From Acetobacterium malicum subsp. dehalogenans DSM 11527 (GTDB lineage: Bacteria > Bacillota > Clostridia > Eubacteriales > Eubacteriaceae), in contig NZ_AXAC01000028.1 of assembly GCF_000472665.1 (NCBI RefSeq), forward strand, positions 180-64,179: 64,000 bases of DNA. Reading direction: 5' to 3'. Below, piece after piece: positions 1-64,000 of this stretch (positions are counted from its first letter, which is position 1; every line of letters begins with the position of its first letter). A program made the translations under genes and the position numbers. Under the pieces are notes generated by a model that ran no database searches, was not told the DNA's origin, and was given only the letters and a program-made list of their open reading frames with translations.

Positions 1-626
1 GTATCACGAACTGGATCGGGAACCCAGGTATCAACTGCGGTCATCAGTTCAACAATTTTGTCTCCCCATGGGCCGTCTGGATCTTCTAAGGCTCTTAACG
101 CAGATCCTGGGATGATTGGTGTATCATCGCCTGGGAAATCATATTCGTCAAGCAGTTCACGAACTTCCATTTCAACTAATTCCAGTAATTCTTCGTCGTC
201 GACCATATCAACTTTGTTTAAGAAAACAACGATGTATGGTACGCCTACCTGACGGCTTAACAGGATATGTTCACGTGTCTGTGGCATGGGGCCATCAGCC
301 GCACTAACAACCAGGATAGCACCGTCCATTTGAGCAGCACCGGTGATCATGTTCTTAACATAATCGGCATGGCCTGGGCAGTCAACGTGTGCATAGTGAC
401 GCGCTGCAGTTTCATATTCAACGTGAGCGGTTGAAATGGTGATTCCACGTTCTCTTTCTTCTGGGGCTTTATCGATATTTTCGAATGCTACGGCTTCCCC
501 TGTTCCAAATCGCTTGTTTAATACAGATGTGATCGCCGCTGTTAATGTGGTTTTACCATGATCGACATGACCAATTGTTCCAACATTTACATGGGGCTTA
601 TTTCTTTCAAATTTTGACTTTGCCAT
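1..626 (-). CDS. tuf: Elongation factor Tu, C-terminal part missing (window edge)
   Basis: GTPase that delivers aminoacyl-tRNA to the ribosome. The visible 208 or so residues begin [20 protein letters not shown] and carry the P-loop GHVDHGKTT, the switch [10 protein letters not shown] and the guanine-specificity NKVDM, so the G domain is nearly complete; domains 2 and 3 lie beyond the left edge. The start is the ATG ending at 626, preceded on the minus strand by an AAGGAGAA ribosome binding site. It follows fusA by 38 bases in the usual str-operon order and is probably cotranscribed with it. Confidence 0.97.
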
Positions 627-664
627 TTGTTCTTCTCCTTAAAAATTATTTTATAGCTATGCTA

Positions 665-2737
665 TTATTTACGGCCTTCAATTATTTCTTCTGAAATAAA
701 TTTAGGTACAGCTTCATAGTGCGAGAACTGCATGGTGTAAACGCCACGACCCTGAGTTTTACTTCTTAGAGTTGTTGCATAACCAAACATTTCCGACAGT
801 GGCACCATTCCTTTAATGATCTGTGCACCACCACGCATTTCCATACCTTCGACACGACCACGTCGTGAGCTGATATCGCCCATTACGTCGCCCATGTATT
901 CTTCTGGAATTACGACTTCAAGTTTGAATACTGGTTCTAAGATAACCGGATCTGCTTTTCTCATACCATTTTTAAACGCCATCGATCCGGCCACTTTAAA
1001 GGCCATTTCTGATGAATCCACATCATGGTATGAACCGTCATAAACGATAACCTTAAGATCCAATACTGGATATCCGGCTAGAACACCATTACGCATTGCT
1101 TCTTCAATCCCCTGATTAATTGGGTTGATGAATTCTTTTGGAATCGATCCCCCAACCGTCTTGTTTTCGAAGATATATCCGGTTCCAGGTTCAACTGGCT
1201 CCATCCGGATGAGACAATGACCATATTGACCACGACCACCCGATTGACGAGCAAATTTACCCTCAGCATCAACTGCTTTGGTAATGGATTCTTTATACGC
1301 TACCTGTGGTGCGCCGACATTGGCTTCTACTTTAAATTCTCGTAACATACGGTCAACGATGATGTCAAGGTGAAGTTCACCCATTCCTGAGATGATCGTT
1401 TGTCCGGTTTCTTCATCGGTACGGGTTCTGAAAGTAGGATCTTCTTCAGCAAGTTTTGCTAAAGCAGTACTCATTTTTTCCTGGCCAGCCTTTGTTTTTG
1501 GTTCAATGGCAACATGGATTACCGGTTCCGGGAATTCCATGGACTCAAGAATAATAGGCGCCTTGTCTGAACACAGGGTATCCCCTGTTGAGGTATCTTT
1601 TAAACCAACTGCGGCAGCGATATCCCCGGTATAAACAGTGGTAATCTCTTCACGATGGTTGGCATGCATTTGCAGGATACGCCCCAAACGTTCTCTTTTT
1701 CCTTTAGATGAATTGAAAACATATGAACCGGATTCAATACTTCCCGAATATACCCGGAAGAATGCCAGCTTTCCAACAAATGGATCAGTCATGATCTTAA
1801 ATGCCAATGCTGAGAATGGTTCATCATCACTTGCTTTTCGGCTATCTTCTTCTTCAGTATCAGGATTGATTCCGGTGATCGCAGGAACATCCAGTGGGCA
1901 GGGCATATAGTCAACAATTGCATCCAATACTAATTGAACACCTTTATTTTTATATGATGAACCACAAACAACTGGAATAATATCAACATTCAATGTTGCC
2001 AGTCGAATGGCTGCCTTCAGTTCGTCAAGACCAATTTCTTCGCCTTCAAGGAATTTTTCCATGATCGCTTCATCATAATCAGAAATAGACTCAATTAATT
2101 TTTCGCGGTATTCGTCAGCCAGCTCACGCATGTCTTCAGGAATATCGACGATTTCAATTTCTTCGCCTAAATCATCTTTATAGATCATAGCTTTCATGAT
2201 CAGGAGATCAATAATCCCCACAAAGTCACTTTCTTTGCCAATAGGTAATTGAATTGGAACAGGATTCGTGCTTAAACGATCCTCCATCATCTTCAGTACA
2301 TTATAAAAATCGGCTCCGGTAATGTCCATCTTATTGATATAAGCCATTCTGGGAACATGATATTTATCGGCTTGTCGCCATACTGTTTCTGATTGAGGCT
2401 CAACGCCACCTTTTGCACAAAAAACAGCTACCGCTCCATCAAGAACTCTCAAAGATCGTTCTACTTCTACGGTAAAATCAACGTGGCCTGGTGTATCAAT
2501 GATATTGATACGGTTTTTATTCCAAAAACACGTGGTTGCTGCCGAGGTAATAGTAATACCTCTTTCTTGTTCCTGTTCCATCCAGTCCATTTGGGAAACC
2601 CCATCATGGGTTTCTCCAATTTTATGGATTTTTCCGGAATAGAACAGGATTCTTTCTGTGGTAGTGGTTTTTCCTGCATCAATATGTGCCATAATACCTA
2701 TATTTCTTGTTTTATCTAAACTATACTCTCTTGACAC
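665..2737 (-). CDS. fusA: Elongation factor G
   Basis: Translocation GTPase, 690 residues, the normal length of bacterial EF-G. The N-terminal G domain shows AHIDAGKTT, the switch region [19 protein letters not shown] and NKMD; the domain IV region has GGRGQYGH, and the C-terminus the [12 protein letters not shown] stretch typical of EF-G. The start codon is GTG (MSREYSL), placed by the GAGAGGAAAG ribosome binding site just upstream. It lies between rpsG and tuf in the classical str operon, all on the minus strand. Confidence 0.97.
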
Positions 2738-2775
2738 AGATGCTTTCCTCTCTTATTTCTAAATCTAAACAACGA

Positions 2776-3348
<573 letters not shown>

Positions 3349-3387
3349 TTAAATAACGAGCGCTTGAATATGCAGCACTATGCACTA

Positions 3388-3762
3388 CTACTTTTTAGGC
3401 TTTTTAGCCCCGTATTTGGATCGAGCTTGTCTACGAGCGTCAACACCAGCGGTATCAAGCGCACCACGGATAATTTTATAACGAACCCCTGGTAAATCCT
3501 TGACACGTCCACCCTTAATAAGAACAATACTATGTTCCTGTAAATTGTGGCCAACACCAGGAATATAGGCTGTTACTTCCATTCCGTTAACGAGACGAAC
3601 TCTGGCGATTTTTCGAAGCGCCGAGTTTGGTTTCTTTGGTGTGGATGTTCTAACTGCTGTACATACGCCTCTTTTTTGAGGGTTTGCTTTCAACGCTGGA
3701 GTTTTTGTTTTATCTACCATGCGTTTTCTTCCTTTTTTTACAAGCTGATTAATTGTAGGCAT
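3388..3762 (-). CDS. rpsL: 30S ribosomal protein S12
   Basis: Decoding-centre protein, 124 residues. It begins [13 protein letters not shown] and contains [17 protein letters not shown] and the [10 protein letters not shown] loop; the lysines at positions linked to streptomycin resistance (in PKKPNS and in [10 protein letters not shown]) are wild type. An AAAGGAGGTGCAG ribosome binding site precedes the ATG. The 103 bases between it and the upstream L7Ae-family gene contain two inverted repeats (annotated separately). Confidence 0.97.
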
Positions 3763-3796
3763 TTAGTCCTGCACCTCCTTTTAATATTAATATATC

Positions 3797-3862
3797 AATA
3801 ATCGAAACGATTATTAATGACTTTTTTGGGAACCAGGATCACTTTAAAGGCAACCCTGGTTC
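3797..3862 (-). repeat. Two hairpins in the L7Ae-rpsL intergenic region
   Basis: Two inverted repeats sit between the L7Ae-family gene and rpsL: AATAATCG/CGATTATT with a three-base loop at 3797-3815, and GAACCAGG/CCTGGTTC with a longer loop at 3830-3862. Neither is followed by a U-run in the minus direction, so they look like processing, stability or protein-binding elements rather than terminators. Confidence 0.5.
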
Positions 3863-3865
3863 GAG

Positions 3866-4105
3866 TTATTTGATAATGGCAATGACGGCTGCGGCCCGAT
3901 CAATCCCACTGGCTTTTCCGAGTCCAACTTTCGTTTCAACTCGTTCTACCGTGATCTGATGGTTATCACAGCATTCGACAATGCTTTTTTTGATACTTTC
4001 ATCGGTATCTTCTGCTAAAATGACTTTCAGTGCTTTGCCTTCTTTCACAGCCTTAAGAGTTTGTTTCATTCCAATCACTTTTGAAACATCAACAAATTGA
4101 TTCAT
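3866..4105 (-). CDS. L7Ae-family ribosomal protein (YbxF/RplGB type)
   Basis: Small K-turn-binding protein of 79 residues in the position that ybxF occupies in Firmicutes, between rpoC and rpsL. The central stretch VKEGKALKVILAEDTDESI and the C-terminal GLGKASGIDRAAAVIAII match the L7Ae/L30e/S12e fold. The open frame has 14 more codons upstream, but the start is the ATG at 4105 because AGAAGGAGGAACC precedes it. Family members bind K-turn RNAs; the physiological target here is not deducible. Confidence 0.9.
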   Translation of the reverse strand: MNQFVDVSKVIGMKQTLKAVKEGKALKVILAEDTDESIKKSIVECCDNHQITVERVETKVGLGKASGIDRAAAVIAIIK

Positions 4106-4185
4106 CGGTTCCTCCTTCTTGCTGTTCGTGCGTTTCGCTAAACACACCTAATAACTATACATGTTTGAGTCTTAAATGTCAAGAA

Positions 4186-7100
4186 TTATTCTTTTGTTAA
4201 GAAATCCAGGTCGAAGATGTCCAGATCGGTGATAATGGCATCTTCCGTTTCATCCTGTTCTTCTTCAACATAGGCGTTTAAAATATCATCATCGAAAACT
4301 ATATCCAGTGATTCAGTAACCGAGTCTTCTTCGATCATATCCTCGTAAATATCTTCCTCTTCCCGTTCATAAACCAGATCAATGTCACCATACATCTTGA
4401 CACCGGTACCGGCTGGCACCAATTGTCCGATAATAACATTTTCTTTCAGTCCAATCAACGGATCGACCTTGCCTTTAATGGCGGCGTCGGTCAGGACCCG
4501 AGTGGTTTCCTGGAAGGATGCGGCTGATAGGAATGAATCAGTTGCCAGCGAAGCTTTGGTGATACCCAGTAGTTCCCGGCTGGCTGTCGCTTCTTCGCCA
4601 CCGGCTTCCCGGGCGGCACGGTTTTCTTCTTCAAAATTGAAGATATCAACTAAGCTGCCCGCCAGTAAAGCAGTATCGCCAGGGTTTTCAATCTTAACTT
4701 TTCTAAGCATTTGACGGATAATAACTTCCAGATGCTTGTCGCCGATGTGTACCCCTTGCATTCGGTAAACTTTTTGCACTTCCTGCAGCAGATATTGCTG
4801 CACATGGTCAATCCCCTGAATACGAAGAATATCACTGGGGTTAATGGAACCTTCGGTGATCTCATCTCCGGCAATGACCTGATCGCCGGTATGAACCCGC
4901 AGTCGTGAGCCGTAAGGAATCAGGTAAACCTTCATATCCCCATCAGCACCGGTAACAACGGCTTCAGTTTTCTTCTGCGTATCCTGAATTTCCACGCGAC
5001 CGTCAATTTCTGAAATAATCGCCTGGCCTTTCGGTTTTCGGGCTTCGAAAAGCTCTTCGATACGGGGCAGACCCTGGGTGATATCATCAGCTGAAGCAAC
5101 CCCACCAGTATGGAAGGTACGCATGGTCAGCTGGGTACCCGGCTCACCAATTGACTGGGCGGCAATGATACCAACGGCTTCGCCGATTTCAACGGGTCGC
5201 CAGGTGGTTAAATCAACCCCATAGCATTTTTTACAGACCCCATATTTGGACTGACAATTAAAGGCGGCGCGAATCAATACTTTTTCAATCCCCGCTTTAT
5301 CAATACTGTCAGCCATTTCAGTTGAGATGATCTCGCCCGCCGGTGCCAGGACTTCGCCTGTTTCCGGATGAACTACATCTTCAAAGGCATATCGGCCGAC
5401 CAATCGTTCATGCAGGGTTTCGATAATTTCGCCGTGATCGTTAATTGTGGAAACCTCATAACCCCGGGTGGTGCCGCAATCATCCTCACGGACAATTACA
5501 TCCTGGCTGACATCAACCAGACGCCGGGTCAGGTAACCGGAATCGGCAGTTCGTAGGGCGGTATCCGCGAGACCTTTTCGGGCCCCATGGGTGGAGGAGA
5601 AAAACTCCAGAACATTTAACCCTTCACGGAAGTTGGACCGGATTGGCAGCTCGATGATTCGACCACTTGGGTTGGCCATCAGACCACGCATCCCGGCTAA
5701 CTGTCGGATCTGGTTCTTACTACCTCGGGCCCCGGAATCCGCCATCATGTTAATTGGATTCAGATCTTCAAGGTGATCCAGCAACGCATCGGTAACTTCG
5801 TCAGTAGCTTTGTTCCAAATTTCAACAACATTATTATAACGTTCTTCATCACTGATAAAACCTTGACGATAGAGGGTCATATTTTCGGTGATCTTATCGT
5901 CGGCCCGGGATAGAATTTCTTCTTTGTTCTTAGGAACTTCCATATCGCTGACCCCAACGGTGATGGCACCTCGGGTTGAGAATTTAAAACCTAAGCGTTT
6001 AATTTCATCCAGTACTTCAGATGTTTTGGTGGGTCCATATGTTTTATAGCAGCGCTCGACAATTTCCGACAATACTTTTTTATTAACCTGTCGGTCTATT
6101 TCCAGGGCAAATTTTTCTTCGATGGTATCGCGTTTAACAAAACCAAGTTCCTGGGGAATAATGGTGTTGAAAATGAATCGACCGACGGTTCCATCAACAA
6201 GGCGGGTCATCGTTTCGCCATCAATTTCTTTGGTGATCCGGACCTTGACCTGGGCATGAAGCTCGACATCTTTATTGAAGTAAGCCATTTCCATTTCATC
6301 CAGGTCTCGGAAGACACTATTGGTGCCTTTGCCATCTTTCTTATAGATGGTCATATAATAGGTACCCAAAATCATATCCTGGGTTGGTGCGACAACTGGC
6401 GTACCATCCTGTGGCTTAAGAATATTATTGGATGCCAGCATCAGGAAGCGGGCTTCGGCCTGAGCTTCGACTGATAAGGGCACATGGACCGCCATCTGAT
6501 CGCCGTCAAAGTCGGCATTGTAGGCAGTACAAACCAACGGATGGAGTTTAATCGCTTTTCCTTCAACCAGAATTGGTTCAAAGGCCTGAATCCCCAGGCG
6601 ATGAAGGGTTGGCGCCCGGTTTAACAGAACCGGATGTTCCTGAATAACATCTTCTAAAACATCCCAGACCATTGGATCCAGTTTTTCGACCATTTTCTTG
6701 GCACTTTTGATGTTTTGTGACAGGTTACGGCCAACCAGTTCCCGCATTACAAATGGCTTGAATAATTCAATTGCCATCTCTTTGGGGAGTCCACATTGGA
6801 ACATTTTCAGATCTGGCCCGACGACGATAACCGAACGGCCCGAGTAGTCAACCCGTTTCCCCAAAAGGTTCTGACGGAAACGACCCTGTTTACCCTTAAG
6901 CATATCACTAAGGGATTTAAAGGGACGGTTACCCGGACCAGTGACGGCCCGGCCACGTCGACCATTGTCAATTAGAGCATCAACGGCTTCCTGAAGCATC
7001 CGTTTTTCATTTTGAACAATGATATCCGGAGCATCCAGTTCCAGCAGTTTTAACAGCCGGTTGTTTCGGTTAATCACTCGACGGTACAGGTCATTAAGAT

Positions 7101-7860
7101 CCGAGGTGGCAAAACGGCCGCCATCCAATTGGACCATTGGCCGCAATTCCGGCGGAATAACCGGAATGGTTTCCAGAATCATCCATTCCGGACGGTTGGT
7201 GGAATTTCTGAAGGCTTCAACCGCTTCCAGACGACGGGCGACCCGGATCTTTTTCTGACCGGACGCGCCTTTTAGTTCTTCCTTAAGCACAGCCGATTCC
7301 TGATCCAGGTCGACCAGTTTCAGTAATTCCTGAATCGCTTCGGCACCAATGCTGGCGGTAAACTTATTGCCAAACTGACTCTTAGCTTCTTTATACTCCG
7401 CTTCGGTGAGGATCTGTTTGAAATCAAAATTGCTTTCGCCCGGATCGGTGACCACATAAGCCGCAAAATATATAATTTTTTCCAGATTTCTGGGAGACAT
7501 TTCCAGAATCAGTCCCATTCGACTGGGAATTCCTTTGAAATACCAGATATGCGAAACTGGAGAGGCCAGTTCAATATGCCCCATCCGCTCACGTCTGACC
7601 TTAGCCTTAGTTACTTCAACCCCGCAGTTTTCACAGACAATGCCTTTATGGCGAATACGCTTGTATTTACCACAGTTACATTCCCAGTCTTTCTGCGGTC
7701 CAAAAATCTTCTCACAAAACAACCCCTCTTTTTCTGGTTTCAGGGTTCTATAATTAATGGTTTCCGGTTTTTTTACTTCTCCACGTGACCACTCTCTGAT
7801 TTTTTCAGGTGAGGCCAATCCGATTTGTAAGGATTTGAAGGTGAATTCCTCGTTCAACAA
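4186..7860 (-). CDS. rpoC: RNA polymerase beta' subunit
   Basis: Catalytic subunit of RNA polymerase, 1224 residues. The N-terminal zinc ribbon is intact (Cys61, Cys63, Cys76, Cys79), the catalytic magnesium loop [12 protein letters not shown] lies near residue 450, and a second zinc cluster ([11 protein letters not shown]) is present near the middle of the C-terminal half. No large lineage insertion is evident. The frame begins with TTG at 7860 ([10 protein letters not shown]), preceded by AGGGAG. It follows rpoB by 33 bases and is surely cotranscribed with it. The last 60 or so residues are very acidic. Confidence 0.97.
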
Positions 7861-7893
7861 ATGGCTTCGCTCCCTTCTTTAATAAATTTATTG

Positions 7894-10800
7894 TTATAAT
7901 AAGTCGTCGTCTTCGTCATCATCAATGCTCTTAATCTGGAAGCTGTCTTCCAATTTCACGTCATCTCCGGCTTCGGAAAGTTCGGTGCTACCAATTTCAA
8001 TGGCCAGTTCTTCCAAAGGATCCCGTTCATCCATCTCATCATCAAGCAGCTTAATCATTTCCTGATCATTGAGGATGTTGACATCCAGACCTAAACTCTG
8101 GAATTCTTTCATCAGTACCTTGAAAGACTCAGGAATGCCTGGTTTAGGAATATTTTCGCCTTTGACAATCGCTTCATAGGCTTTAACCCGGCCGACGACG
8201 TCATCCGACTTGATCGTCAAGATTTCCTGCAGGGTATGGGCGGCGCCATAGGCTTCCAGGGCCCAAACTTCCATTTCTCCAAAACGCTGTCCCCCAAATT
8301 GAGCTTTACCGCCCAAAGGTTGCTGGGTAACTAAGGAGTATGGTCCGGTCGAACGGGCATGCATTTTATCATCAACCAAATGGTGAAGTTTAAGAATATA
8401 CATGTAACCAACGGTAACCTTATTATCAAAAGGCTCGCCGCTGCGGCCATCATAAAGTTGGATCTTACCATCTTCAGGCAAATCGGCCTGTTTTAACAGA
8501 TCCATAATGTCCTGTTCATCAGCCGGGTCAAAAACCGGCGTGGCAATATGCCAGCCGATGGATCGCATCGCCAGTCCCAGATGGACTTCCAAAACCTGAC
8601 CGATGTTCATTCGCGAAGGAACCCCCAGCGGGTTAAGCACAATCTCCAGGGCTGTTCCGTCTGGCATAAACGGCATATCTTCTTCCGGCAGGATTCGGGA
8701 AATTACCCCTTTGTTTCCATGACGACCAGCCATTTTATCTCCAACGGAAATCTTACGTTTAACCGCGATCAGAACCCGCACCAGGGTATTAACCCCAGGT
8801 TTTAAGTCTTCATCTTTGTTTTCGCGCGAGAAGACCTTAACATCCAGAACAATCCCAGATTCTCCATGGGGAACCTTCAATGATGTATCCCGGATTTCCC
8901 GGGCTTTTTCGCCAAAGATGGCACGAAGCAATTTTTCTTCAGCAGACAGATCCGTTTCACCCTTTGGTGTTACTTTTCCAACCAGAATATCGTCCGATTT
9001 AACCTCGGCACCGACAAAGATAATACCCCGTTCATCGAGGTTCTTCAGCGCATCTTCACTGACATTGGGGATATCTCGGGTGATTTCTTCTGGTCCCAGT
9101 TTGGTTTCCCGGGCTTCGGCTTCAAATTCTTCAATATGGATCGATGTAAAGACATCTTCTTTTAATAGTTTTTCATTAATGAGGATGGCATCCTCGTAGT
9201 TGTAACCTTCCCAGGTCATAAAGCCCATCAGAATATTTCGACCCAGTGCCAGTTCACCCATTTCGGTGGACGGACCATCGGCAATGATCTCGCCGGCCTG
9301 AACATATTGACCTTTGTTGACCAACGGTTTATGGTTCATACAGGTACCCTGGTTAGAGCGTTTAAATTTAAGTAAGGTGTACTTATCCAGCTCGCCGTTA
9401 TCGGTGCGGATGTGAATGGCTGAGGCCTCCACCCGTTCGATGGTGCCGGCATTTCTGGCAATGACACAGACGCCGGAATCCTTGGCGGCCTTGTGTTCCA
9501 TCCCAGTACCGATAACCGGTGCTTTGGGAATCAACAGTGGCACAGCCTGACGTTGCATGTTGGCACCCATCAGAGCCCGGTTGGCATCATCATTTTCGAG
9601 GAAGGGAATCAGTGATGTCGCAACCGAAACGATCTGTTTTGGCGAAATATCCATATAATCCACGCGGTCTGGGGCAATCAGAACGAAATCCCGTTTGCTA
9701 CCAGCACGGCCGGTTACCTGTTTACGGGCAAAGCGGTTATCATCGTCCAATGGCTCGTTAGCCTGAGCAATGGTATAACGACCTTCTTCATCGGCTGCCA
9801 GATAATGTATTTCATCCGTTACGACCCCATCATAAACCTTCCGGTAAGGGGCTTCAATAAAGCCATATTCATTAACCCGGGCATAGGTACTGAGCGATCC
9901 GATCAGTCCGATGTTCGGACCTTCAGGGGTTTCAATTGGACACATCCGGCCATAATGGCTATGGTGAACATCTCGAACCTCAAACCCGGCCCGCTCACGG
10001 CTTAACCCACCAGGTCCCAAGGCTGATAAACGTCGCTTATGCGTCAGTTCCGCCAATGGGTTGGTCTGATCCATAAACTGAGACAGCTGGGAGCTACCGA
10101 AAAATTCTTTTAAGGCGGCGTTGACCGGACGGGTATTGATTAAACCCTGAGGGGTTAAAATTTCATCGTCCTGAACTGACATTCGTTCCCGAACCACCCG
10201 TTCCATTCGGGATAACCCGATCCGGAACTGATTTTGTAACAGCTCGCCCACCGAGCGCAGACGACGATTGCCCAAATGGTCAATATCATCAATGGCGCCG
10301 ATATCGTAGTCAAGACCGATAATATAAGAGATCGAGGCATGCAGATCAGAAATCAGCACATGCTTGGGGACCAGCTCATCCATTCGCTTCTTGATTGATT
10401 TTTTCTTTTCTTCATCGGTCATGTCTGATTCTAAAATCTCTTTTAGTACTTCATAACAGACATTTTCTTTGATGTCCAAATCACTGATGTCAAAGGGTAG
10501 ATCCTGGGCATTGATGTCAACAAAACCGTTTCCGATGACGCGGACGATTTTATCATCCACTTTGACGTCAACCACATTGATTCCAGTGTTCTGAATATCG
10601 GTGGCCACATTGATGGAGATGATTTCATTCTCTTCAACGTAGACTTCACCAGTTTCCGGATTGACCACGGTATTCGCGGCTCGCTGGCCGGAAATCCGGG
10701 TTGCCAGAGATAATTTTTTGTTATATTTATGACGGCCAACCTTGGCCAGATCATAGCGACGATCGTCAAAAAACATCGAATTAAGCAACGATTGGGCGCT

Positions 10801-11559
10801 TTCCACAGTAGGTGGCTCGCCGGGTCTTAAGCGTTTATAAATCTCGATCAGACCATCCCGGGTTGATTTCATATTGTTATTTTCATCTTTTTTGATCGTT
10901 TCGATGAGTCGGTAATCATCACCGTAGAAATCAAGAATTTCCTGATTGGTTCCCAATCCCAGGGCGCGAATCAGCGCTGTGATTGGTAATTTACGGGTCC
11001 GGTCAATTTTAACGTACATGATGTCGTTGGAATCTGTTTCATATTCCAACCAGGCCCCACGGTTAGGAATAACCTGAGCTGAAAATAATTTCTTGCCCAG
11101 TTTATCGCGGCTCAAGGAAAAATATGCCCCTGGTGATCTGACCAGCTGGCTGACGATAACCCGTTCCGCTCCATTGACAATGAAGGTTCCGGTTTCGGTC
11201 ATTTTATGCAAGTCGGCCATATAGACCTTTTGCTCTTTAACTTCGTTCTTTTCCTTATTTATTAAACGAACTGTTACTTTTAATGGTATAAAGTAGGTTT
11301 GATCCCTCTCTTTACACTCCTCCACTGAATACTTTGGTTTTCCCTCTATGGAATAATCCACAAATTCTAAAACCAGATTTCCAGTGTAGTCTTCGATTTT
11401 ATCAATATCATCAAAAACCTCTTGGAGTCCTTTTTCAATAAACCAGTTGTATGAATCTTTCTGAACCTCAATCAGGTTCGGCATTTCAATAACTTCTTTG
11501 ATTTTAGAAAAGCTTTGGCGTGTTCTTAAACCATCTTTTTCAGGATGCAACATTACCAT
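7894..11559 (-). CDS. rpoB: RNA polymerase beta subunit
   Basis: Core RNA polymerase subunit, 1221 residues. The rifampicin-binding region reads [20 protein letters not shown] followed by [12 protein letters not shown], i.e. the sensitive wild-type form. The catalytic-region motifs GRHGNKGV and [15 protein letters not shown] are present. The C-terminus is rich in aspartate. The start ATG at 11559 follows GAGGGGTGAT. Unlike the usual arrangement, no rplL, rplJ, rplA or rplK lies upstream: the gene has its own promoter at 11829-11857 and its own leader, and the next gene upstream is an amino-acid transporter ATPase. Confidence 0.97.
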
Positions 11560-11828
11560 CCAATATCACCCCTCGCAAAAATACTCAGCAACGGACTACC
11601 CCTCACCGACTCGTGTTCGGCCTGTGGGTATCCCAAATTTGCCTGTTGTGTTTCGTCTCGCCTTGTGTTATTATTAGACCGTAATCAATTTCATAGCTGC
11701 TGGCTCCGACATGCTTCCCCTTTGATCAGTTGTTCATGACTGAGTCGCAAACGCTTCATTGACCGCCCAAAAATTGACGACAAGAATGCATTCTACTCTT
11801 ATTTTAAAAGATACCAATGCAATTTTAT
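11560..11828 (-). other. Long untranslated leader of rpoB
   Basis: About 260 bases between the predicted promoter and the rpoB start contain no plausible ORF. A six-base complementarity (ACTCAG at 11740-11745 in minus sense with CTGAGT at 11583-11588) could close a large fold just ahead of the ribosome binding site, followed by a short U-run. No known leader class was recognised. Its GC content is higher than that of the flanking AT-rich promoter DNA, which suggests structured RNA. Confidence 0.4.
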
Positions 11829-11857
11829 ATGCTATCACAAGACTTTCTCTTTGTCAA
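11829..11857 (-). promoter_or_regulatory. Sigma-A type promoter for rpoBC operon
   Basis: Minus-strand TTGACA (11852-11857), 17-base spacer, TAGCAT (11829-11834). It lies between the terminator of the amino-acid transporter operon and rpoB, so it should start the rpoB-rpoC-L7Ae-rpsL-rpsG-fusA-tuf transcript. Confidence 0.75.
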
Positions 11858-11874
11858 GCCTATCTTGTATTTTA

Positions 11875-11905
11875 AAAGCCTTCCCGCTCGATGCGGGAAG
11901 GCTTT
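11875..11905 (-). terminator. Terminator after the amino-acid ABC transporter operon
   Basis: Stem GCCTTCCCGC/GCGGGAAGGC with a five-base loop, flanked by AAA/TTT on both sides. In the minus direction it is followed by TTTTAAAA. It separates the transporter operon from the rpoB promoter. Confidence 0.85.
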
Positions 11906-11963
11906 CTTTATTTTATGTTTTGATTTTTTAAACCTGAACCACTATTTTTGTTCCTTAATTTTC

Positions 11964-12755
11964 TCAGCAATATTTTTTCAGTCGGTATTTCTTACTTGTT
12001 TTCTTCTGCTCCCGTAAAATACTGCTTAAAAACTCCTGGGTTCTTTTTTCCTGAGGATGAATGAAAATATCTTCCGGACTGCCTTCTTCAAGAATCGTTC
12101 CCGAGTCCATAAAAACCACCTTGTTAGCTACTTCCCGGGCAAAACTCATTTCGTGGGTCACCACCACCATGGTCATGTGCTCATTGGCCAGGCTTTGCAT
12201 AACGTTGAGAACCTCCCCGGTGAGCTCGGGGTCCAGGGCTGAGGTAGGCTCATCAAAAAGCAAAATATCAGGATTCATCATCAGTGCCCGGGCGATGGCG
12301 ACTCGCTGTTTTTCGCCCCCGGACAGGGTTGAGGGCATCGCATCAATCCGTTCCAGTAAGCCGACCTTGTTGAGATAGGCTTCGCAGCGTTGGTTCATGG
12401 CCGCCGTTTCTTCTTTCTTTACCACCTTCGGGGCCAATTCCAGATTCTGACGAACGGTGAGATGAGGAAAAAGGTTAAAGTGCTGAAAAACCATCCCCAT
12501 TTTCATAATAATCGCTCGGATCTCCGGCGGGCTAGGGTACACGCCATCTTTCAGCAACGGTTTACCTTCCATGATGATGTCACCGCTGTCGGCCTTTTCC
12601 AAGTCGATGAGGCAGCGCAGCAAGGTCGATTTCCCCGACCCCGATGACCCAATGATAGCCATCACGTCGCCCTTATTGACGGTAAATGAGATGTCCTTCA
12701 AGACATGATTTTTTCCAAAACTTTTATTGAGCTGATTGACTTTTATAATTTCCAT
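11964..12755 (-). CDS. Polar amino-acid ABC transporter ATP-binding protein
   Basis: ATPase of the GlnQ/HisP family, about 263 residues. Walker A is GSSGSGKST, the signature is [15 protein letters not shown] and Walker B is [14 protein letters not shown], followed by the H-loop VVTHEM. Two ATGs stand in tandem; the second (12755) is better spaced from the AGGGG sequence that overlaps the stop of the permease gene. It is the last gene of the binding protein-permease-ATPase operon. The family is certain; the amino acid transported cannot be told from sequence. The lysine-rich C-terminal tail is slightly longer than usual. Confidence 0.92.
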
Positions 12756-12764
12756 CATTTTCCC

Positions 12765-13427
12765 CTAGAACTCGTATTTGGTTTCAAGCTTTTTAAATAC
12801 CATCGTGATCACAAAGTTGATCAGCAAGTATAAGGCCGCCGCAACCAGAAAAGCAAAGGTATCCCCATCCCGATTAACAGCTGTTTTAGCATAATGGAGA
12901 ATCTCGGCCACCCCAATCACCGTGACCAGTGCGGTGTCTTTGACCAGCGTAATGGTTTCATTGCTGATGGCTGGTAAACAGACCCGAATCATCTGGGGAA
13001 TCACCACCCGGATCATCGTTTCTATTTTTGTCAGCCCTAAAACTTTGGCCGCTTCATACTGTCCTTTGTCAATGGCTAGCAAGCCGCCCCGGAAGATTTC
13101 GGCAAAATAAGCGGCATAGTTCATACAAAAAGCAATACAGGCAGCGGTAAAGCGACCAAAAATCAGATAGTCTCCCACCACCGGCAACAATGGCAGACCA
13201 AAATAGACAAACATAATCTGCAGCAGCAGTGGGGTCCCCCGGACCACATAGATATAGCCTTTGGCCAGTGATTTAACGGGCTTGAGGCGACTCCGAGCCA
13301 TCAAGGTAAACATAAAACCCAGCGGCAGGGAGCAGACAATGGTGACGGCAAAAACACTGAGAGTAATAACCATTCCCTGCAGCATCGGTAAGGTGATATT
13401 CGATAAATAGATATAAAAATCTGACAT
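12765..13427 (-). CDS. Polar amino-acid ABC transporter permease
   Basis: Inner-membrane permease of the HisM/GlnP family, 220 residues, with about five hydrophobic segments. The EAA-loop region reads GQYEAAKVLGLTKIETMIRV, which contacts the ATPase. It begins with ATG after AGGAGAATAAA. A single permease gene implies a homodimeric channel. It lies between the binding-protein gene (95 bases upstream, separated by a hairpin) and the ATPase gene (9 bases downstream). Confidence 0.92.
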   Translation of the reverse strand: MSDFYIYLSNITLPMLQGMVITLSVFAVTIVCSLPLGFMFTLMARSRLKPVKSLAKGYIYVVRGTPLLLQIMFVYFGLPLLPVVGDYLIFGRFTAACIAFCMNYAAYFAEIFRGGLLAIDKGQYEAAKVLGLTKIETMIRVVIPQMIRVCLPAISNETITLVKDTALVTVIGVAEILHYAKTAVNRDGDTFAFLVAAALYLLINFVITMVFKKLETKYEF

Positions 13428-13476
13428 TTTATTCTCCTGAGGAACGAAATAATATTAGTGGTAAACGTCATAAAAA

Positions 13477-13500
13477 AATCGGATAGAAACTATCCGATTT
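13477..13500 (-). terminator. Intra-operon attenuating hairpin
   Basis: Perfect 11-base inverted repeat AAATCGGATAG/CTATCCGATTT with a three-base loop, followed in the minus direction by a T-run. It lies between the binding-protein gene and its permease gene, where partial termination would leave more binding protein than membrane components. Confidence 0.75.
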
Positions 13501-13522
13501 CTAAAAACTGATTGTTTTCTTT

Positions 13523-14326
13523 TTAGTTAGCTTTGTAGATGATGTCTTCGCCAAACCATTTGGTTGAAATGGTAGCGGCTGTTCCATCGGCAACCATGGC
13601 ATCCATGGCATCCTGAACCTGAGTCAGTAACTCGGTATTACCTTTTTTGATCCCCACACCGTATAATTCTGGCGATAAGCTTTCACTTAAAATTACAAAT
13701 TCAGCACTTTCCGAGGTGATGTAGTAGCGGGCGACGATGGAGTCAACTACAACGGCATCGATTCGGCCAATTCCCAGATCACTGAGGGCTGAGACGTTTT
13801 CCGGATATTCAGTCAATGTTGCCTCTTTGCTGATGGGATCAGCAGTGAACGCATCATAGGCTGAAGAACCTTTTTGGACGCCAACATTTTTACCAGCTAA
13901 ATCAGCTTTTGTTTTGATTGGGGAATCTTTTTTAACGACGATGACCTGGTCATTTTCCAGATAAGGGGCGGTGAAATCCATGGCATTTTTTCGTTCATCG
14001 GTGATCGTTAAACCGTTCCAAATGACGTCAATATTGCCGGAATCCAGTTCCAGTTCTTTGGTGTCCCAGTTGATTGGTTGAAGTACAACTTCCATTCCCA
14101 TCCGTTTACCAACTTCTTTGGCCAGATCCACATCGAAACCAACAATTTCATTTTTGTCATCTCTGAAACCCATTGGCGGGAAGGAATCATCCAAACCGAC
14201 CACAAAGGTCTTATCGTCATTATTGGCATTATCTTCTGTTTTTGCGGTGTTGCTACTGCATCCTGCAAATAAACCAGCGACCAGAACGACAACCAGCATC
14301 AGGCCAAATATACTTCTTTTTTTCAT
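13523..14326 (-). CDS. Amino-acid ABC transporter substrate-binding lipoprotein
   Basis: Extracellular solute receptor of family 3, 267 residues. The start is the ATG at 14326 (MKKRSIFGLM), preceded by AAAAAGGA; the open frame extends 18 codons further without support. A signal peptide ends in the lipobox LFAGC with the lipidated cysteine at residue 23, followed by an Asn/Asp/Thr-rich linker. Motifs FPPMGFRDDKNEIVGFDVDL and LAGKNVGVQKGSSAYDA are typical of the fold. A TATAAT at 14364-14369 on the minus strand is a candidate -10 element. Ligand class is polar amino acid; the exact ligand is unknown. Confidence 0.92.
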   Translation of the reverse strand: MKKRSIFGLMLVVVLVAGLFAGCSSNTAKTEDNANNDDKTFVVGLDDSFPPMGFRDDKNEIVGFDVDLAKEVGKRMGMEVVLQPINWDTKELELDSGNIDVIWNGLTITDERKNAMDFTAPYLENDQVIVVKKDSPIKTKADLAGKNVGVQKGSSAYDAFTADPISKEATLTEYPENVSALSDLGIGRIDAVVVDSIVARYYITSESAEFVILSESLSPELYGVGIKKGNTELLTQVQDAMDAMVADGTAATISTKWFGEDIIYKAN

Positions 14327-14454
14327 TCCTTTTTGTCCTCTTTTCCTAATATAATCTGAGGCTATTATACACTTTATCACTGTGCATTGCTAGCCCTTTA
14401 CAGCAAAAATTTATTTCAAATACAATCCGTTTCGCCGTTTTTCGGCCGGACAAT

Positions 14455-14526
14455 CTAAAAAAAGCCCGTATTCGCAGAGGCAACGTCAACACCCCTGGTG
14501 CGACCTGCACTCTGTATCATACGGAC
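14455..14526 (-). terminator. Probable terminator of the dha operon
   Basis: Downstream of dhaL on the minus strand, GTCCGTAT pairs with ATACGGGC (14519-14526 with 14464-14471) and is followed by seven T residues. The intervening bases can also form an inner stem (CAGAG/CTCTG), giving a long branched hairpin. Confidence 0.55.
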
Positions 14527-14558
14527 AGCTCCTGATTGCGTATTCTTTTTTCAAATTT

Positions 14559-15200
14559 CTACGGCATGCGCTTATATAAAATTGCCAGAATCGCGGCGCT
14601 GGAGGCCGAGCCCGGATCACGATGACCAATGGCCCGTTCGCCCAGCCGCATCGCCCGGCCTTTTTTGGCGATAATCGGGATGGTTGAATCGGAACCGGCT
14701 TCACCCACTTCAAGCGCTTTTTTCATCGCTTCTTTCGGTGCCAGCCCATCTTGATGATAAGCAGTGTTTAAGGCGTCAATGGCCGGTCTGAGGGTATCGA
14801 CCATGGTTTTATCGCCAACTACTGCCTTGCCCCGTTTTTCGATGATCGCCACGCCGGCTTCCATCATTTCGATGAATTCGTCAAAGTTCACTTCCTCCTT
14901 ACCTTTGGCCGGCACTCCAAACTTGCTGAAGAAGCCGCCATAAAGCGGGCCGGAAGCGCCGCCAACCTTATCAAGCAGAGCGGTACCAACATTTTTGAAC
15001 AAAGTATTGATATCTTCGTCTTTCCAGCCGTCCAGGTTTTTGCTGACTTCGCGAAAACCGATACTCATATTCATGCCGTGGTCACCGTCGCCAATGGCTG
15101 AATCCAGTTCCGAAAAATAATCCTTTTTCTCTTCGGCCAACACAATGAGGTCATCAATCACCCCAAGAAAGTAGTCTTTATTTAAAATATAATCGCTCAT
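14559..15200 (-). CDS. dhaL: Dihydroxyacetone-kinase subunit DhaL (ADP-binding)
   Basis: Subunit of a PEP-dependent ketose kinase: DhaL holds a permanently bound ADP that is rephosphorylated by DhaM and passes phosphate to the sugar on DhaK. Residues 31-42 (ELDSAIGDGDHG) contain the three metal-coordinating aspartates; GGASGPLYG, GDKTMVDTLRPA and HRDPGSASSA complete the family pattern. 213 residues. The start is the ATG at 15200 after AGGAGAAG; 15 upstream codons in frame are ignored. Last gene of the dhaM-dhaK-dhaL set, 73 bases after dhaK. Sugar could be dihydroxyacetone or a longer ketose. Confidence 0.92.
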   Translation of the reverse strand: MSDYILNKDYFLGVIDDLIVLAEEKKDYFSELDSAIGDGDHGMNMSIGFREVSKNLDGWKDEDINTLFKNVGTALLDKVGGASGPLYGGFFSKFGVPAKGKEEVNFDEFIEMMEAGVAIIEKRGKAVVGDKTMVDTLRPAIDALNTAYHQDGLAPKEAMKKALEVGEAGSDSTIPIIAKKGRAMRLGERAIGHRDPGSASSAAILAILYKRMP

Positions 15201-15273
15201 AATTCTTCTCCTGACAATGATTTCGGGTTGATGGTTTCCCATCAACCCGCTTTGTTATTATTCTCGTTGCTAT

Positions 15274-16281
15274 TTAGAACTGTTTAAAATAGGGGGTGTC
15301 GCAGGGATAATCCAATAATTCTTTCATTTCGTCGTCCAGTTTTACCAGAGTGACGGACATCCCGGCCATATCCATGGATGACGCAAATGAGCCAATCAGG
15401 GATTTGTAAATAGTAATGCCTTTGTCGGCCAGGATTTCAGCAACCCGACGGAAGCAGATGTGCAGATCCATCAGTGGCGTGGCACCCAGGCTGTTGACCA
15501 GAACATAAACCTCGTCGCCACTTTGATAAGGCAGATCGGCCAGAATCGGTTCCATAATCTGGTCGATGACTTTGTCAGCAGGTTCGATTTTACCACGACG
15601 GACCCCAGGTTCGCCATGGATACCCATACCGATTTCCATATCGCCGTCTTCCATTTCAAAAATTGGGCCGCCTTTTGATGGTAAGGTGGCCGAAGACATC
15701 GCCACACCCATGGTCCGGGTGACATCGTTACATTTTTTTGCCGCTGCCACGACGGCATCGAGATCGCCGCCCATTTCCGCCTTGGCTCCGGCGGCTTTGA
15801 AGACAAAAAAATCTCCGGCAATCCCGCGACGGTCTTCAATATTTTCAGAAGAAATAACATCGTCAGTAACCAGCACGGTTTCAACCCGGATACCATCTTC
15901 TTCATCAGCTTTTTCAGCGCCCATGTCAAAGTTCATCACATCGCCAGCGTAGTTACCGTAAAGGTAGATACAACCTTTACCAGTATCGATAGCTTTGACC
16001 GAGGCATAACAGGGATCTGGGGATGGCGAGGTATTGATGTTACCAATAACCGCGGCATCAGCAAAGCCTTTACCGACATAGCCCAAGAACAAGGGTTCAT
16101 GTCCAGAGCCACCGCCGATGATCACGCCGACCTTGTCTTTTTGCTTGGCAGTTTTGCTGACCACCACCCGGCCCTGAGCTTCAGATGCCTGATCTAAGAC
16201 CACATGATCTTTGTGGGCAGTTACATAACCGGCCAGCATTTCTTCTACTACATCATAGGGATCATTGATTAATCGTTTCAT
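15274..16281 (-). CDS. dhaK: Dihydroxyacetone-kinase subunit DhaK (ketose-binding)
   Basis: Substrate-binding subunit that holds the ketose covalently as a hemiaminal on a histidine. 335 residues, the usual size. The covalent histidine is His222 in GIHGEPG; His61 in GGGSGHE and Asp114 in NYAGDVMNF match the other catalytic residues. An AGGAGGAAG ribosome binding site precedes the ATG. A sigma54-type promoter lies 55-69 bases upstream (16336-16350), so dhaKL can be transcribed independently of dhaM. Homologues that use erythrulose belong to the same family, and the EryH/EryI-like genes nearby make that a serious alternative to dihydroxyacetone. Confidence 0.93.
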   Translation of the reverse strand: MKRLINDPYDVVEEMLAGYVTAHKDHVVLDQASEAQGRVVVSKTAKQKDKVGVIIGGGSGHEPLFLGYVGKGFADAAVIGNINTSPSPDPCYASVKAIDTGKGCIYLYGNYAGDVMNFDMGAEKADEEDGIRVETVLVTDDVISSENIEDRRGIAGDFFVFKAAGAKAEMGGDLDAVVAAAKKCNDVTRTMGVAMSSATLPSKGGPIFEMEDGDMEIGMGIHGEPGVRRGKIEPADKVIDQIMEPILADLPYQSGDEVYVLVNSLGATPLMDLHICFRRVAEILADKGITIYKSLIGSFASSMDMAGMSVTLVKLDDEMKELLDYPCDTPYFKQF

Positions 16282-16335
16282 TTCTTCCTCCTAAAATTAT
16301 TTGTTTGAATAAGTCTTTGTATACGTTTTCTTAAC

Positions 16336-16350
16336 GCAAGAACCATGCCA
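16336..16350 (-). promoter_or_regulatory. Sigma54 (-24/-12) promoter before dhaK
   Basis: Minus-strand TGGCAT-N5-TTGC, with GG and GC exactly 12 bases apart, 55 bases upstream of the dhaK start. It agrees with the sigma54 consensus except for the sixth base. Its placement in the 167-base dhaM-dhaK gap, next to a sigma54 activator gene, supports it. Confidence 0.75.
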
Positions 16351-16448
16351 GAGTGAAACCCACTCATAAAGCCAATGACGAGCTTGCGCTTTCTATGTTA
16401 TGGGCGTTATTTCCCCGAATGGGGAAATTTTCCCAATCAACAGACCAT

Positions 16449-16847
16449 TTAGTGAACCTTTCTCAGAGTCGCCCCTTCTTTGGCAGTGGCAATAATTTTT
16501 TCCAGCTCATTGCAGATAGTGGCCTGAATCACCCCGCCGATCACCCCTTCAACCAACGGTGCATCAACGATGTGGACCTTAGCCTGGAGCACTTCATCCT
16601 CCAGCATTTCGATGGCGGTTTCACTGCAGATCACCGCCGAGCCCAGATCGACAAAGATCAGGATATGCTCCCGTTCGGCCAGGCTCTCGATGGCCTTTTT
16701 GATCCTGGTGGTATTGGTACCAATCCGACCGTCGGCAGCCCCGCCGGCGGCAATCACCGCGACGCTGCCATCATTCATTTCCATGACAATGTCGCGCAGC
16801 CCTTCGGCCAACTTTTCACTATGCGATACGATAATTACACCGGTCAT
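16449..16847 (-). CDS. dhaM: DhaM-type PTS EIIA phosphotransfer subunit
   Basis: EIIA-mannose-fold protein that takes phosphate from HPr and gives it to ADP on DhaL. 132 residues: the single-domain form found in Gram-positive bacteria, without the HPr and EI domains fused to the enterobacterial protein. The active-site histidine is His9 in IIVSHSEKLAEG; later TNTTRI and VDLGSAVICSE fit the family. The ATG follows TTGGAGGAAG. A -24/-12 promoter lies 46-60 bases upstream, between this gene and the activator gene. General EI and HPr must be encoded elsewhere. Confidence 0.9.
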   Translation of the reverse strand: MTGVIIVSHSEKLAEGLRDIVMEMNDGSVAVIAAGGAADGRIGTNTTRIKKAIESLAEREHILIFVDLGSAVICSETAIEMLEDEVLQAKVHIVDAPLVEGVIGGVIQATICNELEKIIATAKEGATLRKVH

Positions 16848-16892
16848 TTTCTTCCTCCAACTCGTTATGTGTTATCTGAATAGAATGTAATC

Positions 16893-16907
16893 GCAATTTT
16901 TGTGCCA
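16893..16907 (-). promoter_or_regulatory. Sigma54 (-24/-12) promoter before dhaM
   Basis: Minus-strand TGGCAC-N5-TTGC, a full match to the sigma54 consensus with correct GG-GC spacing. It lies between the stop of the HPr-containing activator (16916) and the dhaM start (16847), giving a transcript start near 16882 and a 35-base leader. Confidence 0.88.
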
Positions 16908-16915
16908 ATCGCAGT

Positions 16916-18940
16916 CTAGTCCAGCTGATATTTCCGGGCCTTGGCGGCAATGGTCTTGTGATCCAGCCCCAGGGCCAAACCAGCCTGACGGAAGCTACCG
17001 TGTTTGGTCAGCGCCCGGGCAATCAGTTCCCGCTCCATCTCAGCAAAGGTGGGGAGATTATCCCCATCGCCCCAGCGGGGACTTTTTTCGGCCGGCTCGA
17101 CCCCGATTTCATCACATAGATAACCCGGTAAGTCCGCCAGAGTAATCCAGTCGCTATTGGACAGGGTCATGCCGCCCTCAATCATATTTTCCAGTTCTCT
17201 GACATTGCCGGGGAAATGATATTGCTCCAGGGCACTCAAGGCCGTTTTGGTCATGGCACAGCGGGGCAGGTCATATTTTTTGCTGATTTTCTCGGTGAAG
17301 TATTCCACCAGCAGTGGGATATCGCCCTTGCGCTGGCGCAGTGGTGGCAGCATCACGGTAATGACATTCAGGCGGTAATACAGATCGCGCCGGAAACTGC
17401 CCTCTTTCATCATCGTTTCCAGGGGACTGTTGGTGGCGGCAATCACCCGGACATCAATCTTAATCGGGTGGGCCCCGCCAATCCGTTCAATCTCCTGTTC
17501 CTGCAACACCCGCAGCAGTTTGGCCTGCATGGCCTTGTCCATGTCGCCGATTTCGTCGAGAAAAATCGTCCCGCCGCTGGCGATTTCGAATTTGCCCCGT
17601 TTTTCCTTGTAAGCCCCGGTAAAAGCCCCTTTTTCATAGCCAAACAGTTCGCTTTCCAGCAGATTGGAGGGGATCGCGGCGCAATTCATACCAACAAAGG
17701 GCTTTTTGTGGCGGGCTCCGGCCCGGTGAATGGCCCGGGCCACCAGCTCTTTGCCGGTGCCACTTTCGCCCCGGATCAGCACCGCCGCATCGGTTCGGGC
17801 CGCCTTTGAGGCCACCGTCAAGCTTTCAATCAAGGCGCCGCTCTTGCCAATGATACTATTAAAGGAGGGATTCAGGTCTTCTTTTTTGGCCAGCTCGTCC
17901 TGAAGAAAGCGAGCCTTTTCGGAAAGCAGCTCAATCCGGTCAGCCAGCTGGGCGATTTCGGTCAGCTCCCGGGCGACAATCACATTGCCGCGAAACTTCT
18001 GTTCAATAATAATCGGCCGGGCGGTCATAATAAATTGGCGGTTGTCGCTGTTGGTGATGATCAGCTCGCCCTGACCAGTGAAAAAAGTTTCGGCGAACTT
18101 TTCGGTAGCAAACAGATCCTGAATTTTGCGGGACAGCACCTGGGTACCTTCCTTTTTAAACATCTTGACAAAGGGATGATTGACATAGGTTACTTCCCGG
18201 GCATGATTGATCATACAGATGCCGTCATCGACGGTTTCGAGGATATTATTGAGCTTTTCTTTCAGTTCCTTGACCGAATGCAGTTCCCCGGATAATTCTT
18301 CAATCTGGGAGATATCCTGAAAAACCACCACCCCACCGATGACCTCGTCAGCGACGATAATCGGACTCTTATTAGTTATTACCCATTTTTTACCAATCTT
18401 ATGCTTCAAACCGAGATTTTCTCTTTTTGATGCCAGCAAATCATGCAAATTAAAATTGGGCACCCATTCATCCGCCTTTTTGCCGATGATATCAGTGGCT
18501 TTGACGCCGGTGATTTCTTCCGCCGCACGATTGAAAATATTAATAATGCCATGGCTGTCCATGGCAATCAGGCCATTGTTGATGCTTTCAAAAATCTTTT
18601 CACTGGCCAGGGTATTCTCCTGGAGGATGCTGTCGATCGCTTCGGTATCCGGCGCCTCCAGCTCTGCTGTCTGGCTTAAAAAAGAAGCCAGCTTAAACAC
18701 CGCTTCGGCACTGCCGGGATTGGGGCTGTAGACCTCCACCAGCTCTCCATGGCGGATTTTCAAGGACACCAGTGGCAGCACCGAGTTGCAGGCCACCCCA
18801 TCCGCCGAACTGGGCCGCCGCAGGTATAGCTGACAGTCCCAGATTTTTTCGATTTTTTGGGCCTGCCGGGCCACCATCGCTGCCACCCGGGTATGGACCC
18901 CGTTTTTATTTTTGATGACTACCCGTTGTGTCTTCTCCAT
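16916..18940 (-). CDS. Sigma54-dependent activator with N-terminal HPr domain
   Basis: Transcription activator of 674 residues with an unusual head. Residues 1-90 look like an HPr domain: NKNGVHTR places the phosphorylatable histidine at His16 with Arg18 following, and Ser53 in NSVLPLVSL sits at the regulatory-serine position. Two PAS-like segments follow (about 110-205 and 225-330), then a sigma54 AAA+ domain with GESGTGKE, the sigma54-contacting GAFTGA and the Walker B region GGTIFLDEIGDM, and a Fis-type HTH at the C-terminus. The ATG at 18940 follows CAGGGAGACAGG. It lies directly upstream of dhaM and two -24/-12 promoters, so it almost certainly controls dhaMKL; enterobacterial DhaR is a partial functional analogue. 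Confidence 0.9.
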   Translation of the reverse strand: MEKTQRVVIKNKNGVHTRVAAMVARQAQKIEKIWDCQLYLRRPSSADGVACNSVLPLVSLKIRHGELVEVYSPNPGSAEAVFKLASFLSQTAELEAPDTEAIDSILQENTLASEKIFESINNGLIAMDSHGIINIFNRAAEEITGVKATDIIGKKADEWVPNFNLHDLLASKRENLGLKHKIGKKWVITNKSPIIVADEVIGGVVVFQDISQIEELSGELHSVKELKEKLNNILETVDDGICMINHAREVTYVNHPFVKMFKKEGTQVLSRKIQDLFATEKFAETFFTGQGELIITNSDNRQFIMTARPIIIEQKFRGNVIVARELTEIAQLADRIELLSEKARFLQDELAKKEDLNPSFNSIIGKSGALIESLTVASKAARTDAAVLIRGESGTGKELVARAIHRAGARHKKPFVGMNCAAIPSNLLESELFGYEKGAFTGAYKEKRGKFEIASGGTIFLDEIGDMDKAMQAKLLRVLQEQEIERIGGAHPIKIDVRVIAATNSPLETMMKEGSFRRDLYYRLNVITVMLPPLRQRKGDIPLLVEYFTEKISKKYDLPRCAMTKTALSALEQYHFPGNVRELENMIEGGMTLSNSDWITLADLPGYLCDEIGVEPAEKSPRWGDGDNLPTFAEMERELIARALTKHGSFRQAGLALGLDHKTIAAKARKYQLD

Positions 18941-19029
18941 CCTGTCTCCCTGTCCTGACCAGGCCACCGTCAGGGGTACTGACCCGGTTATTTTTACTTT
19001 ATTTCAAAGCCCTTTAAGCGCTTCGTTTC

Positions 19030-19058
19030 TTTACAAATCCCTGCATCTATGCCATAAT
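19030..19058 (+). promoter_or_regulatory. Sigma-A promoter for the isomerase pair
   Basis: TTTACA (19030-19035), 17-base spacer, CATAAT (19053-19058), about 85 bases upstream of the RpiB-family gene. No -24/-12 element was found on this strand, so this side of the divergent region appears to use the housekeeping polymerase. Confidence 0.6.
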
Positions 19059-19151
19059 GATAGCGTATCCCGAGGTTAAATACCTTAAAGAACAGGCTAT
19101 TTTTACACAAGGGAAAATAACTGTGCAAATTCAGATACCAGGAGGAAGATG

Positions 19152-19601
19152 ATGAAAATTGCCGTTGATTGTGACGATGCTGCCATTGATTTTAAGGACG
19201 AGATTTTTAATTATTTACAGAAAGCCGGTTACGACATCACCGATTTGCAATATTCCGCCAGCCACGATTGTGACTATCCTGAAATTGCCTTTAACCTGGC
19301 CGAAACCATCAAAAATAAGGAATATGACCGCGGCTTTATCTTTTGCGGCACCGGGCTGGGGGTGGCGATGATGGCCAACAAGGTGCCCGGGGTTTTTGCC
19401 GGCACCTGCCACGATGTCTATTCGGCCGAACGACTGGCCAAAAGCAACGATGCCAATGTCCTGACCATGGGGGCTCGGGTGATCGGCACCGAACTGGCCA
19501 AAATGATCGCCGAAGCATGGTTAAAAAGTGATTTCCAGGGCGGCGGCTCAACCAAAAAAGTTGAAAAAATGCGAACTCTGGAAAAAACCTATCTAAAGTA
19601 G
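19152..19601 (+). CDS. RpiB/LacAB-family sugar-phosphate isomerase, EryI-like
   Basis: Aldose-ketose isomerase of 149 residues. The catalytic cysteine is Cys65 in FCGTGLGVAMMANKVPG, followed by CHDVYSAERLAKSNDANVL and TMGARVIG. The run after the cysteine resembles EryI, the D-erythrulose-4-phosphate isomerase of erythritol catabolism, about as well as ribose-5-phosphate isomerase B. Two ATGs stand in tandem; the second (19152) is six bases from AGGAGG and is preferred. The gene is divergent from the activator-dha operon and seven bases ahead of a triosephosphate-isomerase relative. Ribose-5-phosphate or another pentose phosphate remains possible. Confidence 0.85.
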   Translation: MKIAVDCDDAAIDFKDEIFNYLQKAGYDITDLQYSASHDCDYPEIAFNLAETIKNKEYDRGFIFCGTGLGVAMMANKVPGVFAGTCHDVYSAERLAKSNDANVLTMGARVIGTELAKMIAEAWLKSDFQGGGSTKKVEKMRTLEKTYLK

Positions 19602-19608
19602 GCCATCA

Positions 19609-20382
19609 ATGAAAAAGTTCTTACTGGGAACCAACTGGAAGATGAATAAAACCCTGGCCGAGGGTCTGGCCTACAGCGCGGCCCTGATGACAATCATTGG
19701 TAAATATCCCCAATTTGAGTTTTTCATCATTCCCCCTTATACCCACCTGTGGAAAATAAAAGAAGCGCTTGCTGCTCAAAAAAGCCCCTTGAAGCTGGGC
19801 GCCCAGAATATGCACGAGCAGGACTCTGGGCAGTTTACCGGCGAAATTTCGCCGCTGATGCTGGCCGAAATCGGGGTCGATATCATTGAGTTGGGCCACA
19901 GCGAACGGCGCCAGTATTTTAACGAAAGCGACGAAGCCGTCAATCGCAAAGCCCGGGCCGCCCTCAAACACGGCTTTACCCCGCTGATTTGCATCGGCGA
20001 ACAGCAGGCCGATAAAGACTACGGCGTTTCCAAAGAAATGCTGGCCAAACAGTTAAAGATCGCCTTAACCGATGTCCCGGCGGCAGCCATCGGCCAATTC
20101 TGGATCGCCTATGAACCGGTCTGGGCCATTGGCGTTGCTGGCACCCCGGCTGCTGCCGCCTATGTTGAGGAAATCCACGACTTCCTGCGGCGGGTTCTGA
20201 TCGACCGCTACGGACCCAGCGGGGCGGCGGTGCCGCTGCTGTTTGGCGGCAGCGTCAACATTGATAACGCCCGGGATTATGCCCGGCTTGCCAACGTCGA
20301 CGGCTTATTTATCGGCCGCAGTGCCTGGGAGCCGGAGCTGTTTGAAGCGATTATGGTGGCGCTTGGAACTATCACCAAGTAA
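19609..20382 (+). CDS. Triosephosphate-isomerase-family enzyme, EryH-like
   Basis: TIM-barrel isomerase of 257 residues with the full catalytic set: Lys11 in NWKMN, His97 in ELGHSERR, Glu169 in AYEPVWAIG and the phosphate loop FGGSVN. Several stretches follow the EryH (L-erythrulose-1-phosphate isomerase) pattern rather than canonical TpiA: GAQNMHEQDSGQFTGEISPLML where TpiA has a GAQNVY-type motif, and WAIGVAGTPA where TpiA has WAIGTGKTA. With the EryI-like gene seven bases upstream and a DhaK-type kinase opposite, conversion of a tetrulose phosphate is the likeliest role. A second, glycolytic tpiA would then be expected elsewhere in the genome. Confidence 0.85.
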   Translation: MKKFLLGTNWKMNKTLAEGLAYSAALMTIIGKYPQFEFFIIPPYTHLWKIKEALAAQKSPLKLGAQNMHEQDSGQFTGEISPLMLAEIGVDIIELGHSERRQYFNESDEAVNRKARAALKHGFTPLICIGEQQADKDYGVSKEMLAKQLKIALTDVPAAAIGQFWIAYEPVWAIGVAGTPAAAAYVEEIHDFLRRVLIDRYGPSGAAVPLLFGGSVNIDNARDYARLANVDGLFIGRSAWEPELFEAIMVALGTITK

Positions 20383-20457
20383 CTATATGACATGATCCTT
20401 GCGGCAAACGCAATGGAACCAGATGATATCCCCATGCCTGATTCAGATTTTTTGTTC

Positions 20458-21843
20458 TTAGTCAAAATAGATACTACCGCCGATGAATTCACGCAATATT
20501 GAATTAAAAGGGACTTTCTCGATATTCATCGGCTCACAGAAGGAAAGAATATTAAGCAGGCGGTCGCGGGTCTTCGCATAGGGGCTGTGATCCGCGATTT
20601 TATTAAGGGAAGCTTCGGCAAAAGTTCTCATCGCATTTAATTCGTATAGCAAGCTCGAATTGAACATCACGTCCGATTCTTCCTGGAATTTAAAGACGTT
20701 TTGATACTCTCCGCGGCGGACATTTTCCCACTGATCGAGGGTATCCTCGGGATGCGTCCCGCGGAATTGGTCGCCTCTGACAATGCGTCTGATCAGCCGC
20801 ACTTCCGAACTCGGCACCCTGTTTTCCAGGTCGAAATTTAATTGAAAAAGCGAGCTGAGGTAGACCTTAAACAGCATGTTCCGGTTGATCCCCATAAACA
20901 ATACCGGATTCAAGGCGTGAATCCCTTCGACGACCAGGATTTCATCGTGTCCTACTTGCAGTCTTCTTGTTTGGGCGGAACGACGACCGGTTTTAAAATC
21001 ATAGATCGGTGTTTCAATTATTTTTCCATCGATCAGTTCTTTGAGCTGTTGTTGCAAATAAGGAAGATCCAACGCTTCCAGGCAGTCGAAATCCGGCTTG
21101 CCGTCTTCAGTGAGCGGTGTCTTTTCGCGGTTGACAAAATAATCATCCATTGACAGGGTAACCGGCTTTAATCCGTTCACACTCAACTGGGTCGATAACC
21201 GTTGCGCAAAGGTCGTCTTGCCGGAAGAAGAGGGTCCGGAAATCAGCAACACCCGCAGCGCCCGCTGCTGCAGCAGAATCATCACGGCAATATCGGAGAT
21301 CTCCTTTTCATGCAGGGCTTCAGCCATCCCCAGCAGCTTCAGGCTGGCACTGCTTTTGACAAAGTCGTTAACATCATTGAGCAACTCGATATTAATATTT
21401 TTCAACCATTTCTGGGTCTTATCATACATGGCCGAGAGTTTATCTGGCGGAATCAACGCGGTGTTGCAATCGCGGTCAATGTCGCCAAAGTCAACAATAA
21501 AACCGCCAGCATAAGGAATCACACAAAAAGGATCCATATTTTTAACATTTGTTTCGCAGGGATAGATCATTTTAACAACATCGCCATCGACCTGATAAAA
21601 GTAGTAGCCACCCTCATGTTTCAAAAAGTCAATCTCCGGAGTACTTAAAACCCACTCGTTTAGTTTCTTTTCAATCTGATCGACTTCTCTGATTGAAATT
21701 GCCGAATCGGCAAACCGGCAAAATACGCCCTCCATAATTGAATAAGCGGTTTTAAGGGATTCTTGGGGGAAAAGCTGCCGAATAACAATGATCAATCCGA
21801 GCTTACAAGTCTGCCGGCTTTTAATCAGATGCGTTTCTCGCAT
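20458..21843 (-). CDS. Uridine-kinase/phosphoribulokinase-family nucleoside kinase
   Basis: P-loop kinase of 461 residues. The C-terminal two thirds hold the kinase: Walker A GPSSSGKTTFAQRL near residue 205, LSMDDYFVNREKTP, DFDCLEALDLP and the VVEGIHALNP strand, all typical of the uridine kinase branch. The N-terminal 190 residues resemble the substrate-binding region seen in long clostridial nucleoside kinases, but no TGS domain was recognised, so the protein is shorter than the roughly 550-residue relatives. ATG follows AAGGTG. Convergent with the EryH-like gene; function beyond nucleoside phosphorylation is not assigned. Confidence 0.8.
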   Translation of the reverse strand: MRETHLIKSRQTCKLGLIIVIRQLFPQESLKTAYSIMEGVFCRFADSAISIREVDQIEKKLNEWVLSTPEIDFLKHEGGYYFYQVDGDVVKMIYPCETNVKNMDPFCVIPYAGGFIVDFGDIDRDCNTALIPPDKLSAMYDKTQKWLKNINIELLNDVNDFVKSSASLKLLGMAEALHEKEISDIAVMILLQQRALRVLLISGPSSSGKTTFAQRLSTQLSVNGLKPVTLSMDDYFVNREKTPLTEDGKPDFDCLEALDLPYLQQQLKELIDGKIIETPIYDFKTGRRSAQTRRLQVGHDEILVVEGIHALNPVLFMGINRNMLFKVYLSSLFQLNFDLENRVPSSEVRLIRRIVRGDQFRGTHPEDTLDQWENVRRGEYQNVFKFQEESDVMFNSSLLYELNAMRTFAEASLNKIADHSPYAKTRDRLLNILSFCEPMNIEKVPFNSILREFIGGSIYFD

Positions 21844-21941
21844 AGCTACACCTTCTTTCGATTTAATTTGTTTTATTAATTTAAATAATTTATTCGTGCA
21901 TATTTTCGATCAGACCCTGGTTTGATTGTTTTCTTGCTTGT

Positions 21942-22499
21942 TTATATCCTCGCCAAGGCGTATTTATCCATTTTGTGGTTAAGCAACTTCATGATCGTCA
22001 ACTCGTCGATCGCGTCAGTCAGCGCGTTGTGTAACTCGCAGTATTCCAGCTCGGCACTCAGCATCCGGTAGGCACTCTCCACACCGTAGCCGCGCTTCAA
22101 TCTGCCGGTGCCATAGCATTCGGCGCAATCCGGGATGCTGTGATTATGCTGTCGATACGCCGCCACCTTCATAATGTCATACCAGTCAAGATGTCTTAAC
22201 TCGGGCAGATGCCGGTAGTCAAACGCAGCGTTGTAAGCAAACATTGCCGTAGCCTGATAATCTGAAAGAAAATGCCGCAGTTCGGCCATTGCCTTTTCCC
22301 GGGAACACTCAAGGTCCGGCTTGATGCCGTTGGTATACAGGGCGTCCGTGTACATCCCGCCATGATCCTTAAACGGCGTGAGAATGTAATAGCGTTTGTC
22401 GAGCAACTCGAAGGTCACCGTATCGGCAATGACAATTCCCACCGACATAACCGCATCACCCCAGGTCGTCTCGGTGTCAATTACAGCGAATTTACTCAT
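21942..22499 (-). CDS. DnaQ-like 3'-5' exonuclease domain protein
   Basis: Stand-alone DEDDh exonuclease, 185 residues. Exo I is IDTETTW (residues 7-13), Exo II lies in FAYNAAFDYRHL, and Exo III is HNALTDAIDEL, i.e. the His-x4-Asp form. A CAEC pair in the middle could bind a metal or be structural. ATG follows AAAAGGAG. The family includes proofreading subunits, RNase T and repair nucleases; nothing in the neighbourhood tells which substrate is used. Confidence 0.8.
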   Translation of the reverse strand: MSKFAVIDTETTWGDAVMSVGIVIADTVTFELLDKRYYILTPFKDHGGMYTDALYTNGIKPDLECSREKAMAELRHFLSDYQATAMFAYNAAFDYRHLPELRHLDWYDIMKVAAYRQHNHSIPDCAECYGTGRLKRGYGVESAYRMLSAELEYCELHNALTDAIDELTIMKLLNHKMDKYALARI

Positions 22500-22649
22500 T
22501 TTTTTCTCCTTTTTTTTGCAATGTTCGTACTGCTTTCCGTCAACTCAAGGTTTTTTAATTTCATCATCCATCATATCAGCGCTGACGGCAAATTCACTGA
22601 CAATTCTATCCGAAAATTCCGGATAACTGCATTTTCAATAAGTTCATTA

Positions 22650-23252
22650 TCAGCCAATATCTTTTTTAATCGGATGATCATATCCATTTGAAGTATAGCG
22701 AATCATAATATTATTGGCCACGATTCGCTCTTTTGACAAATACTCAATGTGATACTTAATGACAGGGATTTTCAGCAGTTCAAGCCAGCCATTATAAACA
22801 CCATCAATAAAGGCCTGGCGCCACTCTGAGAGGCCTCTAATCATTACACAGCCATGAATCTGCTCTTTTTCAATCACCAGTGAGAAGACACCATTTTGGA
22901 GATGGGGTTCAAAGGGGTAGGTCCGGCATTGAATGGGACGATGGTTTCTCAGGCAACCGTTAGCCAGATGGCAATAGATGTAATAATATTTTTTGATTTT
23001 AGGGGGCATATTGTAGTCCTGATGACGGTGCAGATCGTAATCGGTAACAACCTCACTTTGCATATATTCATATTCAAGGGGTAATAAATACATGCCCAAT
23101 CGCTTACCGTCGCCGTCGTTACGGCGGCAACAATGATAGCCACATCGTTCACCACAATTACCCGCGATGATCGCTTCATCCATCAAATGATAGGCTTTTT
23201 TAAAAATGGCTTGATAGTCCATTCGTATTGATTTTTTATTTTTATCTGTCAC
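22650..23252 (-). CDS. Cysteine-cluster protein, YkgJ/UPF0153-like
   Basis: Soluble protein of 200 residues with a cysteine pattern typical of the YkgJ zinc- or iron-chelating family: NCGERCGYHCC in the first third, CHLANGC in the middle and IQCRTYPFEP after it. The frame begins with GTG at 23252, preceded by GGAG; an internal ATG (residue 11) is an alternative start. Two neighbouring genes are on the same strand but separated by 150-200 bases, so it may be a single transcript. Function of the family is unknown. Confidence 0.65.
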   Translation of the reverse strand: MTDKNKKSIRMDYQAIFKKAYHLMDEAIIAGNCGERCGYHCCRRNDGDGKRLGMYLLPLEYEYMQSEVVTDYDLHRHQDYNMPPKIKKYYYIYCHLANGCLRNHRPIQCRTYPFEPHLQNGVFSLVIEKEQIHGCVMIRGLSEWRQAFIDGVYNGWLELLKIPVIKYHIEYLSKERIVANNIMIRYTSNGYDHPIKKDIG

Positions 23253-23445
23253 GTGTGCTCCGATCTTTTAAATCCATAAAAAATTTATTTGCATGTTCCT
23301 GCGCAAATCTTCGCCTGAGCAAAGTTAAGTGAGTCCTGGGACTGGTCGGTTTGTCAAGCATGGTTAGTTTGAGAAGGCCACTTTTGATAAATTAAGTGCC
23401 CGACACCGGGGCGCCATGTCAAAGGGGCCTTTCTCGTCTATCATA

Positions 23446-24465
23446 TTAAATGACCGGTTCCACCAACACAGAGCTGCTCAGAAAATTACTGATCCGTTCT
23501 TTGACATTCTGTTGCAGGTTACGGTAAAAAAACTGGTAATCATAGAGATGATATACCCCATACTGAAAAATATCGAGCACTGGCGGAAAATCAGCCGCGG
23601 TAACATCCGTTACCCGCAGGGTTCCCCGAGTAGGATCCAAATAAGCTCCAGTCAGGTTTGGTACCTCTTTGACAATCCCACCAGCGTAATCCGTAAATAC
23701 CGCGCCGTTATTTTCGCTGGCAGCAGCGGGGGTGCTATCAGTTCTCCAGTTCAGGGGATTGATCCCCAATGTTTTATCCGGAACAATCAACGAAGTTTGA
23801 ATCCCCTCGGCCTCCGAGTTAAAGGAAATAATCACGCCGGTATCCCCGGAATTCTGGGCCATTTTTAAAAAGGGATAGTTGCTTAAATCTTCCGGTGCAA
23901 CGCGCCAGCCAATGAGATAGGCGGCGACCAACTGGTCACTTAACGCCGGATCAGCGAACTTGTCTGCCAGCAGCCGCAACAGCATTTCCGAACCCTGGCT
24001 GAAACCGGCCAGAATAAAGGGCCGCCCCTGATTGTAATCTTTCATGTACTGATCAAATGCCTTTGAAACATCCTCATAGGCTAGATCAAAATACTGATCC
24101 GATTGGGATCCATCCATGGTGTAGGCGTTCAGTGCCGCCTGCCGGTAATAAGGGGCAAAAAAATTGGCGTCCCCATCATAAAGGCCTTTTTCCATATTGG
24201 TCGCGCCCAGGAATTGGGCCTTTGTTTGTTCATCCCTGAGATCCATCGAATGGGACTCAGCGCTGCCCAGATAAACCGTCGGTGCCACAAAAAAAACATC
24301 GCAGTTTTTAGTCACGGTTTCACCAAGCGGTAGATAAGCCCAGTTCTCCGATTTTGTGTAGTCCACCCCGACCGGTTGTTGAGCGCATCCGCTCAGCAAC
24401 ATCGTTATGATGAGGAATATGGACAAAATAGTGTCCGATGCCAAACGATTCATTCTTGTTTTCAT
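23446..24465 (-). CDS. DUF3089-like alpha/beta-hydrolase lipoprotein
   Basis: Predicted cell-surface lipoprotein of 339 residues. The signal peptide ends in LLSGC with the lipidated cysteine at residue 27. The nucleophile elbow GFSQGS places the catalytic serine at Ser156, and the surrounding FVAPTVYLG, DVSKAFDQY and GRPFILAGFSQGSEML match the DUF3089 family of hydrolases. Substrate unknown. The gene stands alone on the minus strand with 180-300-base gaps on both sides. Confidence 0.75.
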   Translation of the reverse strand: MKTRMNRLASDTILSIFLIITMLLSGCAQQPVGVDYTKSENWAYLPLGETVTKNCDVFFVAPTVYLGSAESHSMDLRDEQTKAQFLGATNMEKGLYDGDANFFAPYYRQAALNAYTMDGSQSDQYFDLAYEDVSKAFDQYMKDYNQGRPFILAGFSQGSEMLLRLLADKFADPALSDQLVAAYLIGWRVAPEDLSNYPFLKMAQNSGDTGVIISFNSEAEGIQTSLIVPDKTLGINPLNWRTDSTPAAASENNGAVFTDYAGGIVKEVPNLTGAYLDPTRGTLRVTDVTAADFPPVLDIFQYGVYHLYDYQFFYRNLQQNVKERISNFLSSSVLVEPVI

Positions 24466-24772
24466 GATTTCCCCCTTTTTACTTTATATTTGCCAGAAGA
24501 GCAATACTGGTGGGCAAGGGTTCCCGGCTTCCATTTCAATTTCATAACCGATCTCATTCCTGGCCCAAACGCAGCTCTTTCGATCGTTTTTTTTATAAAT
24601 TAAGCTGAATAAGACCAGCGACCGGGAAACCATAACCGCACTTGTACACGGTATCCTTTCTACTACAATGTATTTATGGTTATAGTACCTAATAACCAGT
24701 TAGGTCTTTATCCATCTTGTTGCTTAAGCTGTTAGAATGTAAGAGCAATAGGTATATCGTCTTCCTTTCTTA
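24466..24772. other. Intergenic region, no gene recognised
   Basis: 307 bases between the DUF3089-like gene and the GNAT gene. No ORF with a ribosome binding site, no clear terminator and no confident promoter pair were found. Presumably it holds the promoter of the downstream lipoprotein gene. Confidence 0.4.
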
Positions 24773-25372
24773 TTAGCGCATCATACAGTAACACGTCAAA
24801 CCCATGTCATCGGAAGTATGAGACTCCATTAAGTTAAAACCAAAGTGTTCATAAATCGGCAGATTATCGGGGTTAAAGGTCTCCAACACAATGGACTCCT
24901 TATTGGCCTCACATTTTTCAAGAACGGGAGTAATCAGTTTTCTGAATACTCCCGTTCCTTTTACAGACTCGTCAGTGGCGATGATCAACAAATGATATAC
25001 GGCACCGTCAACATAAGCGGTATGCCAGTTTTGAGGAATGATCTGGGCCTGCCTGACAGCCCGGTCCTGAAGCACCTGCAATTCTTCTTGATTCACCACC
25101 GCCAGTAATTTTTGAGATGATTGCTGCATCACGTTCATCAGCCGGTCTTCGGGCAAATCCCTGGTTGAGTAGCCAATCAGCAGACCTTTGCCATCTGCCT
25201 GCACTTGCACTGCATTCTCTTCCATAAAGGCCTCAATCTGGCCTTCGAACTGTGCTTTAATCAGCAATTCGGCCCGGTCCAGGTCTTTGACTTGAAAAAT
25301 TACGCCCGGATCTTCCAGAAACCGCGTTTTCATCAGTTCTGCATAGGTTTTTAATTCACTTTCTTTTAGCAT
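24773..25372 (-). CDS. GNAT-family N-acetyltransferase
   Basis: Protein of 199 residues whose second half is a GNAT fold: the pantetheine-binding strand HLLIIATDESVKGTGVFRKL and the terminal LPIYEHFGFNLMESHT match motifs A and B. The N-terminal half has no recognised domain. ATG follows TGGAGG. The acceptor substrate cannot be inferred. It is transcribed away from a 550-base gene-poor region. Confidence 0.75.
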   Translation of the reverse strand: MLKESELKTYAELMKTRFLEDPGVIFQVKDLDRAELLIKAQFEGQIEAFMEENAVQVQADGKGLLIGYSTRDLPEDRLMNVMQQSSQKLLAVVNQEELQVLQDRAVRQAQIIPQNWHTAYVDGAVYHLLIIATDESVKGTGVFRKLITPVLEKCEANKESIVLETFNPDNLPIYEHFGFNLMESHTSDDMGLTCYCMMR

Positions 25373-25922
25373 TTTCTAGCCTCCATAATTTCTTTGGATT
25401 GATCTTTTCAGGTGTTGCTATTTTAATAAGCATCACGAAATAGAAAACGTTTTGCTACAATGGTCAGAACCAAGGGATTACAACGGTATCGATATCTCAA
25501 ACAATATGGGCAAAAATCATTGATGATTTAATAAATCGTATTTATTATGGCCGTTTTCCGGAAGTTTCAGAGGTTCCAGTAACTATTTTCACAGCAGATG
25601 ACACCTGCACACGAAGATCGAAGGATCCACATCTCATTCCCAATATCAGTTCAGCAATTGTTAAATATATCAATCATTTTAATTCTGACACGATCTTCAT
25701 AATTATACGCCTCAACCGCTTAAATTGCCAGCAGAAATCACAGTTTTTCGCCACGCTGTTTATTTTTATAACACTAAAATTTTTCTCTTCGCTACTTGCA
25801 ATCAATGCCTTTATATCTGATATAATAAAAAAAGAAGTTCGCTACTCAACGCATTTTAAAATTTATTTACCCAGACCGCCGGAAGGTTTCCTCTTCCTGC
25901 AGTTTGATGAAAGGTGGTAACT
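25373..25922. other. Gene-poor region, possible decayed coding remnant
   Basis: Between the divergent GNAT and PNPOx-like genes no ORF has both a start and a ribosome binding site. On the plus strand one frame stays open from about 25490 to the PNPOx start without an early ATG, and a neighbouring frame just upstream ends in two stops near 25526, so a frameshifted remnant is conceivable. The last 130 bases are the PNPOx-like gene's promoter and leader. No insertion-sequence ends were seen. Confidence 0.3.
25796..25826 (+). promoter_or_regulatory. Candidate promoter of the PNPOx-like gene
   Basis: TTGCAA at 25796-25801 and a perfect TATAAT at 25821-25826, but with a 19-base spacer, longer than optimal. 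About 95 bases upstream of the start codon. Confidence 0.5.
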
Positions 25923-26354
25923 ATGTTAGCTAAATTAGAAACGATCCTACGTGAAAATTCTCTTTGTGTTTTATGTACCGAAGCCGCAGGAAACCCTTAT
26001 TGCTCGTTGATGACCTATCTCTCAAGCGATGATCTCCGTGTTCTATATCTGGTCTCCACCCGGGAATCCCGAAAATTCAAGAATCTGCTGGCCAATCCCC
26101 GGGTCAGTGTCCTGGTGGATAGTCGCCAGCACCGCGGCCCCACCGCAACTGAAAATATCGTCTCGGTTACCTTCTCCGGTCTTTTTCAACCACTGGCGGA
26201 TTCTGAAACCGAGCGGGTCAAGACCGCTTTTACCCGGGAACATCCGGAACTGACAGAAATTCTCACCCATCCCGACAGTGTTATCTTTGCGATTAAATTA
26301 ATGTCCTATCTGCTGTTGGATGGCCCGGTGGATGCCGATCAGGGTGATTTATAA
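25923..26354 (+). CDS. Pyridoxamine-phosphate-oxidase-like flavin-fold protein
   Basis: Small split-barrel protein of 143 residues. NSLCVLCTEAAGNPYCSLMTY and the strand ending in RESRKFKNLLANPRVSVLVD are typical of the PNPOx-like/general stress protein 26 group that binds FMN or F420. The ATG at 25923 is chosen because AAAGGTGG lies six bases upstream; a GTG three codons earlier overlaps that site. It stands alone, followed by a strong bidirectional terminator. The substrate is unknown. Confidence 0.8.
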   Translation: MLAKLETILRENSLCVLCTEAAGNPYCSLMTYLSSDDLRVLYLVSTRESRKFKNLLANPRVSVLVDSRQHRGPTATENIVSVTFSGLFQPLADSETERVKTAFTREHPELTEILTHPDSVIFAIKLMSYLLLDGPVDADQGDL

Positions 26355-26409
26355 AGCCCGGCATACAGCCGCAAAATAGCGCATTAATTTACAGCTCCTG
26401 CTAATAATA

Positions 26410-26438
26410 AAAAAGATGACACCGAAATGTCATCTTTT
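26410..26438. terminator. Bidirectional terminator between PNPOx-like gene and lctF
   Basis: AAAAAGATGACA/TGTCATCTTTTTT with a six-base loop. A-run on one side and T-run on the other make it work in both directions, ending the PNPOx-like transcript and the lct operon. Confidence 0.85.
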
Positions 26439-26474
26439 TTATTACAGCTTTTATTACAACTTTTATCGCTGGTC

Positions 26475-27746
26475 TTATTCCACAATTACCGCAACCCCAT
26501 CAGGGATCACCGTCACGGTGGCAGCTTCATTATTCAGATAATCCCGGGCCATCGCCAGCGCTTCCTGGACATCCTTAGCCGGGGTCATTTGAAACGCCTT
26601 GATCATTTCATCCGGGGCGGCCGAGATATAAATCACCTTGGCCTTTAATAAGATCCGCGCCAGAATCTGGGCTTCCCACTGATCGGGGATGGTTTCGTCC
26701 CGGGGGGTGTTGACAAAACCAGCCAGCATCTTGTCGAGATTTTTCTCATCCCGGAAGGTATTGAAAAAGGTCGCGCCGCCGTGACCATCGTTGGACTTAG
26801 CCAGCATGATAATCACGCCGCCGGGTTTAACCGCAGCTTCGGCAGCGGTCATGCCTTTAACCGCCTGGTAAATGTTCTGATCCAGGGGATAACCGCCGTT
26901 GCTGGTGATGACGATATCACTGGGGGTTGCCTGAACCTTGCAGAGCCCTTCCAGAAACGTCCGGCCTTTGATATGGGCAGCGTCGCAATCGCCGGCTACG
27001 GCATAAATCACTTCTTTTTCAGAATTGATCACCACATTGACCACAAAAGCCAGATTGGCTGTTCTGGCAGCGTAAAGCATATCAATATGGAGGGGGTTCC
27101 CTTCAATCACACCGGTGCGGGCTTTGGGGTGGGCAATAAATTCGCCGCAATGATTGGCCAGCACACTGACCCGGCTGGCGATGCCCGGCAGTACACTTTT
27201 TCGTCCGCCGGAAAAACCGGCAAAGAAATGGGGCTCAATAAAGCCTTCGGAAACCAGCAGATCGGCTTCGGCGGCCAAACGGTTGATGATCAGCTCCCCG
27301 CCGGAGGGCAACGTGCCGATTTTCACCAGACTGTTGTCATCCCCGGAATCATGAACAACAATCCGCTCCTGATCAACGATGGCCTCACCAAATTTACCGA
27401 CCAGCTCCTCTCTGGTCGTCAAGCGGTGAAACCCGGTGGCAATTAAAATGGTGATCTCGGCGGCGGGATTACCTTTGCGGATTTCGCTAAGCATCAACGG
27501 CATAATAATTTTACTGGGCACCGGCCGGGTATGGTCACTGGCAATAACGACAATCTTCTGTTTACCAATCGCCAGCTGGCACAGCTTGGCCGACCCCTCG
27601 GGCTGCTCAAGTGCCGCGGCCACCAGCTCGCTTTGGCTTTTATCGGGATGATAGTCTTCAATCTGGGAGACGAGGACGCCATTAAGATAAGCCTCCTCAA
27701 TCTCCAGCCGTTGTTTTTCTTTTCCATAAGGTATTCTAATTTCCAT
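26475..27746 (-). CDS. lctF: Lactate racemase, nickel-pincer type
   Basis: LarA-family enzyme of 423 residues that interconverts D- and L-lactate using a nickel pincer cofactor bound to a lysine. His107 (ATGFHRL), His173 (EPHFFAGFSGGRK), Lys183 and His199 fall one position from the cofactor and catalytic residues of Lactobacillus LarA, and SDHTRP is conserved. ATG follows AAAGGAACAG. It is the last gene of the lct operon, after a hairpin that may reduce its expression. The cofactor-making larB, larC and larE genes are not in the window and must lie elsewhere if the enzyme is active. Confidence 0.92.
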   Translation of the reverse strand: MEIRIPYGKEKQRLEIEEAYLNGVLVSQIEDYHPDKSQSELVAAALEQPEGSAKLCQLAIGKQKIVVIASDHTRPVPSKIIMPLMLSEIRKGNPAAEITILIATGFHRLTTREELVGKFGEAIVDQERIVVHDSGDDNSLVKIGTLPSGGELIINRLAAEADLLVSEGFIEPHFFAGFSGGRKSVLPGIASRVSVLANHCGEFIAHPKARTGVIEGNPLHIDMLYAARTANLAFVVNVVINSEKEVIYAVAGDCDAAHIKGRTFLEGLCKVQATPSDIVITSNGGYPLDQNIYQAVKGMTAAEAAVKPGGVIIMLAKSNDGHGGATFFNTFRDEKNLDKMLAGFVNTPRDETIPDQWEAQILARILLKAKVIYISAAPDEMIKAFQMTPAKDVQEALAMARDYLNNEAATVTVIPDGVAVIVE

Positions 27747-27772
27747 AGTCTGTTCCTTTCTGATTAGACGAA

Positions 27773-27804
27773 AGACACTAGAAAATTTTATTCTTCTAGT
27801 GTCT
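27773..27804 (-). repeat. Inverted repeat between lctE and lctF
   Basis: Perfect 11-base arms AGACACTAGAA/TTCTAGTGTCT with a ten-base AT-rich loop. Only a short T-stretch follows in the minus direction, so it may be a weak terminator or an mRNA-stability hairpin at the permease-racemase boundary. Confidence 0.6.
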
Positions 27805-27821
27805 CGATTTACACGTTTGTT

Positions 27822-29363
27822 TTATCCAAAAGTACTCAAAAGCCCTTCCATCAATGGTGCTCCAAAATAGACCACCAACCCAATAATTAAAACGTAGATG
27901 GCACAGACCTTCAGAGTTGCCTGGAGAATCTTTCCTTCGCTGCCAATAATACCAGTGGCGGCAGTGGCGACGGCAATACTCTGGGGTGAGATCATCTTAC
28001 CGGCGGTAGCACCAGCCGTATTAGCAGCCGCCAGCCAGTAAGGACTCATGCCGATGGCGTTGGCGGCCTCGACCTGAAGCCCGCCGAACAGCACGTTGGC
28101 AGAGGTATCACTACCAGTGACAAAGGTTCCCAGGGCTCCGATCAATGGCGCAATCAGCGGATAGAAATCGCCGGTGATCAAAACCAGAATCTGGGCAATG
28201 ACGCCGATCATACCGCTATAACCCATCACCTTGGCCAGCGCCACAATCGACATGATGGTAATCGCTGATTTAAACATTTGCTTAACCGTTTTACCAAGAA
28301 TAGTACTGATCGCACCAAACTTGACGCCCTGAATCAGTCCGCCCAGATAGGTGGCAATGATAATCAGGGTTCCTGGGGTAGCCAGCCAGTAGAAGGTCAT
28401 CGGCTTGCCATGAGGTCCGGTGTAGATCTGAACCGTGGTACTGACCTGCTTCAACAACCCATTAATCATCGGGAACAGCGATGAACAGAGAATAATAATG
28501 GCAAACACCAGAATGAAGGGCAGCCAGGCCTTGACGGCGGTTTTGAAGGGGATTTTTTCCACATTTTTAGCAGCGGTATCCTTATAAAACACCTTGGCCA
28601 TCAAAATCACTACGCCCATACAGATAACCGAGCCGACAATTGCCGGCAGTTCAGCGCCCAGGTACTTGGCCACAAAAATCTGCGGCAAACCAAAGGATAG
28701 ACCGGCCATCAAGGTAATGAAGAAGACCCCTTTGATCGCTTTGACACTTTTCCCGGTAATACTGACTAGAATAAAGGGAATAATCACAATCATCACAAAC
28801 AACTGAATCGCAATGGTAAAAGACAAATCGTTTACATTTAAGCCCGTAACTGAGGCCAAGGTGCTGACTGGCAAACCAATGGCACCAAAAGCAGTGGGGG
28901 TGGTATTGGCAATCAGGCAAATAATGGCGGCAAACACCGGGTTAAAGCCCAGCGCTGCTAAAATGCTGGCGGGAATGGCAACGGCTGTACCAAAGCCGGC
29001 AATCGCTTCCAGAAAACCGCCAAAACCCCAGGCCAGGATTAATACCAGAATCCGTTGATCGGTAGAAACCGAACTCATCATTTTTTTGATGGTTTCCATG
29101 CCACCGGTGTGAGTAACCAGATTATAGGTAAAGACGGCGGCGACAATGACCAGGAAGATCGGCCAGATCGCCATGGCAGCCCCTTCCAGAGCAGCAGTCA
29201 AACCATCGATGACCGGCATCTTCCAGACCAGAATACTCAACACGACGGTCAGTGCCAGGGCAATGGGACAGGCTTTTTGCCCGGGGATCTTTAAGACCCC
29301 CAGGGAAACAATCAGCCAGGCCACCGGGATCAGGGCGACGAAGAAAAGTAACAAGTTATCCAT
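27822..29363 (-). CDS. lctE: L-lactate permease
   Basis: Integral membrane transporter of the LctP family, 513 residues, with a dozen or so hydrophobic segments. Family signatures include FGGFLEAIAGFGTAVAIPAS and, near the C-terminus, GALGTFVTGSDTSANVLFGG and NTAGATAGKMISPQS. It imports lactate, probably with protons. Its ATG follows an AGGGTGAG site that overlaps the lctD stop codon, so the two are translationally linked. Order in the operon corresponds to lctE of Acetobacterium woodii. Confidence 0.95.
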   Translation of the reverse strand: MDNLLLFFVALIPVAWLIVSLGVLKIPGQKACPIALALTVVLSILVWKMPVIDGLTAALEGAAMAIWPIFLVIVAAVFTYNLVTHTGGMETIKKMMSSVSTDQRILVLILAWGFGGFLEAIAGFGTAVAIPASILAALGFNPVFAAIICLIANTTPTAFGAIGLPVSTLASVTGLNVNDLSFTIAIQLFVMIVIIPFILVSITGKSVKAIKGVFFITLMAGLSFGLPQIFVAKYLGAELPAIVGSVICMGVVILMAKVFYKDTAAKNVEKIPFKTAVKAWLPFILVFAIIILCSSLFPMINGLLKQVSTTVQIYTGPHGKPMTFYWLATPGTLIIIATYLGGLIQGVKFGAISTILGKTVKQMFKSAITIMSIVALAKVMGYSGMIGVIAQILVLITGDFYPLIAPLIGALGTFVTGSDTSANVLFGGLQVEAANAIGMSPYWLAAANTAGATAGKMISPQSIAVATAATGIIGSEGKILQATLKVCAIYVLIIGLVVYFGAPLMEGLLSTFG

Positions 29364-29371
29364 TTCTCACC

Positions 29372-30772
29372 CTACATCTGACAGACTTTTTTAGGATTCA
29401 GCAGATTCTTGGGATCAAAGGTTTGTTTGATCCCGGCCATCAGGGCCAGATGTTCCGTTCCAAAATCATTGAGCAGATATTTTCGTTTGGCGTAGCCGAT
29501 GCCGTGTTCGCCGGAAACCAGTCCGCTAAACGTCAGGGCCTTAGCATACATCCGGTCCATCGCTTCTTCCAGTTTGGCTTCCCATTCCTGTTGGTCAAGT
29601 TTGTCCCGACAGACATAGATATGAAGGTTGCCATCGCCGGCATGACCAAAGCTGGGGATCCGGACATCCATTTCGGCGGCCAGCTCATGAGTAAATTCAA
29701 TAAACTCGGCGATCCGGTTTCGTGGTACCACGACGTCGCACTCATCCATTTCGGTGGTCGAGGCTTTAATCGCCTCCAGGAAGGCACCCCGGGCTGACCA
29801 GACCGATTCTTTACGCTCGGCGGTGTCGACAATATAAACATCTTTGGCACCTTCGGACAGACAGAGGTTAGCGACGACTTCGTATTCAGCTTCGACCTGT
29901 TCCTTGGAATTGCCGTCAAAGGTCAATAAGATATAGGCGTTGCTGCTGGAATCCGGGAATTTTTTACCGAGAAAATCTTCAGCAAAAAGAATCGTCTGGC
30001 GTTCCATAAATTCAATCGCGGTGGGAATCGCCTTGGATTTAATAATCTTGGGAACGATCCCGGCCGCATCACTGATATTATCAAAGGGAATTAGCAGGCT
30101 CAGGGTCATCTTTGGTAAGGGCAAAAGTTTGAGGATCGCTTTGGTGATCACACAGAGGGTTCCTTCGGAGCCGACGACCAGATCTTTTAAGCTGTAACCG
30201 GAGCTGTTCTTAACGATTTTGCCGCCCAGCTCGATGATTTCGCCGTTAGATAAGACCACTGTCAGACCGCGGACATAGTCCCGGGTCACACCGTATTTCA
30301 CGGCCCGCATACCGCCGGCATTGGTGCTGATATTACCGGCAATGGTGGCCGATTTTTCACCGGGATCGGGCGGATAAAAGAGATCATTTTCTTCGACAAA
30401 TTTGGACAGTTCCATCAACAGGACGCCGGGTTCCACGGTAACGGTCAGGTTTTCGGTGTCCAGTTCGAGGATATTGTTCATCAGTGTGGTTTCTAACATA
30501 ATCCCGCCAAACAGTGGGACACAGGCTCCCACCAGCCCGGTGCCGGAACCCCGGACGACAACGGGAATATTATGATCATAGGAATATTTCATAATTTTTG
30601 ATACTTCTTCGGTGGTGGTTACCTTAATTAGCACTTCCGGATAGGAATGGATGCTGCCCAGCTCATCATGGCTGAAATCTTCACCAATTTGGTCACCGAC
30701 AAAGATCCGTTCAGCAGGAATCAGGTCCTTTAAAAAATCAATATCCTTTGCTTCCACTTTTTTATAATTCAT
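29372..30772 (-). CDS. lctD: FAD-dependent lactate dehydrogenase, bifurcating complex
   Basis: Oxidises lactate to pyruvate and passes electrons to the LctBC flavoprotein. 466 residues of the GlcD/D-lactate dehydrogenase family: the FAD-binding region shows [12 protein letters not shown] and [16 protein letters not shown], and the C-terminal FAD-oxidase domain has [12 protein letters not shown] and [11 protein letters not shown]. The start is taken as the ATG at 30772, one base after the lctC stop; a further ten codons in frame (to 30802) overlap lctC and are less likely. In the known Acetobacterium complex, lactate oxidation by NAD is driven by simultaneous ferredoxin oxidation. Confidence 0.94.
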
Positions 30773-30773
30773 C

Positions 30774-32030
30774 TTAGCCAACCATCCTTTCTGGTGTTTC
30801 AATGGCTTCAGGCATCGCCAGGGTTTTCCCGACGGCAGCGCTTTCCGGATCAGAAATCATTTTTAACAGTTCGGGGATGATTTCGTATAAATCACCGACC
30901 ATGCCGCAATGGGCAATATTAAAGATTGGTGCTTTGGGGTCATTATTGACCGCAATAATATATTCGGAATTCTGCATCCCGGCGGCAAACTGGACCGCAC
31001 CGGAAATACCCAGGGCAATGATCAGTTTCGGTTTAACGGTTCGGCCGCTGAGGCCAATCTGCAGGCGGGCATCAAACCAGCCGGCTTCGATGCCGGGTCG
31101 GGTACAGGCCACGGTAGCGCCGATTTTTTCAGCAAACTCATGGATCATCTCCAGATCTTTTTCGCATTTTACGCCCCGGCCAACCGCTATAATGGTTTCG
31201 GCTTCCGAAAGATCAAGGCCTTTTTCTTTTTTAATGACTTCCAGCACTTCAATGGCTGAAATCAGTTTCTCTTTGCCGATTTCCATAATTTCCACACTGC
31301 CCCAGGGTTCTTTAACCAGTTCCGGAGCGGAAAATACTTTATAACGGACGGTACAGAACTGTGGTCGGGTGTTTTCAGTCACAATCTGGGCCATAATATT
31401 CCCGCCAAAGGCTGGTCGAATCTGAACCAGATCGGTATTGTCTTTCATTTCCAGAATGGTACAGTCGGCGGTGAGACCGGTGCGGTAACGGGCAGCGACG
31501 CGTGGCGCCAGGGAACGACCGACGTTGGTGGCACCAACTAAAATTGAAGATGGCTTTACTTTTTCGATAAAATCTTCCAGGACGTTAGCATAGGGTTCGA
31601 TCACAAAATGTTTGAGTTCCGGCTGATCGTAGACAAATACCTTATCGACCCCGTAGCTAAGCAATTCGCTGGCTTCGGCGGTGATATTGGTCCCCATAAA
31701 CAGGGCGTAAACCGGATGACCGATCACTGCGGCCAGTTCCCGGGCCTTACCGATCAGTTCAAAGGTGACCGGATGAATCTTGCCTTCAATGTGATCGACA
31801 TAGACGGTAATGCCTTTGTACAGGCTTTTGTCGATGGCGATCTTTTCATCTTCTTCCAGTACCAGCACGCCGGCTGGTCCGTTTTTCAAACACATCTTGC
31901 ACATTTTACAGGCGGCGGTGACTTCCAGTCGAGCGTTTACATAAGAAAAGGCATCGAAGGGGCAAATTTCTGCCAGTGCCTCAAAGGTTTTTTGATCAAC
32001 GTTTTCCTTGATTATTTTAATTCCTGCCAT
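30774..32030 (-). CDS. lctC: Electron-transfer flavoprotein alpha subunit with N-terminal iron-sulfur domain
   Basis: EtfA of the lactate dehydrogenase complex, 418 residues. An extra N-terminal ferredoxin-like domain carries Cys23, Cys41, Cys44 and Cys47, enough for one [4Fe-4S] cluster, which is a mark of the acetogen LctC/CarE-type subunits. The body has [20 protein letters not shown] and the C-terminal FAD-binding segment with [16 protein letters not shown] and [11 protein letters not shown]. Start ATG follows GAAGGA. 13 bases after lctB and 1 base before lctD, so one operon. Confidence 0.95.
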
Positions 32031-32043
32031 GATTTTTTCCTTC

Positions 32044-32838
32044 CTAGCCTAAATATTTTTTTTCAGTTAAAATTCCCATCAGGGCCTGTGCCAGAGCTGG
32101 TCCATCGCCCTCAAAGCTGGTTTTTTCGACGTTGCTTTCCGGCGGGAAGATTCGTTCCACCTGGGTTGGCGAGCCGCTGAGGCCATATTTTTTTTCATCG
32201 GTGTCGTACATATCTTTCAGGGTCAAAACTTTAATTTCGGGATTTTCGGAAATTTCCAGTTTTCGTTTATAGGAAGGTAAGCGCGGGGTGTAAATGTCCT
32301 TATCGACAGTGATCAGGCAAGGGTATGGCACCCGTTGGATTTCCAGCGACTCTTCCATGTTCATTTGCAAGGTCAGACCCTTTTCATCAGCCATCAGAAT
32401 TTTGATGACGTTGGTAACGTGGGGAATTCCCAAAAATTCAGCCATTTCCGGACCAACCTGGGCGGTATCGCCATCGGTGGTCTGCTTGCCACAGATGATC
32501 AGATCAAAATGACCTAGTCTTTTAGCCCCCTGGGCCAGCGTATAACTGGTGGCGACCACATCAGCCCCGCCAAATTTTCGGTCAGATAATAAACAGCCCT
32601 CGTCAGCGCCCATATAGAAAGATTCGAACAGCACTTCTTTACTTTGCATCGGACCCATCGACAAGGTGGTAATGGTGCCGCCTAATTGTTCTTTTAAACG
32701 AAATGCGGTTTCCAGACCAAATAAATCATAGGGATTCAATTTTGATTCAACCCCATCCCGAATCAGGACACCTGTTTCCGGATCCACTTCCACGTTGGAC
32801 GTTCCCGGAACCTGTTTGATACATACCAGTATTTTCAT
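32044..32838 (-). CDS. lctB: Electron-transfer flavoprotein beta subunit
   Basis: EtfB, 264 residues, the subunit that holds the bifurcating FAD and the NAD site in this class of Etf. It begins [19 protein letters not shown] and includes [36 protein letters not shown] and the terminal segments of the family. ATG follows GGAGGGTAAG. First gene of the lctBCDEF operon; the leader from the predicted promoter (33138-33166) is about 290 bases. Confidence 0.95.
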
Positions 32839-33076
32839 ACTTACCCTCCATAAAATAAATTAAATTGACATTTCGAGTTACCATGAGCGTTATGCTCCGT
32901 TTCACAAATGCCGAACGATGCAAATCATTTGGTTAAGACCTGAGCGAAATTTCTTTTGCTGTCCATTTCAGCAACAGACAGCAAGGAAAATGTTCTTTCA
33001 TCATAAATTCCGCTGTCGACTGAGCTGGTCAATCGACGAAAACTGTTAAACCCTCTTAAACCCATTCATAAACCAC

Positions 33077-33105
33077 TTGACAAATTTCTGATAAAATTCT
33101 ACTAT
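33077..33105 (+). promoter_or_regulatory. Plus-strand promoter facing the lct promoter
   Basis: TTGACA (33077-33082), 17-base spacer, TACTAT (33100-33105). It would start near 33112, just before the lct operator, and run against the minus-strand lct promoter. It could be a distal promoter for the regulator gene. Confidence 0.5.
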
Positions 33106-33112
33106 TGGTCTG

Positions 33113-33125
33113 GTGGTCAGACCAC
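33113..33125. promoter_or_regulatory. FadR/LldR-type operator
   Basis: Perfect palindrome GTGGTCAGACCAC, containing TGGTCAGACCA, which fits the TNGTNNNACNA consensus of FadR-subfamily GntR regulators and closely resembles LldR lactate operators. It lies at about +7 to +19 of the lct transcript, where bound repressor would block elongation or initiation. Confidence 0.8.
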
Positions 33126-33137
33126 TAACCTGTTGCC

Positions 33138-33166
33138 ATTATATGTGTTTCGTAAATATTTGTCAA
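33138..33166 (-). promoter_or_regulatory. Promoter of lctBCDEF
   Basis: Minus-strand consensus TTGACA (33161-33166), 17-base spacer, TATAAT (33138-33143). Such a strong core promoter implies control mainly by repression at the adjacent operator. Confidence 0.85.
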
Positions 33167-33217
33167 GTGGTAAAATAACGTTTTCAGAAATTATTTATTT
33201 CCTGATATTTTATCTTT

Positions 33218-33246
33218 TTGAATTTTAAAAGCGGCTGTGGTACAAT
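33218..33246 (+). promoter_or_regulatory. Proximal promoter of the lct regulator gene
   Basis: TTGAAT (33218-33223), 17-base spacer, TACAAT (33241-33246), giving a start near 33253 and a leader of about 45 bases. Confidence 0.6.
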
Positions 33247-33298
33247 GATTTATTATGACTTTTATAAAAAATTGAATGAAATGAAGTGAAGTGTTTAG

Positions 33299-34009
33299 AT
33301 GTTTAAAGAAATTACGCACACAAAAATATATTTGCTGATCCTCGAGCAGATTAAAGAAAATATTATCAAGGGAAATTTAAAAAGCGGCGACCGGCTGCCC
33401 TCGGAACGGCAATGGGCGGAACAGCTGGGGGTTTCCCGAGCGACGATCCGGGAGGCGATCCGGGCCCTGGAGATGATTGGCCTGGTGGTCTGTCAGCAGG
33501 GCGAAGGTAATTTTATTGCTGAAAATTTTGAAAATACCCTGACCCAGCCGCTGACAATTATGTTCTGGCTCAGCAATGGGCAGCTCAGTGAGGTTCAGGA
33601 ACTGCGGCGGGCGCTGGAAACTGAAGCCGCTAAACTGGCGGCCAAAAAAATGACGCCGGAACGGTTTGCCAGTCTGGAAAAAATCTGTGATGCCATTGAA
33701 ACTGAAACTGACGAGTCAGTCCGGGCCGAACTGGACAAGCGCTTCCACTATGAAATTGCCATGGCCTCGGAAAACAAGATGATCCATAACGTCCTGCTAT
33801 CGTCGGCAACCCTGATTGAAGCGCTGATCAAGGATATCCGGATTGCTATTCTCGATGATACTCAACGGGGACCGGTGATTGACAAACAGCACCGCAAGAT
33901 CTTAAACGCCCTGAAAGCAAAAGAGCCCCTCAACGCCGCCTTTGCCATGTCCCAGCATATGGATCTGATTGACGGATTTGTGGCCGGGCTGGAAATTGAT
34001 GAACACTAA
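33299..34009 (+). CDS. lctA: FadR-subfamily GntR regulator of lactate utilisation
   Basis: Transcription factor of 236 residues. N-terminal winged helix with SGDRLPSERQWAEQLGVSRA and TIREAIRALEMIGLV; C-terminal all-helical FCD domain with the metal/ligand residues expected in ELRRALETEAAKLA, DKRFHYEIAMASENKMI and HRKILNALKAKE. It lies opposite the lctBCDEF operon with a LldR-like palindrome between them, so lactate-responsive repression is the natural reading. The symbol follows the Acetobacterium woodii locus; the ribosome binding site is weak. The next gene overlaps its 3' end by 11 bases. Confidence 0.85.
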   Translation: MFKEITHTKIYLLILEQIKENIIKGNLKSGDRLPSERQWAEQLGVSRATIREAIRALEMIGLVVCQQGEGNFIAENFENTLTQPLTIMFWLSNGQLSEVQELRRALETEAAKLAAKKMTPERFASLEKICDAIETETDESVRAELDKRFHYEIAMASENKMIHNVLLSSATLIEALIKDIRIAILDDTQRGPVIDKQHRKILNALKAKEPLNAAFAMSQHMDLIDGFVAGLEIDEH

Positions 34010-34382
34010 AAAAATTTTTTATCTAATATTGGGATGTATCAGTCTGGCACTTGGCACAATTGGCACCTTTTTGCCAATGCTGCCCTGCGCGCCCTTTTTA
34101 CTGCTAGCAACCTTTTGCTTTACTAAGAGTTCTGACCGCCTTCATACCTGGTTCATTCAAACAAAGCTGTATCAGAGTAATCTGGAATCCCTGGTTAAAG
34201 GCCGAGGAATGACCAAAAAGGCCAAATTACGAATCATCTCAATTGTGACCATTACGATGCTGTTAGGTTTTATTATGATGCGGGCAACGACAATTGGGCG
34301 AGTGGTTTTAAGCATTATCTGGATCTGCCATCTGCTTTACTTTGTGTTTGGTGTCAAAACCCTTGCCGCAAACGATCTTTAG
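33999..34382 (+). CDS. YbaN/DUF454-family inner-membrane protein
   Basis: Small membrane protein of 127 residues. The N-terminal hydrophobic hairpin contains GTIGTFLPMLPCAPFLLLA and FCFTKSSDRLHTWF, the signature of the YbaN/DUF454 family, and a second hydrophobic pair lies at the C-terminus. The ATG at 33999 overlaps the last codons of the regulator gene in another frame, indicating translational coupling. Function is unknown; its link to lactate regulation may be incidental. Confidence 0.8.
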   Translation: MNTKKIFYLILGCISLALGTIGTFLPMLPCAPFLLLATFCFTKSSDRLHTWFIQTKLYQSNLESLVKGRGMTKKAKLRIISIVTITMLLGFIMMRATTIGRVVLSIIWICHLLYFVFGVKTLAANDL

Positions 34383-34387
34383 ACGAT

Positions 34388-34436
34388 AAAAAAAGCCAGC
34401 CACTGTGATTTAATTCACAAGCGGCTGACTTTTTTA
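34388..34436. terminator. Bidirectional terminator between YbaN-like gene and phosphohexomutase
   Basis: AAAGCCAGCC...TGTGA paired with TCACA...GGCTGACTTTTTT, one-sided bulges, A-run and T-run on the two flanks. It can end both convergent transcripts. Confidence 0.8.
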
Positions 34437-34483
34437 TTTACCCAATAATTTATTTCATCTTTTCAGAAAAAATTATAAACGAT

Positions 34484-35968
34484 TTATTCAAGGCCCTGAT
34501 ATTGAGTCAGAAATTGCTTTAATACAGTCTCGATGATTACGCCACCCCCCACTGTATCAGATTCGATATTCAGTGGCATAATCGGGTCATGGAGAGACAT
34601 CCGCAACAGGCACCAGCCGTTTCCGGCGGTGGCATCACAGCTCACCCTGACGCCTTCATAGTTGGGACGTACGACAGTCCAGCCCGGTTGACTGGCGGCG
34701 AATTGTTCAAATTCAGCCAAAACCTTTTCACCGTACGACTTAAAGTCCTCAGCGGCAATCTTTAACCGGATTTCTTTGGCTTCGACCGGTTCCTTGAGTC
34801 CTTCAAGAAACGAACTGATCGGCTTGCCGGCCTTATGCAGTTCAGCGAATTTGATCAGCGCCATAGTCACCAGATAAGCGCCATCATCCAGAAAATAGTT
34901 AGCTTTAATGGCCCCGTGGCCGCTGGTTTCCATGGCCAGGTGGGTTTCGATACCCGCGTTATTTAAACGGATGGCCTCATTAATGACGTTTTTATAGCCC
35001 CGTTTAAAGCGATGATGTTTCCCGCCCCGGCTCTCAATATACTCGGTTAACCCGGTGGACGTAATCGAATCAGTGACAATCGTCGAGCCGGGATACTCGA
35101 CCAGCAGCATGCTGGCAATAAAGGCGATAAAGCCATTACGATTGATGGCGTTACCTTTTTCGTCGATAATCGCGGCCCGATCCACATCGGTATCAAAGAT
35201 GATCCCCAGATCAGCCTGGTTATCCCGCACCGCTTTAGTGACATGTTCAATGGCCACTGCATCTTCCGGATTTGGCACGTGGTTGGGAAAATTGCCGTCG
35301 GGGTCCAGATATTGACTCCCGGTTGTTTCAGCTCCTAACGGCCTCAACACCTGGTCTACAAAAAAGCCCCCGGCTCCGTTACCGGCATCTACCACAATTT
35401 TTGCGCCAGCCAGCGGCTGATCAGTGCCAGTTTTAGAGCGAATAATATTTAAAATGTTCTGGGAATAGCTGGGCAAAAAATCATAGTCCAGGGCCTGCCC
35501 TCCGGGGGTAAAGCCGGTTTCAATGGTCTCGGCCATTTCCAGAATCGCGCTGATATCCTCTTTATTAAGACCGCCGTCTTTAGTAAAAAATTTCAGCCCA
35601 TTACGGTTAAAAGGTAAATGACTAGCGGTTACCATCACCGCCCCATCTGCTTGCAGCACCGGATCGATGGTGGTCATAAACATCGCCGGGGTGGTACTGA
35701 TGCCGCATTGATAGACCTGGTTGCCTTTACTGACCAGACCCAAAGCCACCGCCTGCGCCAGATGGGGTCCGGACAGCCGGCTGTCTTGGCCGATGGCAAA
35801 GGTCAGCGGCGTCTTCTCCAGCTTTTCCTCCAACCACGTGGCAAAAGCAAAGGCAATTTTCATGGCCATATCCTGGGTGAAATTGACATCTTCACCGGGA
35901 ATCCCCGCCAGGGCAACTCCCCGGACGTCGGAACCATTTTGTAATTTTCTGATATCTTTAATTTCCAT
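34484..35968 (-). CDS. Phosphoglucomutase/phosphomannomutase family protein
   Basis: Alpha-D-phosphohexomutase of 494 residues. Phosphoserine loop VTASHLPFNRNGLKFF (usual TASHNP replaced by TASHLP), metal-binding loop DTDVDRAAI, sugar-binding ETSGHGAIK and phosphate-binding region PNYEGVRVSC. Domain order is normal. ATG follows CAGGAGATT. Substrate (glucose, mannose or glucosamine phosphate) is not settled by these motifs. Transcribed in the same direction as the arginine genes upstream, but 173 bases away. Confidence 0.88.
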   Translation of the reverse strand: MEIKDIRKLQNGSDVRGVALAGIPGEDVNFTQDMAMKIAFAFATWLEEKLEKTPLTFAIGQDSRLSGPHLAQAVALGLVSKGNQVYQCGISTTPAMFMTTIDPVLQADGAVMVTASHLPFNRNGLKFFTKDGGLNKEDISAILEMAETIETGFTPGGQALDYDFLPSYSQNILNIIRSKTGTDQPLAGAKIVVDAGNGAGGFFVDQVLRPLGAETTGSQYLDPDGNFPNHVPNPEDAVAIEHVTKAVRDNQADLGIIFDTDVDRAAIIDEKGNAINRNGFIAFIASMLLVEYPGSTIVTDSITSTGLTEYIESRGGKHHRFKRGYKNVINEAIRLNNAGIETHLAMETSGHGAIKANYFLDDGAYLVTMALIKFAELHKAGKPISSFLEGLKEPVEAKEIRLKIAAEDFKSYGEKVLAEFEQFAASQPGWTVVRPNYEGVRVSCDATAGNGWCLLRMSLHDPIMPLNIESDTVGGGVIIETVLKQFLTQYQGLE

Positions 35969-36065
35969 TTATTGTTAATCTCCTGGTAATGAATCACGTA
36001 CTAAGATCCGGGCCATTTAGGCTATTCTGTTCTGGTTGAGCGAAACCTCGAGTACTAGGCGGATT

Positions 36066-36117
36066 AATTTATTCAAGGCCGCCGCGTATCAATAATACAC
36101 AAGGATTTGAATAAATT
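36066..36117. repeat. Inverted repeat between argF and phosphohexomutase gene
   Basis: AATTTATTCAA at 36066-36076 and its complement TTGAATAAATT at 36107-36117, separated by 30 bases. No T-run follows, so it is not an obvious terminator; it may be an operator or a remnant. Confidence 0.4.
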
Positions 36118-36141
36118 GATCCAACGACGTAATCGGGCATT

Positions 36142-37125
36142 TTAGCCAACCAGAGATGAGCACATTACGGCTTTGATGGTATGCATCCGATTCTCGGCCT
36201 CATCAAAGACCTTGGAATGTTTGCTACGGAAAACCTCGTCGGTAACTTCCATTTCGTCCAGCCCAAATTTCGCCTTGACTTCCCGGGCTACCGATGTTTC
36301 CTGATCATGGAAGGCTGGTAAACAATGAAGGAAGATCACCGCATCATTGCCGGTGGCCTTAATCATTTCCATATTAACCTGGTATGGCGACAACAGCTTG
36401 ATCCGCTCGGCCATCTGATCTTCTTCGCCCATCGATACCCAGACATCGGTATAGATGGCATCGGCGCCTTTAACCCCGGCTTTGATGTCAGCGGTCAGAG
36501 TAATGGTTCCCCCAGTTGTTTCACAGAGGGCTTTCATTTCGGCCACCAGGGCCTCTTCCGGGAACAGTGATTCCGGGGCTACCGCCACAAAATGCATCCC
36601 CAGTTTGGCACAGCCAATCATCAGGGCATTGCCCATATTGTTACGGGCATCCCCCACATAAACCAGTCGTTTACCTTTAACTGCGCCGAAATTTTCCTGA
36701 ATCGTCAGCATGTCGGCCAATACCTGGGTGGGGTGGTCTAAATCAGTTAAGCCATTCCAGACCGGTACCCCGGAATAATCTGCCAGCATCTGAACGGTTG
36801 TTTGTTCAAAGCCGCGAAACTCAATGCCGTCATAAAAACGCCCCAGAACGATGGCGGTATCCTCAATCGATTCTTTTTTGCCCATCTGACTGTTGGTTAA
36901 AAAGGTGACGTTGGCCCCTTCATCAAAAGCGGCTACTTCAAAGGCACAGCGGGTTCGGGTTGATGATTTTTCAAAAATCAGCACAATGTTCTTGCCTTTG
37001 AGCAGATCGCCCACCACCCCTGATTTTTTCTTGGCTTTCAGTTCGGCTGCGTAGTCGATCAGATACTGTATTTCCTCTGGGGTAAAATCCTTTAGTGTCA
37101 ATAAATGACGTCCTTTTAAATTCAT
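36142..37125 (-). CDS. argF: Ornithine carbamoyltransferase
   Basis: 327 residues, trimeric cytosolic enzyme. Carbamoyl-phosphate loop [23 protein letters not shown], ornithine-binding HCLPAFHDQ are all intact. It lies 116 bases downstream of arginine deiminase on the same strand, so it probably works in the catabolic direction (citrulline to ornithine plus carbamoyl phosphate), i.e. as arcB; the symbol is kept neutral because the sequence does not separate catabolic from anabolic forms. ATG follows GGAGGAAG. No carbamate kinase or arginine-ornithine antiporter gene is in the window. Confidence 0.93.
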
Positions 37126-37241
37126 AATGCTTCCTCCGTTTATTGCTTCTATAAGCTTATTTTAACTGATTATCCTAACCTTTCACAAGGCAAATATTCT
37201 TTGATTATAATCATCTGCTGTGATTACCGAAATGATCCAAT

Positions 37242-38474
37242 CTAAAATCCGTCCCGATACAGAGGCATGGTCATGCAACGGGGGCCACCCCGACCCCGAA
37301 CCAGTTCGGATGCTTCGATGCCGATGACTTCGATGCCGTTTTGACTAAGCACCTCATTGGACTTCTCATTTCGGGCATAGGCGACGATAACCCCCGGGGC
37401 AATCGCCAGGGTGTTGGTGCTGTCGTTCCATTGTTCCCGGGCCGCGGCAACCGGGTTACCACCACCACTTTCAATCAGGTTAATGGCCGGCAAACCGAGA
37501 ACTGATTTCAGGGCTTCTTTAAGACTGTCCTTACGTTCATAATGTAGATAGTCTTTTTTTCCAGGAGTCATTATCACGGTTTCCACTTGTTCCAGAATCC
37601 CCGGGTAGACAATAAATTTATCCACATCGACCATTGTAAAGACGGTATCCAGATGCATAAAGGCCCGGTTGCTGGGTATTTTTACCGCCAGTACCTTTTC
37701 GATGCCCAACTCGGCATTAAAGAGGTTTTTAGCCAGTTCCTCAACCCCCTGAACCTCGGTCCGTTCGCTGCAGCCCACGGCCACCACGGTGGGGCTTAAA
37801 ATCAGGATATCGCCGCCTTCAACTGAAAAGAAGTTGGTATCCTGGTAAAAGGTTTTATTGCTGCAACTGGCAAACAACGGATGATGTTCATAAATCGCGG
37901 ACATATAACGACTTTCCCGTTTTCTGGTGCGGGTAGCCATGGCGGAAATACACATCCCGTCATGAATGGTTACCGCTGGATCTCGCATAAAGTATAAATT
38001 CGGCAACGGGTTTAAATAAAAAGCATAGGGTTCCGGGCCTTTTAAATAATCGGTCAGGACCAGATGTCGTTCCATATGACCTAACTCTTTTTGCAACACC
38101 CCTGCAATCAAGGCCTCACCCAGAGCATTGCTGTCCAACGACATCAAATACTCATTTAGGAAGCCATCGATGTAGTTGCCCGATGAGGGATTCTTGTCGA
38201 TGACTTCAGCAATAATGCTCTCCCGGACGGCCGTATTTTTTAAAATGTCTTTTAATAAATCCTCCACGTACAGCACCTCGGCCCCCCGTTTTCTGAGGAT
38301 CGCAGCAAAGGCATCGTGCTCCTCCTGCATCCGAGCCAGCCAGGGAATATCCTCAAACAATAATTCCTTAAGCGAATCCGGAACAATCCGCTCCAGTTCT
38401 TTGCCTGGCCGGTGGACCAGGACCTTTTTCAAGGTTCCAATTTCAGATTCTATTTTTAAGTTCTTATCATTCAT
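37242..38474 (-). CDS. arcA: Arginine deiminase
   Basis: 410 residues, converts arginine to citrulline and ammonia. Catalytic cysteine lies near the end in GGPRCMTMPL; the other guanidinium-binding motifs FMRDPAVTI, MHLDTVFTMVD and ESGGGNPVAAAREQWNDSTN are present. ATG follows GGAGAT. A TATAAT-like -10 element lies upstream. First gene of a probable arcA-argF pair that would give ATP from arginine if carbamate kinase is encoded elsewhere. Confidence 0.94.
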   Translation of the reverse strand: MNDKNLKIESEIGTLKKVLVHRPGKELERIVPDSLKELLFEDIPWLARMQEEHDAFAAILRKRGAEVLYVEDLLKDILKNTAVRESIIAEVIDKNPSSGNYIDGFLNEYLMSLDSNALGEALIAGVLQKELGHMERHLVLTDYLKGPEPYAFYLNPLPNLYFMRDPAVTIHDGMCISAMATRTRKRESRYMSAIYEHHPLFASCSNKTFYQDTNFFSVEGGDILILSPTVVAVGCSERTEVQGVEELAKNLFNAELGIEKVLAVKIPSNRAFMHLDTVFTMVDVDKFIVYPGILEQVETVIMTPGKKDYLHYERKDSLKEALKSVLGLPAINLIESGGGNPVAAAREQWNDSTNTLAIAPGVIVAYARNEKSNEVLSQNGIEVIGIEASELVRGRGGPRCMTMPLYRDGF

Positions 38475-38562
38475 ATTTTATCTCCAATTTTGTAATACCC
38501 GGTTATTATACCATCGGTTTAATAAAAATCCTACTATAATTAAGATAACAATTTAAGGCAAC

Positions 38563-38588
38563 AAAAAAAGAAGAACCCGAGTTCTTCT
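38563..38588 (-). terminator. Terminator after veg
   Basis: AGAAGAAC/GTTCTTCT with a four-base loop, followed by seven T residues in the minus direction. Confidence 0.85.
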
Positions 38589-38615
38589 CCTAATGTGGAA
38601 CTTTTTATCTTGTCG

Positions 38616-38888
38616 TTATGAAACTAACAGTGCACCATCAGCTTCATTCTCATCTAGTAATACAATTTTTACGCTTTGAGTTAAGAGATCGGAATAACTA
38701 AAAGACAATTTCTGTTCTTTTCTTTGATCCTCTTGAACTCGTACAGTAAAAATACTGGGATAAGTGCTTTCAATTACCCCTTCTTTTTGGTAGAGTTTTT
38801 TCTTGCTTTTATGTGCTTCAAGTTTGACTCGTCTGCCCAAATAATTTTCCACCTCGCGTCTAATGTCCATAATGGTTGCTTTTGGCAT
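38616..38888 (-). CDS. veg: Veg family protein
   Basis: Small protein of 90 residues, MPKATIMDIRREVENYLGRR at the start, then KSKKKLYQKEGVIESTYPSI, the pattern of Bacillus Veg. In Bacillus it affects biofilm matrix gene expression; its biochemical role is open. The ATG at 38888 follows AGAGGTGA; the open frame has three more codons upstream from a GTG overlapping that site. Like Bacillus veg it is driven by a near-perfect promoter (38957-38985) and is monocistronic, ending in a hairpin. Confidence 0.9.
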   Translation of the reverse strand: MPKATIMDIRREVENYLGRRVKLEAHKSKKKLYQKEGVIESTYPSIFTVRVQEDQRKEQKLSFSYSDLLTQSVKIVLLDENEADGALLVS

Positions 38889-38956
38889 GAACTTCACCTC
38901 TCTGTGGTTTTCTCTAGGTTAGTATAACACAGATTTGCGGAAAAGTAAAATTTTTT

Positions 38957-38985
38957 ATTATAACAAGACCTGCTTTTTTTGTCAA
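38957..38985 (-). promoter_or_regulatory. Consensus promoter of veg
   Basis: Minus-strand TTGACA (38980-38985), 17-base spacer, TATAAT (38957-38962). Perfect match to the sigma-A consensus, as for the veg promoter of Bacillus. Confidence 0.9.
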
Positions 38986-39080
38986 TATGTAATTTTGATT
39001 TTCGTTTACATCTTGTTTAACGTTTACATTTCTTAAGTATTTATCTTTTTGATTCCTTTAGTCTTGTTTGCCATCGCTAA

Positions 39081-39812
39081 TCAGTGTTTTTTCTTTTGGG
39101 CATTGGGATCCGGATTCGGTGTCTCGTTAAACAGCGAATACATTTCCATGCCATAGCGCAACGCTTCCACAATCCGCATCGGGTTATGCAACCAGATGGC
39201 ATCATCCAGCTTGGTCAGTACTTCAAAGGATTCAAATCCCCAGGTGCATAAAACCGGCAGCATTCCGGCTCTCAGAGCGGTTTCATAATCAACAGTCGAA
39301 TCCCCTACATATAGACACTGCTGGGGTTTTACACCCATTTCTGCAGCCAGTTCCAGGGTCACGACCGGATTTGGTTTTCTCAACTCATCGCTGGTAAAGC
39401 CACGCACGTCAACATAATCATAATCGCTGAACAAAGCACTTACCAGCGATTTTGCAGCAATATCCGGTTTGTTGGTACAGACACTCCAGGGAATATCGTG
39501 GGCCTTTAAATAATCCAGTAATTTTGTTATCCCCGGATAGGGTTTAGTTTTCTTGCGATAATTAATGGCATACTCGGCCGAAACCATTTCCGTCAATCGA
39601 TCCACAAACGCTTCATCCTCCCGATATTTTTCCGGTAGTGCATCACGGGTCAGATTTCTCAGTCCTCTGCCAATCAATTTTTTTCCCTCTTCATAGGAAT
39701 GGATTGGAAATTGATGATATTTCATAATCCCATTGACCGAATCGATCAGATCTTCCAGTGAATTGACCAATGTGCCATCTAAATCAAAGATAATCCCCTT
39801 ATATTTATGCAT
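39081..39812 (-). CDS. HAD-superfamily phosphatase, phosphoglycolate phosphatase-like
   Basis: 243 residues. HAD motif I IIFDLDGTLVNSLEDL with nucleophile aspartate, motif II VCTNKP, motif III lysine in RKPNPVV and motif IV YVGDSTVDYETA. The four-helix cap between motifs I and II is of the Gph/PpaX kind. The ATG at 39812 follows AGAGGAGGATG; 16 upstream codons are ignored. The substrate could be phosphoglycolate, pyrophosphate or a sugar phosphate. It is divergent from the LUD-domain gene. Confidence 0.85.
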   Translation of the reverse strand: MHKYKGIIFDLDGTLVNSLEDLIDSVNGIMKYHQFPIHSYEEGKKLIGRGLRNLTRDALPEKYREDEAFVDRLTEMVSAEYAINYRKKTKPYPGITKLLDYLKAHDIPWSVCTNKPDIAAKSLVSALFSDYDYVDVRGFTSDELRKPNPVVTLELAAEMGVKPQQCLYVGDSTVDYETALRAGMLPVLCTWGFESFEVLTKLDDAIWLHNPMRIVEALRYGMEMYSLFNETPNPDPNAQKKKH

Positions 39813-39874
39813 GTCATCCTCCTCTTTTGCGATTGCATGTTTTTTATTATTATACCCCATTTTTTGAATAAATT

Positions 39875-39903
39875 TTGTTTTTTTAACTACTTTGGATTAT
39901 AAT
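39875..39903 (+). promoter_or_regulatory. Promoter of the LUD-domain gene
   Basis: TTGTTT (39875-39880), 17-base spacer, TATAAT (39898-39903). Since the transcript would start near 39910, it rules out the upstream in-frame TTG at 39892 as start codon of the next gene. Confidence 0.65.
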
Positions 39904-39933
39904 AAGATTATTCTTTTCTCTGGAGGTAATATT

Positions 39934-40569
39934 TTGGGTTATAAGGAAGATAATTATCTGAATCTCAGTAAATCTTTAATAAAAAAACTTGAAAAACGAA
40001 ATTTTAAGGGCTATTTTTGTAAAACCACTCAGGAGGCGCTGGAACTGGCCTTGTCACTGATTCCCGCCGGGGCCAGCGTGACCCATGGCGGTTCTGAATC
40101 GATCAAGGAAATTGGCTTACTTGATGCCGTTAAAAATGGTGATTATCAATATATTGACCGCAGTCTGGCTAAAACCCAGCAGGAAAAAAGAGAAGTGGTT
40201 GCCCAGGGCGTACTGGCCCACACCTTTCTGACCGGAACCAATGCCATCACCATGGATGGCGAGCTGGTCAATGTCGATGGAATGAGCAATCGGGTGGCGC
40301 TGATGTGTTTTGGTCCAGAGCAGGTGATTGTCATCGCCGGGATTAATAAGGTAGTTGCCAATGCCGATGCTGGGGTTTATCGGGCCCAGAATATTGCGGC
40401 ACCAGTTAATGCCATTCGCTTAAATGCTAAAACCCCCTGCTATGACACCGGCAACTGTGCGCAGTGTCATTCGGAAGACTGTATGTGTGCAAACATTGTG
40501 GTCACCCGACACAGCCGCACGCCTGGCCGGATCAAAGTGATTCTGGTGGGGGAAAATATTGGCTATTGA
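39934..40569 (+). CDS. LUD-domain protein (LutC/YkgG/DUF1121 type)
   Basis: Cytosolic protein of 211 residues. SVTHGGSESIKEIGLLDAV, FLTGTNAITMDGELVNVDG and the C-terminal cysteine cluster TPCYDTGNCAQCHSEDCMC fit the LUD/DUF1121 family. The start is a TTG at 39934 placed by CTGGAGG seven bases before it. One base separates its stop from the pheA start, so the pair forms an operon. Relatives include lactate utilisation protein C, but this clade is not shown to act on lactate. Confidence 0.8.
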   Translation: MGYKEDNYLNLSKSLIKKLEKRNFKGYFCKTTQEALELALSLIPAGASVTHGGSESIKEIGLLDAVKNGDYQYIDRSLAKTQQEKREVVAQGVLAHTFLTGTNAITMDGELVNVDGMSNRVALMCFGPEQVIVIAGINKVVANADAGVYRAQNIAAPVNAIRLNAKTPCYDTGNCAQCHSEDCMCANIVVTRHSRTPGRIKVILVGENIGY

Positions 40570-40570
40570 G

Positions 40571-41467
40571 ATGAACACTGAAGCGAGTACCCTGAATGCG
40601 TTAAATCAGGCCTTTTCGGCCTATCCTCAAACGATCAAAAAAGAACCTCGGGTGGCTTATGCCGGCACCCGGGGTTCTTATGGCGAAGCCGCCAGCCTGG
40701 CTTTTTTCAAGCAGGATTGTGAGTTGTTTGCTTATAAAACCTTTGAGGATGTTTTTGTGGCCCTGAGTCAGGGCTTTATTGATTATGGGGTGCTTCCCAT
40801 AGAAAACTCATCCACCGGGTCCATTGCCGCCGTTTATGACCTACTGTCGCGGTATCAGTACTATATTGTCGGCGAAGAGGAGATCAAAGCCCGACACTGC
40901 CTGCTGGCACCCAAAGGCGCCAGCATTGAGACGATCACCGAGGTTTATTCACATCCCCAGGGATTTTCCCAGTCCGAGGAATTCCTAAATGACTATCCAG
41001 ACTGGAAATGTATTCCTTACTTCAATACCGCCATCGCCGCCGAATATGTGGCTGAGCAAAATGACCCGACTATGGCTGCCATTGCCAGCAAGCGGGCCGG
41101 CGAAATCTATGACCTGGAAGTGTTGGCTGAAAATATCAACTTTTCGCAAACCAATGTGACTCGATTTGTGATTATTTCCCGGGAGATTGAATTATTTGAA
41201 AATCCCACCCGGGTCAGTATTGCCTTTCGTCTGCCTCATCGTCCCGGGGCGCTGTATGAAATCATCGGGATCTTTTCAGTTTTTTCACTCAACTTATGCA
41301 AGATCGAATCCCGGCCGCTGTTAAAAGAGAATTGGGAATACCTGTTTTTCATCGACTTCACCGGCAATATTTCCCAGAATACCCTGGTCAACCTGCTGCC
41401 GATTATTCAGGAAAAGGCTGAGTATTTTCAGTTTCTGGGGTATTATCCGCAGTTTGAAGCCGAATAA
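40571..41467 (+). CDS. pheA: Prephenate dehydratase
   Basis: Phenylalanine-biosynthesis enzyme, 298 residues, making phenylpyruvate. YAGTRGSYGEAASLAFF and PIENSSTGSI start the PDT domain, NVTRFVII holds the catalytic TRF motif, and a C-terminal ACT domain with PGALYEI and IESRPL is the phenylalanine-sensing part. No chorismate mutase domain is fused; the first 25 residues are a short extension. The ATG is one base after the LUD gene's TGA. Ends at a strong terminator. Confidence 0.92.
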   Translation: MNTEASTLNALNQAFSAYPQTIKKEPRVAYAGTRGSYGEAASLAFFKQDCELFAYKTFEDVFVALSQGFIDYGVLPIENSSTGSIAAVYDLLSRYQYYIVGEEEIKARHCLLAPKGASIETITEVYSHPQGFSQSEEFLNDYPDWKCIPYFNTAIAAEYVAEQNDPTMAAIASKRAGEIYDLEVLAENINFSQTNVTRFVIISREIELFENPTRVSIAFRLPHRPGALYEIIGIFSVFSLNLCKIESRPLLKENWEYLFFIDFTGNISQNTLVNLLPIIQEKAEYFQFLGYYPQFEAE

Positions 41468-41483
41468 ATCCTTCACCATAAGC

Positions 41484-41523
41484 AACCCCTGATAAAGCAT
41501 GCCTGCTTAATCAGGGGTTTTTA
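41484..41523 (+). terminator. Terminator after pheA
   Basis: AACCCCTGAT/ATCAGGGGTT with an internal GCATGC-centred loop, followed by TTTATTT on the plus strand. Confidence 0.8.
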
Positions 41524-41541
41524 TTTCGGTGTATTTTTTTA

Positions 41542-44500
41542 CTATTTTTTCATCAGTTCAATCCCGGTATCATGACCATTCAAATTAAACATTTCGCCGA
41601 CACCGGCTTTAATCGTGATCGTGTCAGCCAGGGTTTCGGTTTTAATAAAATCGGTATAGATTTCAATCGCCCGATCCATCGCTTCGTCACTGCTGTAGCT
41701 GATATCAATGCGATCCATGACTTCGTAGCCGTTGGCTTTTCGCAGCTGCTGAATCCGCGAAACAAATTCCCGGGCACAGCCTTCATCCAATAGATCCTGA
41801 TTTAGGCTGGTATCGAGGATGATAAACTTGTTATTAAACATCTGGACATTGAAGCCTTCTTTAGCCGAAATCCGGATGTCGATGAAATCTTTGCGGAGTT
41901 CGAGGCTTTCGCCATCCAATTCAATCACAAAGCTGCCACCATCTTCGAGCTTGGCCACTACTTCACTGGCTTCAACCGAGGCCAGGGCCTTGCCCAGCAG
42001 TTTGACGTTTTTACCCAGCACCGGTCCTGCCACCTTGAAGTCCGGTTTCAGAGCATAGTTCATAAAGTCACCAAGATTGTCTTCAAAAACGACTTTTTTA
42101 ATATTCAGTTCTTCTTCAATCAGGACACAGAGATCGCCCAGGGTTTCCCGGTATTTACCATCGACAATAATCTTTGACAGTGGCTGTCGAACCTTGATCT
42201 GCGCTTCTTCCCGGGCCCCGCGGCCGAGACTGACCAGTTCCCGGACCAGATCCATCGGTTCCTCGATGGCATCCTGAATCAATTCTTCATTGGCAATCGG
42301 ATAATCGGCCAGATGGACCGAAACACCGTCGGTCAGTTTTTGATACAGTTCTTCGGTGATGTAAGGGGCAAAAGGAGCACACAGACGGACCACCCCTTCC
42401 AAAACTTCCCAGGTGGTGTTGTAAACCGCTTTTTTATCTTCCGTCAGCTCGGTTCCCCAGAAACGGCGACGGTTCCGGCGGATATACCAGTTGGATAAAT
42501 CTTCGTTGACAAAGTTCTGGATTTTCTTGACCGCTTTAGTTAAGTCAAAAACTTCCATTTCTTCTCTAACATCTTTGACCAGGCGGTTGTATTTAGACAA
42601 GATCCAGGCATCGATTTCCGGCCGCTTGGTATAGGGCACAAAGAATTCCCGGGGATCGATGCTATCGGTATTGGCATAAAGAGCAAAGAAATGATAGGTG
42701 TTCTTCAAGGTGTTAAAGAATTTACTTTGTACTTCTTTGATCCCCTTGACATCAAAACGGGTGGGGGTCCAGGCTGGTGAGACATAGAGCAGATACCAGC
42801 GCAGGGCATCGGCCCCATATTCTTCAAACATTTCAAACGGATTAACGGTGTTACCTTTGGTTTTAGACATTTTCTGTCCATCGGCATCCAGAATCAGGTC
42901 ATTGACCAACACCTTTTTGTACGGTGCTTTGCCAGTCACAAAGGAAGAAATCGCCAGCAATGAATAGAACCAGCCGCGGGTCTGATCGATACCTTCACAG
43001 ATGAAATCAGCCGGGAATTGTTCTTCCCACAGTTCTTTATTTTCAAACGGGTAGTGATGTTGAGCAAAGGGCATCGAACCGGAATCAAACCAACAGTCGA
43101 TAACGTCTTTAACCCGGGTCATCGTTTTGCCGCAATCCGGACAGGTGAAATGGACATCATCAACATAAGGACGATGCAGCTCAATGCTTTCATCGATATC
43201 CTCAATCGCGCGTTCCACCAGTTCTTTACGGGAACCGACGGTTTCCAGCTTGCCGCAATCGTCACAGCGCCACACCGGCAGTGGTGTTCCCCAGTAGCGG
43301 CTGCGCGAGATTGCCCAATCATTCAAATTTTCCAGCCAGTTGCCGAAGCGTTTTTCGCCGACAAAATCCGGGTACCATTCGACGCCGTTATTATTTTCGA
43401 TCAGGGTGTCTTTGATCTTGGTCATTTCCAGATACCAGCTTGGTTTGGCATAATATAGAAGCGGGGTTTTACAGCGCCAGCAATGGGGATAATTATGAAG
43501 TACCTTTTCTTTTTTGAACAGTTTGCCTTCAGCTTTTAACCATTTGATGATATCGAGATCGGCATCGATAACAAACTGTCCCTTCCAGGGGGTGTCGGTA
43601 TATTTTCCATCCTCGGCGACTGGCTGCAACACCGGCAGATTGTACTGACGGCCAACCTTGTAGTCATCTTCCCCAAAAGCGGGAGCGATATGAACAATCC
43701 CGGTGCCGTCTTCGGTGGTAACGTAATCGGCACAAGTGACAAAAAAGGCTTTCTTATCCGGCTTCACAAACGGCATCAGCTGTTCATACTCAACATATTC
43801 CAGGGCTGACCCCTTCATTTCTTCGAGAATTTCATAGTCTTCGCCCAGCAGTTTGGGTGCCAGCACCTTGGCACAGATATAGACTTCATCGTTGCTGCGG
43901 GCTTTGATGTAATCGGCATCGGGATGAACGGCCAGGGCCACATTGGCGGCCAGAGTCCATGGGGTGGTGGTCCAGACTAAAAAGTATTCATCGGCATCCT
44001 GGCGTTTAAAGGCGGCGACGACGGTATTGCTTTTGATTTCCTGATAGCCCTGGGCCACCTCATGGGAGGCCAGACCGGTGCCACAGCGGGGGCAATAGGG
44101 CATGATCTTGTGACCTTCATATAGAAAGCCTTCTTTATTAAACTTATCGAGAATCCACCAGACGGTTTCAATATAATTATTATCCAACGTGATGTAGGGA
44201 TCTTCCATATCGATGAAATAACCCATTTTGCGGCTCATTTCCTTCCACTGTCCTTCATAATTGAAGACCGATTCCTTGCATTTTTCGTTGAACTTATCGA
44301 TGCCATAGGCTTCAATTTCCGGTTTACTGGACAGACCCAGCTGTTTTTCAACTTCGATTTCGACCGGCAGTCCATGGGTATCCCAGCCGCCTTTACGAAG
44401 GACCCGGTAACCGTCCATAACTTTGTACTTGCAGACCGTATCCTTCAAGGTTCGGGCCAGTACATGATGGATCCCGGGACGGCCGTTGGCAGTGGGAGGG

Positions 44501-44640
44501 CCTTCATAAAAGACAAAGTTTTCTTGTCCCGCCCGATTGTCGATGGTCTGCTGCAACAGATTCATGGCTTCCCATTGTTGTGAGATCGCATCTTCGCGGT
44601 CGCCGATTTTTCCTTCTATTAATGTTTTAAATTGTGCCAA
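41542..44640 (-). CDS. ileS: Isoleucyl-tRNA synthetase
   Basis: Class I synthetase of 1032 residues, the long type (about 1000 or more) often called type 2 or eukaryote-like. The HIGH motif appears as GIHH in GRPGIHHVLARTLKD; KMSKS as KMSKTKGN. The editing domain region has TTPWTLAANVAL and TEDGTGIVHIAPAFGEDD. The start codon is TTG at 44640, set by GGAGGTAGAAAA. Expression is controlled by the upstream T-box leader. The type 2 form is generally associated with natural resistance to mupirocin. Confidence 0.94.
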   Translation of the reverse strand: MAQFKTLIEGKIGDREDAISQQWEAMNLLQQTIDNRAGQENFVFYEGPPTANGRPGIHHVLARTLKDTVCKYKVMDGYRVLRKGGWDTHGLPVEIEVEKQLGLSSKPEIEAYGIDKFNEKCKESVFNYEGQWKEMSRKMGYFIDMEDPYITLDNNYIETVWWILDKFNKEGFLYEGHKIMPYCPRCGTGLASHEVAQGYQEIKSNTVVAAFKRQDADEYFLVWTTTPWTLAANVALAVHPDADYIKARSNDEVYICAKVLAPKLLGEDYEILEEMKGSALEYVEYEQLMPFVKPDKKAFFVTCADYVTTEDGTGIVHIAPAFGEDDYKVGRQYNLPVLQPVAEDGKYTDTPWKGQFVIDADLDIIKWLKAEGKLFKKEKVLHNYPHCWRCKTPLLYYAKPSWYLEMTKIKDTLIENNNGVEWYPDFVGEKRFGNWLENLNDWAISRSRYWGTPLPVWRCDDCGKLETVGSRKELVERAIEDIDESIELHRPYVDDVHFTCPDCGKTMTRVKDVIDCWFDSGSMPFAQHHYPFENKELWEEQFPADFICEGIDQTRGWFYSLLAISSFVTGKAPYKKVLVNDLILDADGQKMSKTKGNTVNPFEMFEEYGADALRWYLLYVSPAWTPTRFDVKGIKEVQSKFFNTLKNTYHFFALYANTDSIDPREFFVPYTKRPEIDAWILSKYNRLVKDVREEMEVFDLTKAVKKIQNFVNEDLSNWYIRRNRRRFWGTELTEDKKAVYNTTWEVLEGVVRLCAPFAPYITEELYQKLTDGVSVHLADYPIANEELIQDAIEEPMDLVRELVSLGRGAREEAQIKVRQPLSKIIVDGKYRETLGDLCVLIEEELNIKKVVFEDNLGDFMNYALKPDFKVAGPVLGKNVKLLGKALASVEASEVVAKLEDGGSFVIELDGESLELRKDFIDIRISAKEGFNVQMFNNKFIILDTSLNQDLLDEGCAREFVSRIQQLRKANGYEVMDRIDISYSSDEAMDRAIEIYTDFIKTETLADTITIKAGVGEMFNLNGHDTGIELMKK

Positions 44641-44823
44641 TTTTCTACCTCCATTAAGTCTCTCTGAGTTAAATTTTCTTAGTTAAATTAAATGTTTGAA
44701 GTAAATGCGCTGAATTAATTGCACGATCCGAATGCGCTCATCGCGCATGGATAAATTAAATGCTTTACAGAACTGTTCCCAAATAAATGTACGACACGAT
44801 GCCGCCGAACAAAACCGCATCAA
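44641..44823 (-). other. Spacer between T-box terminator and ileS
   Basis: 183 AT-rich bases follow the T-box terminator before the ileS ribosome binding site, unusually long for this class of leader. GCGCTCATCGCGC at 44735-44747 makes a small hairpin. No ORF with a ribosome binding site was found. Confidence 0.4.
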
Positions 44824-45105
44824 CAAAAAAACGCCCCCTGAAAAAATCCAAGGGACGAAAAATCGCGGTACCACCCAAGTTGGCAGAAAACTGCCCACTC
44901 TACGAAGTTAACGATTCCCCGGGGTTTCCTAATCTGGTTTAAGCGATGACTTAATCCAGTCTTCAGAAATCCTGTTCAAAGGTGATCTCTCTGAGGCGTC
45001 TTTTGACAATCTTTCACCAAAATGATTATCTCTCTGTTAAAGCCTTCCCCACAGCGTCCTTGTCCTGACATTTATATTTTTAGTTGAGTTACGACGATAA
45101 TTTAT
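44824..45105 (-). promoter_or_regulatory. T-box leader of ileS
   Basis: tRNA-sensing riboswitch. The antiterminator motif GGGTGGTACCGCG lies at 44864-44876 (minus sense), followed by a terminator stem CGTCCCTTGG/CAGGGGGCG at 44831-44857 and a T-run. Stem I features AGAGAG and GGTGAAAG are upstream. An ATC triplet at 44984-44986, flanked GAG-ATC-ACC, is the likely isoleucine specifier. Uncharged isoleucyl tRNA would pair with it and allow read-through into ileS. Confidence 0.9.
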
Positions 45106-45136
45106 AACGATTTAAAAGTAAAAAGGTCTGTTCTAT

Positions 45137-45165
45137 ATTCTATCCAATATCCTTAATAAAATCAA
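45137..45165 (-). promoter_or_regulatory. Promoter of the ileS T-box transcript
   Basis: Minus-strand TTGATT (45160-45165), 17-base spacer, TAGAAT (45137-45142), about 30 bases ahead of the T-box domain. Confidence 0.7.
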
Positions 45166-45314
45166 GTTTTTTGAAATCTTTATTCAAATAATTAAGAATC
45201 TCGGTTATAATAGACTAACCACCCAATTCGTGATCAGCTCAGTTCATTGGAGGTGACTGTGCATTGCAGCTGCCGTTTCTCAATTACCTGCTGATTGCAT
45301 CCAAAGGAGTTATT

Positions 45315-45908
45315 ATGAAAATACGTTATGTCGTTCTTTCGATCGTACTCATTGGGGTTCTTATTGTCGGCGCCGTCCTGGTGATGCCCAAGCTGATCAG
45401 CGATGAAGCAACCACCACCGATGAAGCCAGCAACAGCACTACCACTGCCGTCACCAAAGAGCCGGAAACCATAAAAAACAATCTCCCGGATACAACGGCC
45501 ACCACTGCCATTGTCGTTCCCTCAGAAATGCAGACGGTGATCGAGGAAAACACTGCCGAAATCTATGTCGACGAACCTGGTCTGTTGGCCGGTAATTATC
45601 CCAGCCAACTGGTACCACTTTATGGGGTAACCAGTGTTTCCGAATCCAACCAGATTACCAATGCCTCGGGAAAACCAGGCTGGAAAGCCACCTATGTTTC
45701 TGATTATAGTACCGATGAGATTCTGGTTTTCTATCAGAACCTGCTGGCCAGTGCCCCTGATTATAGTGAGGAACCTGTTTCTGAATCAACCAGCCTGAAG
45801 GGAACCGTTAGTGGCTATACGATCAGCATCACGATTTCTCCCAATAACCCCGATAAAACCGACCTGCCAGGCAACTCTGCTGTCAGTATTTTTATCGAAC
45901 AGGTCTGA
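45315..45908 (+). CDS. Secreted or membrane-anchored protein of unknown function
   Basis: 197 residues, not recognised. An N-terminal hydrophobic segment (residues 5-24) acts as a signal anchor; no lipobox cysteine. Residues 30-75 are rich in Thr, Ser and Glu and look like a flexible linker; the last 100 residues form a probable globular domain containing YGVTSVSESNQIT and STDEILVFYQNLL. The ATG at 45315 follows AAAGGAG; 17 upstream in-frame codons lack support. Monocistronic, ending in a hairpin. Confidence 0.7.
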   Translation: MKIRYVVLSIVLIGVLIVGAVLVMPKLISDEATTTDEASNSTTTAVTKEPETIKNNLPDTTATTAIVVPSEMQTVIEENTAEIYVDEPGLLAGNYPSQLVPLYGVTSVSESNQITNASGKPGWKATYVSDYSTDEILVFYQNLLASAPDYSEEPVSESTSLKGTVSGYTISITISPNNPDKTDLPGNSAVSIFIEQV

Positions 45909-45956
45909 TCGATGGGTTCAGATTTTTAGAAAAATAACTCAATTCAAGACCTTGTT

Positions 45957-45986
45957 TTGAAAAGAAATATGCGCTAATCTTATACT
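45957..45986 (+). promoter_or_regulatory. Promoter of the ECF S-component gene
   Basis: TTGAAA (45957-45962), 18-base spacer, TATACT (45981-45986). The -10 overlaps the left arm of the following hairpin. Confidence 0.55.
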
Positions 45987-46021
45987 AAGCCAACAGTTCA
46001 TTGTCGGCTTAGTATTTTTTT
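45985..46021 (+). terminator. Hairpin with T-run before the ECF S-component gene
   Basis: CTAAGCC/GGCTTAG stem with extra AAC/GTC pairing and a run of seven T after it. It can terminate the secreted-protein transcript, but because it begins at the -10 of the next promoter it might also act as an operator. Confidence 0.65.
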
Positions 46022-46038
46022 AGAATCGAGGACTTATA

Positions 46039-46533
46039 ATGAATGATCAAACCAAAAAAATCACCTATACGGCGTTATTGATGGCCCTGACCTTTGTGAT
46101 GACATCGCTGGTGAAGATCCCGCTGCCGACGGGTTATATTCATCCCGGTGATGGAGCGGTGCTGCTATCCGCTTATATTTTAGGACCCTGGGGCGGTCTG
46201 ATTGCCGCCGGGATCGGTTCGGCCAGTGCCGACTACTTCGGTGGCTACAGTGCTTATATGCTGCCCACCTTCATCGCCAAAGGCTCGATGGCCTTTATTT
46301 TCGGCTATCTGATGAAGCGCTTTCCCGAAAAGAATCTGCTGTACTTTGCTTTCCCCGCCGTCATTGCGATGACCGCCGTTTATTTCGTTTCTGAAGTGAT
46401 CATGTACGGCAACGTTGCCGGTCCTTTGGTGAACGTCCCCTTCAGTGCCCTTCAGGGTCTGGTCGGGATCGTCCTGGTAACCATCCTGCACAAACCGCTG
46501 GAACGCTTTCGCCTGAAACCGGTCAAGTTTTAG
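46039..46533 (+). CDS. ECF transporter S component, vitamin-type
   Basis: Membrane substrate-capture protein of 164 residues with five or six hydrophobic segments. KIPLPTGYIHPGDGAVLLSA near the N-terminus is typical of the HmpT/ThiW-like S components thought to bind thiamine precursors or related vitamins; the exact ligand is not established. It would depend on the shared EcfA/EcfT module encoded elsewhere. No TPP riboswitch was seen upstream. Single gene flanked by terminators. Confidence 0.8.
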   Translation: MNDQTKKITYTALLMALTFVMTSLVKIPLPTGYIHPGDGAVLLSAYILGPWGGLIAAGIGSASADYFGGYSAYMLPTFIAKGSMAFIFGYLMKRFPEKNLLYFAFPAVIAMTAVYFVSEVIMYGNVAGPLVNVPFSALQGLVGIVLVTILHKPLERFRLKPVKF

Positions 46534-46538
46534 GAATC

Positions 46539-46565
46539 AAAAAAAGACCCCATGGGTCTTTTTTT
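46539..46565. terminator. Terminator between ECF S-component gene and gamma-CA gene
   Basis: AAAAAGACCC/GGGTCTTTTT with a three-base loop. Symmetrical flanks make it bidirectional for the convergent genes. Confidence 0.85.
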
Positions 46566-46590
46566 ATTTGCCCCGTCTTTCGCTGATGGT

Positions 46591-47064
46591 TTACATGTAA
46601 CCCTTCATGGTATCCAGATATTCTTCGGCATTGTCCCGGATGCTCTGAATCTCTTCCGGTTTCAACTCTCGGGCAACTTTGGCCGGGCTGCCCATGATCA
46701 ATGAGTTGGGCGGAAAGACCTTTCCCTGGGTCACCAGCGAGCCGGCTCCAACAATCGAGTTGTCACCGATTTTGGCACCGTTGAGAATAATGGCCCCCAT
46801 CCCGATCAGGACATTATCGCCGATTTCACAGCCATGAATAATGGCATTGTGACCGATACTCACCCCGGCACCGATCACCGTCGGATAACCCGGAGCCACG
46901 TGTACCACCGTCCCATCCTGAATATTGGTGCGATCACCAATGGTGATGCTGTCCACATCTCCGCGGATGACCGCCTGGAACCACACTGAGATAAAATTAC
47001 CCAGTTTTACCTTTCCCACCACATCAGCACTTTTTGCAATAAAAATGGTTTTACCCAACATCAT
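46591..47064 (-). CDS. Gamma-carbonic-anhydrase-family hexapeptide protein
   Basis: Trimeric left-handed beta-helix protein of 157 residues. Zinc-ligand histidines fall at His55 (TVVHVAPG), His72 and His77 (IGHNAIIHGC), the gamma-class pattern. Hexapeptide repeats fill residues 15-125. ATG at 47064 is preferred because GGGGTGA lies six bases upstream; the frame could also begin at a GTG three codons earlier. Members vary between true carbonic anhydrases and inactive relatives (PaaY/YrdA); activity is not proved here. Confidence 0.85.
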   Translation of the reverse strand: MMLGKTIFIAKSADVVGKVKLGNFISVWFQAVIRGDVDSITIGDRTNIQDGTVVHVAPGYPTVIGAGVSIGHNAIIHGCEIGDNVLIGMGAIILNGAKIGDNSIVGAGSLVTQGKVFPPNSLIMGSPAKVARELKPEEIQSIRDNAEEYLDTMKGYM

Positions 47065-47204
47065 TTTGTTCACCCCACCTTTTTTTCGTTTTGATCATTC
47101 GTGACTACATCATACTATTTTCAGGACTTTTTGTAAAGTTATTCCATGATCCCACCCATTTATGGTAAAATATCAGCAAAATGAAAACACAAAGGACGTA
47201 GTCA

Positions 47205-49109
47205 ATGAATATTGCCAGTATTGAAAATCTTAAAAAAACTTATGGGGTGAAAACTCTTTTTAATCAACTCTCATTTTCCATCGCCGATACGGACAAGATC
47301 GGGGTGATTGGCATTAATGGATCGGGAAAAACCTCGCTGCTGCGGATTATTGGCAACCTCGATAGCCCGGATGCTGGCGAGGTTAAGTTTTTCGGTACCA
47401 AACGGGTGGAAATTCTGTCTCAGGACCCCGATCTTGACCCCAATACCACGGTACTTTCTCAGGTCTTTTCGGCCAACTCACCAGAAATGAACCTGGTCCG
47501 GGATTATGAGTCCACCCTGGCCGCCCTGGAAGGTTCCCCGGAGGATCCCACCCTGCAAAAGCGACTGATGTCACTGTCTCAGCGCATCGATGATGAAAAC
47601 CTCTGGAACCTGAAATCCCAGGTGGAAACGATCTTATCGCAGCTGGGCATTCACGACTATCATAAACAGATTGGTCAGCTTTCCGGGGGCCAGCGCAAAC
47701 GGGTGGCGATGGCCTCGGCCCTGCTGACCCCCTGTGATCTGCTGATTCTCGATGAGCCGACCAATCACCTCGACAATGACACCATTGCCTGGCTGGAAAA
47801 CTACCTGCTAAACCGTAAAGGAGCCCTGTTGATGGTTACCCATGACCGCTATTTTCTGGATCGGGTCGTCACCAAAACGATCGAATTGGATAAGGGTAAC
47901 CTCTATGAGTATACCGGCAATTATTCAGACTTTTTAGAGCAGAAAGCCAATCGCCGGGAAGCCCAAACCGCCATCGAAGCCAAGCGTCAAAACCTCTATC
48001 GCCGAGAGCTGGCCTGGATCCGCCGGGGCGCCCGGGCCCGGACCACCAAACAGAAAGCCCGGATTCAGCGGTTTGACGAGATCAAAGAACGGGCCACTGA
48101 TCTATCTGAAAACCAGATGGAAATTTCAGTAGGCTTTTCCCGGCTGGGTAAAAAAGTCATTGAAATTGAGCATTTAAGTAAGTCTTTCGGTCCCCAGAAA
48201 ATCATCGCCGATTTTAGTATGATTCTCGGCCCCAGCGAACGGATTGGGATCATCGGAAAAAACGGTTATGGCAAGTCGACCCTACTGAACCTGCTGGCCG
48301 GAAAACTATCTCCGGATGGTGGCACCATCACCCTGGGTGATACCGTTAAACTTGGTTATTTTTCCCAGGAATCTGAGGATATGGATTTGAGCCTCCGGGC
48401 CATTGATTATATCCGCGAAAAAGCCGAAGTGATGGAGAATTCCCGGGGCGAAACGGTCACTGCCGCCCAGATGATGGAACTGTTTCTGTTTGACAAAAAT
48501 AGCCAATGGGTTTATATCTCCGAACTCTCCGGTGGCGAACGGCGGCGGCTCTATCTACTGGGAATCCTGATGATGGCCCCCAACGTGCTGCTGTTTGATG
48601 AACCCACCAACGATCTGGACATTGACACCCTGACCATTCTGGAAGCCTACCTGGACGAGTTTCAGGGTTCGGTGCTGACCGTTTCCCACGACCGCTATTT
48701 TCTGGACCGCACCTGTGAACAGATTTTTTCCTTCAACGGCAAGGGCCAGATCACCACCCAAACCGGCAATTATTCGGATTATATCAAGAAACACCCGCTG
48801 ACCGGCCTGGGCCACCGCGAGGACACCCCGGAGCAACCGGTAAAAAAAGTCGCATCCCCACCCATTGAAAAACCCAAAACCCGCAAGCCCGGTCTGACCT
48901 ACAAGGAAAAACGGGAGCAGGAAGCCCTGCTGCTGGATCTGGAAGCCAAGGATCAGCGGCTGGATTTTGTCACTAAGAAACTGACGGAAATCACCAAAGA
49001 CTACACCGTCTTACAGGAATTGGCTGAAGAAAAGGCAGTTCTCGAAGAAGAACTGCTGGAGATTATGGATCGCCTGGAAAAGCTGGAAAACCTGGAAAAA
49101 GGCGACTAA
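47205..49109 (+). CDS. ABC-F family ATPase, Uup-type
   Basis: Soluble protein of 634 residues with two ABC domains. Walker A sequences are GINGSGKTS and GKNGYGKST, signatures LSGGQRKRVAMA and LSGGERRRLYLLG, and Walker B ends in DEPTNHLD and DEPTNDLD. The interdomain linker contains LAWIRRGARARTTKQKARI, the Uup form of the P-site tRNA-interaction motif. A highly charged coiled coil of about 70 residues ends the protein, also as in Uup. It acts on ribosomes or branched DNA in other bacteria, not in transport. ATG follows AAAGGACG. Confidence 0.88.
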   Translation: MNIASIENLKKTYGVKTLFNQLSFSIADTDKIGVIGINGSGKTSLLRIIGNLDSPDAGEVKFFGTKRVEILSQDPDLDPNTTVLSQVFSANSPEMNLVRDYESTLAALEGSPEDPTLQKRLMSLSQRIDDENLWNLKSQVETILSQLGIHDYHKQIGQLSGGQRKRVAMASALLTPCDLLILDEPTNHLDNDTIAWLENYLLNRKGALLMVTHDRYFLDRVVTKTIELDKGNLYEYTGNYSDFLEQKANRREAQTAIEAKRQNLYRRELAWIRRGARARTTKQKARIQRFDEIKERATDLSENQMEISVGFSRLGKKVIEIEHLSKSFGPQKIIADFSMILGPSERIGIIGKNGYGKSTLLNLLAGKLSPDGGTITLGDTVKLGYFSQESEDMDLSLRAIDYIREKAEVMENSRGETVTAAQMMELFLFDKNSQWVYISELSGGERRRLYLLGILMMAPNVLLFDEPTNDLDIDTLTILEAYLDEFQGSVLTVSHDRYFLDRTCEQIFSFNGKGQITTQTGNYSDYIKKHPLTGLGHREDTPEQPVKKVASPPIEKPKTRKPGLTYKEKREQEALLLDLEAKDQRLDFVTKKLTEITKDYTVLQELAEEKAVLEEELLEIMDRLEKLENLEKGD

Positions 49110-49179
49110 TCTGGCCGATTTAAGTCTGACCCAAAACGAACCGATTAACCTAATAAAATTTGATTATAAGGAAGGTACA

Positions 49180-49941
49180 ATGAAAATTATCTCGTGGAAC
49201 GTCAACGGCATTCGGGCGGCCTCCCAAAAAGGCTTTCTGCCCTTTATTGAAGCAGCCACTCCGGATATTCTCTGCATTCAGGAAACCAAGGCCCATGATC
49301 ATCAGCTGGAAGATGCTTTACTCAACATCCCCGGCTATTCGGCCTATTTTCACTCCGGCGAAAAAAAGGGTTATAGCGGTACCGCCGTTTATTATAAAAC
49401 CGAGCCCCTGGCTATCCGCACCGGTTTATCCAATCCGGTATTCAATAACGAGGGCCGCACCATTATCATGGAATACCCTGATTTTATCCTTTACAATGTC
49501 TATTTCCCCAACGGCCAGAAAGACGATGAACGGCTTGCTTTCAAGATGGACTTCAATCGCTGCATTCAAAATGATGTCCAGGAACTGCTGACGGCTGGTA
49601 AAAACGTGATTGTCTGCGGAGATATCAACATCGCTCATCGCGAAATTGATTTGAAAAACCCCAAGGAAAACGCCAAACGTTCCGGTTTTTTGCCGGAAGA
49701 ACGAGCCTGGGTTGATGATTTCCTCAGCATCGGCATGGTCGACAGCTGGCGGGTGCAACATCCCGAAGCAATCAAATACAGCTGGTGGTCTTACCGCTTC
49801 AACGCCCGGGCCAACAACGCCGGGTGGCGGATCGACTCCTTCTTTGTGTCTGAAAACTTCATGTCCCAGGTTGACAGCACTGATATCTTAGATGAGGTGA
49901 TGGGCTCGGATCATTGCCCGATTGTCTTAACCCTGAAATAA
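49180..49941 (+). CDS. exoA: Exodeoxyribonuclease III / AP endonuclease
   Basis: 253 residues, exonuclease-endonuclease-phosphatase fold. ISWNVNGIRAASQKGF, IQETKAHD with the metal glutamate, GDINIAHREIDL, and the terminal SDHCPIVLTL with the catalytic histidine are all present. Repairs abasic sites. ATG follows AAGGAAGG. It is 70 bases after the ABC-F gene and may share its transcript. Confidence 0.93.
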   Translation: MKIISWNVNGIRAASQKGFLPFIEAATPDILCIQETKAHDHQLEDALLNIPGYSAYFHSGEKKGYSGTAVYYKTEPLAIRTGLSNPVFNNEGRTIIMEYPDFILYNVYFPNGQKDDERLAFKMDFNRCIQNDVQELLTAGKNVIVCGDINIAHREIDLKNPKENAKRSGFLPEERAWVDDFLSIGMVDSWRVQHPEAIKYSWWSYRFNARANNAGWRIDSFFVSENFMSQVDSTDILDEVMGSDHCPIVLTLK

Positions 49942-49967
49942 AAAAAGCACCCGACGGGTGCTTTTTT
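49941..49967. terminator. Terminator between exoA and murE
   Basis: AAAAAAGCACCC/GGGTGCTTTTTT with a GAC loop. Perfect and symmetrical, it serves both convergent genes. Confidence 0.9.
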
Positions 49968-49978
49968 CTTATTATTTT

Positions 49979-51466
49979 CTAATTCTCGGACTTCAGTTCT
50001 AGCCGGGCGACGGCTTCTCGGGCCGTGTCCCATTCATTATAATAGAGGGTTTCGTCTTTCATGATTTCCTGTTTTTCGTGGCCTTTTCCGGCCAGCACCA
50101 GCACATCACCCGGGCGGCACAGGGTGGCGCCATAATAGATGCCTTCCTGACGAAGTTCCACCGTAGCAACCTGATCGGTTTTCTCGCGAACACCGGCCGC
50201 CACCGCTTTGATGATATCGAGTGGGTTTTCACTGGCGGGATTGTCCGATGTCACCACCACCAGATCGGCATACTCTCCCGCGATCCGGCCCATGATCGGC
50301 CGTTTTTCCTTATCGCGGTCTCCATTGCAGCCAAAGACCAGGATAATCCGGCCGGTAAATATTTTTCGCACTGACTGGAGCAGCTTTTCCAGAGAATCCG
50401 GAGAATGGGCATAATCGATGACCACATCAAAAGGCGCCTCCACCTCCAGAATTTCCATCCGCCCTTCAACCCCCGGCATCGTCGCCAGAGCCTCCCGGAT
50501 CACCGCCATCGGCACCCTTTCGGTCAGCGCAGCAATGATCGCAGCGATGGCATTATAAACCATAAACTCACCAGGAATATTTAAGAATAGCCTTTCTTCC
50601 CGCTCAGCCGTAACTAAGGTAAATTCCGTTCCTCTAGCACCAAAGACCAGATCCTTAGCCCAATAGTCACGACCCGCTTTTAAGCCATAGGTGATCACTG
50701 GTACGCTTGATTTTTCACTTAGCATATCGCACAGCCTCCGGCCCCAGGGGCCATCCCCATTAACAATACTGGCTTTTTTCACCTGGAAAAAGAGCTTGGC
50801 TTTGGCGTCAAAGTAATTTTCAAAGGTTTTGTGATAATCCAGATGATCCTGGGTCAGATTAGTGAAGATACCATAATCAAAATCCACCCCATTGACCCGA
50901 TCCAGAGCCAATCCGTGAGAGGAAACTTCCATAAATAAGTGGGAACAGGCCCGCTCCTTCATTTCTTTGATAATCTCCTGGACTTCCAAGGATTCCGGGG
51001 TAGTGCGGCCACGATTATCAACCACCTGATCACCAATCAGATTATGGATCGTGCCAATCAGGCCACATTTTTGGCCTTCAGTTTCAAAAATATGTTTAAG
51101 CATATAGGTCAACGAGGTTTTACCGTTGGTTCCGGTAATCCCTGTCACCAACATCGACTCTGAGGGTTTTCCGTAAAAACAACTCCCCAATATCCCCAGG
51201 CCATAGCGAGAATCTGCGACTTTGATATAGACTACCTCCGCTTGATAGTCGGACAGGTCATCCTGATGAACCACGGCAGCAGCGCCCTGGCTGATAGCCT
51301 TGCCGATGTATTGATGACCATCAGTAACATAGCCGGGGATGGCCACAAACAAGCTGCCCGGCACCACTTCACGAGAATTGTAGCAAATCTTTTTTATATC
51401 ACAATCAGGCTGATTGTTTCTGATTTCAATTATTTTTAATTCGTCTAATAATTTTTCCAGTTTCAT
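49979..51466 (-). CDS. murE: UDP-MurNAc-tripeptide synthetase
   Basis: Adds the third amino acid to the peptidoglycan stem peptide. 495 residues: ATP loop TGTNGKTSLT (111-120), the carbamylated-lysine region AKAKLFF near residue 224, and the third-residue recognition motif DNPA at 408-411. Enzymes for meso-diaminopimelate have DNPR there; the Ala resembles the lysine-type enzyme of Staphylococcus, so the substrate is probably not meso-DAP. The ATG at 51466 follows GAGAGGAAAA; 39 upstream in-frame codons are ignored. It stands apart from any mur/fts cluster. Confidence 0.9.
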   Translation of the reverse strand: MKLEKLLDELKIIEIRNNQPDCDIKKICYNSREVVPGSLFVAIPGYVTDGHQYIGKAISQGAAAVVHQDDLSDYQAEVVYIKVADSRYGLGILGSCFYGKPSESMLVTGITGTNGKTSLTYMLKHIFETEGQKCGLIGTIHNLIGDQVVDNRGRTTPESLEVQEIIKEMKERACSHLFMEVSSHGLALDRVNGVDFDYGIFTNLTQDHLDYHKTFENYFDAKAKLFFQVKKASIVNGDGPWGRRLCDMLSEKSSVPVITYGLKAGRDYWAKDLVFGARGTEFTLVTAEREERLFLNIPGEFMVYNAIAAIIAALTERVPMAVIREALATMPGVEGRMEILEVEAPFDVVIDYAHSPDSLEKLLQSVRKIFTGRIILVFGCNGDRDKEKRPIMGRIAGEYADLVVVTSDNPASENPLDIIKAVAAGVREKTDQVATVELRQEGIYYGATLCRPGDVLVLAGKGHEKQEIMKDETLYYNEWDTAREAVARLELKSEN

Positions 51467-51642
51467 AGGTTTTCCTCTCACTTGTTCATCTTCCAATATA
51501 ACTCTTTTATTATTATACTGTTTTCCAAATTGTCTGTCTATCTCTCTCTTTAGCTGCCATAATCCAAATGTGACGCAGTTCATTATACACTATCTTGCCA
51601 TAATAAAAAAAGAGACACTTTTTAGCATCTCTTGATTTTTCA

Positions 51643-52338
51643 TCACATTTTAAACATATTGGCACAGGATGCTACTAAACATTCCACCCCGAAATCATCC
51701 TTGGTGACTACCGTTCCCGGTTCAATCACCACCACCCGGTGATCCCATTCCAGTGAAAGAAACATTTCCAGCAGTTCCACATCTCCCTGGGTGATAATAA
51801 AATCCAATTTAAGAACCTGGCTCAGATGCCGGGCACAATGAATCCAATCTTCCAGATTATAAGCACCAGAATCAATCATCATCAGGGACTTGTAATTTTT
51901 AAACATAATCCCCATAATCATCTCTGCTCGTTTGGGACCATATTTATTAATGGCATAGTGATATTCTTCTTTTAAGGACTTCTTCCCCAACATCCAACCT
52001 TTGGTAATAAAATAGGTTTCACCCCGGATGGATTTAAGTTTCTCTTTATTATGAAGCAGGATCTGAATACAATCTTCAGAACGCAACAGGGCCAGTCTGG
52101 AATAATCACTTCGTAATCCGATCAATGCTTTTCCGCAGTTACCGTAACCCAAAAGAATCGTGTCATATTCCTGGTGATTATCAATCTCTTTTTGTAGTTC
52201 CTGGTTTAACATGTCCGGGTTGTTATGAAGTTCTGCACTCATCCAAATGGTATCATAATTGATGCCGGTATTCTTCATCGCTAAGCTCATCTCATCTTGA
52301 ATCATTCCACACGCAATCAGTAAGATACTTTCTTTCAT
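51643..52338 (-). CDS. DUF1638-like protein
   Basis: 231 residues. Opening ILLIACGMIQDEMSLA, the ILLGYGNCGKALIGL strand and the cysteine-bearing VECLVASCANMF end resemble the DUF1638 family, often found next to corrinoid proteins and methyltransferases. Cys and Asp residues in YGNCG and LLRSEDC might bind metal. ATG follows TGAGGTATGGG. Third gene of a corrinoid protein-GntR-DUF1638 operon, 22 bases after the regulator. Biochemical role unknown. Confidence 0.7.
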   Translation of the reverse strand: MKESILLIACGMIQDEMSLAMKNTGINYDTIWMSAELHNNPDMLNQELQKEIDNHQEYDTILLGYGNCGKALIGLRSDYSRLALLRSEDCIQILLHNKEKLKSIRGETYFITKGWMLGKKSLKEEYHYAINKYGPKRAEMIMGIMFKNYKSLMMIDSGAYNLEDWIHCARHLSQVLKLDFIITQGDVELLEMFLSLEWDHRVVVIEPGTVVTKDDFGVECLVASCANMFKM

Positions 52339-52360
52339 CCCATACCTCAGTTATTCATAA

Positions 52361-53065
52361 CTAATCGAAGGAAGCAATTGCCTCCAACCCAGAATCCTCA
52401 CCGGTAAAGTACATAAGACCCCATCCAATGGGGTGATCTTTTTCATCCATCAGCTTCTGCTCCACAACCAGAACAGGATCGCCTTCCATAATATCCAGCA
52501 CCTGACTTACTTCCCCTTTTGCCGCCATAGCCCGGATTTTGAGCTTTTTGGTCATCGCAAAAATAGAGTTCTTTTTTGCCACCATTTCCGGAAAGGTGGC
52601 GTAGCGAATCTCTTTTTCCACAATCGGAATACCGCGATAATAGGGAATATATTTGACGTCAAAAGCCTTGACGATACCATCACTGACAAAAACTCGTTTC
52701 ACTACAATAACATGTTTATTTTCAGGGATTTCCAGATTAAAACCAACTTCATAGCTGGGTTTCACCACATTGACCTCAATCAACCGAATTTCTTCACCCT
52801 TTTTTTCCGTTGTCATCATTTCATCAAAGTGAAGCGTATAGGAGTCAAGATTAGGCTCGCAAACATAGTTGCCTTTGCCCGGAATGGAATAAATGTATCC
52901 CTCATTGACAAGTACTGCCAAACCTTTTCTGACCGTCATGCGACTGACATTAAATTCTTCACAGAGTAGGTTTTCTGACTGTATGGCATCACCCGGTTTG
53001 ATTTCTTCACTGGTTATTCTATTTTTTATTGCATCAACTATTTTTAAATATTCGGGGGATCCCAT
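52361..53065 (-). CDS. HutC-subfamily GntR regulator
   Basis: 234 residues. Winged helix with EEIKPGDAIQSENLLCEEF and NVSRMTVRKGLAVLVNEGYI, then a UTRA ligand-binding domain with IVVKRVFVSDGIVKAFDVKY and VVEQKLMDEKDHPIGW. Seventeen bases after the corrinoid-protein gene and 22 before the DUF1638-like gene, so cotranscribed. HutC proteins recognise GTNTANAC; the FNT promoter has a full match and the second corrinoid-protein promoter a near match. Inducer unknown, but a methylated compound is plausible from context. Confidence 0.85.
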   Translation of the reverse strand: MGSPEYLKIVDAIKNRITSEEIKPGDAIQSENLLCEEFNVSRMTVRKGLAVLVNEGYIYSIPGKGNYVCEPNLDSYTLHFDEMMTTEKKGEEIRLIEVNVVKPSYEVGFNLEIPENKHVIVVKRVFVSDGIVKAFDVKYIPYYRGIPIVEKEIRYATFPEMVAKKNSIFAMTKKLKIRAMAAKGEVSQVLDIMEGDPVLVVEQKLMDEKDHPIGWGLMYFTGEDSGLEAIASFD

Positions 53066-53082
53066 TTTTCTACCACCTTGGT

Positions 53083-53742
53083 CTATTTATCATTATTTTT
53101 TTTGCCGGTTTTTTCGATCATCCATAATTTGCATTTTTCGACACCGGTCATCACATCTTTGGTCGCAAAATCCGCACCAACAATCTGAGCCGCTTTTTCA
53201 TCAATGACAGCACCACCGATAATAACCCGATAATCATCCCGGATTCCCCGGTTAACCAGTTCGCAGACAACCGCCCGCATTTCATAAATGGTTTCCTGCT
53301 GCATGCCGCTCATTCCAATAATATCTGGTTTGACAGTTTCAATGGCTTCAATGACCTGATAAAGAGAAACGTCTGTTCCTAAATCTATCAGTTCAAAACC
53401 AGCGGTTCTGGCAAATGAGCCAAAAATATTTTTACCAATATCATGACAATCACCAAATACCGAAAAAAGCAGTAATCTGCCAATTTTGTTTTTCGGAGTT
53501 ACCTTAGTAACTTCCTTCAGTTCTTCGAGTTCCATCACTTCCTGAAAAATGATCCCGGCAAAAATTAAATCCGCAATAAAATAATCGCTGGTTTCGTATA
53601 ATTTACCAACCCGCTCCATTCCAGTTTGCAGCCAATTGAAGATATCAATTGGTTTAAACCCTTTTCGAATAGCAATTCGCACGAGCTCAAGGGTTCGATC
53701 TTCATATAATCCTTCGATGGATCTTACAATGCTATGTTTCAT
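53083..53742 (-). CDS. Corrinoid methyl-carrier protein
   Basis: 219 residues. An N-terminal helical cap (GMERVGKLYETSDYFIADLI) covers the cobalamin; the Rossmann domain has the base-off motif D98-x-H100-x-x-G103 in GDCHDIGKNIF, and later IGMSGMQQETIYEMR and VIIGGAVID. Such proteins shuttle methyl groups between a substrate-specific methyltransferase and tetrahydrofolate. No methyltransferase gene adjoins it. Start ATG follows GGAGTGG. The Lys-rich tail is longer than in most relatives. Confidence 0.9.
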   Translation of the reverse strand: MKHSIVRSIEGLYEDRTLELVRIAIRKGFKPIDIFNWLQTGMERVGKLYETSDYFIADLIFAGIIFQEVMELEELKEVTKVTPKNKIGRLLLFSVFGDCHDIGKNIFGSFARTAGFELIDLGTDVSLYQVIEAIETVKPDIIGMSGMQQETIYEMRAVVCELVNRGIRDDYRVIIGGAVIDEKAAQIVGADFATKDVMTGVEKCKLWMIEKTGKKNNDK

Positions 53743-53944
53743 AATTTAAGTTCCACTCCCTTAAAGGTGTAAATTGAATACCACTGCCATGTTTTAGCGA
53801 CCTGGCTTTATTTAAATGATCACACCTGGAATTTCTAGTTTATTATTTTCAAAATCCTCTTAATTATAACCTAAATTATTTTTTTTGATAATGGTATAAT
53901 TGATATAAATCTTACAAATTTTAACATCTTTGAGTTTAGAGGCC

Positions 53945-53971
53945 TTTGCTCTTCATAAAGAGAAGAGCAAA
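53945..53971. repeat. Inverted repeat downstream of the FNT gene
   Basis: TTTGCTCTTC/GAAGAGCAAA, ten-base perfect arms with a seven-base loop, 27 bases beyond the FNT stop codon. No T-run follows on the minus strand, so termination would need Rho or another factor. Confidence 0.55.
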
Positions 53972-53997
53972 AGTTACTAAACTGTCAATTTTTATGT

Positions 53998-54771
53998 CTA
54001 TGCTTTTTTCGCATAAGAGAAATGATAACAAACCGGAATAATAATGGCACCGCCAATTATATTTCCCAGTGTTACCGGAATAATATTATTCAGGAAAGCT
54101 TGCGCCCAGGTTATATCAGCGCCACATAAAATTCCCATGGGGATGAAGAACATATTGGCCACACTATGTTCAAATCCAGATAATACAAAGAGCATAATCG
54201 GGAACCAGATTGCGAAAATCTTGCCGATGACGTCTTTAGCACCAGATTGCATCCATACTGCCAAAACAACTAGAATGTTACAGAAAATAGCACGAATGAT
54301 AACAGGAAATAATGGAATCGCAACCTTAGCTTCAGCAATACCAATTGCTTTGGCTGTCATGGCTTCGCCATAGAGACCGCTTTGTGACATTAACCAGGCC
54401 AATAAGACCGAACCGATTAAGTTGGCAACCCAAACCACACCCCAATTACGTAGCATCGCACCGACAGTAATTTCCTTTTTGAAGACCGATAAGGTCATCA
54501 GGTTATTACCTGTAAATAACTCCGCACCGCACAACACAACAAGCATCAGACCAACCGGGAAAACACCAGCACCGATGTATTTGGCAAACGTGGCTTCAAA
54601 GCCAGTGCCTGCTCCAGAAGTAATAACAGTAAAACCATAAGCACCAAATCCAATAAACACACCTGCAAAAATACCCAGTATGAGCATTTTACTTATTGGT
54701 AACTTGGCTTTGTTATTACATCCATTCACCATGTTCTCGCAAATTTCCGCGGGACTAAAAAAATTATTCAC
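53998..54771 (-). CDS. Formate/nitrite transporter family channel
   Basis: Pentameric membrane channel of 257 residues with six hydrophobic segments. CGAELFTGNN and SGFEHSVANMFFIPMG, containing the central-pore histidine, are FNT signatures. The start is taken as GTG at 54771 (MNNFFSPAEICENMVNG) because AAGGAGGAGAG lies just upstream; the ATG at 54807 would be only ten bases into the predicted transcript and has no ribosome binding site. FocA-like proteins begin the same way. Formate is the natural substrate in an acetogen, but nitrite or lactate cannot be excluded. Confidence 0.9.
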   Translation of the reverse strand: MNNFFSPAEICENMVNGCNNKAKLPISKMLILGIFAGVFIGFGAYGFTVITSGAGTGFEATFAKYIGAGVFPVGLMLVVLCGAELFTGNNLMTLSVFKKEITVGAMLRNWGVVWVANLIGSVLLAWLMSQSGLYGEAMTAKAIGIAEAKVAIPLFPVIIRAIFCNILVVLAVWMQSGAKDVIGKIFAIWFPIMLFVLSGFEHSVANMFFIPMGILCGADITWAQAFLNNIIPVTLGNIIGGAIIIPVCYHFSYAKKA

Positions 54772-54823
54772 CCTCTCCTCCTTAGAATAAAGTTTTCCGA
54801 TTTTCATGAAATCGTTTGTCGAA

Positions 54824-54852
54824 ATTATACCATACTTATATCGACCTGTATA
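54824..54852 (-). promoter_or_regulatory. Promoter of the FNT gene
   Basis: Minus-strand TATACA (54847-54852), 17-base spacer, TATAAT (54824-54829). Its -35 is covered by the palindrome TGTATATACA (54847-54856), a full HutC-type GTNTANAC match. Confidence 0.6.
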
Positions 54853-54943
54853 TACAAATATCTACAAATCTTATAATTTTAGGGCTAAAAAAGACGTCTT
54901 TTTTAGCAATAGCGTTTAACCTTTTCTGTACCTTTACAACAAA

Positions 54944-54990
54944 AAAAAGGATAAAAAGATGAGCGTTTACGCTTCCTTTTATCCTTTTTT
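54944..54990 (-). terminator. Terminator after the second corrinoid-protein gene
   Basis: Long AT-rich stem AAAAGGATAAAA/TTTTATCCTTTT capped by GAGCGTTTACGCTC-like sequence and followed by T residues in the minus direction. Confidence 0.8.
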
Positions 54991-55033
54991 ATTTTATCTG
55001 GGGCTATTATTGGATTATTGACAATGCCGTCGC

Positions 55034-55663
55034 TTATACCCAGCTCTGGCAGATTTTTACGCCTTCAGCCGCATTGGTGGTAAACTGGTCAGCACCCACA
55101 TACTCACAGGATTCTTTGGTTACCGGATTTCCGCCGATGATCACCTTGGCATCGATGCCAGCCGCTTTTAGTGCATCCACGGTTTCTTTCATGGAGTCGA
55201 TCGCCAGTGTTAAGACCCCGCTCATGCCGATAATTGCCGGTTTGCAATCTTTCGCTTTTTCTACAAAGATTTCTGGCGCCACGTCGATTCCCAAATCAAC
55301 CACTTCAAAACCAGCGGCTTCCGACATACTTTTAAAGATATTTTTGCCGATATCATGTAAATCACCATGGACAGTTCCGATAATGATGGTTCCAGCAACA
55401 GCCGAGTCTTCGCTGCCTAAAACAGGTTTTAAGACATTAATTGCTTCTGTTAACAATTCCCCGGCGAAGATCAGATCGCCCACAAAATATTCACCTTTTT
55501 CGAAAAGATCACCAACAATCGCCATCCCGCCCTGACAGGCAGCTACCGCTTCCTGTGCTTCTGCTTCTGAGGGATTAGTCGCAACAAAATCATTGAGTAG
55601 GTCCATTACATCTTCTTCTTCTAAATCTCCAACTGCCTGCGTCAAAACCTTTAAATCCAGCAT
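55034..55663 (-). CDS. Corrinoid methyl-carrier protein (MttC/MtgC-like)
   Basis: 209 residues, close to the trimethylamine/glycine-betaine class of corrinoid proteins. Helical cap with EKGEYFVGDLIFAGELL, base-off motif D101-L-H103-D-I-G106 in TVHGDLHDIGKNIF, then IGMSGVLTLAIDSMKETVDA and VIIGGNPVTKE. It has its own consensus promoter and terminator, so it is monocistronic. No MttB-type partner is adjacent, so it must serve a methyltransferase encoded elsewhere. Confidence 0.92.
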   Translation of the reverse strand: MLDLKVLTQAVGDLEEEDVMDLLNDFVATNPSEAEAQEAVAACQGGMAIVGDLFEKGEYFVGDLIFAGELLTEAINVLKPVLGSEDSAVAGTIIIGTVHGDLHDIGKNIFKSMSEAAGFEVVDLGIDVAPEIFVEKAKDCKPAIIGMSGVLTLAIDSMKETVDALKAAGIDAKVIIGGNPVTKESCEYVGADQFTTNAAEGVKICQSWV

Positions 55664-55712
55664 TTTAATACCCTTCCTTTTGAAAAAAAATCATCTCATA
55701 AAAACTTGTGTG

Positions 55713-55728
55713 ACATGTGTGTACATGT
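55713..55728. promoter_or_regulatory. Palindromic operator at the corrinoid-protein promoter
   Basis: ACATGT-N4-ACATGT, itself an inverted repeat, lying about +2 to +17 of the transcript. It contains GTGTACAT, one base off the HutC GTNTANAC consensus, so the neighbouring GntR regulator is a candidate binder. Confidence 0.55.
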
Positions 55729-55736
55729 TTAGTCGT

Positions 55737-55765
55737 ATGATACACCTTTAGTGGCTTATTGTCAA
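55737..55765 (-). promoter_or_regulatory. Promoter of the second corrinoid-protein gene
   Basis: Minus-strand TTGACA (55760-55765), 17-base spacer, TATCAT (55737-55742). The leader is about 65 bases. Confidence 0.8.
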
Positions 55766-55803
55766 GTAAACGCTTCCAATTTTAACGGGTAAATTTTCCC
55801 TCT

Positions 55804-55836
55804 AAAAAAAGATCACCTAAAAAGGCGATCTTTTTT
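55804..55836 (-). terminator. Terminator after the metal ATPase gene
   Basis: AAAAAGATC-A-CCT/AGG-C-GATCTTTTTT with an AAAA loop, just beyond the ATPase stop codon. Confidence 0.85.
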
Positions 55837-55841
55837 CATCT

Positions 55842-58055
55842 CTATTTGATTTTCTGCCAGAAGCCCCGGTATCGGAGGATCCGGGTGGTGTTTAAGATTG
55901 TCAGGATGGCGGCGCCGACATCGGCAAAAATAGCCAGGTACATTTCACCCATGCCAAAGAAGGTCATAGTCAGTACCGTGATCTTAATCCCCAATGCCAG
56001 AACAATGTTCTGAATCATGATCCGGCGGGTATATTTAGCAATATCCACCGACTTAACAATATCCATCGGATCATCTTTCATCAGAATGATATCGGCGGCT
56101 TCAATGGCAGCGTCTGAACCCAGAGCGCCCATGGCGATGCCAGCATCGGCCATAGCCAGAACCGGGGCATCGTTCATGCCATCGCCGACAAAGATGGTTT
56201 TACCATCCTTATTATCCGCTTTGATTCTTTCAAAGGCGGCCACCTTATCCTGCGGCAGACAATCTCCCACTACTTCATCCAGCTGCAGCTGCTTGCCGAT
56301 CTGGTTGGCGACTTGTGAATTATCGCCACTAAGCATCACTGTTTTTTTGACGCCCAGTTTCTTTAATTGCTGCAGAGCGGCAAAAGCATTTTCTTTGACC
56401 ATATCCCCCAGCACCAGATATCCGGCCAATTGATTATCGATGGCGATATACACAATGGTACCCGCTTCGTTATTTTCAGCCAGATCAACCTGATGATCCG
56501 TCAGCAGACTCTTGTTTCCAGCCAAGATCACCTGATCATCAACTTCGACCCGGGTGCCTTTGCCAGGAATTTCAGCGTAATTTTTAAGCTGGGTTTCATT
56601 CACATCCTGCTGGGCATAAGCAGTGATCGCTTTGCCGATAGGATGGTTCGAATAGTGTTCCCCAGCGGCCGCAGCCGCCAACAGCTCGGCTTCGGTAAAC
56701 CCGGCTGCCGGTGCGGTTTTAATGACCTTGAATTCACCCTGGGTCAGGGTTCCGGTTTTGTCAAAAACAAAGACATTACTTTGATAAAGGACATCCAGAT
56801 AATTTCCGCCTTTAATCAGTACCCCTTCCTTGGAGGCCCGGCCAATACCACCAAAATAACTGATCGGTATCGATAAAACAAGGGCACAGGGACAGGAGAC
56901 TACCAGAAAGATCAGACTCTGGTAAAACCAGGTTTCCCAGGACGCCCCCGGGATCAGTAACGGTGGAATGATGGCCATGGCAATAGCTGAAAAGACCACA
57001 ATGGGGGTATAGTAGTGCGAAAACTTGGTGATGAACTTTTCCGTTTTGCCTTTTTTATCACTGGCTTCCTCAATCAGATGCATAATTTTCATGGCGGTGG
57101 AATTCTCATAGTCTTTAGTAACCAACACCTTCAGAACCGCATTGCCATTAATCATTCCACTAAGGATTTCATCGCCCTTTTCAACTTTGCGGGGGTAGGA
57201 TTCCCCGGTCAGCGGGGAGGTATCCAAATGGGAAACCCCTTGTAGGATGACCCCGTCAGCGGGGATTTTTTCGCCGGGCTTGATCACCAGCACATCGCCC
57301 ACCTTAACTTGCTTAGCATCGATAAGCCTCTCACCCTCGGGGCCAATCCGGTTGGCGGTGATGGCATTAAAACTGATGGTTTCGGCAATCGATCGGCGGG
57401 CATTGTCGACGGCCCGGTCCTGGAAATATTCACCTATGCCGAAAAAGATCATGACTCCAGCTGCTTCCGGCCATTCGGTTAAAACCAGGGCACCAAAAGT
57501 AGCGATGGTCATCAGGAAATTTTCGTCAAAAATCTGGCCATGTCCGATATTTCGAAAAGCCAGCAAAATAACCCGATACCCGGCCAGCAAATAAGCACCC
57601 AGGAAAACACCAATGGTGACCATTTCCAGATTAATCGGGAGCAGTGCCTGGAAAACAAAACCCAGTATAAATAATCCGATCGCGGTGATCAGTTCTAACT
57701 TCTGGCGTTTATCCATATCGCCCAGAGCCCCTGCGTGTGAGTGCCCCGAAGGCTGCGATACCTCGCTCTGATGATGTGGATGGTCGTGACCATGTTGCCC
57801 CTCGCAACCACAGGGTTCCACTGCTAGCACCTGTTTCCGACTCTGAGAAACTATCACATGGGGTTCCAGGGAATTAACTAGTTTGACGATGGCATCATAG
57901 GTTTCATCCTGGGCGAATCCATCCCCTTCATCAATCACCAATGATCCGGTGGCCAGAGACAGACTGGCCGCTCTGACATTCGGCATTTTGCCAACCATTT
58001 TTTCAATTTTTCCGGCACAATTAGCGCAGTTGAGACCTTCTAAAAATACTTTCAT
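55842..58055 (-). CDS. Zinc/cadmium/lead-type P1B ATPase
   Basis: Metal-exporting P-type ATPase of 737 residues. N-terminal heavy-metal domain with Cys10 and Cys13 (GLNCANC), then a His/Cys-rich segment (CGCEGQHGHDHPHHQ, GHSHAG) at about 100-125. Transmembrane CPC in VVSCPCALVLS, phosphorylated aspartate in FDKTGTLTQG, SNHPIGKAI, and GDGMNDAPVLA are intact. The last membrane helix has DVGAAILTILN, the P1B-2 pattern for Zn, Cd and Pb. It follows the ArsR-type sensor by 24 bases, so the pair is a metal-resistance operon like cadCA. Confidence 0.92.
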   Translation of the reverse strand: MKVFLEGLNCANCAGKIEKMVGKMPNVRAASLSLATGSLVIDEGDGFAQDETYDAIVKLVNSLEPHVIVSQSRKQVLAVEPCGCEGQHGHDHPHHQSEVSQPSGHSHAGALGDMDKRQKLELITAIGLFILGFVFQALLPINLEMVTIGVFLGAYLLAGYRVILLAFRNIGHGQIFDENFLMTIATFGALVLTEWPEAAGVMIFFGIGEYFQDRAVDNARRSIAETISFNAITANRIGPEGERLIDAKQVKVGDVLVIKPGEKIPADGVILQGVSHLDTSPLTGESYPRKVEKGDEILSGMINGNAVLKVLVTKDYENSTAMKIMHLIEEASDKKGKTEKFITKFSHYYTPIVVFSAIAMAIIPPLLIPGASWETWFYQSLIFLVVSCPCALVLSIPISYFGGIGRASKEGVLIKGGNYLDVLYQSNVFVFDKTGTLTQGEFKVIKTAPAAGFTEAELLAAAAAGEHYSNHPIGKAITAYAQQDVNETQLKNYAEIPGKGTRVEVDDQVILAGNKSLLTDHQVDLAENNEAGTIVYIAIDNQLAGYLVLGDMVKENAFAALQQLKKLGVKKTVMLSGDNSQVANQIGKQLQLDEVVGDCLPQDKVAAFERIKADNKDGKTIFVGDGMNDAPVLAMADAGIAMGALGSDAAIEAADIILMKDDPMDIVKSVDIAKYTRRIMIQNIVLALGIKITVLTMTFFGMGEMYLAIFADVGAAILTILNTTRILRYRGFWQKIK

Positions 58056-58079
58056 ACTGATAACCTCTTTTCACTACAC

Positions 58080-58391
58080 CTAGTGATGACTTAAATGGGT
58101 GATGGTTAACAAAACAATCACTTCCACATGAGCATCATCCAGGTGATAAAATTTCATCTGACCGTCTTTTCGGTAACTGATGATCCGTTTATCCTTTAAA
58201 ATCCGCAATTGATGAGACACTGCCGTCCGGCTAACATCCACCAGGTTGACAATATCATTTACACACAGCTCGCCATTTTCAAACAGCGCACTAACGATTT
58301 TTATTCGGGTGGGATCCCCCAACACCTTGAAAAATTCGGCCACCTCAAATAAGGTTTCCTCGCTATGATCGTTTTTCAAAACTTTATCCAT
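58080..58391 (-). CDS. SmtB/ArsR-family zinc-type metal sensor
   Basis: 103 residues, winged helix with LGDPTRIKIVSALFENGELC and SRTAVSHQLRILKDKR. The C-terminal alpha-5 site reads Asp86-x-His88-x10-His99-x2-His102, the zinc-sensing pattern of SmtB/CzrA with histidine in place of the last glutamate. The alpha-3N site is incomplete (single Cys43), so zinc or cobalt sensing is more likely than cadmium/lead by that site. ATG follows GAGGAGAAG. Represses its own operon with the P-type ATPase. Confidence 0.92.
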   Translation of the reverse strand: MDKVLKNDHSEETLFEVAEFFKVLGDPTRIKIVSALFENGELCVNDIVNLVDVSRTAVSHQLRILKDKRIISYRKDGQMKFYHLDDAHVEVIVLLTITHLSHH

Positions 58392-58407
58392 TTCTTCTCC
58401 TCAATAT

Positions 58408-58423
58408 GTGAACACTTGCTCAC
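58408..58423. promoter_or_regulatory. ArsR/SmtB operator
   Basis: Imperfect palindrome GTGAACACTTGCTCAC, matching the TGAACA-type half-sites of SmtB-family operators. It lies directly downstream of a minus-strand TATAAT (58432-58437), so bound sensor would cover the transcription start. Confidence 0.75.
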
Positions 58424-58500
58424 TTATTAACATTATAGTAGCACATCTTTTTTCCAGAATCAAGCACTATTTTCAAGTATAATTTTAGTCTCAATAAATA

Positions 58501-58514
58501 TTGACAATTGTCAA
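58501..58514. promoter_or_regulatory. Perfect palindrome over a -35 element, before the UroD-like gene
   Basis: TTGACAATTGTCAA is a 14-base perfect palindrome whose left half is a consensus -35. A GATAAT stands 15 bases on, so the promoter spacing is poor; the palindrome may be an operator. Confidence 0.45.
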
Positions 58515-58583
58515 GAATAATGATAATTTGAACTTATATTATTTAAAGATGATTTCTATATTAAAGGATAAAGGTCGATATAA

Positions 58584-59741
58584 ATGAGTGATGCCAAACG
58601 ATTATTGGATGAACGATTGATCCGTATTGAAAAAGCAGTAAATCTGCAAAAACCAGACCGTATCCCTATTTTCGCCTTAAACGGCCCCGAGGTGGCGATC
58701 GATTATTGTGGCCGCCACCTCAAATCAGCCACCTGGAATCTGGAAATTGTCAGAGAATCCCTGCCAATTTACTATCAGGATATGAAGGTGGACGCCGCCG
58801 CCTCGGCTTTTTTACGATGCCCAGGGATGTATACAGCCATTGGATCACAGAATTTTGTTCCCAATAAGGATGGCTTTATGCAACATCCCGAGGTCTGCGG
58901 AATGCTGGCCAGCGAATATGAAGAACTGATTAAGGACCCCTTTAAAACGCTGGTGGATAAGGTCCTGCCCCGGCAATACAAGGCCTTTGATCAGCCCGGG
59001 GGGCTAGGCGGACTTAACCTGGCCAAAGGGGCCCTCAGTTATGTGCGCTATACTAAAATTCTCCGGGAAATCGATGCCCACTGCAGTGCCACAGTAGGGG
59101 TCCCAATTATTTTTGATAACATGATCGAAGCACCTTTTGATTTTTTAGCGGATCAACTTCGCAGTTTTATGGGCATCTCGGTTGATATGCATCGCTGCCC
59201 CGAGCTGGTCGAGCAGGCTTGCGAGGCACTGTTTCCGCTACTGCTGCGATGGGGGGTCACGAGCTATACCGGACCGCCGAAAAAAATTCCGGCAATCTTT
59301 ATGCCCCTGCATATGCCGTCGTTCTTAAACCCCAAACAGTTTGAGCGTTTTTACTGGCCGACCTTCTCCCGACTGGTCAACACCCTCACCGGATTGGGCT
59401 ATACGGTGACCTTGTTTATTGAAGGCAACTGGTCCAAACTATACGATTATCTGGGTAGCCTAAACCCCAACGTGGTGGGCATTTTTGAATACGGCGAAAT
59501 GAAGACCATTAAGGAAAAGGTTGGTAAGACCATGTGCATCATGGGCAACTACCCCATTGAAGCTCTGAAATCTCATTCCACCGAACAATGCATCGATATT
59601 GCCAAAAAAATGATCGCCGAAGGCGCTCCTGGAGGCGGCTATATTTTTACTACTGGCAAATCAATTCTCCGAGGCAAAGGCCTCGATCTGGAGAAACTCC
59701 AGGCGGTTCATCAGTATGTAATCGATCACGGAAAATATTAG
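58584..59741 (+). CDS. UroD-family protein, probable corrinoid-linked methyltransferase
   Basis: 385 residues of the uroporphyrinogen decarboxylase superfamily, TIM barrel. It is not haem HemE: the HemE substrate-arginine motif is absent. GPPKKIPAIFMPLHMPSFLN, the VTLFIEGNWSKLYDYL strand and the end GGGYIFTTGKSILRGKGLDL resemble the methyltransferase branch frequent in acetogens. The canonical MtaA His-x-Cys zinc motif is not seen, so the metal site would differ. AAAGG precedes the ATG. Followed 12 bases later by a 50-residue ORF. Two corrinoid-protein genes lie 3-5 kb away. Confidence 0.75.
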   Translation: MSDAKRLLDERLIRIEKAVNLQKPDRIPIFALNGPEVAIDYCGRHLKSATWNLEIVRESLPIYYQDMKVDAAASAFLRCPGMYTAIGSQNFVPNKDGFMQHPEVCGMLASEYEELIKDPFKTLVDKVLPRQYKAFDQPGGLGGLNLAKGALSYVRYTKILREIDAHCSATVGVPIIFDNMIEAPFDFLADQLRSFMGISVDMHRCPELVEQACEALFPLLLRWGVTSYTGPPKKIPAIFMPLHMPSFLNPKQFERFYWPTFSRLVNTLTGLGYTVTLFIEGNWSKLYDYLGSLNPNVVGIFEYGEMKTIKEKVGKTMCIMGNYPIEALKSHSTEQCIDIAKKMIAEGAPGGGYIFTTGKSILRGKGLDLEKLQAVHQYVIDHGKY

Positions 59742-59753
59742 CGAGGTAACGAT

Positions 59754-59906
59754 ATGGAAACAATCAAATCTGAATATCTGGACTATTTTGAAAGCTATGC
59801 GGCCCAACATCCTGAAATAACAGCTGAGGATGCAGCCATTATGGCGGATCCCTGGGACGTCAATGAGGATATGCTGTTGGGCTATGTGTTATCTTTATTA
59901 ATTTAA
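59754..59906 (+). CDS. 50-residue protein downstream of the UroD-like gene
   Basis: Small ORF, METIKSEYLDYFESYAAQHP at the start, with GAGGT seven bases before the ATG and the stop just ahead of a strong terminator. It is acidic, has aromatic residues at its start and an aliphatic C-terminus ending LLGYVLSLLI. Position 12 bases after the UroD-like gene and shared terminator show cotranscription. Not recognised; possibly a partner or small subunit of the UroD-like protein. Confidence 0.7.
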   Translation: METIKSEYLDYFESYAAQHPEITAEDAAIMADPWDVNEDMLLGYVLSLLI

Positions 59907-59933
59907 TCGGGCGGTCCTGCCATTAAAAAACGG

Positions 59934-59978
59934 CACCAAAAAAGCAGCGATGGTTGACCCATCGCTGCTTTTTTGGTG
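59934..59978. terminator. Strong bidirectional terminator
   Basis: Perfect 20-base inverted repeat with a five-base loop; core GCAGCGATGG/CCATCGCTGC flanked by A6 and T6. Ends the UroD-like operon and the endonuclease IV gene. Confidence 0.92.
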
Positions 59979-60001
59979 TTGTGATACGCACTATCAAAAC
60001 G

Positions 60002-60829
60002 TTAAAATGATCGCAATAATTCGATTTCTTTTTGATAAGCCAGGGTATCTTCCTGGGGTGTTTCCAGAAAAAAGGGCAAGTCCTTCAGCTGCGGATGGGT
60101 AACAATCTGCTTAAACGTTTCGGTTCCCAGAGTCCCCAAACCAATTTTTTGATGGCGGTCTTTGTTGCTGTTAAAGGGCATCATGCTATCATTTAAATGC
60201 AGGCATTTTAAATAGTCCAAACCGATGATCCGATCAAATTCTTCCAGTACCCCACCCAGATTTCCCACCACATCATATCCTGCGGAATAAACATGACAGG
60301 TATCCAGACAAACCCCCATTTTATCGGGTAAGTCCACCTGATCAATGATCATTTTCAATTCTTCAAAACATCTGCCAATTTCCGTTCCTTTGCCAGACAT
60401 CGTTTCCAGCACCACCGTGGTTTTCTGATCGGCCCACATTTCCTCATTAAGAATCTGGACAATCCCTGCGACGCCCTTTTCTACGCCCTGGCCGGTGTGA
60501 CTGCCGGGGTGGAAATTATAAAGTTCACAGGGCAGTTCTTCCAGCCGCAACAGATCTTCTTTAAATACCATCCGGGCAAATTCCCGGGTTTCCGGTTTGG
60601 CCGAACACATATTCAAGGTATAAGGTGCATGAGCCAACAGTGGTCCAAACCTCTGATCATCGATAATCTGCCGGAGTCCGGCCACATCCTTGGGGTCAAG
60701 GGCTTTGGCCTTGCCACCTCTGGGGTTGCGAGTAAAAAATTGGAAGGTATTCGCTTCAATTTTCACCGCCTCTTCACCAGCTTTTTTGAATCCACCGGCA
60801 ATAGACAGGTGGGGTCCGATTATTAACAT
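60002..60829 (-). CDS. nfo: Endonuclease IV
   Basis: AP endonuclease of 275 residues with three zinc ions. Motifs NFHPGSHTGQG, DTCHVYSAGYD, KCLHLNDSMMPFNSNKDRHQ and ETPQ carry the metal ligands in order. ATG follows AAGGAGAC. Single gene. With exoA 10 kb away the organism has both AP-endonuclease families. Confidence 0.93.
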   Translation of the reverse strand: MLIIGPHLSIAGGFKKAGEEAVKIEANTFQFFTRNPRGGKAKALDPKDVAGLRQIIDDQRFGPLLAHAPYTLNMCSAKPETREFARMVFKEDLLRLEELPCELYNFHPGSHTGQGVEKGVAGIVQILNEEMWADQKTTVVLETMSGKGTEIGRCFEELKMIIDQVDLPDKMGVCLDTCHVYSAGYDVVGNLGGVLEEFDRIIGLDYLKCLHLNDSMMPFNSNKDRHQKIGLGTLGTETFKQIVTHPQLKDLPFFLETPQEDTLAYQKEIELLRSF

Positions 60830-61009
60830 TTTTGTCTCCTTGTAATTTTATTTCCATTTAATATCTTTTTATGAATCTAATTTTCTTATTTATTTTTCAT
60901 TGTTCTTAATATTCTACATTTCTTATAATTAGCTTGATTATATTATCTAGATATTATAAAATGTACTTGATCTAATTTACCATAAAATTTATTTATGAAA
61001 GGAAAAAAG

Positions 61010-61537
61010 ATGAATAATTTTCTAAAAATGTCCAAAACCTTGGGGATTGTCGTTGCCATCCTGATGGTTATCCTCGGCGGTCTGATCTTTTTTGCGCCAA
61101 TGTTTGCAGCCCAAATGATTATGTGGTTTTTTATTGCCGGTCTGATAATTTACGGCGTTTTTCACATCATTGTTTTTGCCAAAAGCGAAATCAAAAATGG
61201 CTGGAGTCTGACCTCTGGTATCATGGCCGTAGTGCTGGGGGTTCTGCTGATCTTCTCCGATCCACTGTCGCGGGCCAGCACCTTGGCCTTTATGCTCGCT
61301 TTCATTGCTTTATCCACCGGAATGAACCAGATCGCCGCTTCCTCGGTGATGAAAAAGCAGGGTGCGACCGGAACCGGTTGGCTGTTGGCTTCAGGAATCA
61401 TCAACATATTTTTATCTATTTTCTTGATTTTCAATCCCTTTGTCATGCTTCTGGGTTTCGGCATCATCGCTGGGGTTTACCTGATCTTTGGTGGTATCGC
61501 CCTCTTTGCCGAAAGCATGTCGACCCGGATCGAATAA
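61010..61537 (+). CDS. HdeD/DUF308-family membrane protein
   Basis: 175 residues with six hydrophobic segments in three pairs, the HdeD pattern. FSDPLSRASTLAFMLAFIAL and NPFVMLLGFGIIAGVYLIFGG are typical. The ATG at 61010 is set by AAAGG seven bases upstream; five upstream in-frame codons overlap that site. HdeD of Escherichia coli is linked to acid stress; function here is unknown. A TTGATT/TAAAAT pair upstream may be its promoter. Confidence 0.8.
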   Translation: MNNFLKMSKTLGIVVAILMVILGGLIFFAPMFAAQMIMWFFIAGLIIYGVFHIIVFAKSEIKNGWSLTSGIMAVVLGVLLIFSDPLSRASTLAFMLAFIALSTGMNQIAASSVMKKQGATGTGWLLASGIINIFLSIFLIFNPFVMLLGFGIIAGVYLIFGGIALFAESMSTRIE

Positions 61538-61605
61538 AGAACAAATAAAGTCCGCCAACAGTCACATTGATTGACAATTGGCTGGACGTAGTTTTCACTA
61601 ACGTA

Positions 61606-61637
61606 AAGGATGTCTACTGGAGACATCCTTATTTTTT
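61606..61637. terminator. Terminator between HdeD-like gene and ZIP gene
   Basis: AAGGATGTCT/AGACATCCTT with a five-base loop, then ATTTTTTTA on the plus strand. It may also serve the convergent ZIP gene. Confidence 0.85.
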
Positions 61638-62440
61638 TATCCCAGAGCGACATCCAGAATCATCATCAGCGTAAAGCCGAACATTACGCCGATGGTGGCA
61701 ATATCCCCTTCATGACCTAATCGGGCTTCGGGAATCAGTTCTTCCGCCACCACATATATCATGGCCCCGGCGGCAAATGCCAACGCAAACGGCAGCATCG
61801 GGGCAATAAAGACCACTGCTGCCGCCCCAAGCACTGCTGCAATGGGTTCCACCATCCCTGAAAACTGACCAATGAAAAAAGCCTTACGACGGCTCATATT
61901 TTCCCGCCGCAGCGGAATTGACACCGCCGCCCCTTCGGGAAAATTCTGAAGCCCAATCCCCACCGCCAGAGATACCGCTCCGGCCAGGGTCATAGCGGGT
62001 GATCCGGAAGCCAATCCGCCGAAGGCAACCCCCACTGCCAAACCTTCGGGGATATTATGGAAGGTAATCGCCAATACCAGCAGCACACTCCGCTGCCAGG
62101 AGGTTTTGATACCCTCCCGGTGATTGGTGCCCTGATGGACATGAGGCAGAATCTTATCCACCAGCCATAGAAAAAAACCCCCGCCCAGAAAGCCCAGCGA
62201 CACAATCACATAAGCCGGCATCTGACCACCCTCAGCCATCTCAATAGCGGGAGCCAGCAATGACCAGAAGCTGGCGGCAATCATGACCCCAGCCGCAAAC
62301 CCCAGCATGGCATTTAACACCTTAATGTTAATTTCTTTGAAAAAGAAGACCAGTGATGCTCCCAGAGCCGTCACAAACCAGGTAAATAACCCAGCTAACA
62401 AAGCCAGTAAGACCGGCGGATATGCTAATAAAAATTCCAT
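61637..62440 (-). CDS. ZIP-family metal transporter (GufA-like)
   Basis: Membrane protein of 267 residues with eight hydrophobic segments. The metal-binding helices show [15 protein letters not shown] and [14 protein letters not shown], and a His-rich loop [11 protein letters not shown] sits between segments 3 and 4. The GufA branch imports zinc and other divalent metals. A zinc-type exporter operon lies 3 kb away, but the two are not cotranscribed. The start ATG at 62440 follows AAGTGG-type sequence, a weak site. Confidence 0.88.
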
Positions 62441-62662
62441 TTACTTTCACCACTTCCTTTCGATGCTATTTATTAATTTAAATCATTCTAATTTATCTAT
62501 CAGTATACTATAAAAGGGAGCCAAAAATCCAATCTTTTATAAAACCAGTCCGCCAAATTTCTTGCGGTTTTTGCAAATAAACCTTGTTTATTCTGCTCCC
62601 CGCTCCTATAATTAATTTATCAGCCCGATGCGGCTGAAATAACGCTGAAGAAGGTAATAACC

Positions 62663-62935
62663 ATGAAGAAAAGCGAATTAATTACAATCTTTAACACCGT
62701 ACAGGAAAAATTTGAAGATGCCATCACCGAAGAATTTTTTCTTCAACGTCTGAAACCTTATGCTGATGAAGATGGCTTTGTCGATTACCACAAATTGGCA
62801 ATGTTTGCCCATAACGAATCTCTGGCTTCTGCGAAAGGGTTCTTTTTTGAAGTGCTTTCTGAGATTTTAGTGGATGAAGACGATGTGGTGATCGAAGACG
62901 AGCTTGACGAAACCACTGACGAAACCCCAGAATAG
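62663..62935 (+). CDS. Small acidic protein of unknown function
   Basis: 90 residues, not recognised. The first 60 residues look globular and helical (LITIFNTVQEKFEDAI, FFLQRLKPYADEDGFVDYHK); the last 25 are almost all Asp and Glu with valines. GAAGAAGG lies before the ATG. Monocistronic, followed by a terminator. The DADEDGFVD-like segment faintly recalls an EF-hand loop but lacks a complete ligand set. Confidence 0.6.
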   Translation: MKKSELITIFNTVQEKFEDAITEEFFLQRLKPYADEDGFVDYHKLAMFAHNESLASAKGFFFEVLSEILVDEDDVVIEDELDETTDETPE

Positions 62936-63000
62936 AGGCTGTATCAATCCTTTTCTTTTAATCCTTGCCCCATCGTTTGTTAAATTATAATGAATTTCTT

Positions 63001-63043
63001 AAATAGCCAGACAGAAATGCTTTTTCTGTCTGGCTATTTTTTA
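63001..63043. terminator. Bidirectional terminator before pfkA 3' end
   Basis: AAATAGCCAGACAGAAA/TTTCTGTCTGGCTATTT, 17-base perfect arms, with T-run. Ends the small acidic protein gene and pfkA. Confidence 0.9.
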
Positions 63044-63083
63044 CAACAATACAAGAACCAGATTGACAACAAAAATCCTGCCG

Positions 63084-64000
63084 TTATTCGCCAAAAGTGA
63101 CACCCAGACTTTTAGCCACGTGGATCAACTCGGAATCGACATCGACCTGTTTATTTTTTCCGATAACCGCTTCCAGCGAGGCATCGGTCATCTTCCCATC
63201 CTGGAGGGCCACCATGCTACCAAACTTGCCCTGGGCAATCAGTTCCACCGCCGCTACCCCGTAACGGGTGGATAAGAGCCGGTCATAGGCCGAGGTAATC
63301 CCCCCCCGTTGAAGATGACCCAATACCGTATTTCTGATTTCATGATCAGATATTCTGGCTTCCAGGGCCAGGGCCAACTTATTGCCGATACCTCCAAGCC
63401 GGACCGGATCCGGAGAATCATTGACGATCTTCTGAACGGTCAGTTCCCCCCCCTTTTCCATGGCGCCTTCAGATACCACGATGATGCTGAAGGGCAGGCC
63501 CCGCTGGCTGCGCTCATTCATTTTTGCGACAATGGCATCCAGCGAAAAGGGAATTTCTGGAATCAGAATAACATCAGCAGAACCAGCAATCCCAGCGTGC
63601 AGGGCAATCCAGCCGGCGTTTCGGCCCATCACTTCGAGAATCATAATCCGATGGTGCGATTCAGCCGTGGTATGGAGCTTGTCCAGGGCATCGACCACTA
63701 CATCTACCGCTGAATTAAAACCAAAGGTGACATCTGTTTTCGACAGGTCATTGTCAATGGTTTTAGGCACCCCGATGACATTAACCCCTTTCCGGGCAAA
63801 ATCCCTGGCACTGGTCAGGGTGCCGTCACCGCCCAGTACAACCAACACGTCCACCCCTTCTCTTTTCATATTTTCCACCGCCACATCCGAAACATCCTTT
63901 TTAACACACTGGCCATTTTCTTCCACCTGATAGTCAAAGAGATTATCTTTGTTCGAGCTATAAAGGATGGTCCCCCCTTTGTGGAGGATTCCCGAAACGC
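63084..64000 (-). CDS. pfkA: 6-phosphofructokinase, N-terminus beyond window edge
   Basis: Glycolytic kinase; about 305 residues are visible and the frame runs open to the right edge (GILHKGGTILYSS at the truncated end), so the first 60 or so residues are missing. GGDGTLTSA, PKTIDNDLSKTDVTFGF, MGRNAGWIALHAG and GHLQRGG are the family motifs. The residue at the ATP/PPi selector in GGDGT is Gly (ATP type), but PKTIDND has Lys where bacterial ATP enzymes have Gly; this mix occurs in group III enzymes. ATP is the more likely donor. Confidence 0.9.
   Translation of the reverse strand, partial: VSGILHKGGTILYSSNKDNLFDYQVEENGQCVKKDVSDVAVENMKREGVDVLVVLGGDGTLTSARDFARKGVNVIGVPKTIDNDLSKTDVTFGFNSAVDVVVDALDKLHTTAESHHRIMILEVMGRNAGWIALHAGIAGSADVILIPEIPFSLDAIVAKMNERSQRGLPFSIIVVSEGAMEKGGELTVQKIVNDSPDPVRLGGIGNKLALALEARISDHEIRNTVLGHLQRGGITSAYDRLLSTRYGVAAVELIAQGKFGSMVALQDGKMTDASLEAVIGKNKQVDVDSELIHVAKSLGVTFGE

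Follow-up and report, generated by a model that had tools for sequence, protein, structure and literature searches.

The window, by which we mean the whole 64-kb stretch of DNA analysed here, forms part of contig C18 of a 4.05-Mb genome, and gene content and domain assignments place within it the lctA/lctBCDE part of the Acetobacterium lct locus. The regulator gene lctA (33299–34009, plus strand) encodes a GntR/FCD (FadR-type) lactate regulator with 90% identity to the A. woodii protein. It is divergent from the operon and its product carries both a GntR DNA-binding and an FCD ligand domain. On the minus strand lie lctB (32044–32838), which encodes an ETF beta subunit and is the first gene of the operon, and an lctC-lctD-lctE block spanning 27822–32030, which consists of lctC (30774–32030; ETF alpha), lctD (29372–30802; FAD-linked dehydrogenase) and lctE (27822–29363; lactate permease). 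These four genes, lctB to lctE, were identified by their domains and are codirectional, as expected of an LctA-controlled lct operon. The scores of LctA did not reach the NCBIfam equivalog cut-offs of LldR, GlcC and PdhR, regulators with which it has the GntR and FCD domains in common. We found lctA in 17 of 19 Acetobacterium genomes; G006 and G012 yielded no match, so counts for lct regions are given out of 17. The lct region of G008 is split over two contigs, whose fragments were used separately, and one genus alignment omits this genome. The A. woodii version of the region is represented by G017: the lct-derived portion of the PlctA_rev primer published by Stock et al. 2026 (PMC12910521) is found in its lctB-side sequence.

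The lct promoter occupies 33138–33166 on the minus strand (TTGACA at 33166–33161, a 17-base spacer and TATAAT at 33143–33138), with a predicted start at approximately 33131. It matches the consensus at 12 of 12 positions. When the 460-base intergenic region was shuffled 2000 times with its dinucleotide composition preserved, such a match arose on either strand in only 0.1% of the shuffles. Immediately downstream, between lctA and lctB, is the LctA operator GTGGTCAGACCAC (33113–33125, approximately +7 to +19 of the lct transcript), which contains TGGT(CTG)ACCA at 33114–33124; this is the single copy of GTGGTCNGACCAC in the genome. The operator is of the TNGTNNNACNA kind, like those of GntR-FCD regulators of the LldR/GlcC/PdhR type. 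Promoter, spacer length and the 13-nt gap between the −10 box and the 11-base operator core are identical in all 17 Acetobacterium species. The core itself, TGGTNNNACCA, is exact in 15 species, with one substitution each in G001 and G011, and mean column identity reaches 17.0 of 17 for both lct boxes and 16.6 for the operator. The strong lct promoter described in the initial annotation, and the one FadR/GntR-type operator placed just downstream of it, are thus well founded. Both are of a known type and, in A. woodii, have already been described: LctA of that species is reported to bind an intergenic TGGT(CTG)ACCA and to be released upon lactate binding (PMC12910521, citing Schoelmerich et al. 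2018). The A. woodii LctA-lctBCDEF system (cited in PMC12910521 and PMC13372834) has the same divergent regulator gene, operator and lctB-lctE genes, along with the 90% identical LctA.

A wider LctA regulon was not indicated by a genome search, as TGGTCNGACCA occurred at eight places compared with nine for the reversed control and LctA-type sites are therefore not in excess. Two copies of GTGGT that form a direct repeat were considered as additional LctA half-sites and rejected. The copy at 33237 varies among relatives as TGnTANAA, in keeping with an extended −10 box, while the one at 33167 shows little conservation (mean 10.4 of 17). Directly upstream of the lct −35 box, a block with the sequence AAAATAACGTTTTCA (33172–33186) is nearly invariant in the 17 species and perhaps represents an UP element or an activator site. 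Nine bases within the spacer of the lct promoter (33148–33156, TTTCGTAAA) are also nearly invariant, which is unusual in a spacer.

A further plus-strand pair of boxes, assigned by the initial annotation to a position nearer the regulator gene, is present there and conserved. It comprises TTGAAT (33218–33223), a 17-base spacer and TACAAT (33241–33246), a 9/12 match with TG before the −10 box. The pattern TTGNNN-N16/17-TGNTANAA, with TGN counted in the spacer, was found in all 16 regions that reach this position and in the lctA-side fragment of G008, and hence in 17 of 17 species. This extended −10 promoter most likely drives lctA transcription. On contig C1 of A. woodii (G017), the corresponding starts are predicted near 1,004,824 for lct and 1,004,706 for the proximal lctA promoter; any distal start directed at lctA would fall near 1,004,851.

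The initial annotation centred on a second plus-strand promoter, TTGACA-N17-TACTAT, that would face the lct promoter across the operator. A single bound FadR-type dimer could block both promoters, and their collision on derepression would yield antisense RNA across the operator and could make the response switch-like. Every sequence string on which this proposal drew was found where it had been placed. The plus-strand boxes (TTGACA at 33077–33082 and TACTAT at 33100–33105) match the consensus at 10 of 12 positions. The predicted starts, each taken seven bases past the −10 box, fall at 33112 (plus) and 33131 (minus), approximately 20 bases apart as proposed, with the operator between them. This facing geometry is unusual. 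Among the 2000 shuffles of the intergenic region, 13.7% contained a plus-strand pair scoring at least 10/12 and 1.75% had pairs of that quality on both strands; of 5000 shuffles of 33030–33112, 0.9% had a plus-strand pair whose end lay no more than 25 bases from the operator. Across the 64-kb window it is also the sole face-to-face pair with at least 10/12 matches within 60 bp. A general promoter scan of 29000–36000 returned nine promoter-like sites where 9.7 were expected, and a single match is therefore of little weight. Both TTGACA boxes lie in a 14-base perfect inverted repeat (arms 33072–33085 and 33158–33171) that the initial annotation had missed; besides the window species, only G013 has it without mismatches.

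Conservation separates the two facing promoters. The plus-strand pair is retained with its spacing in six of the 17 Acetobacterium species, compared with 17 of 17 for the lct promoter. In G002 and G007 the TTGACA box is present and an insertion breaks the spacing, while G011 has TTGACT and no −10 box at the corresponding distance. There is no TTGACA at this position in A. woodii, A. tundrae, A. paludosum, A. bakii, A. fimetarium, G009, G018 or the G008 fragment. Mean column identity (of 17) is 11.8 for the plus-strand −35 box, 10.3 for the six bases that follow it and 13.7 for TACTAT. TACTAT itself forms the last six bases of a wider, 16-base element, GATAAAATTCTACTAT (33090–33105, approximately +27 to +42 of the lct transcript), which lies 7 bp from the LctA palindrome and was also missed in the initial annotation. 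The plus-strand sequence is therefore present with 10/12 matches, as had been described, while its role as a promoter is unconfirmed. Because the pair is kept in only six of 17 species and its TACTAT ends a shared element, there is no basis for joint regulation of both promoters by a single dimer, for antisense transcription over the operator or for a switch-like response. As to the last of these, plasmid-borne copies of the A. woodii region are reported to give leaky, gradual self-induction (PMC12910521, PMC13372834). The facing promoter is probably not real; to judge from the alignments, it is probably a clade-specific resemblance, whose −10 box is the end of the 16-base element. The A. woodii region lacks the plus-strand promoter. 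It does have the 16-base element, which goes unmentioned in the passages of PMC12910521 and PMC13372834 on this region.

Within the lct alignment, mean column identity is 16.4 of 17 for TGATAAAAT, compared with 10.3 for the six bases preceding it. The pattern of the element, GATAAAATTYTRCYAY, has 41 exact matches across the 19 genomes, 17 of which contain at least one, compared with three for the reversed pattern. These matches, which include orthologous loci and are to that extent non-independent, were assigned from their positions and the translated genes beside them. They comprise 14 in lct regions, 16 upstream of the gene for pyruvate:ferredoxin oxidoreductase (PFOR; one of them on contig C95 of G007), four upstream of a malic enzyme gene, six upstream of fhs (formate-tetrahydrofolate (THF) ligase) and one inside an ORF (G007, contig C89). 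In A. woodii (G017), exactly two sites match GATAAAATTTTGCTAT with at most one mismatch, namely those at PFOR and lct; in G014 the corresponding matches are at lct, PFOR and one position inside an ORF. When two mismatches were allowed in five genomes, the 62 matches equalled the 62 of the reversed control, so only close matches carry weight. One sequence thus recurs, above control, upstream of genes that are linked in function and lie apart in the genome, as expected of a shared regulon, with no excess at two mismatches. Its distribution is uneven. The lct copy is two mismatches from GATAAAATTTTGCTAT in G000, G001 and G003, the G011 lct region lacks the element, and none of the 13 lct-like loci that we examined outside Acetobacterium has it. 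Exact fhs and malic enzyme matches are confined to six and four genomes, respectively (plus G003 with two mismatches). A text search of the literature for the 13-base core of the element found no occurrence, and a term search for shared regulation of this kind returned nothing relevant, as judged by titles and the beginnings of abstracts.

The position of the element relative to predicted promoters was compared between loci. In all 18 PFOR upstream regions (17 plus L178), it begins six bases (once seven) after TGATATAAT, which puts it right at the predicted transcription start. The element is altered in G001, G003 and G012, and the −10 box of G012 is TGTTATAAT. Malic enzyme regions were collected by protein search (E ≤ 1e-100), which gave 24 matches in 15 of the 19 genomes. 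The five orthologues (91–100% identical) all have an inverted element with at most two mismatches within 220 bases, compared with none of the 19 paralogues. Shuffled versions of the upstream regions contained a two-mismatch match in six of 1440 cases and a one-mismatch match in none. In four of the five orthologues, the measured cases, the element lies six or 15 bases after TGnTATnAT; the fifth is G003. At fhs, where the six regions with an exact element were examined, it is again inverted and lies approximately 85–100 bases before the start codon, with the tail of a convergent reading frame on its far side in the two loci inspected. The element is thus in forward orientation at PFOR, the malic enzyme and fhs genes both have it inverted, and its offset from the predicted start varies from +1 at PFOR and +27 at lct to far upstream at fhs. 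Opposite orientations near predicted starts point to a DNA site bound by a protein and speak against both a −10 box and an RNA signal; we rejected the latter on these grounds. Known RNA families were found neither in 27000–36000 at gathering scores nor in 32800–33310 at E values up to 5, nor around the element in 12 loci. The consensus sequences of CodY, cre and Fur boxes were also compared by eye, and none fitted well. In L082, L086, L087 and L092, a possible nine-codon frame (MKFKKELWS) lies on the other side of the element from the malic enzyme gene and on the opposite strand to it; by eye, its copies differ only at third bases.

We favour, with reasonable though far from full confidence, a reading of the lct control region in which a single strong promoter has two neighbouring protein sites in its early transcribed region, the plus-strand pair being a resemblance. 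LctA bound at GTGGTCAGACCAC would block lct transcription until lactate arrives; both binding and release by lactate are published for A. woodii, and here the site alone was checked. A putative second DNA-binding regulator would use GATAAAATTCTACTAT, seven bases beyond the LctA site, and could couple lactate oxidation to pyruvate and one-carbon genes. The regulator gene would be transcribed from its proximal promoter at 33218–33246, which overlaps neither protein site. We put at about even the chance that the second protein is a pyruvate-node regulator, as yet undescribed, whose GATAAAATTTTGCTAT-type binding sites lie at the promoters of PFOR, lct, one malic enzyme gene and, in some species, the formate-THF ligase gene. 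In lct it would sit beside LctA, and the operon would answer both to lactate and to the pyruvate/C1 state.

There is a general class of operon promoters that combine a specific regulator site with a shared one, and lct would be similar in that its operon-specific LctA site adjoins a putative site common to other promoters. In our view, the worthwhile result is this candidate shared site, which may link lactate oxidation with pyruvate and one-carbon genes. Acetogens must choose between CO2 fixation and organic substrates, and a site common to lactate oxidation, PFOR, malic enzyme and a Wood-Ljungdahl gene would serve as bait for the regulator that links them. If the proposal is true, the A. woodii lctA-lctB fragment used as a lactate-inducible tool carries a second control site in addition to that of LctA. 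The reported repression of A. bakii LDH during heterotrophic growth (PMC6239172) loosely fits an input beyond lactate, and the leaky induction of the A. woodii region on plasmids is likewise in loose agreement with the overall reading.

The best-surviving alternative, which we nevertheless regard as unlikely, retains a distal plus-strand promoter for lctA and assigns it to the extended −10 box TGATAAAAT (33089–33097, start approximately 33104), so that LctA bound between facing promoters would block both. This box lies 24–28 bases before the operator in 15 of the 17 species, a TGnTAnAAT that close to the operator arose in 0.36% of shuffles, and a pyrimidine-purine pair is present at the expected start (33103–33104). 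Extended −10 boxes are common in transcription start data for A. woodii (PMC8407422) and A. bakii (PMC6239172). The T required for such a box is kept in the lct, malic enzyme and fhs copies that we saw, an observation that an extended −10 would also explain, and in four genomes the same sequence with its T stands 55–66 bases before the PFOR start codon. Several observations weigh against this alternative. At PFOR, a better extended −10 box, TGATATAAT, directly precedes the element in 18 of 18 regions, and the T is present in only five of these and absent from 13 while the rest of the element is kept. At the malic enzyme and fhs genes, TGATAAAAT points away from the gene. Conservation of the element continues to CYAY, past the end of a −10 box, and in the 12 lct-like loci of other genera that have an operator, the 70 bases ahead of it contain no TGnTAnnAT. 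A weak transcript may still start on the plus strand from TGATAAAAT.

There is still less to be said for TTGACA-N17-TACTAT as a promoter that functions in the window species and those closely related to it, with colliding transcription and a switch-like response, and we consider it improbable. The quality of the match, its facing position, its uniqueness in the window and its presence in six related species are in its favour, as is a 9/12 facing pair (TTGATA-N17-TAATAT) at L058 and L059, which belong to another genus. The pair is, however, absent or broken in 11 of the 17 species, A. woodii included, its TACTAT belongs to the wider element, and the gradual plasmid-borne induction noted above runs counter to a switch. 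Equally improbable is that the 16 bases are kept for a reason unrelated to protein binding, such as an initially transcribed region suited to start selection or pausing: the element does lie at or close to the starts predicted for PFOR and the malic enzyme gene, but in opposite orientations, and at fhs it is some 85–100 bases from the start codon.

Face-to-face divergent promoters of repressor and target form a class that includes bioA/bioBFCD and argE/argCBH of E. coli. If either plus-strand alternative were right, the lct arrangement would resemble these bio and arg promoters and that of scbA-scbR. For the latter, switch behaviour with bistability has been modelled for convergent transcription (PMC3134472). 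There, as in lct, an operator lies between opposing promoter-like sequences; the opposing promoter of lct differs in that it is not conserved and is known from sequence only.

Outside the genus, 13 lct-like loci were examined, and six weaker matches without such a locus were left out. At least one copy of TGGTNNNACCA was found in 12 of the 13. A promoter with 11/12 or 12/12 matches lies 12–14 bases from the operator in six of them (L053–L056, L058 and L059), and a weaker one was found in L057. This comparison indicates that a strong promoter with a downstream LctA-type site is common to related genera, whereas a conserved facing promoter is not; the facing pair of L058 and L059 mildly favours the initial annotation. 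In L057 (genome G030), two TGGTCTGACCA operators lie 32 bases apart before an lctB-like gene. L060–L064, from genus g7 of the family, encode LctA-like regulators with no lctB in the locus and a neighbour that by eye resembles lactate permease. In L060 the operator seems to lie between the −35 and −10 boxes.

Two further features were seen in the predicted lctB leader. A hairpin at 32944–32989 (minus strand) was recovered in 12 of the 17 lct regions with a pattern that requires an adjacent GCGAAA; one of the five non-matching regions is a short fragment. It has no Rfam match and no second genomic copy below an E value of 0.4. Standard pairs make up 95.1% of its pair cells, and for three pairs there is a single sequence in which both partners differ. 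Closer to the promoter, CTCTTAAACCCATTCAT (33053–33069) is conserved in the same predicted leader, with a mean column identity of 14.7 of 17.
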